DNA of 40,283 bases, taken from a virus. Where the stretch lies: IMG/VR virus record IMGVR_UViG_3300035698_017813, positions 1-40,283 of that record; one strand, given 5' to 3'. Positions 1-40,283 of the stretch are shown here, one piece after another (the first letter of the stretch is position 1; each line of letters starts with the position of its first letter). A program made the translations under genes and the position numbers. The notes beneath the pieces were generated by a model. The model was not told where the DNA came from. It saw nothing but the letters and a program-made list of their open reading frames with translations, and did no database searches.

Positions 1-1595
1 AGTATAACTACTGGCAGCATCTCCAAACCGGTTAGCTCTACGGATGTTGAAGTTACCAGTGGGTAAGTAGCATCGTCATAGATATATATCCAGTAGTAGA
101 ATTCACTACTCGGATCAGTATTGGCATGGTAAGTGGTCTGAAGAGCTCTTTCAGAAACAAATGTAGGTAGGTTAAATGAACTTGATAGCTGAGTTACTGC
201 TGGAACACCACTATTCGTATAGGTGTCATCAGTGATTGTCACAACACAGACCCGGGTTACATCAACCGTACCATCTGAGCTGTTGGATAGGTTTATCTGG
301 AACTTCTCAAAGTCATCCAAAAATATGTCAGCAGTAATGGGCACTATTATGTTCTGTACTTCACCAACGGTACCAGCGAAATTAAGTGTCCCAGCTACAC
401 CGTCGTAGTCAAGTCCTTCCATAGCTGTGATGTCAGCGAAGTCATAATCGACTGTGAATGCACCTGCAGCAGCGGTCTCTAACGTTACCGGTATCGTGGC
501 GTTGCCACTCTCTGTCACAGTAACATCATTCATTGTCAGCACTTTTCCATCATCATGCAGAATGGTGCAAGGCAACTGGCTCGGAGAAGACAGATCAACT
601 ACTTCATGTCCACCGGTAAGATTTGGCACATCGATAGAGATAACAAACCCTATACCAGACCCACTTGTCCTGTGGAATGCAGGAACTCCATCCACGAGTA
701 AAACAAAAAACTCGTCTGGGCCCACAACCGGATCGAGTATGTCTATCAACACATCAACCTCACTGGTACCAGCCAGCATATCTACTGATGCAATCTGAGT
801 GTAGTGAACACCATCAACTGCTGCACCTGTGTAAGACAGATTAATAGTCTGTGTCTGACCGGCTAACACCGGTCTGCTACTCTTTACTTTAAATGAGGCT
901 GTATCACCTGCAGTAGTGACACCTGATCCTACAATCCAGAAACTAGCCAGCTCACTATTCCTGAATATGTTGATGGTGTAGTCATCTGAATTAACGTTAT
1001 ATATGATGTTTCTGAGCTTGTAATCATCACGCACTACCAAGTAGGGATCTGTGAAAGTAAGTGTGTTGTTCCAGGGTTTATAGCCATGGGATGACTGAAG
1101 CGCATGCTTAAAGTGAAAGTCCTGCTTTACGAAACCACTAGAAGTTTTCAGTATGGTATTTGCAGGAGGAAACTCAGTATCAAGAGCTGAAGTTAGGGCA
1201 GTTGGATCAACCTCTGCTGCAGATATAGACATCTCAGGTAAACCATACACATACCCACCGGTAGGCTTATTACAGTAATTGTAATAGGCTCTTATTTCAG
1301 CTTTTGGTCTGAGGTACTCAATCATGTAGTTCGGGAAGAATGGGGTATCAGAATTGTGTGCAGCAAATATTGCTCTGATGATAGCTGCTTTCTGTACGTC
1401 TTCTGTATTTTGGTCGAACAGGGCTACAGAGCTCTTAGTAGTACTGACTATGGTTTCAGCCTCAATACCAATGAGTGAAAAACCCCACTCGACAGATGGT
1501 AGTATGACAAGATCCCATGCAGCTCCAAGGGCAGATCCAGGATCGGTAACTGCTACTTCTACTACTTCAACGATACCCTCGAGCACACCACTCAT
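1..1595 (-). CDS. Virion protein with Calx-beta domain(s), 3' end cut by window
   Basis: The frame is open from an ATG at 1593-1595 to the window edge, giving at least 531 residues with no stop. The ATG overlaps the stop of the gene before it (ATGA), which fixes the start. Residues about 355-458 form a clear Calx-beta domain: VTVTESGN at the start, the acidic DYDFADITAMEGLDYDG stretch and a closing TITDD. Residues about 228-305 look like a second, weaker copy. The first 200 residues match nothing I know. Calx-beta modules are Ca-binding beta sandwiches found in adhesins and some phage virion proteins. The position at the end of the capsid/tail operon suggests a structural or tail-associated protein; the exact role is unknown. 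Confidence 0.85.
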   Translation of the reverse strand, partial: MSGVLEGIVEVVEVAVTDPGSALGAAWDLVILPSVEWGFSLIGIEAETIVSTTKSSVALFDQNTEDVQKAAIIRAIFAAHNSDTPFFPNYMIEYLRPKAEIRAYYNYCNKPTGGYVYGLPEMSISAAEVDPTALTSALDTEFPPANTILKTSSGFVKQDFHFKHALQSSHGYKPWNNTLTFTDPYLVVRDDYKLRNIIYNVNSDDYTINIFRNSELASFWIVGSGVTTAGDTASFKVKSSRPVLAGQTQTINLSYTGAAVDGVHYTQIASVDMLAGTSEVDVLIDILDPVVGPDEFFVLLVDGVPAFHRTSGSGIGFVISIDVPNLTGGHEVVDLSSPSQLPCTILHDDGKVLTMNDVTVTESGNATIPVTLETAAAGAFTVDYDFADITAMEGLDYDGVAGTLNFAGTVGEVQNIIVPITADIFLDDFEKFQINLSNSSDGTVDVTRVCVVTITDDTYTNSGVPAVTQLSSSFNLPTFVSERALQTTYHANTDPSSEFYYWIYIYDDATYPLVTSTSVELTGLEMLPVVI

Positions 1596-2077
1596 ATGGT
1601 AATACCTCTCTTTTCGTACAGATCTGTAAACCGTTTCATGAGTTGGTCAACTCTAATAACCAGAGGTGCTTTACTGTTGGCCTGGTGACGTTTGATTGAA
1701 GTTATAGTGAGCATACTTTTGTACTCACCGATTTCTTTACCTGGGTGCAGTTGAAAATCAAGCTTGAAGACTTTGGGGTCTATCTTAGTGAACACGAAAT
1801 TGAATAATGCACCTAGCTTTAAAGGCTCCTGTTTGCCATAAAGCACAACTCCTTCAGCAAATAAGTCGCTCTTCTTTTTGTAATAAATATAGCTGCTGTC
1901 ATCTTCCAAGCTGAAAGCTGTACCGTCTAAAACACATTCAGTCATCCTGGCTACATACTCTTGATGCTCAGCTTCAGGGACTATTTCCTTAACTTTATCA
2001 AAATGAGGGGGTATATCATCGAAGGTGCACTGCTTGATACTTTGTGATTTACCAAACAGGTCATTGCTCATCATCAC
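1592..2077 (-). CDS. Unknown 161-residue protein downstream of the ketosynthase
   Basis: The start overlaps the ketosynthase stop and the stop overlaps the next ATG, so it is translationally coupled on both sides. No domain is recognised with certainty. The C-terminal half (residues about 90-161) alternates beta-like strands and ends in an LYEKRGI stretch, which resembles the last helix of GNAT acyl/acetyltransferases, but the acetyl-CoA loop is not evident. Because it follows an ACP and a ketosynthase, an acyl-transfer role is tempting but is only inference. ATGs at 2074 and 2071 are alternative starts. Confidence 0.75.
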   Translation of the reverse strand: MMMSNDLFGKSQSIKQCTFDDIPPHFDKVKEIVPEAEHQEYVARMTECVLDGTAFSLEDDSSYIYYKKKSDLFAEGVVLYGKQEPLKLGALFNFVFTKIDPKVFKLDFQLHPGKEIGEYKSMLTITSIKRHQANSKAPLVIRVDQLMKRFTDLYEKRGITI

Positions 2078-2904
2078 TTGGCTAACGTGAAAGAGCCGTA
2101 AACTCCTCCAACCCCATTGGCTGTAACTAATATGTTGCCCTTGATTTCTGGATCATCTAAAACCATACACGTTTCCACCAATGAGCTGACACCTTGTGTG
2201 TGCCCTATCATGCCCTTGTATTTTAAGTTAGCTCCTAGTTTAGCAAGTCCTGCTTCGGCTGTCTCATTGGAACTGGTGCCGGTTCCGTGCAGCTTTACGA
2301 AATCTACAGGGTAACCAGGGGAGAGTGAGCTTATCTGCTCTCGAGTAAAGTGGAATGGGTTCTTGTTGAATGCAAACTTCCATTTGGCATCAGTGATCTG
2401 TTTACCTTTGCGTAAGCGCATATAGACAAATGCGTCACCACAGGTGATATCGATTAAGAGCTCTTTAAATAGCCTCATAGTTTCCAGTGTGGTTCGTTCC
2501 CCACCGATGATTATGACTTCATCTACAACGCCTTCATACAGTAATCGATCGGCTTCATATATGGCTTGGATACCTGCTGCACAGGTTCCTGTCATGATGT
2601 CCACCTTGACCAGGTGTTCCAGATTCTTAAAAGTATATGCCCACTCGTGAGCCAGGTAGAAACTACCAGACTTTAGCATGGGGGATAGTTTGTCCATGTT
2701 GTTGGAGTTGAGACCCATCTCAGCTTGCGACGTAGTAAACCCATCTACATACAGAAATGCTGTAGGTCGAGTGAGTTCTATCTTTAAATCGGTGAGCTTT
2801 ATGAATTGTCGAGCTGAAGGCTTAGTCCTATCCAACTCCGGTATAGCTATATAACCTTCTCGAGCTTCGGTACCAGTGATGCTGTGATAATCGATAATCT
2901 GCAT
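2074..2904 (-). CDS. Compact beta-ketoacyl synthase-like protein
   Basis: This is a thiolase-fold condensing-enzyme homologue of 276 residues; ordinary FabB/FabF enzymes have about 410. The key motifs appear in the right order: TGTCAAG with nucleophile Cys108, KLHGTGT with His206, IGHTQG with His235, and a glycine-rich NGVGG at the C-terminus matching the GFGG loop. The Cys-His-His set typical of decarboxylating ketosynthases is therefore intact, which predicts C-C bond-forming activity on ACP-bound substrates. Much of the N-terminal half and cap region is missing. The gene starts inside the 3' end of the acyl carrier protein gene (58-base overlap), and its stop overlaps the next start. The natural partner is the ACP just upstream. 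The acyl product is unknown, as is whether the protein is an enzyme in the infected cell or part of the particle. Confidence 0.85.
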   Translation of the reverse strand: MQIIDYHSITGTEAREGYIAIPELDRTKPSARQFIKLTDLKIELTRPTAFLYVDGFTTSQAEMGLNSNNMDKLSPMLKSGSFYLAHEWAYTFKNLEHLVKVDIMTGTCAAGIQAIYEADRLLYEGVVDEVIIIGGERTTLETMRLFKELLIDITCGDAFVYMRLRKGKQITDAKWKFAFNKNPFHFTREQISSLSPGYPVDFVKLHGTGTSSNETAEAGLAKLGANLKYKGMIGHTQGVSSLVETCMVLDDPEIKGNILVTANGVGGVYGSFTLAK

Positions 2905-3134
2905 TTGTTTATTAACTCTTTCACGGTTAAATTTGGGATATCCAAAGCCTCTAGAGCCTCAGCACCTTCCATGTCTACTGGCAGAAACGGGTAATCGCTT
3001 TCCAGTGTGACGATAGTTAAAAGGGTGCCTAAGCTGTCGAGCTCACTATCTGTGAACATACTTTTTATGGTGACGGGAACTCCCTTCTCGTCATCAATAA
3101 TTTCATTCAATCTATCCAGTATTTCTTTTTTCAT
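2847..3134 (-). CDS. Acyl carrier protein-like
   Basis: The product is 95 residues long, close to the 75-90 of bacterial ACPs. It contains the DSL signature (Asp33-Ser34-Leu35); Ser34 would carry the 4'-phosphopantetheine arm. The protein is acidic and helical, and a tail of about 20 residues beyond the usual last helix is encoded in the region overlapping the ketosynthase start. The ATG overlaps the stop of the preceding structural gene (TAATG). It probably needs a host phosphopantetheinyl transferase, since none is visible in the window. Its role would be to hold acyl chains for the adjacent ketosynthase. A non-modified structural role is an alternative. Confidence 0.85.
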   Translation of the reverse strand: MKKEILDRLNEIIDDEKGVPVTIKSMFTDSELDSLGTLLTIVTLESDYPFLPVDMEGAEALEALDIPNLTVKELINKCRLSIITASLVPKLEKVI

Positions 3135-4069
3135 TATGGGGCTTCATCAAAAGATTCAGCATCAGGAGTTTCAGCAATAGTCTGTATCTCAACTCTGGCT
3201 TGTGGGAACACATCGAAGCTGTCTAGAATGTTCTGAGATAGCTGGTCGATCGCACCATCTTGAGTTGCTTCTGGGGTGTTTGCAACACCGGTAATTGACA
3301 GATTAACAGCATAGCCTTCGAGCATAAGCTTGAGAACTTTCTGCTTAGTGTCATTAGCAAAACCAAGAGTTTGAGCTTCCATGAGAGCTTCTTTTCTACC
3401 CAGTTGACCCAGGGTGTTAGCTTCCACGTTCCCTAACTCAGTTACAGTTTTCTGGATCATGTTGAGGTTCTGGCTGCCCTTCACTACAGTATCAGCTGCG
3501 GTGTTAGCAATTGTTGCGGTAGATTCCAGATCCTTTCTGACAGTACCGGCTACAACTTCCAGCTCTTGATCAGCTATAAGTGAAGTTTCTTGTAGTGTTT
3601 TATCATACTGGGCTTTAGCCATTCCTGCCGTAGGAGTAACTACGTTAGTAGCCTCAGTCAGCGTTTGCTGTTCTATAAGAATGGTCTCTTTCTGAGCCTT
3701 TAGGACATGTTTGTTATTTAGGATATTCTTACGGACTGTATCCGCCTCAGAGGAGATAACCTGCTCATAGGCTGATGCTGTTTGAGCTATCACTAGATCT
3801 GTTTTTTCCTCCTCCTGGATGATCTGTTTACTCAACAAATCAGCTTGTAGGCCAGAAGTCTGCTCTTGCATAATGAAGGCTAGGGAGTTCTGCAGTACTG
3901 CCTGCATAGATCCCAGGTACACCGTGGCGTAGTCAGAACCTGTCAATCTCCCTTCTTGAAATTGAGACTCTATTCGACGCTCTACAGCCTGGATTAGTAT
4001 ATCGAATGCACCGGTACCGATTGTATCATCAGTGCCGTTCGTTAAATCAGTAATTACAATATCGGTCAT
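3134..4069 (-). CDS. Coiled-coil virion protein, perhaps N4 gp54-like
   Basis: This is a 311-residue protein rich in Ala, Gln, Thr and Glu, with long helical heptad-like stretches over residues about 60-250 and few aromatics. Such alpha-helical proteins sit between the capsid and virion-polymerase genes in N4-like phages, where N4 gp54 is a minor structural protein of the head-tail region. Its equivalence to gp54 rests on position and composition only. The stop overlaps the start of the ACP gene. It is likely assembled in the particle as an internal or connector protein. Confidence 0.75.
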   Translation of the reverse strand: MTDIVITDLTNGTDDTIGTGAFDILIQAVERRIESQFQEGRLTGSDYATVYLGSMQAVLQNSLAFIMQEQTSGLQADLLSKQIIQEEEKTDLVIAQTASAYEQVISSEADTVRKNILNNKHVLKAQKETILIEQQTLTEATNVVTPTAGMAKAQYDKTLQETSLIADQELEVVAGTVRKDLESTATIANTAADTVVKGSQNLNMIQKTVTELGNVEANTLGQLGRKEALMEAQTLGFANDTKQKVLKLMLEGYAVNLSITGVANTPEATQDGAIDQLSQNILDSFDVFPQARVEIQTIAETPDAESFDEAP

Positions 4070-4077
4070 GGTAGATC

Positions 4078-4410
4078 CTATAGTCGGCTGCTGGCTACTT
4101 TCTTTTGTGTAAAAGTGTCGTTAACAGCTATTGGTAATATGTGTTCGTAGTAAACATAGTGAATAGTACCTAACCCACTGGTTAAGGCAATAGACCATAC
4201 GCCAAGTGAAGTAGGGGTAAATCTGTAGGTAACATACCCGTCAGTTGTTGTGGTTGGGGGCAGAAAGTCATCTGAGACAATAGCACTATCAACATAAGTC
4301 TGGTTTCCCTCCGGGTCTTTAATGACAACATCCCACTCCTCCAGAACATAAGTTTTCATGGTGGAGAGGATTTTCCAGTTAACCTCGAGCTCAATATTTA
4401 TTAAGTACAT
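4078..4410 (-). CDS. Small beta-sandwich structural protein (paralogue of the 9036-9728 N-terminus)
   Basis: The 110 residues match the N-terminal part of the gene at 9036-9728. Both begin MYL(I/L)N followed by an acidic E.E..W stretch, share the motif DPEG..TY.D..I around residues 33-45, and end the shared part with a beta-rich segment. The fold is predicted all-beta, like small baseplate or fibre-adaptor domains. It lies directly after the 1208-residue spike-like gene, so it may be an adaptor or attachment domain for an appendage. No enzyme motif is seen. Confidence 0.75.
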   Translation of the reverse strand: MYLINIELEVNWKILSTMKTYVLEEWDVVIKDPEGNQTYVDSAIVSDDFLPPTTTTDGYVTYRFTPTSLGVWSIALTSGLGTIHYVYYEHILPIAVNDTFTQKKVASSRL

Positions 4411-4413
4411 AAA

Positions 4414-7400
4414 TTACTCGTATGTAAGACTAATAGCCTGAATAGTGAGAGTCTTAGTAGCGTCAGCAGCAGCATACCTCAGAATTCCTTGGTAAGGGTT
4501 CAGTGAGTACTCACCTGACACTAATACAGTGCCAGTATCCTCATCACCTATTCTGGTAGCTTCAACTCCATCAATTTGGAGTTTGAAATTAGTTCCATCT
4601 AGCTTCCTGAAAGCATTTCTGTATGGTCCTGTAGTACCACCATCGCCAACAACTGCATAATAATCTATAGGATTTTTCATAGAGTAAGCATAAGTGTACT
4701 CCCAACCAACCCTATCACCACCCCCATACAGCCATTGCATGTAGTAATCTACGATAGGTACTGCACCAGGTGCACTAGTGTAGAGGTTAGTTCTGCCTGT
4801 TGTTCTTAAAACGGAATCTACTATTACCGTACCATCTTTCATTATATATCCATATATGTGGTCAGTCTGGTTAGCCCCAGCCTCTACTATAACATCAAGA
4901 ATAGTGGCAACTATAGCCCCATTAACAACTACCTCGATTTGAAAAGCACGATCAGGTGTTATCATGCTATCCATGACCACCCCGACTGTGTAATCCAATG
5001 TTGTAAGGGCTGACCCTATTGTAGCTAAAGGTACAAAACCACCAGACATCTGGCCCCTTGAAGAATTATTATTCATGTAGGGGTCTAGTTTAAAGTACCC
5101 TTGAATACCATCCATACCATCAATTGTATTGATCCTGGACAAATCAGGCCACGATGGAGTATTGGCAAATATTGCTGGGGTAAGTGATCGTTGGCCTTTA
5201 TCCCAGACATCTTGGGGACCAGAAGTATTACTAGCCCATTGTTGGTAGAGACTTGAAATGTAAGGACGGTTTGCTGTGAGATCCTGAAGATCTGTGGAAG
5301 TACCACTAATATTATATAAGGCAGCTGTGATTATTGGTGGCAGCACTGGTGTACTAGACAGCACTACAGATGACGTATCTTTGGTGGCTGTTATAAAATA
5401 TATAGTCCAATCTATATCAAACGACACAGCTCCATCTTGTTGGATACCATCACATATGGTTGTGGTGTAGTAGTCTGTTGACTCAAATGTGTCTGCACCT
5501 GCGTTATCATCAAAAGATATCTCTAACCCATCGATAAGAACTTCACTGCCTGCGTGAATAGTTTTTCTACCCACATGGTTTTTAACCCAAGCTCCACCAT
5601 CCCAACCGTAAGTAGGGAAGGTATGAAAACGGCTCTCACTTGCCAAAGCACCACCATCATTGGTGTACTCAGGATAGAGAGAGATGTGTACCATAGCTCC
5701 TAACATAGTGTCATTAAGGTCAGTATCATTGGTAACATTGCTGAAAAAGCCAATACCCATACCATTACCTAAAGCCTGTATGGAGGAATATAACCGACCA
5801 CCAATATTGTAGGATGTCCAACCATCTACAGATAAATCACTCATCTTGATTTGTATGGTTGACACGCCGGAAACTTCTTGTGGATCAACATGGTTCCAAT
5901 CCTGACCTGGACCTGTTTGATACTGTAATACCTCTTCACCAAGGGAGTTCAGTAAAAATGTGGCAGTACGAGGGTTTAATGCCTGGTTTCTATCATTGGA
6001 TACTACGGTTGCTGTAGCGGTATTAAAATCATAATAGTAAGGGTGCCCAAGCACTGCTGTACGTGTATTTTTCCTTCCTACAATAAACCACCTGCTGGTT
6101 GTTGGGCTGCACTTAAAAAGATTACAGTAGGTTAAAGAATTTTCCTCATTAGCGTACATACCAGTATTGTTCATATGGGTATCAGCTGTAGCTCCATACA
6201 CAGTCTGGTTAGTAATATGGTGTATATCCGCACTTTTAACTGCAGCTGCTGTAACAGCAGAATCGTCATACCACAGTGCGTATAGTAAATGGTTATATGT
6301 ATCAACCAGCTCGGCTACAACGACAGCTACATGGTTATCTACGTGGGTAGGATCTGCCTCCAATGCTTTAACCCTGGTTGGGTCAGCTGTCACATCTACA
6401 TGGTTGAATGAGGTTATTGACCAGTTGGCACCATCATCATCTGAGTAGTAAAGACCAGGTGTTGTACCATCAAAAAATGCCCACAATCTCCCAGCCAAAC
6501 CAAGTGATACACCATAGCAACCGGTTACGCCAGTAAGGCCAGGAATTGTGTCATTTATTATTCCTACAGATAGCCTATCCGCACTAAGTGAAAATAGTCC
6601 TACAACCCTGTCGGAAACCCAGATCACCCCAGCACTGCTGACTACGAAATCACCAGCGTTTGATATAGCCATTAGTGGAGTGGTGTCATTAGCTATTCTG
6701 ATACCAGATTGGTTACTAACACTGGCTATACATATCTCATCAGGTTGCAGACCAAGCACTGTGTCACTATCAATTACGTGCATAGTAGCTTTCTTGTATC
6801 GACCAAACAGACCCAAAGTGTGGTCAGTTAGCTTTCCACCATCCCACTCAAAACCTTCCATGTATACTGGACCATTATCACTGGAAAACCCAAATAAGGT
6901 CTCCCACTGGTTAGAGTGATTAGGCCCTTTGAATCCTATGATAGGGCGGTACTGAAAACTGTATGTTCCAACACCAACACCACCTGTCGTATCAATAGTA
7001 ACTCTTAAGTACTTAGCGATATCTGGGTCAGTCCAACTGGACCCGTCAATAGATAATGTGCCCAATCCTGTCTGTGCTGTATCTGTTGCGAAGAAAGGAG
7101 AGGTGGCATTGTTTGAGTGCCCAAATATGTTCTGTACTCGTTCAGAGGGTAAAATATCAGGCAATATCTCAACACCAAATTTATTATGATTCGTGTTTGT
7201 AGCGAAGTAGCCGGAGTAAGGGAACATTGTATGGATAATACGACCAATAGAAGTACTGTTAACACCTACTACCCACTTGTACCCATTTTTAAAATCAGCA
7301 GCTACCCTGGCTGACGGTGCTGAAGTATTTGTAGCTGCCACAGTTCCATATCCAGGAGTCTGAGCAAAGTTGCACCTCTTATGCCCTCTAGGGTTAAACT

Positions 7401-8040
7401 TTGCTGCGGATATTGAAGCAGGGTAGTAAGATTGAAACGCTATCTCACCAGAGCTACCCAAATCTCCAAAAGCCCATCCTGCTATATGGTAGATGTCCTG
7501 TGGAGATGGACTTACAGAATATTTTGTAGGAAGAGTAGGATTTTCATCATACGCAACCTGTACCCGATAGAACACGTCAAGAGTTTCAGTTGTACTTTGG
7601 TTACAAGGAGTAGACAGCCATACCGCCATTTGTGGGTTTACACCAGTAGTGACAGTGGATTTTGTTACCCCGATAGTGTTTATAACCTTATCCTCAGCAG
7701 GTGCTGCAAAACGTTGTGCTAACTCCATTGAGTGCACACCTGAATTCCAATAGGTAATAAGAGGGGATGTTATTCCTGAAATATTAGAACCGATTTCTAC
7801 AACATCTGCCCTATCTATTGTTGATAAAAGTGATAACTCACGGGTTTGCCTACCTGGGTTTGCCTCAGACACAAATATATTATTACCTATTGATTGAGAA
7901 CCTGAGTAGTTGCTCAAGTTACCAGCTACTAGAAACTGCAATAGGTAATCTTGAGCGTGGTTGGTACCTTCCCATCTACCGGTTTCTTCTCCAGTATTAA
8001 TGTCTCTTTTAATCGCTAAGTATTTGCCTTCAAATTTCAT
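4414..8040 (-). CDS. Large tail spike or fibre-like protein
   Basis: At 1208 residues this is the largest gene in the window. It is rich in Thr, Ser, Gly, Asn and aromatics, has low Lys, and is beta-strand throughout, as in receptor-binding appendages. An Asp-box (BNR) motif, YYSDDDGANW, occurs at residues 531-540, preceded by strand repeats typical of a beta-propeller. The middle of the protein may therefore be a sialidase-like propeller; only one clear Asp-box was found. The last ~200 residues resemble a carbohydrate-binding beta sandwich. The N-terminus (MKFEGKYLAI) probably attaches to the particle. Host recognition is the most likely role. Confidence 0.8.
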   Translation of the reverse strand: MKFEGKYLAIKRDINTGEETGRWEGTNHAQDYLLQFLVAGNLSNYSGSQSIGNNIFVSEANPGRQTRELSLLSTIDRADVVEIGSNISGITSPLITYWNSGVHSMELAQRFAAPAEDKVINTIGVTKSTVTTGVNPQMAVWLSTPCNQSTTETLDVFYRVQVAYDENPTLPTKYSVSPSPQDIYHIAGWAFGDLGSSGEIAFQSYYPASISAAKFNPRGHKRCNFAQTPGYGTVAATNTSAPSARVAADFKNGYKWVVGVNSTSIGRIIHTMFPYSGYFATNTNHNKFGVEILPDILPSERVQNIFGHSNNATSPFFATDTAQTGLGTLSIDGSSWTDPDIAKYLRVTIDTTGGVGVGTYSFQYRPIIGFKGPNHSNQWETLFGFSSDNGPVYMEGFEWDGGKLTDHTLGLFGRYKKATMHVIDSDTVLGLQPDEICIASVSNQSGIRIANDTTPLMAISNAGDFVVSSAGVIWVSDRVVGLFSLSADRLSVGIINDTIPGLTGVTGCYGVSLGLAGRLWAFFDGTTPGLYYSDDDGANWSITSFNHVDVTADPTRVKALEADPTHVDNHVAVVVAELVDTYNHLLYALWYDDSAVTAAAVKSADIHHITNQTVYGATADTHMNNTGMYANEENSLTYCNLFKCSPTTSRWFIVGRKNTRTAVLGHPYYYDFNTATATVVSNDRNQALNPRTATFLLNSLGEEVLQYQTGPGQDWNHVDPQEVSGVSTIQIKMSDLSVDGWTSYNIGGRLYSSIQALGNGMGIGFFSNVTNDTDLNDTMLGAMVHISLYPEYTNDGGALASESRFHTFPTYGWDGGAWVKNHVGRKTIHAGSEVLIDGLEISFDDNAGADTFESTDYYTTTICDGIQQDGAVSFDIDWTIYFITATKDTSSVVLSSTPVLPPIITAALYNISGTSTDLQDLTANRPYISSLYQQWASNTSGPQDVWDKGQRSLTPAIFANTPSWPDLSRINTIDGMDGIQGYFKLDPYMNNNSSRGQMSGGFVPLATIGSALTTLDYTVGVVMDSMITPDRAFQIEVVVNGAIVATILDVIVEAGANQTDHIYGYIMKDGTVIVDSVLRTTGRTNLYTSAPGAVPIVDYYMQWLYGGGDRVGWEYTYAYSMKNPIDYYAVVGDGGTTGPYRNAFRKLDGTNFKLQIDGVEATRIGDEDTGTVLVSGEYSLNPYQGILRYAAADATKTLTIQAISLTYE

Positions 8041-8053
8041 GGTCTAAATGCCT

Positions 8054-9034
8054 TTAAAGTGGTGTTCCTATACCGGAGGGGTTAATCCGTACATAGCCGC
8101 TAATTGTACTTGTAGCTCCCCCTATTTTGTTCAACGTAGTAAGTTGTCCAGGATCATTGGCAACTATGTGAGTATACCGTATAAATGCTGAAATCTGTCC
8201 TACAGTACCACCTACATAATAGTCAGATGGTGTTGGTCTTCGTGTGATGTTGGAGAACCTAACAAGATTAGATAATGCTGCTGTTGTTCCCCCTTGTGGT
8301 ACTACATCATTGGTAACCTTATTGCTGCTGGTACCTTCTAAAATCCGATTAACAACACTATCAGAGTATATCTGGTTAATTGTTGGCACCCCATAAATAC
8401 ACCGGAAAATATAGTAACCAGGAGGCAGTTTATAGGTAGTAGGAAAAGGGTCATCATACAATGTATCTATGAGAACTAGATCTTCTTCAATATAGCCTGA
8501 TACCTCATATATCTCTATCGAAGTTATATCACCTGCAAAAGTATCAGACTGATCTGGAACTGTGTAGTAAACCTCAGCACCAACCGAAAATTGTACTTCG
8601 GGGGTGATAGTCCCATCTAACGAAGGTGTGATTACAATAACCTGCTTATCCGTAAATAAGATAGTGTTTATATCATCATATTTTCTAGGGGCAGCACCAC
8701 CAAACCTTTTAAGATTAGTAGTTGGTGTGTGGTACACATAAGTATCATGGTACTTTTCTGTATTAAGACCCCTATCTACATAGTGCCTAAACACTTTATC
8801 TGTGTTCTCAGAATATGTGTAAACTTTTGTGAAGGCATCTAAGTCTGTGATTATTACAGGCTTACCTTTAATCTGCTCATAGTCATCGACTAGTGAAACA
8901 TTTAACAGGTTGGTGTAGTCGTTTAATTTGTAGGGCAAGTAGATAAACATGCCCGGGCATATTATGTACTGATCTTCGGTTTCCAACGGGCATATGCTGC
9001 GACGTTTGTTGGATTGAACAACATGGAAAGGCAT
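8054..9034 (-). CDS. Hypothetical structural protein, 326 residues
   Basis: The gene lies between the spike-like gene and the 230-residue beta protein, separated by only a few bases. The product is beta-rich with many Tyr, Thr and Ile residues and no signal peptide. Residues about 160-230 (PGYYIFRCIYG region) look like an Ig/FnIII-type sandwich. No family is recognised. Position in the late operon between capsid and spike genes suggests a tail or appendage component. Confidence 0.75.
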   Translation of the reverse strand: MPFHVVQSNKRRSICPLETEDQYIICPGMFIYLPYKLNDYTNLLNVSLVDDYEQIKGKPVIITDLDAFTKVYTYSENTDKVFRHYVDRGLNTEKYHDTYVYHTPTTNLKRFGGAAPRKYDDINTILFTDKQVIVITPSLDGTITPEVQFSVGAEVYYTVPDQSDTFAGDITSIEIYEVSGYIEEDLVLIDTLYDDPFPTTYKLPPGYYIFRCIYGVPTINQIYSDSVVNRILEGTSSNKVTNDVVPQGGTTAALSNLVRFSNITRRPTPSDYYVGGTVGQISAFIRYTHIVANDPGQLTTLNKIGGATSTISGYVRINPSGIGTPL

Positions 9035-9035
9035 A

Positions 9036-9728
9036 TTATAAAATACTGCAATCAGATACGTCTGAACATCCCACTATGGTAATGGATACATCCCGTACAT
9101 TGGCATCCACACTACCACCTGTGAATATTCTGAGTGTGTCTGATGGTAGCAGGTGGATATCCGGCACTGAAAAAGATCCTGAAGGGTCATTCTGTGCAAA
9201 TGTTACCGTCCCAACTACATTAAGATTGTGATAAATATTGAAGATGTGATCTCCGTTTAAAGGAACTGTCGTAGAGGACGCTTTGTGTCCGGTCTCGAGT
9301 GAACTTATGTGCACATCTCGAGTAGCAATAAAAGACCCAAACATTTCGTTAGGGACTACAAAGCCTTGTAGGTAAAAAGCGATATCATATGGTACAGGTC
9401 TGCCTATCTCAGGAGAGAATGGTCTAACAACCGATGTGTTATCGATGATGTACATCTCGACTTTCGAGAGTATTTTGTAGCTGAGTGAGGTGCCTATAAC
9501 AAGGCGAATCCTGTAGAGCCCTTCGTAGATCGGGGTAAACAGGTAAGAGGCTGAACCGGCTAACAACTCAGTTGGAGCTGTAAACCGGCCAACATCGATT
9601 GGGGCATCTATATAAGTGGTTATACCTTCTGGGTCAATAATTAGCAGATCCAGATCAGCGAGGGCGATAGTCGAGGCAGTGACACCTAATTCCCAAGCTA
9701 TTTCTGTTTCTGCATTTAGAAGGTACAT
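9036..9728 (-). CDS. Two-part beta-rich structural protein, paralogous N-terminus
   Basis: Residues 1 to about 95 are related to the 110-residue protein at 4078-4410, with the same MYL.N start, DPEG..TY.D motif and YLFTP..EG strand. Residues about 105-230 add a second domain ending in a Cys-containing tail (GCSDVSDCSIL). The duplicated module suggests a repeated docking domain for appendage proteins. The ATG is three bases after the preceding stop. No catalytic motif is seen. Confidence 0.75.
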   Translation of the reverse strand: MYLLNAETEIAWELGVTASTIALADLDLLIIDPEGITTYIDAPIDVGRFTAPTELLAGSASYLFTPIYEGLYRIRLVIGTSLSYKILSKVEMYIIDNTSVVRPFSPEIGRPVPYDIAFYLQGFVVPNEMFGSFIATRDVHISSLETGHKASSTTVPLNGDHIFNIYHNLNVVGTVTFAQNDPSGSFSVPDIHLLPSDTLRIFTGGSVDANVRDVSITIVGCSDVSDCSIL

Positions 9729-9731
9729 TAA

Positions 9732-10253
9732 TTATCCGCTTATAGGTTTGGCATAGCTTATGGCAAATTTCTTCACAGTCACTGGACGCTTGTTACCGGT
9801 ACGAGCACCATTGACAACTTCGTCTTTGTGAAGGGTCATATTAGTAGCTTCAGCTACACGAATGAGACCATATTCTAATTCACAAGGAATATCCAGTGGA
9901 ACAATTTTTGTTAGACCAAAATGTTGATTTTCAAATCCAAGGGTTACGGTGGTTTGGAACTCAGCTTCACGCATATCCTTGTTTGTAATCGTTACAACTT
10001 GGGTAGTGAATGATTTCTTTTTACGGGCAGCAATAGCTTTTTGAGCCGGAGTAATTATACTTCGGACTATAGGTTCTGGGGTTTCGGGATCTTCAGCTTT
10101 AACGGCTGGCCCTGCTGGTGCGTTATCCAGAAATGGAATAGGTTCACCTTTAGCTTCGGCAACCATTGCAACCAGTTTAACGGTACTTATGTTCTTATTA
10201 AACTCTAAACCAAGGTCGGTAGCTTCAGCTACCAGATCAGTTCTTTCACTCAT
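9732..10253 (-). CDS. Capsid-associated protein with N-terminal HeH/LEM-like helices
   Basis: The 173-residue product is encoded immediately after the major capsid gene and its terminator. Residues 1-35 (LVAEATDLGLEF and VKLVAMVAEAKG) form the two-helix HeH/LEM or Rho-N-like motif often found at the start of capsid accessory proteins. A Pro/Ala/Glu linker (about 40-65) leads to a beta-rich domain. A good ribosome site (AGAAGGGA) precedes the ATG. A capsid decoration or head-completion role is likely from context. Confidence 0.75.
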   Translation of the reverse strand: MSERTDLVAEATDLGLEFNKNISTVKLVAMVAEAKGEPIPFLDNAPAGPAVKAEDPETPEPIVRSIITPAQKAIAARKKKSFTTQVVTITNKDMREAEFQTTVTLGFENQHFGLTKIVPLDIPCELEYGLIRVAEATNMTLHKDEVVNGARTGNKRPVTVKKFAISYAKPISG

Positions 10254-10275
10254 TTTAAATCCCTTCTGGGGTTGT

Positions 10276-10307
10276 TTAAATAAAAGAGCCCCCTCGAAAG
10301 AGGACTC
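10276..10307 (-). terminator. Intrinsic terminator after the major capsid gene
   Basis: Read on the minus strand, GAGTCCTC-TTTC-GAGGGGGCTC folds with CCTC/GAGG and GAG/CTC pairs and a small bulge, followed by TTTTATTT. It lies between the capsid stop (10331) and the next start (10253), so it would end or attenuate capsid transcripts before the downstream virion genes. Confidence 0.8.
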
Positions 10308-10330
10308 TATGTTACTGGCGTACTGTCAGA

Positions 10331-11620
10331 TTACTTTGAAGCACATACCAGGATTTTCAACAAACGCTCTTCACGTAATATGATACCTGCGTACCACATG
10401 TTGTAAGAGAAGAAGCCAGTAGTTCCGAAAGGATTGGCTAATTCAATCTTGCTTGGAGCTTGAGCGTTGAACTTGATCTTTCCGTTACCTTTCAGACCGA
10501 CTGTGGCAAAAGAGCCTTTAGTAGGAAGAAGGATAGGGAAAACGTCGTAGCGTTGCTCAGTATTGGCATAAGTACCACCGGTTAGAACACTCATTGCAGC
10601 AGCAGTGGTAGTGTCAAGAGTAGTAGCTGACAAAGTACCAGCGTAAGAACCATCGCCGTTCATTGCGTCTGCAGCACCTGAAGTCAGGTTACCAGCACCA
10701 CGGTAGACAACAGCAGATTCAGATTCAATGAAACGAACATCGTTCATTGCACCAACTTCGCCTTCAGCCAGGTTAGTTGCATCAGCATACTTGTATGCAG
10801 GAATGTAAACATACTCAGCGTTGTCAAATGCAGCCGCACCAGTAGCACGAATAACACTCTCAAGGTCATACTTAACTTCTGGGCCAACGATGGCATAGAA
10901 AGCTTTGTTAATGACTCGAGTATCAATCTTGGTAGAACCAGTAACGATTGAAGTGTTCTTCTCAGCACGGTTACGTACCAATTTACGAACTGAACGACGA
11001 ATTAAGTCGTAGTTGATTCGAGCAGCAGCGTCCAAAGAACCATCTTGAGCAGCAGCGTCAACACCGATTTCATCAAATGCTGTAGCAGAACCAACGTACA
11101 TGTTGGTAGTTGTAGCCATCATGTCCAACTGAATAAGATCTTCAGCACGACGGTTAGCTAGTAAACCAAGCTCTTCACGGTAATGAACCTGAACCATGTC
11201 TTCAGAAAACATGTCAACTTCGTCAGTGTAATCAATCATCTCGCCATAACGAGAGAACGCAGTTTCAATAGTGACTTTCTTGATAGTGCGCTTGTTGGTT
11301 GGACCAGAACCTTCTAAAAGACCAGCACCAGTACCATCAGTTTTAGTCAGGCCATCACTTACGTCAGAGATGTTACGTGAAGACAAGTAACCTTGAGCCG
11401 CAAATTTTGGATCAGATACTTCGTTGTCATAAATGTGCAACCACTTACTAACTTTGTAAGTTTGGCCCATCTTTAAAGGCATAGATCGACGGTCAGCCCA
11501 TTGAGCGTAAATCGAAACAGCATTAGAGGCTTTTACGCCTGCTTTGTCGTAATAATGGACAATCGTGTTTTGTCCATGAGTTGAAGCGCCTGTTACGCCT
11601 CCGTATACATTATCAACCAT
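10331..11620 (-). CDS. Major capsid protein (N4 gp56-like)
   Basis: The 429-residue product has the composition and layout of the HK97-fold capsid proteins of N4-like phages. It is Ala-rich and starts MVDNVYGG. A GEMIDYTDEVDMFSED region near residue 131 fits the E-loop/spine area, and it ends with a long beta-rich C-terminal domain. It follows a scaffold-like gene and is itself followed by a strong terminator, the usual arrangement for the most abundant virion protein. N4 gp56 is about 400 residues long. Assignment is by family resemblance and gene order. Confidence 0.9.
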   Translation of the reverse strand: MVDNVYGGVTGASTHGQNTIVHYYDKAGVKASNAVSIYAQWADRRSMPLKMGQTYKVSKWLHIYDNEVSDPKFAAQGYLSSRNISDVSDGLTKTDGTGAGLLEGSGPTNKRTIKKVTIETAFSRYGEMIDYTDEVDMFSEDMVQVHYREELGLLANRRAEDLIQLDMMATTTNMYVGSATAFDEIGVDAAAQDGSLDAAARINYDLIRRSVRKLVRNRAEKNTSIVTGSTKIDTRVINKAFYAIVGPEVKYDLESVIRATGAAAFDNAEYVYIPAYKYADATNLAEGEVGAMNDVRFIESESAVVYRGAGNLTSGAADAMNGDGSYAGTLSATTLDTTTAAAMSVLTGGTYANTEQRYDVFPILLPTKGSFATVGLKGNGKIKFNAQAPSKIELANPFGTTGFFSYNMWYAGIILREERLLKILVCASK

Positions 11621-11631
11621 GAGGAAATTTC

Positions 11632-12702
11632 CTAATTAGATGATTGGAGTTTTTTGTACCAATCATTATAAGCTTCATCGTCATCGTCTAAGTAGTCGAT
11701 GACACCTTTTCGATCAGCTCTTCCACGAGTGGGTGCTGCTGCTCGTTTTTTCTTGGCCTCTGATGATGCTTCACCGAATTTGTCCTCTGCATCTTGTGTC
11801 GGCTTATTTAAGTCTGCAACTTTGTTTCCAGTTTCCTGGGCTTGTTGCTGAGTTAAATGCTGCTGACCTGCAAGCATGTAGTATTCAATATCCGATTTCG
11901 TATTTCCATCGAGTACTTTCATTTTCATCGCCATGGGGGATACGATGTCGTACAGCCCAGTTTTGATGTCATTGTGCAGTCCCTGAATCATTTCGGGGTT
12001 ACTAGCGATTTTTTCTCGAGAATCATTGTCCCACTGTTGATCGATAACATCTACAGTGATTTGATACTCTTTGTCGTTCTCTATCTTGGTAGTAACTTCG
12101 TCTATGCCTAACTGACGATCATTTTTTCCATAGTCCCTAGGAGTATATGGATCAGCTTCTTCGTCAACATATAGGTCAAAAGTTTCTAGGTCATTAGATT
12201 TAAGGATTTGCTGTAAAGCACCCTTATCTCCTTTCAAAGCGTCTAGGGCAATATTTAATTGCTCCTGGGTAACGCCTTCGGTTTCAAGTGCAGATATCAT
12301 CTTCCGATATGGAGCGATCTTCTGCATTTTCTGTGTGTAGTCCATTGATTGACCAAACACAGTTTCAAATTTGCTGAGCATTTCTTCTTGAGTAAACTCA
12401 AATTCTTGCCCATTGGCTTTAAATTTATAGGATGTTACGGGTACCGATTTATCAGCTGCTGGATCTTCATCCAAATCAACCTTATCTTCTTCTCCACCAT
12501 CAGCTGGATCTGGATCTTCTTCAAATGCTTCAGTATCATCAGGTTCATTCCCACTTTCAAGGTCAGGAGCTACCGCATAAGTTTCTTCGGCTACCGGTAA
12601 GTCTTCTTCAGCGACACCTTCTTCTTTTCGCAATTCGCGAATAGCGTCAAGTGGATCGATGTCGTTAGCGAATACATCTTCTTGTGATAGCTCCTTTGTC
12701 AT
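11632..12702 (-). CDS. Scaffold-like capsid assembly protein (N4 gp57-like position)
   Basis: The 356 residues begin with a highly acidic, low-complexity N-terminus (residues about 20-90, many Glu, Asp, Pro). A Q-rich helical centre and a basic C-terminal patch with KKKRAAAPTRGRADRKG follow. An acidic, helical protein with a basic tail placed directly upstream of the capsid gene is typical of phage scaffolds. The ATG overlaps the preceding stop (TAATG). Confidence 0.85.
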   Translation of the reverse strand: MTKELSQEDVFANDIDPLDAIRELRKEEGVAEEDLPVAEETYAVAPDLESGNEPDDTEAFEEDPDPADGGEEDKVDLDEDPAADKSVPVTSYKFKANGQEFEFTQEEMLSKFETVFGQSMDYTQKMQKIAPYRKMISALETEGVTQEQLNIALDALKGDKGALQQILKSNDLETFDLYVDEEADPYTPRDYGKNDRQLGIDEVTTKIENDKEYQITVDVIDQQWDNDSREKIASNPEMIQGLHNDIKTGLYDIVSPMAMKMKVLDGNTKSDIEYYMLAGQQHLTQQQAQETGNKVADLNKPTQDAEDKFGEASSEAKKKRAAAPTRGRADRKGVIDYLDDDDEAYNDWYKKLQSSN

Positions 12703-13019
12703 TAGTTAAGCTCTCCATCTCGTTCAGCGATCTCTTCATCACTGAGGATAGGGTCTTTAGCACCCAAGTGAAACTGGTCAACAGTCATCATCCAGTAGCC
12801 TAAATTACTTCCGGCAATAAGGTCTTCCATAATGTTAACTCGACGTTCACGTTCCTGCGGAACTGCGAGTAAGCTTACAGAGGCCATGGCCTTTTGACCC
12901 AAATAGCCATTCAAAATAACTGTCTGAAAGTCAGGGTTCTTGCGTAAACGATCCAGTGCCTCACCTAAAACTATGTGGTGATCTTGGTCCTGGGTCATCA
13001 ATTCATCTTGGTTGCTCAT
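12702..13019 (-). CDS. Small conserved protein between portal and scaffold
   Basis: The protein has 105 residues and is mostly helical. The motif LNGYLGQKAMASVSLL sits around residues 37-52, followed by an ERERR..IMEDLIAGSNLGYW stretch. N4-like genomes have a short gene in this position (gp58). Function is not known; a role in head assembly is likely from its place and from the TAATG coupling to the scaffold gene. Confidence 0.8.
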   Translation of the reverse strand: MSNQDELMTQDQDHHIVLGEALDRLRKNPDFQTVILNGYLGQKAMASVSLLAVPQERERRVNIMEDLIAGSNLGYWMMTVDQFHLGAKDPILSDEEIAERDGELN

Positions 13020-13070
13020 TAGCGAGTCCGTGGTTAGTTTAATAAAATAGTCTGTATGTTATAGCAAAGT

Positions 13071-15053
13071 TTAATTAGGAGTCAATGACTCCATACGCTT
13101 TAAGCCTGCCTGAGTCTCTCTGTCGTAGATCTTCTCTCCAGCTGCCCTATCACGGTCATGATCTTTTTCAGCCATCTTCTGGTTGAACTGAGCGCCCTCA
13201 GCACGCTGTGTGAAGTCTAAGTCTCTAAGATCGGTGTCAGAACTAACCAACTTAGCTTTGGCTTCTGCAAGAACTGCATTGGCAGTCTTAAGGCGCATAT
13301 CAACCTGATTCTCCATTGCTCGAGATTCACGTTCCATGATTTCAACTTGCTTCATCTTGACTTCAAGCTGTTTCATCTGCTCAACATATGGATCAGGTTG
13401 AGGCTTGAACTCTTCAATAGACTTAGCCAGGTCAGGCATTTTGTGTAGCTTAGCTATCTGCCCCATTAGCATGGACTTCATTTCTGGTTCCATACTCTGT
13501 CCCAGGGTCTGCAGCAAGAAGCTGAGCTCTTGAGCCTTAGACGAATTATCTTCGGATGTGGATACTTCGATCTGGATGTCGATCGCACCTTTCAAATCAT
13601 CACGACTGATTGGGATGAACTGCTCATTGGTGATACGAATAACTTCCCGTTCTTGCAGAAACTCACTGTTGTACGATAGCCACTTACGCATCAATGGCTT
13701 GATTAAGTTTTCGGCTATGTTCCGTACAATGTCTAATCTACGTACAGACACTGCATCCATAGTTCCTCTGGCTGATGTGGCAGTGTTACCCAGGCTAGTT
13801 CCATTGATTCCACCGCTGAAGCTCTTAACACCCAGGAGAGACTCTGTTTCATGGTTAACCATGCCCAGTACATCAAACACACTGTTGGGTATGGCATTGT
13901 AGTTACCATCATAGAAATCAGCTGAGCTGCCATTGAACTCAAAGTTTTTACCGTTAAGGAAACGCTTCTTGTTCAGTGGGTCCATGGAACCAACTCGTAA
14001 ACCTTTCTGAGCGTTGTTGGAGTTAGCCATGTTGTCCAAGATTCCACGCTTAATAGCCGTGGTCACCTTCTGGTTGTCCCCGATTAGCTCAGCGTTTGCT
14101 TCACCATAAACTTGGAATGGGATCGAATTGTTTGCCAAGATAAGGAATGGAAGTGCCTCATCAGGATAAGGATTAGACTCGAGCTGCAGGATGACATCAT
14201 CTACCCAGGTACAGACTATAGGCTCAGCCATACCAGTATTATTAATATCATAATTGCCCCAATACTCGTATACAACCATCTTCTTCCTGGCTTTATCTGA
14301 GAATTTGAACTCACTTTCATCTTGCTCTTCATAGTCAGCCTCATCTCCACGGTTGGTACCGTCGAGCTTGTCCAGGTTCTTATACTTACCCATCTTCTTC
14401 AAAGTGCTGAGATCAGACTCATAGCGATGGATAACGAACTGTGCCTTATCCATGTCACCCTCTGCAGTAGGATCAATATAAATATCCTCTAATCTACAGA
14501 TCTGGGCATGTGGCCTATTGACTAAAACTTTAAGCTGTTTAACAAGCTTGGTACCAACCTGAGTTGGCAATCCAGACAGTGTATCTACATCGAACACTGG
14601 CATCTCAACCTCTATCTCCTCGTCTTCGTAGTCCCATGAACACTTGGTGATCACGGTTCCTTCTGAGTAATAGAGCTTGATAACATCTGTCATAAAACGG
14701 TATCGATTGAACTGCCTGGTAAACTGGTAATTCAATACGAGCTGGTTCTGCTCTGCAGCTGCTCTATCCTCAAAAGTGATAGGGCTACATTTGATTATGT
14801 CTTGATCAGATACAAAGGGGTCTTTGACAGAAGCGTGCTGCCACTCATCTTGACGTTTAATATCACGAGATACTATTGCAGATTTGCCTTTCTCTTCGTT
14901 GCCATACAACTCACCGTTGTACTGCTTTCTCCAAGAGTCAACTTTGGCTACCATCTCAAGCCGCATTGTATCTGCAGCTACCATGTCAGCCTTGAAAGCC
15001 TTCAGCAATTCTGCCTTCTTAGGTTTTCCAGTGGGTGTTGTCATGTCAACCAT
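13071..15053 (-). CDS. Portal protein (N4 gp59-like)
   Basis: The product has 660 residues and forms the dodecameric DNA gate at the capsid vertex. It has an N-terminal helical wing, a central stem/crown region rich in conserved aromatics (YIDPTAEGDMDKAQFVIHRY near residue 191), and the GVKSFSGGINGTSLGNTA loop near residue 408. A long C-terminal coiled coil (about 560-660) has many Met, Glu and Lys residues. The size is a little under the roughly 760 residues of N4 gp59. Gene order portal, small protein, scaffold, capsid supports the call. Confidence 0.9.
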   Translation of the reverse strand: MVDMTTPTGKPKKAELLKAFKADMVAADTMRLEMVAKVDSWRKQYNGELYGNEEKGKSAIVSRDIKRQDEWQHASVKDPFVSDQDIIKCSPITFEDRAAAEQNQLVLNYQFTRQFNRYRFMTDVIKLYYSEGTVITKCSWDYEDEEIEVEMPVFDVDTLSGLPTQVGTKLVKQLKVLVNRPHAQICRLEDIYIDPTAEGDMDKAQFVIHRYESDLSTLKKMGKYKNLDKLDGTNRGDEADYEEQDESEFKFSDKARKKMVVYEYWGNYDINNTGMAEPIVCTWVDDVILQLESNPYPDEALPFLILANNSIPFQVYGEANAELIGDNQKVTTAIKRGILDNMANSNNAQKGLRVGSMDPLNKKRFLNGKNFEFNGSSADFYDGNYNAIPNSVFDVLGMVNHETESLLGVKSFSGGINGTSLGNTATSARGTMDAVSVRRLDIVRNIAENLIKPLMRKWLSYNSEFLQEREVIRITNEQFIPISRDDLKGAIDIQIEVSTSEDNSSKAQELSFLLQTLGQSMEPEMKSMLMGQIAKLHKMPDLAKSIEEFKPQPDPYVEQMKQLEVKMKQVEIMERESRAMENQVDMRLKTANAVLAEAKAKLVSSDTDLRDLDFTQRAEGAQFNQKMAEKDHDRDRAAGEKIYDRETQAGLKRMESLTPN

Positions 15054-15056
15054 AAT

Positions 15057-15368
15057 TTATACCAGTACCGAGTCTACTTCAAACTGAACAATGCTAGAGG
15101 AGCCAACCCAAGAACCCAAGGTAAAGGATACTTGAACGGAATATGTCCCTTCGAGGGTAATATCACCAGAAATAATTTCAAAATAAAACTTACCGTCTAT
15201 TCCATCTGTCGAAAGTGAGGCAGCTCTGCTTACTGATGTTAGATTAGGACGTTGAATCCTAACGGTTATTAGCGAAGCAGTTGAGATATCTACAACGGTA
15301 GAACCCTCGAAAACTTCTAGTTCCACTCGAGTTCCTACATCACCAACAAATATTTTCTGATCTGGCAT
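15057..15368 (-). CDS. Small beta-sandwich protein, baseplate-upper-protein-like
   Basis: The 103 residues have an all-beta pattern. FVGDVGTRVELEVFEG is followed by strands ending ITLEGTYSVQVSFTLGSW, like the N-terminal domain of BppU-type phage proteins and other small neck/appendage domains. It lies three bases upstream of the portal start. It probably takes part in the neck or tail; the family assignment is tentative. Confidence 0.75.
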   Translation of the reverse strand: MPDQKIFVGDVGTRVELEVFEGSTVVDISTASLITVRIQRPNLTSVSRAASLSTDGIDGKFYFEIISGDITLEGTYSVQVSFTLGSWVGSSSIVQFEVDSVLV

Positions 15369-15370
15369 GG

Positions 15371-15523
15371 TTACCCCAGGGAAGTCTGATAATTAAATAA
15401 CCGTTTAATGATAACGTTAAACAGTGCATTTTGCTCTATATTTACTTTGCTAGTGATATTTTGGTCAACAGCAATCTTCAATAAGTGAGACTGATTGATT
15501 GATACTTTAAGGTTCAGGGTCAT
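15371..15523 (-). CDS. Micro-protein, 50 residues
   Basis: Start MTLNLKVSI, end YQTSLG. The ATG overlaps the stop of the 57-residue gene before it (ATGA), and the stop lies just before the next gene, so the frame fits the coupled operon exactly. It is a basic, mixed helix/strand peptide with no known domain. Confidence 0.65.
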   Translation of the reverse strand: MTLNLKVSINQSHLLKIAVDQNITSKVNIEQNALFNVIIKRLFNYQTSLG

Positions 15524-15693
15524 ATACACACCTTAAATGCCAAGACACGAGCTATTTGTGTCTTACGTTTTATGTACTCTTTCCAGCCCGGGCCTAATAG
15601 TGCAGCAAAACCAAATAACCCAAGGGATGCCATGCCTAGGGGCTTATCAGTTGTGATTACCCCAAGGGTAGCCATCGATATAGGGTTAGGCAT
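15520..15693 (-). CDS. Micro-protein with one membrane-like segment, 57 residues
   Basis: Start MPNPISMATLG, with a hydrophobic Gly-rich stretch at residues about 20-36 (MASLGLFGFAALLGPG) followed by a basic tail (KEYIKRKTQIARV). The ATG overlaps the preceding stop (TAATG) and its stop overlaps the next start (ATGA). It may be a small membrane or tail-tip peptide; function unknown. Confidence 0.65.
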   Translation of the reverse strand: MPNPISMATLGVITTDKPLGMASLGLFGFAALLGPGWKEYIKRKTQIARVLAFKVCI

Positions 15694-16466
15694 TATGGTT
15701 GTCTCGTCTGAATAATGTCATTACCGGATGAGGTAGCCACTATATCAATACCTGCAGCCTCTAACCCACCGTCAGACTTATTAGTTAAAGGTTTAGCCAC
15801 ACTAAGTCCAAGCCTGATATGGATCTCATCAACTAAAGCAGTGAGAGAAGATAGGTCTACTGCTCCTGTAACATCAATAGTGCTAAGGTTATTTAATGCC
15901 TCTATAGCATCTGTAGTTACTGTTAAATCTGCTTTAAATGCCTCAGCGTTAGCTGCTCTTGTAAACTCAGTATATACCTCTACAGCAGTAGCCCCACTAT
16001 AACCTGCACCAGAAGTAAGAGTCCTTATAGCCTCTTGCCACACTAAAGCAGAAATATCTGCTTTATCCTGTGCTGTTACACCAGACCCACTGGTTACTAC
16101 TTGTAGCCCTGCTGAATTATTGGGGATCACTTGCACGTTGTTCTGCACAAGAATTCCACTCTGTATATCAAACATATTGTTGTTAGAGCCAACCAGTTTA
16201 ACCGAGTACGCACCACTGAAAGACTCAAACTCTATTTGATAGCCATTCAGCATTTCAACGGAGCGAGAGTAAACAACCCCCGCTATACTGTACTCAGTAT
16301 TATGCCTGTGTGTCCTTAGTTCGGTGCGCCCTTCTTCGGTTGCCTCCCATGTGCGTAGATTCTTACGGAATACATCTGTGTCGAACTGGTACAAAGAACC
16401 AGATACAACACTTAAATCAGCGCGTGGTACAAATATAACATGCGTTACTGGGTTGACAGTTATCAT
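15693..16466 (-). CDS. Conserved neck/tail structural protein, 257 residues
   Basis: The N-terminal domain (residues 1 to about 125) has the pattern VIFVPRADL..VSG.LY..D...FR, the THRHNTEYSIAG element and NGYQIEFE..SGAYSV. Together these mark a family common beside virion genes in marine phages. The rest is a Thr/Ala-rich helical linker (about 125-210) and a short C-terminal tail. No enzyme motif is seen. It probably builds a tail or appendage attachment; function inferred from context. Confidence 0.8.
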   Translation of the reverse strand: MITVNPVTHVIFVPRADLSVVSGSLYQFDTDVFRKNLRTWEATEEGRTELRTHRHNTEYSIAGVVYSRSVEMLNGYQIEFESFSGAYSVKLVGSNNNMFDIQSGILVQNNVQVIPNNSAGLQVVTSGSGVTAQDKADISALVWQEAIRTLTSGAGYSGATAVEVYTEFTRAANAEAFKADLTVTTDAIEALNNLSTIDVTGAVDLSSLTALVDEIHIRLGLSVAKPLTNKSDGGLEAAGIDIVATSSGNDIIQTRQP

Positions 16467-16471
16467 CTGCG

Positions 16472-18175
16472 TTACGCATCAGAGCTTCGAATAGTATTAA
16501 TAGTCTGTGCCGTATTACCTAACACCGCTGAGGTGATAAAAGGCTCTATTAGGTTTACAGGGTCACGTACCTCAACCACTACAGATACGTCTGAGCCATA
16601 GGTGTATGAGAATGTTTCTATAGAGGAAGCTGGTACTTTATCTAGGTAAGCATTCCACACATTATTGGCTATTGATGCGGTGCCAATAACTGCTGATGTT
16701 ATTGTGTACGTGTTAGTACCATTGTGGCTCGTGTAAGGCACTAACTTAGAAACACCTGTGTTTAGCACTACCCTGATACTACCTACATCGGGAGTGTTGT
16801 CAGGGATTGCATTAACAACCACACTTGTAACTGCACCAGCTGGTAGTGCCGTTGATAGGGTCATCTGATTCTTTTGAACAGCAGGATTACCTTCTCCGTC
16901 AAGTGTTGAACCATCCCACGGGTACACAGTGACAGACCCGTCACCGACTTCGAGATTACCTGAACCAAATGAGACAACATCAGGAGGTGATACTGCATTA
17001 CCTGATAGGTCAGTAAGTTTGTCACGAGTAGACAATACACTTGTCACACCTTGACCATAACCACCGATAATTGCTGTACCTGTAGACACACCAAAGAAGG
17101 GTGCTTTGACAACGATAGCAGTTACTGTTCCAGCAATATTAGCTGTGACACCACCTTGAGTTATCGAGTTGTTGTCTATAGGAGCATCACCTGTGAGTAG
17201 CTGAACCCACATTGTACCTGTTGCACCATCATCCTTTAGAGCCAGTAGCTGTGCTGTCGCGCCATTGGCAAATGTTAATGGGGTCACATCGGCTTCAAGG
17301 AACGAACCACCAGACTCAGCATCATAATTAAAGCTGTGGGTGATACCACGAAAAGCTCTTGAGGGAAGTCCGTACAATGTGCCTGATGACGTATCGTCTG
17401 CGAGGTACTTGGTGTACTCGTATAAGCTGTTGATGCTGTTAGCACCATACGTCCAAGCACTATAGTAGAATTCATCCCCACCAAGACCGTCAGCGTCAAT
17501 ACCATTATAACCTTCACTAGCATTGCTGATGCCTGTGAGTGCGCCAACAGTAGCTCTAGCAGTTGTGTTGTTCAGGTCGGTTTCTGAGTCCAAGAACATG
17601 AAGTTCTTACCACGTTCAGTGCCATTGACAAACGATTCCTTCCAAGTGCCTCCATGGGGTCTAGCTAGACCGTAGAGTTTACGTTGGTCTATATCACCAC
17701 CACTAGCTGCGAAGTCATGTACCTTTACTAAGAATCTATGTGTGATACCTTTGCTGGCATCTGGATTCAGGCCACCATTAGAGTTCCACCAATCATCAGC
17801 TATTAGGACACCAGATTGTAGGATACCGACAACCGAAGTGTTACCTTGGACTACAAGCGAATCCCATATCTTCTGTGTTGAACCCACTAGACCTTCTGTG
17901 ATTGATACGTCATAAAGATGCTCAATAGCAGCATCAGTGATCGTGTAGGGAGATTTCAGTCGTAAGATAAAATCAGTTGAGCGTTTAGTGGCTACAGGTA
18001 GAGTTCTGTCCACAATGTCATCGCCTGAGAAAGCTGCATCATCTGACAGGTCACCTAACCATCTATGGAACTCAATACCTGAAGCATAAGTTGGACTGCC
18101 TCCACCATGGTCGTCACCAATGTAATCGATAACTGAGCTAGAATTGACTGACCAATCCGCTGCAATAATAGGCAT
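16472..18175 (-). CDS. Large virion protein, 567 residues
   Basis: This is a Gly/Ser/Thr/Asp-rich, beta-strand protein with no signal peptide. The N-terminus MPIIAADWSVNSS and the early segment (GIEFHRWLGDLSDDAAFSGD) resemble a virion-protein family seen next to beta-helix genes in marine phages. The C-terminal 200 residues look like stacked beta sandwiches. It is likely a tail or whisker protein. The ATG is coupled to the preceding gene. Confidence 0.75.
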   Translation of the reverse strand: MPIIAADWSVNSSSVIDYIGDDHGGGSPTYASGIEFHRWLGDLSDDAAFSGDDIVDRTLPVATKRSTDFILRLKSPYTITDAAIEHLYDVSITEGLVGSTQKIWDSLVVQGNTSVVGILQSGVLIADDWWNSNGGLNPDASKGITHRFLVKVHDFAASGGDIDQRKLYGLARPHGGTWKESFVNGTERGKNFMFLDSETDLNNTTARATVGALTGISNASEGYNGIDADGLGGDEFYYSAWTYGANSINSLYEYTKYLADDTSSGTLYGLPSRAFRGITHSFNYDAESGGSFLEADVTPLTFANGATAQLLALKDDGATGTMWVQLLTGDAPIDNNSITQGGVTANIAGTVTAIVVKAPFFGVSTGTAIIGGYGQGVTSVLSTRDKLTDLSGNAVSPPDVVSFGSGNLEVGDGSVTVYPWDGSTLDGEGNPAVQKNQMTLSTALPAGAVTSVVVNAIPDNTPDVGSIRVVLNTGVSKLVPYTSHNGTNTYTITSAVIGTASIANNVWNAYLDKVPASSIETFSYTYGSDVSVVVEVRDPVNLIEPFITSAVLGNTAQTINTIRSSDA

Positions 18176-18507
18176 TATTCTACTCCTACAAAATCAAAAC
18201 CATAATAAATAGAAGCTAACACTCCTAACCCTTCTTGTACTTTTGCTAGTGCTGCCAACGCTTCTGCTTGCCTGTCTGCTGCCACTTTAGTTGCCACGTA
18301 TGCATCCAGATTGGTAATAGTCATAGCTGGTAGGTGGTCTTTGGCATAATACTTAACACCACTATCCACACCATAAGCCCTTAGTTTTCCCGATAGCGAA
18401 ATCGTGTGTGGCGAGTGCTCTTGAATCGTCATATTAAACTGGTTGTATTGCAAATAATCTAAATTAATTGCGGGCAGAGAACCCTGTACACTTGTTTTAA
18501 TCGCCAT
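18175..18507 (-). CDS. Hypothetical structural protein, 110 residues
   Basis: Start MAIKTSVQGSLPAINL. It has a short beta region followed by a helix rich in Ala (residues about 70-95). It stands alone between two large virion genes with only a few bases either side, so a role in joining those proteins or as their chaperone is possible. No family is recognised. Confidence 0.7.
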   Translation of the reverse strand: MAIKTSVQGSLPAINLDYLQYNQFNMTIQEHSPHTISLSGKLRAYGVDSGVKYYAKDHLPAMTITNLDAYVATKVAADRQAEALAALAKVQEGLGVLASIYYGFDFVGVE

Positions 18508-18509
18508 TT

Positions 18510-19784
18510 TTATTCCTCGTCTGAAACCATGTAAACCGCACCTTCATAACCGTCACCAGTTAGAATGCCAATTGTTTTTCCTTCATTGTAAAAAGGGGTC
18601 TCTGATGCTTTTCGGCCTTGTATGACCATTGATTGAACTCCACTAAAAGTGGGTGTTGTTTCAAGCTCACCACTTGCGTCAGTAGTTCCTACTGATATTT
18701 CTGCATCGACTGCTAGTGCTCCCCCAGCCAAAGCTTTTGCATATATCTCAACACCCTGAATTATTACGAGTGTCGAAGCATCATATGCGGTTATTTTGAA
18801 AGGTACGGTGAACGCTCCAGGTTGATCACATCCAATAGGCCAACCAGTGAAAGGCTGACCGTCTATGTCTTTATTGTTTGCGGTTGCCATATCCCCTGAT
18901 GCAACCAAATCAGCACCCGAACTAGATATAGAGTTGCCAGCCTTTAGGTGAGCATTCCACCCCGCCAAGTTTTCTATTTCGTCGGAGGAAGTTAAGTTTA
19001 CTGTAGGTGAAGAACCAAATGCCGTGCCATCACTTGACGCATTGTTACCACTTGAAGCAGTAAGTCTAGTCCCAGCAAAGTCAGGACTATTGCCTAGCGA
19101 TAAGCAGTTCCTCACTACGCTTGTGCCAGAGCCTACAGTTGCCGTAAAGAATCCGTGACCAGTCATATCAATAGCTGTACAGTTTAGGCAATTTATAAGC
19201 GAGTAGTTATCTGTGTAGAACCCAAGAGTTGAGCCAAAAGCTAAACACGCAATAAAGTAGCTTGGAGATGTTGACGAGTTATCATCAGCGGAAAAAGATC
19301 GCCCTGAAGTAGTAGTATTCCTTGATATACAACATAGAGCGATAGCCCCATCTGTCATATAAAAAGTTCTACCAACACTAGTGTTTCCTGCGCCACCTGT
19401 TTCAAACTCCAAGCCAAACACAAAAGTGTTCCTATAAAAACCGAATTTGCTTTCATAACTCCTGTTGTTTGTTATTTTAAGACCCGATCCGGGTATACCA
19501 TCATGCTCGTAGTTTGGGGCAGCTCGAATTCGAACCCAGTTATCAATCATGGTAAAGCCGTTGGTAGTTAAAGCGGCTGTTTCGGTATAACTATTAAACA
19601 CATCGTAATACTGGGTCTCATCACCCCCAGTTGTGCTTGATATATCTCTAGCGCCATACGTCCCATCGGCAATAGCGAGAGTTAGTCGAGCGAACGTAGC
19701 AGCGTAAGTTTGACCAGCATCATCTGAAACCGCATCACCCGTGCGATTCGTTGAGCTTATCGCTACATAGACTTTAGTTGGCAT
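18510..19784 (-). CDS. Right-handed beta-helix virion protein, 424 residues
   Basis: Residues about 60-260 show the repeating short strands with Gly, Asn, Ser and Cys ladders typical of a parallel beta-helix (GFGL..ETGGAGN, LINCLNCTAIDMTGHGF, VVRNCLSLGNS). An Ig/FnIII-like domain follows in the last ~100 residues. Beta-helix proteins in this position are usually tail spikes or appendage shafts and sometimes carry polysaccharide lyase activity, but no catalytic residues could be assigned. Confidence 0.75.
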   Translation of the reverse strand: MPTKVYVAISSTNRTGDAVSDDAGQTYAATFARLTLAIADGTYGARDISSTTGGDETQYYDVFNSYTETAALTTNGFTMIDNWVRIRAAPNYEHDGIPGSGLKITNNRSYESKFGFYRNTFVFGLEFETGGAGNTSVGRTFYMTDGAIALCCISRNTTTSGRSFSADDNSSTSPSYFIACLAFGSTLGFYTDNYSLINCLNCTAIDMTGHGFFTATVGSGTSVVRNCLSLGNSPDFAGTRLTASSGNNASSDGTAFGSSPTVNLTSSDEIENLAGWNAHLKAGNSISSSGADLVASGDMATANNKDIDGQPFTGWPIGCDQPGAFTVPFKITAYDASTLVIIQGVEIYAKALAGGALAVDAEISVGTTDASGELETTPTFSGVQSMVIQGRKASETPFYNEGKTIGILTGDGYEGAVYMVSDEE

Positions 19785-19812
19785 TTGATCTTTCCGAGTA
19801 AATAACCATTAA

Positions 19813-19998
19813 CTAAAAACCTTTATCAGAATTGCCCCGGCTTGCAAGCCAAGCATGATCTGCCGCTGTGGTTGTTATGCTGTTAGCTGTGGTAGGCATA
19901 CTGCTGGCCCATACTGAGCCTGTACCATACTCAACACCACCTATGGTAGCAGTAAGCGTAGTGGTACAACATTCAGTACATTTACCGCAGAAATTCAT
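19813..19998 (-). CDS. Cys-rich micro-protein, 61 residues
   Basis: Start MNFCGKCTECCTTTL; four cysteines in a C..C..CC cluster within the first 11 residues suggest metal binding or disulfides. The rest is Thr/Ser/Ala-rich. The ATG overlaps the preceding stop (TAATG). Function unknown; it lies between the lysis block and the beta-helix gene. Confidence 0.65.
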   Translation of the reverse strand: MNFCGKCTECCTTTLTATIGGVEYGTGSVWASSMPTTANSITTTAADHAWLASRGNSDKGF

Positions 19999-20465
19999 TA
20001 TTTACCCTTCTTAGTAACAGCATCAGATAAAAAATCTACTGAACCTGATTGAGATTTATTTGGGATAGGTACATCTTTAGACATAAAGGTAACAGTCTGA
20101 TCTACTTCAAACTCCTTCACATCCCCTACACGCCTTAACGGTCTCATCTTCAGAACGGATAGTAGCACCATTTTTTCTTTAGCTACAGCATATTGTACCA
20201 AGGTAAAATATATGAATGGGTTAAACAGCCCTACTAGTACTGACCATTTGTGGGAATCTTCACCTACAAGCAGGAACCAACCGCAGCCATACCCTACTCC
20301 AAATGCTGTAATAAAGATGATCCATTTACGATGATGTGATTTAAGGCTACCCAGTGTGTCCTTCAGTACAGCCTTAACGCCTTGCATTACAACCATAGCC
20401 ATAATGAGAGCAGGTATTAACCACATCCCACCTGACTTCAACATCTGGTCAATATACTCCATCAT
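19998..20465 (-). CDS. Integral membrane protein, possible second holin
   Basis: The 155-residue product has hydrophobic segments at about 14-34, 47-67 and 75-97 and a charged C-terminal tail of about 55 residues ending in KKGK. The pattern is compatible with a holin or an antiholin, and the gene is next to the lysis block. Tandem ATG codons overlap the stop of the 37-residue gene upstream. No family is recognised, so lysis function is inference. Confidence 0.7.
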   Translation of the reverse strand: MMEYIDQMLKSGGMWLIPALIMAMVVMQGVKAVLKDTLGSLKSHHRKWIIFITAFGVGYGCGWFLLVGEDSHKWSVLVGLFNPFIYFTLVQYAVAKEKMVLLSVLKMRPLRRVGDVKEFEVDQTVTFMSKDVPIPNKSQSGSVDFLSDAVTKKGK

Positions 20466-20575
20466 AGGTTACCCCAAACATTTATTATGTAACCTGTTTC
20501 GTGAGCAGGCAACAGGCACACATGCGTTGACGAGCTATCAGTGTTTGATGTTCTATAGGCACGTACTCTAGCCAT
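20462..20575 (-). CDS. Micro-protein, 37 residues
   Basis: Start MARVRAYRTSN, end INVWGNL. It fills the gap between the lipoprotein gene (whose TAA at 20576 directly precedes this ATG) and the membrane protein gene, with its stop overlapping the next ATG. The neat fit supports expression. It is basic at the N-terminus; no known function. Confidence 0.6.
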   Translation of the reverse strand: MARVRAYRTSNTDSSSTHVCLLPAHETGYIINVWGNL

Positions 20576-20932
20576 TTATGTGATACCTAACCCTGTTGGT
20601 GTTGCTGGTGGTAGGGTTAATAAATCATCACCCCTCATTGCGAACTCGATTTCATTTGAGTAACCCGATATACCTGCAAAATTGTATGCTTTCATCGCGC
20701 AATAATTCATACCCTCGACTGTCGGCACTAGCGATAGCAATAGCTCATTAGTTGAGCCACCACCGATATTGGTATTGCTTGTGTAAACGCCTGTCGATGT
20801 GCCGCACCAAAGCGTGTATCCATCTGCTGTTGAGGTTGGAGTCCATGTGACTTTATGTGGTGATCCATGGTCTGCGCCTACACCACAACCTAAAATAGAC
20901 AGACAAACTAGGAGCAAGAGTACTGCTTTCAT
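20576..20932 (-). CDS. Lipoprotein with FnIII-like domain in the lysis block
   Basis: The 118-residue product has an N-terminal signal peptide and a lipobox-like ILGC (Cys16), so it is likely lipidated after cleavage. Residues about 28-100 form a fibronectin type III pattern (VTWTPTSTADGYTLWCGTS, then AYNFAGISGYSNEIEF). A phage lipoprotein next to endolysin and holin genes could be an outer-membrane spanin subunit, though spanins are usually shorter and Pro-rich. It could equally be a receptor-shielding or exclusion lipoprotein. Confidence 0.75.
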   Translation of the reverse strand: MKAVLLLLVCLSILGCGVGADHGSPHKVTWTPTSTADGYTLWCGTSTGVYTSNTNIGGGSTNELLLSLVPTVEGMNYCAMKAYNFAGISGYSNEIEFAMRGDDLLTLPPATPTGLGIT

Positions 20933-21024
20933 ATCAATACCAAACTACCAAACGCATAGGACATATAGCCTATTGCGAAAATAGCGGAACCAAGTATCAG
21001 ACAGTCGAACCAATCCCATTTCAT
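20929..21024 (-). CDS. Single-pass membrane micro-protein, 31 residues
   Basis: Start MKWDWFDCLIL, followed by one hydrophobic helix of about 20 residues ending SLVLI. Start and stop overlap the flanking genes (ATGA at both ends), which strongly supports a real coding frame despite its size. It may be a small lysis regulator (holin inhibitor or pinholin-like); this is inference. Confidence 0.65.
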   Translation of the reverse strand: MKWDWFDCLILGSAIFAIGYMSYAFGSLVLI

Positions 21025-21173
21025 AACTTATTACCTAATATAGCTTCCTTTAACGCAGTCAAAGCCAACTCTGCATGGTGATACGCTGACTTTAATTCTT
21101 CATCATATGTAAGGTATTTAGCCTCATTGATTCTAGCAATGAAGCTTTGTATTTCCAATAGGACTAATTTCAT
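21021..21173 (-). CDS. Helical micro-protein, 50 residues
   Basis: Start MKLVLLEIQSF, end EAILGNKL. It is a single amphipathic helix-rich peptide with many Glu, Ala and Leu. It lies seven bases after the spanin-like gene, and its stop overlaps the next ATG (ATGA). Unknown function in the lysis block. Confidence 0.65.
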   Translation of the reverse strand: MKLVLLEIQSFIARINEAKYLTYDEELKSAYHHAELALTALKEAILGNKL

Positions 21174-21179
21174 CCTGCA

Positions 21180-21527
21180 TTATTTATGTGTTTGTCTATG
21201 CAAGAACTGATGCTCTTTGAAGGACTCACGTAGCATCGTTTCTTTAGTCGCTACTGCCACTAACTTTTTTTGGACTTCAACCAAACTAGCAGCGTTTTCC
21301 TTAACTGTTATTTTTACTTCCTGTATGTTATCACGAACCCCATGCAAAATATCTACAAGGAAGAACCCCATAATCGTCATAATAAGTAAGGTTCCTGCTA
21401 TACCGTAGGTATGCCAGTGACGTTCTATATCTCTCGAAGGCCAGGGTGGTACTACTTCTTTACGTCTATCTTCAGGAGGTCTGTCACCTGCAGCTCTACC
21501 TGCATGGTAATCTGTTTCATCACCCAT
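21180..21527 (-). CDS. Spanin-like single-pass membrane protein
   Basis: The 115 residues comprise a charged N-terminal arm (about 1-38), one transmembrane helix (about 42-60, GIAGTLLIMTIMGFFLVDIL) and a coiled-coil C-terminal part (about 65-110). The layout fits an inner-membrane spanin, or another phage membrane protein with a periplasmic coiled coil. Its ATG overlaps the holin stop. Proximity to endolysin and holin supports a lysis role, but the N-terminal arm is longer than usual for an i-spanin. Confidence 0.75.
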   Translation of the reverse strand: MGDETDYHAGRAAGDRPPEDRRKEVVPPWPSRDIERHWHTYGIAGTLLIMTIMGFFLVDILHGVRDNIQEVKITVKENAASLVEVQKKLVAVATKETMLRESFKEHQFLHRQTHK

Positions 21528-21991
21528 TACTTCTTCCCTATAGAGTTTGTAGCTGTGCCTTTATGTTTGTCATAACTCCGCATTCCACCGATACCTAACA
21601 TTCCAAGGATTATAGGGTATAGATCGCTTCCTACTGGTACAGGTGGTGGAGTTATTCCTTCGGGGATTACCCAAATGACTGCAGCTATTTGCCACACCCA
21701 TCCAAGTAGGGGGTAAACTATATATTGGTAGGCCAGTGCCATACCTCCGACCCAACCAATGAATGGTCTCCAGCCAGCTACAAATATTGATTTATGTTCA
21801 GCTTCTTTGACATTGACTGCCATTTGCCCGGTCATAAGATTAACATGAGCACTTAACTTGGCAAGATCACCATTCTGGCGTAACTCTTCAAGTTTGCGTA
21901 TTTCTTGTGCCTGTTTTACTGGGTCAGGCCACATCTTCTCAATGACAGTTTTACCCACATCAAAGATTGCACTAAGAGGATCAAAGCTCAT
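21527..21991 (-). CDS. Holin of the 3-TM (gene transfer agent release) type
   Basis: The product starts MSFDPLSAIFDVG at an ATG overlapping the endolysin stop (TAATG); a GTG at 22003 would add four residues. It has an amphipathic N-terminal half, then WRPFIGWVGGMALAYQYIVYP and two further hydrophobic stretches. This is the known pattern of the 3TM holin family (Pfam holin_3). Its job is to permeabilise the inner membrane and release the endolysin. A basic tail ends in SIGKK. Confidence 0.85.
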   Translation of the reverse strand: MSFDPLSAIFDVGKTVIEKMWPDPVKQAQEIRKLEELRQNGDLAKLSAHVNLMTGQMAVNVKEAEHKSIFVAGWRPFIGWVGGMALAYQYIVYPLLGWVWQIAAVIWVIPEGITPPPVPVGSDLYPIILGMLGIGGMRSYDKHKGTATNSIGKK

Positions 21992-22395
21992 TAGTAAACC
22001 CACATAGTAGTATGGTGAGAAGGGGTACCAGGTCGGTGACCTAGGTGTACGAAGGTCTTAGCTACTCCGATGGCATTGAGGCCAATCAATAGGGCTGCAG
22101 CAACAATATTACCCCTGCTTGACCCATTACACCTAACATCAACACCGTTGCCTAACTGGTGGTCTGCTGGTGTATCTCTATGGATCTCATTCTCATGATA
22201 AGGGCACCTACCGCCAGAAGTAACATACAAACTTCCAACTAAATTCCGTACCAACTGTACCCGATCGAGATGCTCTTGGTTAACAGACCGTTTATCACAA
22301 CGATTGTCACCACAGGTACAAAGCAATTTAGGATCAGTAGACGGATTAAAATTCTCAGTTTGTACCATAGTTCGTTCCGTACTTACTTTTTTCAT
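21991..22395 (-). CDS. Endolysin, peptidase M15 family
   Basis: The 134-residue product has the zinc-site residues of M15 D-Ala-D-Ala-type peptidases. His79 and Asp86 lie in ADHQLGNGVDV and His117 in FVHLG, with the SGGRCP segment at 60-65. It would cleave peptide cross-links of peptidoglycan. There is no signal peptide, so export through the adjacent holin is expected. N4 itself uses a different lysin (an N-acetylmuramidase), so this is a lineage-specific replacement. An N-terminal Cys cluster (CTCGDNRC at 26-33) is also notable. Confidence 0.9.
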   Translation of the reverse strand: MKKVSTERTMVQTENFNPSTDPKLLCTCGDNRCDKRSVNQEHLDRVQLVRNLVGSLYVTSGGRCPYHENEIHRDTPADHQLGNGVDVRCNGSSRGNIVAAALLIGLNAIGVAKTFVHLGHRPGTPSHHTTMWVY

Positions 22396-22397
22396 AA

Positions 22398-23018
22398 TTA
22401 AACGAAGCCACGATTTTCAAACTTGTATGATACCATGTCATCCTGGTTGTACAGACCCTCCAATTTTATCCTGGTGCAGCTATTCTCGAATCTCATGTAG
22501 TGAGTGTTGTTTTCGGACTTGATATCACCCTTTACAGAGCCATGAGCACGGTATCCAACGTAGTTGAATAAGGCTTCATTAAACTGTGGGGGTAGAGGAA
22601 TTTCTGCTTTTTCATGAGTTAAGAATATTGGTGATGCCCGATAGATTACACTCATCAGGATACCATCAACTTCTTCTGGTATTTCTATTCTGTCCCATTT
22701 TGGAGTCGAGATCCCATAAGGATCTTGCTCATCATTGAGAGTCATCTTCTCACCGGTTTCTTCGTAGACTTCTTCTACCATAAGAAATTGATGGTCAGAC
22801 AGATCCATAGCTACATCTACATCAGTGCCATCCAATGCATATAAGGTTTTACCTCCAACCATGGTGACTATGGCTTCTTCCTGCCACAGGTTAAACCTTT
22901 TATAGAGCTCAAGTATTCCGGAGTTGATAAAACCTCGAACAGCTATTTTGTCGGATTTTACGGCAAGCTGCTTTAACTCAGCTTCCTCCAACAAGTGGAT
23001 GGCAGTGCTAATTATCAT
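22398..23018 (-). CDS. Head-tail adaptor (N4 gp67-like)
   Basis: The 206-residue product is encoded directly after terminase, as gp67 is in N4. It has an N-terminal helical segment (MIISTAIHLLEEAELKQLAV), a central beta region and a C-terminal helical block (PPQFNEALFNYVGYRAHGS). This fits the helical-bundle adaptor family that caps the portal (T7 gp11-like). Assignment rests on size, order and pattern. Confidence 0.8.
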   Translation of the reverse strand: MIISTAIHLLEEAELKQLAVKSDKIAVRGFINSGILELYKRFNLWQEEAIVTMVGGKTLYALDGTDVDVAMDLSDHQFLMVEEVYEETGEKMTLNDEQDPYGISTPKWDRIEIPEEVDGILMSVIYRASPIFLTHEKAEIPLPPQFNEALFNYVGYRAHGSVKGDIKSENNTHYMRFENSCTRIKLEGLYNQDDMVSYKFENRGFV

Positions 23019-23058
23019 AGGAACCTCTACAAATTTAAACGAATACTACCATGTGAGT

Positions 23059-24648
23059 TTAGAACACAGTACTATTTTTATAAATATCGCTATCATCATC
23101 ATTAAACCAAGCAAACCTCCCGTCTTCACTATCTACATACTCAGGCTTTGCCTCAGTACTTGGCTTGAATGCATCAATATTTAGCAGCATCGAGAATGCG
23201 TCACAAACGTCATCATGCTTCGATTTGAATTCTTCACTGGTAGCAAATCTGAGCTCTTCCAAAAATTCTTCCAACAAAGGATCTAATCTCAGTTCTTCTG
23301 GCAGCCAAAGCTTTTTAGCTTTAATGATTGGGACCGCAAGTTTGAAGTTATCGATTTTCTTACCGGATCTACGTACACCATCAACATTTCCCTTACCAGC
23401 CAGGTTAAAGAAAATATTCTTGGTGAGCATCTCATTCTTAATCCAGGTAACGAAACCGGTTTGCTGTCCATTAATCTCAATACCTACCTCGAGAGGTTTG
23501 TAGGCGGATACGAAACGGAATAGGTCTTTAATATTCTGATCCATAAGCTGACGTTTACAGATTCCATCAACCATGAGCCAATCACCATTGTTGGTGTAAG
23601 CCCATACAATCAGAACACTAAAATCGCCCTTGGCAGTTGTGACTGTGGCAAAGTCAGTTGTAATATAGAAATTGTACCGGCTCTTGTTCTGAATAATCTT
23701 GTCACGGTTATACCAAACCAGGTCATTCTCTTGAACTAGACGATCTTCGTCACTCGTGATTCTCAACATAAGCTCCTGGTTGAAAGATGATATTTCGCCA
23801 CTGGCAAGTAAACTATCATGCTCTGCTTTAACGAACTCATAAGGAAATCTGTCTTCCCATGCACCTTTGAACTCTGATTTTGGTACAGGGAACTTCTCGC
23901 AGATTGGATACACCCGGGTATTCCAAGCACCGCTACTGGCTGCTTCATATAATGGGTCACTTTTGTTAAATGGGGTACCGGTCCAAACCTGCATCCGTTT
24001 TGCTGGGTGCATTGCCTGTCGAGCAGCCTTATAGATTATATGTTTGATGTCCTTTTGAATGGTGGGGGACTCTGCGTTTTTGTCAGACATGAGATCGTCG
24101 AATCCACACCAAGTAGGTCGTTGACCATATTCTTTGAATCCTCGAACACCGGTACTAGCCCCATAACCTCTAACACAAAGTTTTTTCCCATCAATATTTG
24201 TAAACTCCCAGCGAACATCGGTGATCCGTGCGCTTGGGACATATTTCTGTAAAAATTCACTGTTGTTCCACCGGAACTCAAGGTTAGTACGCATTGACTT
24301 GACTCCGTTGTCAATGGTATCGCTGATGTACATGGCAACGTCAACTTGTCCAAACCCTGGTATCTCCCCGTAAGTAGCTAGGTACAAGAAAATGTACTCA
24401 TGCAATGCTGTGGTCTTCGCAGATCCACGAAATGAAACAAATAAGTTCTGTCTACCATATATCAACTGGTCGATCATGTCGTAATGGATTATGGGAGATT
24501 TATTCTCTTCACCCTCAGCACCATTCACCATTTTGATAAACGTTACGAATTGTAACGCAAACTGGGATGGCCTGTAGTCAGCATCGAAGAACGCATAATC
24601 TACATGGTTCAGTCTATGGTCTAGATCGAACTTCTTATCTTCAGACAT
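23059..24648 (-). CDS. Terminase large subunit
   Basis: This is the DNA packaging motor, ATPase plus nuclease. Starting at MSEDKKFDLD (ATG 24648, overlapping the small-subunit stop) it has 529 residues, like N4 gp68; an upstream ATG at 24681 lies wholly within the preceding gene. Seen are a Walker A-like FRGSAKTT at 73-80, Walker B with Asp184-Asp185 in WCGFDDLMSD, a coupling WTGTPF near 222, and RNase H-like nuclease acidic residues Asp332 (TTDFA), Glu391 and Asp479/480/483 (HDDVCDA). All key residues are present. Confidence 0.95.
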   Translation of the reverse strand: MSEDKKFDLDHRLNHVDYAFFDADYRPSQFALQFVTFIKMVNGAEGEENKSPIIHYDMIDQLIYGRQNLFVSFRGSAKTTALHEYIFLYLATYGEIPGFGQVDVAMYISDTIDNGVKSMRTNLEFRWNNSEFLQKYVPSARITDVRWEFTNIDGKKLCVRGYGASTGVRGFKEYGQRPTWCGFDDLMSDKNAESPTIQKDIKHIIYKAARQAMHPAKRMQVWTGTPFNKSDPLYEAASSGAWNTRVYPICEKFPVPKSEFKGAWEDRFPYEFVKAEHDSLLASGEISSFNQELMLRITSDEDRLVQENDLVWYNRDKIIQNKSRYNFYITTDFATVTTAKGDFSVLIVWAYTNNGDWLMVDGICKRQLMDQNIKDLFRFVSAYKPLEVGIEINGQQTGFVTWIKNEMLTKNIFFNLAGKGNVDGVRRSGKKIDNFKLAVPIIKAKKLWLPEELRLDPLLEEFLEELRFATSEEFKSKHDDVCDAFSMLLNIDAFKPSTEAKPEYVDSEDGRFAWFNDDDSDIYKNSTVF

Positions 24649-25357
24649 CTTCTTCTTCAGCTTTTTCCACAACAGTAACAATGCTGGATTCTGAAATTAC
24701 TTGGAGGGGTAGTCCAGCCTGCACGCTTGTATGTTGGGCGATCGCTAAACGTTCTGTAGCTTTACGCAACTCATCGATTACTGAAGTGGAACCATCTTCT
24801 ACTTCAATTTTTATGGTGGAATCTTCCAATGGCTTCAGTTCTCTGATCAGAACCTCAGAAGCTTTTTGGCGAACAAACTCACTACGCCCATTTTCCATAA
24901 TGTCTTCTTGAACCAAAATGGCTCTATGGAGCAGGTGCCGATGGATAAGTTGAACAGGAACTGCAGCTACCTTCCGGATCTCATTGACCATCTGGGAATT
25001 ATTATACCGGCTGGCCTCACCACGCATGAATGACTTGTCACCAGGAAGCGCATCACCATGATTCTTTTTCCTGGCATTGTACCGGTCAGGAAAAGTCTTA
25101 ATATAAGCATCCGTCAGGGAATTCTCAGCTTCGACCAGGCTGAAGAATTTTATAGCACGGAGGTATTGGTTGTGGCTTTGCTGAGGGTTTTCTTTCAGCA
25201 CATTCAAATGATCCAGGTATGAACCTAAGAATTCTTCCCCATATTCAGGGTCTTCAGCTAACTTCTGGATTTCCTCGACAGTCTCTTGGCTGATAAGCAA
25301 ACGTTGCTTGGGTCTCAGCTGGGATTGAACGAGATCTAGGGTGAGATCAGTTGACAT
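24641..25357 (-). CDS. Terminase small subunit (N4 gp69-like)
   Basis: The 238-residue product is helical, with a central ARKKNHGDALPGDKSFMRGEASRYNN region and a charged C-terminus ending EKAEEEDV. It lies just upstream of and overlapping the large subunit, the standard place for the DNA-recognition subunit. No classical HTH is evident, as in other N4-like small subunits. Its start lies inside the end of the GIY-YIG-type gene. Confidence 0.8.
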   Translation of the reverse strand: MSTDLTLDLVQSQLRPKQRLLISQETVEEIQKLAEDPEYGEEFLGSYLDHLNVLKENPQQSHNQYLRAIKFFSLVEAENSLTDAYIKTFPDRYNARKKNHGDALPGDKSFMRGEASRYNNSQMVNEIRKVAAVPVQLIHRHLLHRAILVQEDIMENGRSEFVRQKASEVLIRELKPLEDSTIKIEVEDGSTSVIDELRKATERLAIAQHTSVQAGLPLQVISESSIVTVVEKAEEEDV

Positions 25358-25749
25358 AGGTTTTTGTAATCCTCATCTTTCAGCTTTAGTGGTGTTCTAA
25401 GGAGCTCGTCATTAAAACTACGAAGGTAGTGTAAAACTCTAAACTCATTAATATCGGTAAACATTTCTGTACCACCATCAACCTTTTCGTTTGGTATAAA
25501 TTGCTTATCTTTTAAGATTTTGTGCATGTGCTGTTCTAATTCTAGAGGACAACTACACTCCATGTCCAATCGAAGCTCAGCATAAGGCAAGAACCTATAG
25601 GCCATAAACCAAGACCGTGCAATTTCCATCATACGGTCTGTGGTTCGGTTGGAATTGGTCATTCCTATCTTATGAACGACACAATCGTCAGGAAGCACCA
25701 GCTTAATTACATAAATTCTGCCGATGTCCTGACGTTTAAAGAAGGCCAT
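25336..25749 (-). CDS. GIY-YIG-type nuclease (T5orf172/MUG113-like)
   Basis: In 137 residues the pattern is YVIKL (14-18), HKIGMT (26-31), an Arg-containing helix TTDRMMEIARSW (36-47), and GGTEMFTD with the likely catalytic Glu near 98. This is the T5orf172 variant of the GIY-YIG fold. The last 22 bases overlap the small terminase gene. Possible roles are cleavage near packaging sites, host DNA degradation or homing. Direct fusion to the terminase operon hints at a packaging role, which is inference. Confidence 0.75.
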   Translation of the reverse strand: MAFFKRQDIGRIYVIKLVLPDDCVVHKIGMTNSNRTTDRMMEIARSWFMAYRFLPYAELRLDMECSCPLELEQHMHKILKDKQFIPNEKVDGGTEMFTDINEFRVLHYLRSFNDELLRTPLKLKDEDYKNLCQLISP

Positions 25750-25838
25750 TACCTATTCCGAATCCATGTTGGAGCAGGAATTCCATTAATCATCATAGGC
25801 TCTGCATTAACTACTTTTGTGCCTATATATAAATTCAT
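25749..25838 (-). CDS. Micro-protein, 29 residues
   Basis: Start MNLYIGTKVVNAEPM, end TWIRNR. Start and stop overlap the neighbours (TAATG on both sides). The first 15 residues resemble the start of a longer phage protein family (YIGTK..NA.PM) that often accompanies gp49/66-type genes. This may be a shortened member. Function unknown. Confidence 0.6.
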   Translation of the reverse strand: MNLYIGTKVVNAEPMMINGIPAPTWIRNR

Positions 25839-26146
25839 TACATATTCCCCTGGAATAATTTCTCTTTCAGAAGGTAGCCTCCCAGGGCCCATATTTCCTG
25901 CTTCGCATTTCTGAGAGCAATAGCCTTACCAATTTCCGCATTGAAATTTCTAGGAGAAGCACAGGAACTGTGCCCAATAGTATTGAAACCATTCGTTAGT
26001 GTTAGACAGCACACTGTCATCGTGGTTGTTGGAAACACATGGTAAGCGGAAGCTGTGATCATTCCGTCTAGTATATCAGGTGTAATTCGAGGAGCTGTTA
26101 AGCCCTTATCAACGATTTCTTTTTCTATTTCTTGATCACTATACAT
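25838..26146 (-). CDS. N4 gp49 / Sf6 gene 66 family protein
   Basis: The 102 residues match the family pattern: APRITPDILDGMI, the TMTVCCLTLTNGFNTIGHSSC strand, FNAEIGKAIALRNAKQEIW and a final GGYLLKEKL. Family members are small phage proteins of unknown function found in many tailed phages. It is coupled to the 29-residue gene. Confidence 0.85.
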   Translation of the reverse strand: MYSDQEIEKEIVDKGLTAPRITPDILDGMITASAYHVFPTTTMTVCCLTLTNGFNTIGHSSCASPRNFNAEIGKAIALRNAKQEIWALGGYLLKEKLFQGNM

Positions 26147-26165
26147 TGTTTAATCCTCTCGGTTG

Positions 26166-26405
26166 TTAAACTTTCATTAGTAGGTATTGCCCATTACGGA
26201 CCTTTTGTAGGAACCCAGTTTTATAAAGCTTCTGGAAAACTCTGTTAACGGTAACTTTTGTTACACCGTTCTCTGCAGCGACTTCATCAAGAGTAACGGA
26301 AAGCATATTTTCTTTAGTTCGCTGCCTAAGCAGCCAAAGTAAAATCTCAACACCCTTGGATTCAGAGGTTTTAAGATACGCTTCAATAGGAGTATCGGTG
26401 GTCAT
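26166..26405 (-). CDS. Short winged-helix protein, RepL-like paralogue
   Basis: The product has 79 residues from the ATG at 26405, which overlaps the stop of the structural gene before it (ATGA). Residues about 30-79 form a winged helix: TLDEVAAENGVTKVTVNRVFQKLYKTGFLQKVRNGQYLL. This matches the second half of the protein at 27839-28282 (SVPTVSALFQKLYATEMLRKVHNGIYML). It is probably DNA-binding. It may regulate the operon or replication, or compete with the longer paralogue. Confidence 0.8.
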   Translation of the reverse strand: MTTDTPIEAYLKTSESKGVEILLWLLRQRTKENMLSVTLDEVAAENGVTKVTVNRVFQKLYKTGFLQKVRNGQYLLMKV

Positions 26406-26872
26406 GCTGATGCCAAGCCCCAACGACGGTAATTTATATCGTTGCCTGAACCAGCAAGAGCTATACCGGTAGAGTTTCGTACACCAAATTTAAACTTACC
26501 TGGCGGGATATCCACTTTCCTGGAAAGCATTCGCTGAATTGCGGTTGTACTGTTTGTGTGGAGGTCAGCTACCAGGTAGTCATCATTGAGATATTGGGCA
26601 GTGGTAACATCATCTATCCAGCCCGGGTAATTCGTCCCATCCAAAGAGGGCACTATGTAGATCTGCAGCAAACTGGCAGCACCACCGGTAAAGGCTGCAC
26701 TTCCAAGCACTACTTCAATATCTGCATACAAGTACTTTAATAGTGAATTATCGATTTCATCGGATAAGCTGGTCCATTCGTTGTCAGCCGCTAGATGTAT
26801 ATCCTGGGTAGGAGCAGTCCAAACTACCCCTGTGGCAAGTTCTTTATAACCGCTGTTTACACTTTCAACCAT
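26402..26872 (-). CDS. Beta-rich virion-like protein, 156 residues
   Basis: Start MVESVNSGYKELATG after a good ribosome site (AGGAGAG). It has a jelly-roll or sandwich pattern: YLYADIEVVLGSAAFTGGAASLL, then IYIVPSLDGTNYPGW and a closing PPGKFKFGVRNSTG. Similar small proteins occur in many marine phages and are probably surface or capsid-decorating. The stop overlaps the winged-helix gene. Confidence 0.75.
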   Translation of the reverse strand: MVESVNSGYKELATGVVWTAPTQDIHLAADNEWTSLSDEIDNSLLKYLYADIEVVLGSAAFTGGAASLLQIYIVPSLDGTNYPGWIDDVTTAQYLNDDYLVADLHTNSTTAIQRMLSRKVDIPPGKFKFGVRNSTGIALAGSGNDINYRRWGLASA

Positions 26873-33303: not shown

Positions 33304-33537
33304 GTGTCTCTTAAAGGCGCTAAACGTAAAGGCAACAGTAGGCGCAAACGAAAAGCAATCATTGCTAAGGGCACTACTGACTGTTACTGGTGCGGTAAAC
33401 CGCTGACTCTCGACACATCTACACTGGAACATATCATTCCTATATCCAGGGGTGGCTTGGATCATCACAACAATACAACTATTGCCTGTGTGGAGTGTAA
33501 TGGTGCTCGAGGCAGTAACATGCCTGAATTGGCCTAA
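33304..33537 (+). CDS. HNH endonuclease, small
   Basis: The 77 residues begin with a GTG start preceded by AAAGG. Zn-binding CYWC (27-30) and CVEC (62-65) flank the HNH core, LEHIIPISRGGLDHHNN with His43 and Asn56/57. The basic N-terminus (KGAKRKGNSRRKRK) would bind DNA. Possible roles are homing, host-DNA degradation or packaging-related cleavage. It is a stand-alone gene in the early arm. Confidence 0.85.
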   Translation: MSLKGAKRKGNSRRKRKAIIAKGTTDCYWCGKPLTLDTSTLEHIIPISRGGLDHHNNTTIACVECNGARGSNMPELA

Positions 33538-33626
33538 ACCGATACATAAGCACACTACCCAATGTCTACAGTAAGAAATGAGATTCAGCTTGATTTGTGT
33601 CTACAGTGTCTACAGGAGTAATTATC

Positions 33627-33788
33627 ATGATTATGTGCCCAGAATTCCACTTGAATTACCTGGCAGAATCCATTAAAAAGGGTGTTGAAAACAACGATCC
33701 CGATTTGACCCATCTGCTTAAAACGTGTAACCGTTTGTTAACCGCTAAGCAATTAGCAAGACTTAAGTACCTCGTCCACGGAGACTAA
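33627..33788 (+). CDS. Small early protein, 53 residues
   Basis: Start MIMCPEFHLNYLAESIKK, after GGAG with an eight-base spacer; an in-frame upstream start lacks a site. Helical, ending KQLARLKYLVHGD. The helical tail is HTH-like but too short to judge. Unknown function. Confidence 0.65.
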   Translation: MIMCPEFHLNYLAESIKKGVENNDPDLTHLLKTCNRLLTAKQLARLKYLVHGD

Positions 33789-33790
33789 AT

Positions 33791-33967
33791 ATGTCAGCAA
33801 TACCCAATTTCAACCATCACTACCAGTTTGGCATTCCAGATGATGAGCCTAAACATCAGAACCCTGAACGTTATGGGCATAAGCACCCAAGGAACAAAGA
33901 AGCACTCGATAAGTATGACGAGCTCCAAGCGGCTAAGAAAGATAAGGAGTATTGGGATGTTGACTAG
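33791..33967 (+). CDS. His/Lys-rich micro-protein, 58 residues
   Basis: Start MSAIPNFNHHYQFGI. It has seven histidines and a repeated Asn-Pro pattern (HQNPERYGHKHPRN), then a charged helix. Ribosome site GGAG; it ends after YWDVD, overlapping the start of the next gene by 11 bases. No known function. Confidence 0.65.
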   Translation: MSAIPNFNHHYQFGIPDDEPKHQNPERYGHKHPRNKEALDKYDELQAAKKDKEYWDVD

Positions 33968-34712
33968 TAAACGGGACAAAAAATTTATAGAGAGGGTTCT
34001 GCACTACGTTCAGCGTATTGTTGCAGAAGCTCCGAGTTCAACGGTTCAGTATGCTGATGAAGACACCAGGGGTATGTACCAGGAGATTGGCAGTCTTAAC
34101 ATATTGGCTACTGATTACTTATATAATAAACCTGCTACTACTGATAATGAGCCAATGCTTTTATCAGAACATGATATCTACACCTACGAGGGTGGGGACA
34201 TCTACCGTAATTGCAACACGGGTAAGAGATCTACTCGTGCTGAGATCAATGAAATGGTTAAGGTAAAGTATGACGATATCCCTTGTGGGGATCTGCCGGT
34301 CAGTCCTTTGCCAGAAGAAAGCTGGATGAGTAAGGGTACAAGAATTCATGAGGCTGTTGAAGCTGCCCTTGGAGGTGAGTCAGATCCACATGGAACTGAT
34401 GCACATGCTCCTGGAGCTAAGCTGGATGCCGGCAAGTTAAGGCCCGGTCTTGTACTGGGTGCATTTACTCTAGCTTTATCTGAAGTTACTGCAGTTGGTA
34501 CCTACGGTGCTAACAAATATTCGGATAATGGGTGGCTCGAAGTGCCTGATGCTAAAAGGCGTTACCAGGATGCAGGTTTGCGTCACTGGTTATCAGGTAC
34601 CCATGAAGAATATGATCCGGACACAGGATTACCACATGCAGCACATGAAGCTTGGAACAAGCTGGCTGTGTTGGAATTAATGCTACGGGAGAAGCGTAAT
34701 GCCAAGGGATGA
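33957..34712 (+). CDS. Protein with dATP/dGTP diphosphohydrolase-type (MazG-like) domain
   Basis: The product starts MLTSKRDKKF with AAGGAG seven bases upstream and has 251 residues. Residues about 155-245 match the dATP/dGTP diphosphohydrolase N-terminal family: KLDAGKLRPGLVLGAFTLAL, YGANKYSDNGW, DAGLRHWLSG and DPDTGLPHAAHEAWNKLAVL. Conserved Lys, Asp, His and Glu residues are present. Family members hydrolyse dNTPs, and some change dATP pools in phages with modified bases. The first 150 residues are unknown and might bind nucleic acid or a partner. A role in nucleotide-pool control is likely. Confidence 0.8.
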   Translation: MLTSKRDKKFIERVLHYVQRIVAEAPSSTVQYADEDTRGMYQEIGSLNILATDYLYNKPATTDNEPMLLSEHDIYTYEGGDIYRNCNTGKRSTRAEINEMVKVKYDDIPCGDLPVSPLPEESWMSKGTRIHEAVEAALGGESDPHGTDAHAPGAKLDAGKLRPGLVLGAFTLALSEVTAVGTYGANKYSDNGWLEVPDAKRRYQDAGLRHWLSGTHEEYDPDTGLPHAAHEAWNKLAVLELMLREKRNAKG

Positions 34713-34875
34713 TACGCAGTTCTCGCATCTTGATACGCCTCAGCTGATTAAGCTGACCTATGCAACCCAAAACCGAACTGAGCTCGAGATTGAGCTCGTT
34801 AATCGTTTGGATAAACTACAAGCAGCTGAAGAAGTCAGGGAAAACCAAAGGATCTCCAGTTTAAGCTGGGATTAG
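34699..34875 (+). CDS. Helical micro-protein, 58 residues
   Basis: Start MPRDDTQFSHLDTPQ after GGGAGAA. The start lies within the preceding gene's end (14-base overlap). Residues about 25-50 form an amphipathic helix. Unknown function. Confidence 0.65.
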   Translation: MPRDDTQFSHLDTPQLIKLTYATQNRTELEIELVNRLDKLQAAEEVRENQRISSLSWD

Positions 34876-34879
34876 TTTG

Positions 34880-34894
34880 TTTTAGTATACTACT
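34880..34894 (+). promoter_or_regulatory. TTTTAGTA-type motif before the 47-residue gene
   Basis: TTTTAGTATACTACT resembles the TTTTAGTAACTACTAA element in the divergent intergenic region (28591-28606). It contains the palindrome AGTATACT and lies just before the next ribosome site. Possible binding site; weak evidence. Confidence 0.3.
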
Positions 34895-34903
34895 GGAGGT
34901 ATC

Positions 34904-35047
34904 ATGACCAAATTAGTAGATGTGGATCATCCCATCATTGAGGATATTGATGATGAAAGGGACCCTAAGTTTAATGCCTATTTTGCACAGTATGAACAAG
35001 AAGTCATTCTTGATCCTGATGAAAAGTTTGAGGATGTACCACAATGA
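34904..35047 (+). CDS. Acidic micro-protein, 47 residues
   Basis: Start MTKLVDVDHPIIEDI, very acidic (Asp/Glu-rich), ending EDVPQ. Ribosome site GGAGG. The stop overlaps the next start (ATGA). Small acidic early proteins often mimic DNA or inhibit host enzymes; here that is only a suggestion. Confidence 0.65.
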   Translation: MTKLVDVDHPIIEDIDDERDPKFNAYFAQYEQEVILDPDEKFEDVPQ

Positions 35048-35208
35048 CTATAAAAAGACACAGATCTGCAAATCGCAGAGCAGTAAAACGTAACTGGTTA
35101 GGGAATGCATTTACTTGGGTTTTTAGAAATCCTGAGTATTCCTGGTCTGGTGCTTTAGTAATTTTAGTAATTTTAGTAATAATGTTAATTGAAACGGGGA
35201 TAATATGA
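35044..35208 (+). CDS. Single-pass membrane protein, 54 residues
   Basis: Start MTIKRHRSANRRAVK, a strongly basic N-terminus followed by one hydrophobic helix (about 36-49). The helix is coded partly by a threefold nine-base repeat ATTTTAGTA (about 35161-35180, giving ILVILVIM). Coupled to both neighbours by ATGA. Unknown role. Confidence 0.65.
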   Translation: MTIKRHRSANRRAVKRNWLGNAFTWVFRNPEYSWSGALVILVILVIMLIETGII

Positions 35209-35498
35209 GTAAATTTATTGAAGGAATTATAAACGCTGGTGGTGATCAATGGGCTGGTGGTGTGATACTGACTTTTCTTATTGGGTTTATGGCTACTGGC
35301 CTATTCGCTCTCAACAGTGACCACATGGTCAGGTGTTATTACCTGAAAGCTGTAATAACTGAATCAGGTATTGGCTATCGTGTTATGAGCGATGTTGATT
35401 GGGCTGGGGATACTACAGCATTTGTAAGTATTGACCCAAAAGAGACACTAGAAGTGTACTCAACCATGATGCAATGCCCAGTTAAAGTGCAAGAGTAA
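35205..35498 (+). CDS. Membrane protein, 97 residues
   Basis: Start MSKFIEGIINAGGDQWAGG. One hydrophobic helix lies at about 18-36, then a soluble domain with two cysteines (YYLKAVITESGIGYRV, then EVYSTMMQCPVKVQE). It is probably a membrane-anchored protein with a periplasmic domain, and follows another small membrane protein with ATGA coupling. Unknown function. Confidence 0.7.
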   Translation: MSKFIEGIINAGGDQWAGGVILTFLIGFMATGLFALNSDHMVRCYYLKAVITESGIGYRVMSDVDWAGDTTAFVSIDPKETLEVYSTMMQCPVKVQE

Positions 35499-35547
35499 TC
35501 TACTGTTAAGGCAAGAATTGCACTTAAATATTGGAATGGAGAACGTT

Positions 35548-35754
35548 ATGCCAAAAAGAGGTAGAAAGAAAGCGACCGGTAGATTTGATACCCGTCAAGA
35601 GCTGATAGCTCGAGTGTGCCATTACTATAATTGTGGTGGCATGAGTGATGCTCAAATTGGCAAGTCCGTGAAAGTTTCTGCAACAACAGTAGCCTCAATT
35701 GTTAATACGAGCTACGTGGCCTGGAGTAAAGAGAATGTCCGAAAAATTACGTGA
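35548..35754 (+). CDS. Small HTH protein, 68 residues
   Basis: Start MPKRGRKKATGRF after TGGAGAA. The basic N-terminal arm is followed by a helix-turn-helix-like DAQIGKSVKVSATTVASIVN (about 39-58). Likely a DNA-binding regulator of early genes or host genes. The last 20 bases overlap the next gene. Confidence 0.7.
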   Translation: MPKRGRKKATGRFDTRQELIARVCHYYNCGGMSDAQIGKSVKVSATTVASIVNTSYVAWSKENVRKIT

Positions 35755-36028
35755 GCCACTGTATGAACATGACTGTGATCAGTGCGTGTTCCTCGGTGTC
35801 TTCATGAGTGCTGACCTTTGGGTCCACGCTGAAGATGAAACACGGAAATCAACTGTGATTGCCAGGTATGGCAAACATGGTGACTACAACAGTGGTCTTT
35901 GCTTTTCGTATGGTACAGATCCTCGACTGACTGAAGCACGTATTCGTGCTGAGGCCAGAGACCTTCTCAAATTAGGTGAAGGTGTAACGAAAGCTATGGT
36001 GGAAGCCTATAATGCCAAAAGCTGTTGA
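35735..36028 (+). CDS. Conserved phage protein, 97 residues
   Basis: Start MSEKLREPLYEHDCDQCVFLG. Three cysteines lie in the first half. The DCDQCVFLG motif and the LWVHAEDET..STVIARYG stretch are seen in many phage early proteins. The C-terminal helix ends NAKSC. Function unknown; possible zinc binding. Confidence 0.7.
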   Translation: MSEKLREPLYEHDCDQCVFLGVFMSADLWVHAEDETRKSTVIARYGKHGDYNSGLCFSYGTDPRLTEARIRAEARDLLKLGEGVTKAMVEAYNAKSC

Positions 36029-36287
36029 TCGTTCCAATTTTGTTTATCCAAATTGTAAAGTCTGCTCCAAACCAACACCAACTCTCACCAAAGATGGTAA
36101 TGTCATTGATCATAAGAATCGGCTAACAGCCAAAACTTGTGGTGATGCTGCGTGTAAGGCTGAGCTGATGAAAGCAAGGAAGAAAACATTACCCGCTGGG
36201 GAGTTTCCCCAGTTCCAGCCTAAAAAGCCAAGTCCAATGGATGAAGCTATTTATGCATTTACCCATCCAGGAAAGAGGGCTTACTAA
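36012..36287 (+). CDS. Zinc-finger-like small protein, 91 residues
   Basis: Start MPKAVDRSNFVYPN. Cys pairs CKVC (15-18) and C(G)DAAC at 43-48 suggest one zinc site; the pattern KTCGDAACKAE resembles small zinc knuckles. The tail is basic and Pro-rich. Overlaps the previous gene by 17 bases. Possible nucleic-acid binding. Confidence 0.7.
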   Translation: MPKAVDRSNFVYPNCKVCSKPTPTLTKDGNVIDHKNRLTAKTCGDAACKAELMKARKKTLPAGEFPQFQPKKPSPMDEAIYAFTHPGKRAY

Positions 36288-36442
36288 TGGCTGAATTTGG
36301 AGAGAGGGAAACGGTATTCATTTCAGACGAGGTTGACTCAGACGGAGATGTAATGCTTGAGGTTAACCGAGAGGCTGTTTGGCTAAGTAAAGTTTCTGCC
36401 GAACAGATTGTTAGACACTTGGAAGAAGTGTTCGATCTGTGA
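36287..36442 (+). CDS. Acidic small protein, 51 residues
   Basis: Start MAEFGERETVFIS; acidic, with a beta start and a C-terminal helix (AEQIVRHLEEVFDL). Coupled upstream by TAATG and downstream by GTGA. Unknown function. Confidence 0.65.
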   Translation: MAEFGERETVFISDEVDSDGDVMLEVNREAVWLSKVSAEQIVRHLEEVFDL

Positions 36443-36678
36443 CTAAAACAGAGAGAGCTCTCGACCTTATGAGCAGATCTAAGCATAAAATGTCGTTACC
36501 GACAGCTATGCGGAGACTCAGGAATGGGTGGAGTGATGAGAAAATCATGGCTACACCTGTTCAACTTAAACCACCACCAGATCATCCCCTTAAAAAGCCT
36601 TGCTACAAAAGGATGGATGACTATCGAAATAAAAGGACAGAGGTAATAACCGATGAAGTCAAAGAAGTTAAAACGTGA
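36439..36678 (+). CDS. HTH-like small protein, 79 residues
   Basis: A GTG start overlaps the previous stop (GTGA). Residues about 18-45 (MSLPTAMRRLRNGWSDEKIMATPVQ) match the short DNA-binding HTH segments found beside HNH and other phage proteins. The C-terminus is basic. DNA-binding role likely. Confidence 0.65.
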   Translation: MTKTERALDLMSRSKHKMSLPTAMRRLRNGWSDEKIMATPVQLKPPPDHPLKKPCYKRMDDYRNKRTEVITDEVKEVKT

Positions 36679-36868
36679 GGAAGCAGAAGAGCGTGCCATC
36701 CACAGTGTGTTCGAGAATTCAAAAGGATTCCGTACTGGGTCAAAGACCCGTGAACAGTGGGATGCCACTAAAGCTAAGGGGTTCTTGACAGCAAGATCAG
36801 TTACCACCCCTGAAACAATGACCGAACCTTATGGTGATGGGGAATACGAACTTCATATTGTAGATTAG
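36653..36868 (+). CDS. Basic small protein, 71 residues
   Basis: Start MKSKKLKREEAEERA; the N-terminal helix is highly charged, then a Thr/Gly-rich segment (FRTGSKTREQWDATKAKG) and an acidic end. It overlaps the previous gene by 26 bases. Followed by a short hairpin GGGTG-TT-CACCC. Unknown. Confidence 0.6.
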   Translation: MKSKKLKREEAEERAIHSVFENSKGFRTGSKTREQWDATKAKGFLTARSVTTPETMTEPYGDGEYELHIVD

Positions 36869-36937
36869 GGGGTGTTCACCCTTACGCCGATCAAATAACC
36901 CACTGGAGAACTCTTCCAGAAGCACCGAGGTCTTAAC

Positions 36938-37453
36938 ATGCAATATCAACAGTATATGCACAAGAGCTATATGCCCTTGTGTGCCGCTATTCGTGCCCTG
37001 CCTAATCTGAAAACTTCTACCAAAGATGTAATCATTACCAGGCTTAGAAATAACCTGGGGGGTAGACATATACGGAGAAAAGAGTACATCTGCGCTAAGA
37101 GAGCAGGTGTTAGCTATGCAAATGCGTTACTCGCTAACTCTTTTGGGTGGAGTAATACTGCTGAAGGGATAGACTTCTGGGCTAATGTAGATCGTAGACT
37201 TAGAAACCGATTTAAAGCGTGGGAAGCAAGTCGCAAAGAACTTCAGTCCGATAATGTGCGTCTTCAAGAGACACATGGACAAGACGTAATACTCATTAAG
37301 CTCACTGCTGATGAGATCCTGGAGTCTAGAGTCCGTGCAACATTGCTCGAAGGCGTGCTGAGGAAAATTTACTTCAGCTCACTTGATGATGGCACCGTTA
37401 CTCTGGTGAAGGAGATAATTCCTGAACTTGAGATACCGGTAGGGGATGATTAA
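36938..37453 (+). CDS. Hypothetical protein, 171 residues
   Basis: Start MQYQQYMHKSYMP. The first half is basic (IITRLRNNLGGRHIRRKEYICAKRAG, about 33-58), with a helix-turn-helix-like segment RAGVSYANALLANSFGWSN; the second half is helical with an acidic tail. DNA or RNA binding is possible. A 69-base gap with a short hairpin precedes it. Confidence 0.7.
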   Translation: MQYQQYMHKSYMPLCAAIRALPNLKTSTKDVIITRLRNNLGGRHIRRKEYICAKRAGVSYANALLANSFGWSNTAEGIDFWANVDRRLRNRFKAWEASRKELQSDNVRLQETHGQDVILIKLTADEILESRVRATLLEGVLRKIYFSSLDDGTVTLVKEIIPELEIPVGDD

Positions 37454-37455
37454 TT

Positions 37456-37874
37456 ATGACTTGTAAAGTTGTTTATCAAGAAATGGCTAAGACCCTGGTT
37501 GACTACTCATTTATAGGGGACAATCAAATATTTTGTATTGGGTCTGGATTGTACATGGCTCAGCACGAGGGGAGGTTGCTTAGCGTTGCAACTCAAGCAA
37601 TTAGCACTCTTCCTTTATCTTTTTCCTGCAGAGCTTCTTTGAGCGTGGTTATAAACACTGCGTAAGGTGTGGTATTGGAAATGTGCAGGCCGGAGTAGTG
37701 GCTGCGAACTGGCAAAAAGGGTCACTCTTTACCGAGTATATGTACTGTGATTGCCCTGTAGGTGCCATAACTGAAACAATAGAAGGTATGAGTCATGACA
37801 ATCAAGCAATACATCATCAACCTGATAATTTCCTCAGCGATCACCACCATAGTTATCCTATTTATAAGTGGTAA
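37456..37874 (+). CDS. Zinc-knuckle protein split over two frames
   Basis: Frame 1 (37456-37665) starts MTCKVVYQEMAKT. A second frame, open from 37605 to 37874, lacks a good start. It codes a CVRC ... CDC zinc-knuckle-like stretch (KHCVRCG and EYMYCDCP). A -1 shift at the five-T run at 37620-37624 would join them. It may be programmed frameshifting, a sequence error or a broken gene. The second part could also start at GTG 37683, which would lose the CVRC pair. Confidence 0.45.
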
Positions 37875-37950
37875 TGTTCAGGTGTCTGATAAACCCGACG
37901 GTGAAGCCCATAACTGGGATAAGCCTACCCATTTCTGGAGTGAACAATGA
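37795..37950 (+). CDS. Signal-anchored small protein, 51 residues
   Basis: Start MTIKQYIINLIISSAI; a hydrophobic segment (about 8-24) then a polar tail with three tryptophans or Tyr-rich motifs (HNWDKPTHFWSEQ). Starts inside the preceding frame and ends overlapping the next start (ATGA). Likely inner-membrane anchored. Confidence 0.65.
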   Translation: MTIKQYIINLIISSAITTIVILFISGNVQVSDKPDGEAHNWDKPTHFWSEQ

Positions 37951-38165
37951 ACATTGAATCATGTCCGTTTTGTCATTCAATTGATACCCAGGTGGTATTA
38001 GATTATGAAAATCATAACGCTTTTGTCGTTTGTGTGGACTGTGATGCCCGGGGACCGGTTATAGAGATCCAGGAGATAGTATCGATTCCTGACTTTCCTG
38101 AAAGGCTGCAAGCAGCAGCTAAGGCCAAGTGGAACGATAGAACTTACCATTTATCTAGTTTTTAG
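37947..38165 (+). CDS. Lar-type restriction alleviation protein
   Basis: The 72 residues fit the Lar family: CPFC (6-9), then a beta segment ending CVDC (29-32), ARGP and a C-terminal helix AAAKAKWNDRT. Members modulate type I restriction and act early in infection. Its presence in the early arm fits anti-restriction, but family identity rests on the short motif. Ribosome site GGAGTG. Confidence 0.8.
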   Translation: MNIESCPFCHSIDTQVVLDYENHNAFVVCVDCDARGPVIEIQEIVSIPDFPERLQAAAKAKWNDRTYHLSSF

Positions 38166-38173
38166 GTGCCAAT

Positions 38174-38455
38174 ATGAACCCAGAAAGAGAATTGCGTGAA
38201 GCTCTCGATTACGTCGAAGAGCACGAAGAATACATGAGCATGGCAGCCCAACACCGAGATTTGTATGATATCGCGTTGAGCTTATATTTCTGTGCAATGT
38301 TAATTCACCTGTACACCAATGATGATGCTGCTAAAACTTTTGGCATCTACATGGCAGTATTGGGGATGGTAACTACAATGGGATATATATATAGTATTTG
38401 GAAGTTTGCTGTTAAGACTATACAATCCTACAAACTTCCCAAGAGATCAAAATAA
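38174..38455 (+). CDS. Two-pass membrane protein, 93 residues
   Basis: Start MNPERELREALDYVE; hydrophobic helices at about 30-47 and 58-80, flanked by an acidic N-terminus and a basic C-terminus (YKLPKRSK). The stop overlaps the next ATG. Possible superinfection exclusion or membrane-associated replication role; unknown. Confidence 0.65.
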   Translation: MNPERELREALDYVEEHEEYMSMAAQHRDLYDIALSLYFCAMLIHLYTNDDAAKTFGIYMAVLGMVTTMGYIYSIWKFAVKTIQSYKLPKRSK

Positions 38456-38715
38456 TGGCAGATTCATCACTAGCACATAACAACAAAGGCAAACGCCCTG
38501 AAAAGACACTATTTCATAAAGGGGTAGAGGCTGCCACCGATGTCGTAACAGGTGTAGTTGATGGTGCCAAGAACGCAGTATCCACAGTAGTTGGTGCAGC
38601 TTCAGATGCAGTGTTTAGTTTAGCCCACTCAGTTGAGAAGGGTACCCGTGATATGGTTAAGAACAACGTGATTACAAAGAAGAATGCCGCTACGAAAAAG
38701 GCAGCTAATCAATAA
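38455..38715 (+). CDS. Ala/Val-rich amphipathic protein, 86 residues
   Basis: Start MADSSLAHNNKGKRPE. A segment (about 24-62: AATDVVTGVVDGAKNAVSTVVGAASDAVF) repeats an amphipathic pattern like YtxH or LEA-like helices. The C-terminus is basic (KKNAATKKAANQ). Possibly membrane- or nucleic-acid-associated; coupled to the gene before it. Confidence 0.65.
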   Translation: MADSSLAHNNKGKRPEKTLFHKGVEAATDVVTGVVDGAKNAVSTVVGAASDAVFSLAHSVEKGTRDMVKNNVITKKNAATKKAANQ

Positions 38716-38838
38716 TAATTTCATTGGCCTACCTTTCTCATAGGGTTTTCTCAGAGGCGCTCCCACTCTGGTCGTAAGGGAGACTAATTTAACTATTAGA
38801 CAAAGCTTTTCCTCCTTGTTGTGTTTTGTTTAATTCTT

Positions 38839-38862
38839 GCCCTCGTTATGAGGGCTTTTTTT
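38839..38862 (+). terminator. Intrinsic terminator
   Basis: GCCCTC-GTTAT-GAGGGC is an exact 6-bp stem followed by seven T. It lies between the Ala-rich gene and the next gene, in a 165-base gap (38716-38880) with no other gene. It divides the early cluster from the helicase unit. Confidence 0.9.
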
Positions 38863-38880
38863 ATGTCTGAAGGAAAGATA

Positions 38881-39111
38881 ATGAGTCTATACGACGATAT
38901 GTACGAGTTGGATAACTTTTTTAAAATGTTGGCTGGTAAGAACAGAAATGCTGTTGATACATACAGCTCGAAGGAACTTAGAGATTTGAGAAAGGCTTGG
39001 AATAACGTTTCTAATTCTCACAACGCACATGAAAGAAGAGAGATGGAGTGGGAGCCTGTAATAAATGCTTGCAGAACCATTGTCCATTCGTTCTCACCGG
39101 AGGCACCATAA
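38881..39111 (+). CDS. Small protein, 76 residues, upstream of the helicase
   Basis: Start MSLYDDMYELDNFFKM after GAAGGAAAG; a longer in-frame start would run through the terminator and is not accepted. It is helical and charged. Its stop overlaps the helicase ATG (TAATG). Unknown, but its coupling suggests a helicase-related role. Confidence 0.7.
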   Translation: MSLYDDMYELDNFFKMLAGKNRNAVDTYSSKELRDLRKAWNNVSNSHNAHERREMEWEPVINACRTIVHSFSPEAP

Positions 39112-40283
39112 TGACAATGTTTAAATACACTGCAGAACAGCATGATATTCGAGATCACATCGAAAAACATGATGGAATCTTGCTGGTATCCGCTGGTGCC
39201 GGTACCGGTAAATCTCTAATGGCACAAAAGATTGCCGAAATGGTTAACCCTGTCAACGGTTTGTATACCGCATTCAATAAAGCGATCGTCACTGAAGGTA
39301 TTAGACGGTTCGAGGGGTTGAATATGAGCTGCAAGACGCTGCATGCACTGGCTTATAGCTATGTGAAAAATGCACCCAAAATAAATGTGTCAGATATCAG
39401 TGATATCTCATACACCTGCATTGAAGAGAAGCTTGCTTATAAAGATAAGAAGCTGGTTATCGATGCTATCAACATGTTCTATGTGTCCAGTTCAGTAGAA
39501 ATGTATGATTTCATGAATGACTACTTCAAGACGCAAAACGCTGGAGCCAAGTTAGCCAATCTCGCAACGAAATACATCTGCAAGATGATAGAAGGCGAGT
39601 TGAGCCCTTCATTCAATTTTCTGTTGAAGTATTTCCACATAATGTTGGTAGAAGGCACTATCACCTGCAACTATGACCTGGTGATCCTTGATGAGATCAA
39701 TGACACCACAGCAGTATCACTCGCGCTGTTTAAGCTAATCAATGCACCTAAGAAATTAGGACTTGGTGAAACCAATCAAGCGATCTACAACTTCCTCAAC
39801 CTGGTTGATGGATTCGAGGAGCTGAGTGACTCACCGGTACTCAGTTTGACTCAATCATTTAGATGCAGTACCCGTATTGCACAAAGGATTCAAACCTTCA
39901 TGCAGGAAGATGTTAGTAAAGACTTCAAATTTATAGGCACAGATGAGCCTGTAATGAATGGCAAGACTTTGTACTGTACAAGAACAAATGGCATGATCAT
40001 CAAAGAGATCAGTGACCGGTTAGCTGCCAAGCAGGGATTTCATCTACTGCGTAAGATCTCGGAAATATTTGCTTACCCTATGGCGATATCTACAGCCGGA
40101 CAGGGTAAAGAAGTATACCAAAAGAAATATCGATTCCTGGAAAAGGAATATGAGATTTACGAGGAGTCCAGAAAGTATGGGGATAGTTACCTCCAACACC
40201 TGTTAAAAAACGTAAATGACCAGGAAACGAAGAGTGCAGTTAACCTGATGCTCTCCCTGGCTAGAAAGAATATTAACTTGTTC
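39111..40283 (+). CDS. SF1 (UvrD/Dda-like) DNA helicase, 3' end cut by window
   Basis: At least 391 residues are open to the edge. Walker A GAGTGKS occurs near residue 31, an UvrD-like FNKAI at 56-60, Walker B LVILDEIND near 203, GETNQAIYNF near 225 and the motif IV-type LTQSFRCSTRIA near 245. This is an ATP-driven DNA unwinding enzyme, likely for phage replication or recombination; N4-like phages carry similar helicases in the rightward middle region. The C-terminal motifs V and VI are beyond the window. Confidence 0.9.
   Translation, partial: MTMFKYTAEQHDIRDHIEKHDGILLVSAGAGTGKSLMAQKIAEMVNPVNGLYTAFNKAIVTEGIRRFEGLNMSCKTLHALAYSYVKNAPKINVSDISDISYTCIEEKLAYKDKKLVIDAINMFYVSSSVEMYDFMNDYFKTQNAGAKLANLATKYICKMIEGELSPSFNFLLKYFHIMLVEGTITCNYDLVILDEINDTTAVSLALFKLINAPKKLGLGETNQAIYNFLNLVDGFEELSDSPVLSLTQSFRCSTRIAQRIQTFMQEDVSKDFKFIGTDEPVMNGKTLYCTRTNGMIIKEISDRLAAKQGFHLLRKISEIFAYPMAISTAGQGKEVYQKKYRFLEKEYEIYEESRKYGDSYLQHLLKNVNDQETKSAVNLMLSLARKNINLF

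Follow-up and report, generated by a model that had tools for sequence, protein, structure and literature searches.

Why should a tailed phage keep a condensing enzyme of the fatty-acid type among the genes for its virion? In the literature searched, such enzymes have so far not been tied to virion building. The question is raised by a 40-kb fragment of an N4-type phage (hereafter the window, meaning the whole stretch of DNA analysed), whose proteins match PHROG families for the portal, the major head protein, the tape measure, the terminase large subunit and a holin, and whose major head protein shares 67% identity with its counterpart in Alteromonas phage V19. The original prediction described, in a late virion block, overlapping genes for an acyl carrier protein (ACP) with a DSL serine, Ser34, and for a 276-residue ketosynthase (KS) with Cys108, His206 and His235. 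Both reading frames are indeed found on the minus strand with an overlap of 58 nt, and the pair directly follows a homologue of N4 gp54 in a window bearing N4-type PHROGs, consistent with the location that had been proposed.

Position of the cassette

The relevant genes lie head to tail on the minus strand, in the following order:

3134..4069, minus strand: homologue of N4 gp54 (tail tube), the 5' neighbour of the cassette (phrog_2050, E 2e-32; BLASTP to N4 gp54, E 1e-11)
2847..3134, minus strand: ACP, 95 aa (family profile against the PDB, hhalign, alignment)
2074..2904, minus strand: KS, 276 aa, from a short clade of phage KS (AlphaFold, Foldseek, profiles, hhalign)
1592..2077, minus strand: GNAT-fold protein, 161 aa, proposed acyl-ACP-dependent acyltransferase (AlphaFold, Foldseek, co-occurrence)
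3..1595, minus strand: homologue of N4 gp53 (tail plug), N-terminal 531 aa, clipped by the window end (local gp53 profile, E 3e-150; Calx-beta)

Successive genes in this row overlap by 1, 58, 4 and 4 nt. Since the overlaps of the cassette and its flanks all lie within 1-58 nt, translation is probably coupled. The upstream neighbour shares phrog_2050 with N4 gp54 itself, and the downstream protein matches the gp53 profile; phrog_2220 is matched by N4 gp53 and by the gp53 homologues of three further loci (L001, L004 and L007). Thus the cassette sits exactly between the gp54 and gp53 homologues, two genes that in phage N4 are directly adjacent, with no gene between them. The N4 tail tube is formed by gp54; gp53 is its plug, which corks the tube with a hydrophobic knot (PMC12633501).

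This position bears on the chief rival to a virion role, which is auxiliary metabolism. The ACP and KS would then feed host fatty-acid synthesis late in infection, affecting chain length, unsaturation or the lipid supply for lysis, and the GNAT-fold protein would be a neighbour or a regulator. Phage ACPs have been so read in print, for roseobacter prophages (PMC8224337) and for phage R22Y (PMC11705849). Such a role is harder to reconcile with N4-type genes that sit within the virion operon, flanked by those for the tail tube and the tail plug, and with the window reading frames scanned, among which no fatty-acid synthesis (FAS) or phosphopantetheinyl transferase family was found. We regard it as rather unlikely.

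Two other features of the region were observed. Calx-beta domains (PF03160) occur within gp53 homologues, both in the window (3-1595, minus strand; E 6e-10) and in L001 (9316-12087; E 1e-13). At 27839-28282 (minus strand) the window encodes a 147-aa protein that matches Pfam RepL (PF05732, E 2e-19), a Firmicute plasmid replication initiator family that is unexpected in an N4-type phage.

Carrier protein and ketosynthase

Taken individually, neither the ACP nor the KS of the window reaches the Pfam cut-offs, so their assignment rests on family profiles and structure. The residues at issue are encoded as follows:

3033..3035, minus strand: ACP Ser34 codon, predicted phosphopantetheine attachment site (sequence, alignment)
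2581..2583, minus strand: KS Cys108 codon, equivalent to the FabF nucleophile Cys163 (alignment with E. coli FabF)
2287..2289, minus strand: KS His206 codon, equivalent to FabF His303 (FabF alignment)
2215..2217, minus strand: KS Lys230 codon, equivalent to FabF Lys335 (FabF alignment)
2200..2202, minus strand: KS His235 codon, equivalent to FabF His340 (FabF alignment)
2173..2175, minus strand: KS Glu244 codon, equivalent to FabF Glu349 (FabF alignment)

For the carrier protein, the family profile retrieved acyl carrier proteins from the PDB at E 3e-7, and hhalign placed its DSL on the DSL of E. coli AcpP, in line with the original assignment. D33-S34 is invariant in 27 aligned relatives, and [DE]S[LFMI] is present in 112 of 113 distinct ACP hits. 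The protein therefore has both the family similarity and the D-S-[LF] site of an ACP. It shares with AcpP the D-S-L motif, the predicted phosphopantetheine serine and its size, but differs in a short insert after helix II, a C-terminal tail, a weak Pfam score and its pairing with a phage KS and GNAT protein. Each of the 114 distinct phage KS for which 320 nt or more of upstream sequence is available is directly preceded by an ACP gene, a count that leaves out L304, from a Sulfurospirillum contig. The KS reading frames without an upstream ACP are L304 and six from Neisseria and Muribaculaceae contigs. L304 (7767-8669, on a contig of a metagenome-assembled genome) is a short-clade KS beside an endolysin-type gene and large virion-like reading frames. 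In two Neisseria genomes (L305 and L306, both at about 7668-8732), 354-aa ketosynthase-like reading frames were seen that are weak relatives.

For the KS, a profile of 39 sequences, with relatives taken from IMG/VR, matched FabF/KAS II chains in the PDB at E 4e-28; a profile restricted to the short N4-type members reached E 1e-8, and hhalign against E. coli FabF gave 5e-18. The AlphaFold model (pLDDT 91.2, pTM 0.89) has a confident ketosynthase fold, as the original prediction had expected of a structure-based search: the PDB matches listed by Foldseek were ketosynthases, with a best E of 6e-11 and a TMq of about 0.65. C108, H206, K230, H235 and E244 align with FabF C163, H303, K335, H340 and E349, and the GVGG loop aligns with FabF GFGG. 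The phage KS thus has in common with 3-oxoacyl-ACP synthases of the FabF/FabB type (KAS I/II) the thiolase fold, the Cys-His-His set, a Lys five residues before the second His, a Glu nine residues after it, and a GxGG loop close to the C-terminus, all of the catalytic residues being at FabF spacing.

It departs from these enzymes in length and in setting. A full-length KAS I/II has about 400 aa with dimer-forming regions (FabF, 412 aa), whereas the phage KS has 276 aa, its loops and N-terminal excursions are stripped, and its N-terminal region and the segments between the halves are shortened. It also falls in phage clades and is found in an operon with an ACP and a GNAT protein, with no FabD/G/Z/H. 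We therefore class it as a short relative of KAS I/II and not as FabF itself. In the tree, which includes only two host references, a long KS set separates from the short phage clade. By predicted secondary structure both thiolase halves are present with short loops, and together with the full C, H, K, H, E set this favors the minimal condensing core suggested earlier; we read the model as a pared-down but complete core and not as a fragment. Enzymologists may take an interest in such a short KS, which would be a naturally occurring minimal ketosynthase.

Conservation points the same way. Among 124 distinct KS reading frames (117 from phages, L304 and six from bacterial contigs), the catalytic C, H, K and H are invariant, and 123 of them also have the E, the remaining one showing a gap there, although identity between KS clades falls to about 25%. 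Taken together, the profiles, the structure and the invariant residues rule out chance reading frames or mis-called homology for the ACP and KS. Intact catalytic residues would also suit a supply of host fatty-acid synthesis.

They speak against a non-catalytic role, in which the ACP, KS and GNAT folds would assist tail-plug assembly or serve as minor virion components of the plug. These are small proteins encoded between structural genes, and some ACPs are structural elsewhere; the ACPs of mitochondrial complex I and the ribosome were among our PDB hits. However, lost catalysis would relax the catalytic residues of the KS and the serine of the ACP, and these are kept, the serine in nearly all members, across clades about 25% identical. 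We consider a purely structural role very doubtful.

The GNAT-fold protein

The original prediction named the ACP and KS only. To these must be added the adjacent 161-aa protein, which in N4-type phages constantly accompanies the ACP, whereas the KS is optional, as described in the next section. The AlphaFold model of this protein, run on ten N4-type relatives, is confident (pLDDT 91.9, pTM 0.86), and its elements run beta-alpha-alpha-beta-beta-beta-alpha-beta-alpha-beta. The best Foldseek matches are GNAT acetyltransferases, Ard1 among them (E 4e-4, probability 1.00), which places the protein in the GNAT superfamily by fold. No sequence match of note was found in either the PDB or Pfam. The R/Q-x-x-G-x-G/A loop that binds the CoA pyrophosphate after strand 4 is not recognisable in window residues 79-91 (LYGKQEPLKLGAL) or in a 17-sequence alignment. 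His25 and Asp100 are mostly conserved, Asp100 lying after the third helix by predicted topology.

A GNAT fold with a dedicated ACP has precedents. RtxC/HlyC enzymes have the fold without its CoA elements and acylate a membrane-active protein from acyl-ACP, and in the acyl-ACP-using ApxIC the CoA pyrophosphate loop is likewise not recognisable (PMC8339906). CdiC attaches 3-hydroxydecanoate to an effector that crosses the envelope, at its receptor-binding domain (PMC8510554). The phage protein resembles HlyC/ApxC and CdiC in having a GNAT fold without a recognisable CoA loop, in acyl-ACP as its proposed donor, and in a gene directly before that of a large envelope- or membrane-active protein. 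Unlike them, it has its own ACP and KS and lies in a phage virion operon, it shows no sequence similarity to them, and their His/Asp dyad was not identified in it by alignment and predicted topology.

Two families were considered for the protein and set aside. For the RTX-activating acyltransferases (RtxC/HlyC/CdiC), ten members gave no Pfam match at E<=1 and there was no PDB sequence match. For LuxI-type autoinducer synthases, the same ten members gave no Pfam match at E<=1, and none appeared among the 50 Foldseek matches listed.

Among GNAT-fold enzymes, those of the LuxI and FeeM types use acyl-ACP. The three proteins might accordingly make an N-acyl compound, such as a 3-oxoacyl-homoserine lactone or an N-acyl amino acid, or acylate a lipid of the cell envelope, e.g. 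as a barrier to superinfection. A GNAT fold with its own ACP would fit such a product, and a KS without a reductase would naturally yield 3-oxoacyl-ACP. We nevertheless judge a small molecule or lipid to be an improbable product, given the lack of Pfam matches to autoinducer synthases or RTX-C in the ten members, the predominance of N-acetyltransferases among the Foldseek matches listed, and the late virion-gene position.

Co-occurrence and exchange in N4-type phages

Of the N4-type loci readable on both flanks, 18 distinct ones carry both the ACP and the GNAT protein and 3, N4 included, carry neither; no GNAT gene was found without an ACP. A KS is present in 12 of the 18 and missing from 6, the cultured Alteromonas phages V19 and R22Y being among the latter. 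A 124-kb contig (L016) has the ACP and KS and gave no GNAT hit. A GNAT-family scan with a 4-sequence profile gave a single locus, and the conserved part of gp53, used because the full profile is too variable for scanning, gave one new N4-type locus (L314). In N4-type phages, then, the ACP has a constant companion in the GNAT protein, and a KS may or may not be inserted between the two. The primary association of the ACP is with the GNAT protein. For auxiliary metabolism a FAS enzyme would be the more natural constant partner.

Two closely related loci, L195 and L007, differ in the cassette. Their flanks are 90-92% identical in DNA, and gp54 and gp53 are 99% and 96% identical in amino acids, whereas the ACP is 52% and the GNAT protein 65% identical, and a KS is present in L007 only. 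This divergence of the cassette alone, along with the co-occurrence, indicates that the three genes behave as one exchangeable module, and a swap as a block between near-identical phages is not what auxiliary metabolism would lead one to expect. The exchange is at the same site (L195 4148-4883, ACP and GNAT; L007 6079-7630, ACP, KS and GNAT), and the local hyper-divergence is of a kind usual for receptor-binding genes.

Part of this locus has been described before. The ACP of Alteromonas phage R22Y (Schitoviridae) was reported as an auxiliary metabolic gene of host fatty-acid metabolism (PMC11705849). It is homologous to the window ACP, lies at the same locus and is followed by a homologous GNAT gene; the locus has no KS, and the available part of that report reads the ACP as host metabolism, with no mention of the GNAT partner or of the position between gp54 and gp53. 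A fabG-acpP-fabF trio has been listed in roseobacter prophages (PMC8224337). It too combines an ACP and a KS in phage-like regions, but with fabG present, in host gene order and annotated as host-type enzymes. The earlier view that acyl-chain building is no known part of N4-type virion biology thus needs qualifying for the ACP, already reported in Schitoviridae. We found no description in the open-licence literature of a phage ketosynthase in a virion block, of virion acylation or of an ACP-KS-GNAT cassette.

A possible route of acyl transfer

That the genes form a module is well supported; its target we infer. Our preferred reading, tentative but quite possible, is that the ACP carries a chain, the KS extends it, and the GNAT protein passes it on to a protein of the virion, the neighbouring tail plug being the most likely one. 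Of the functions offered by the original prediction, modification of a virion protein by an acyl chain would seem to fit the new anatomy best.

Under the preferred reading, host holo-ACP synthase would arm the phage ACP at Ser34 with phosphopantetheine, and this arm would be loaded with a host-made acyl or malonyl group. The KS, via Cys108, would add one two-carbon unit or set the chain length. Because the cassette has no reductase, the product would be a 3-oxoacyl chain or a chain finished by host FabG/FabZ/FabI. The GNAT-fold protein would then move the chain from the ACP onto a virion protein encoded next to it. The likeliest acceptor would be the gp53-type tail plug, at a Gly/Ser/Ala N-terminus or a lysine, and a lipid on the plug could assist the tail tip in engaging or breaching the outer membrane. 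Where only the ACP and GNAT protein are present, host acyl chains would be used unaltered; KS-bearing phages would use a tailored chain.

Acceptor residues were also sought by comparison. No lysine conserved solely in cassette carriers was found in gp53 or gp54. An N-terminal Gly/Ser is not a discriminating mark of N4-type gp53, since gp53 from loci that lack the cassette can likewise begin with M[GSA] (N4 MGL, L163 MAW, L181 MAF). The cultured phages V19 and R22Y, which carry the ACP and GNAT half of the cassette, make the question testable now.

ACP-ketosynthase pairs in other lineages

The ACP-KS pair is not confined to this phage: besides N4-type phages it occurs in an unrelated P22/Sf6-type group, so that two unrelated podophage lineages carry it, and in a replication-region context. 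In P22/Sf6-type phages (e.g. MW202545), KS of a long clade (about 370 aa) have an upstream ACP and lie between the tail (gp10-like) gene block and large ejection-type genes. No GNAT gene is detectable at this P22-type locus. Its third gene (A9) encodes 143-166 aa in most cases; as a candidate second acyltransferase it was discarded, since it does not resemble the GNAT profile (hhalign probability 0.3) and is also found where ACP-KS is missing. In the P22-type group the downstream large protein starts M[GSACP][AGS][VIAL][VIASF] in 9 of 9 cases with ACP-KS and in 3 of 34 without (Fisher 4e-7, for a motif picked post hoc and a test that ignores kinship). This start resembles the N-termini of cassette-bearing gp53.

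In a further context (L046, L061, L062, L064, L065 and L103), ACP-KS lies between an SF2 helicase gene and a gene for an HTH-like protein of ~105 aa, in a replication-type region. The KS of this subclade group with the long KS in the tree, and no virion genes were seen nearby on those contigs. A third gene and a GNAT gene, sought in nine and eleven records, were found in none of the replication-context contigs, which are mostly short fragments. An ACP-KS pair away from virion genes means that a virion target is not the whole story for every such pair. This subclade favors auxiliary metabolism, and together with the P22-type group, with its lack of a detectable GNAT gene, it keeps an effect on host lipids alive as an explanation. 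Even if only host lipids change, the recurrence of ACP-KS in two unrelated podophage lineages would point to a strong and unrecognised selective use.

Returning to virion acylation, we can put it in a more general form, which we hold with greater reserve: tailed phages may possess a protein-lipidation system of their own, consisting of an ACP, a chain-tailoring minimal KS and an ACP-dependent GNAT protein that acylates the tail plug or an ejected protein. This would provide a short-tailed phage with a lipid anchor as it crosses the outer membrane, and cassette swaps would alter the chemistry. We know of no previous covalent lipidation system of tailed phages. If the cassette does lipidate a tail or ejection protein, it would, as far as we know, be the first, and would be relevant to the way in which short-tailed phages penetrate the outer membrane.

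The ejection-type gene block of MW202545 contains, at L003 15792-18953, two consecutive large proteins with long cysteine-rich stretches (e.g. repeated CSCC).
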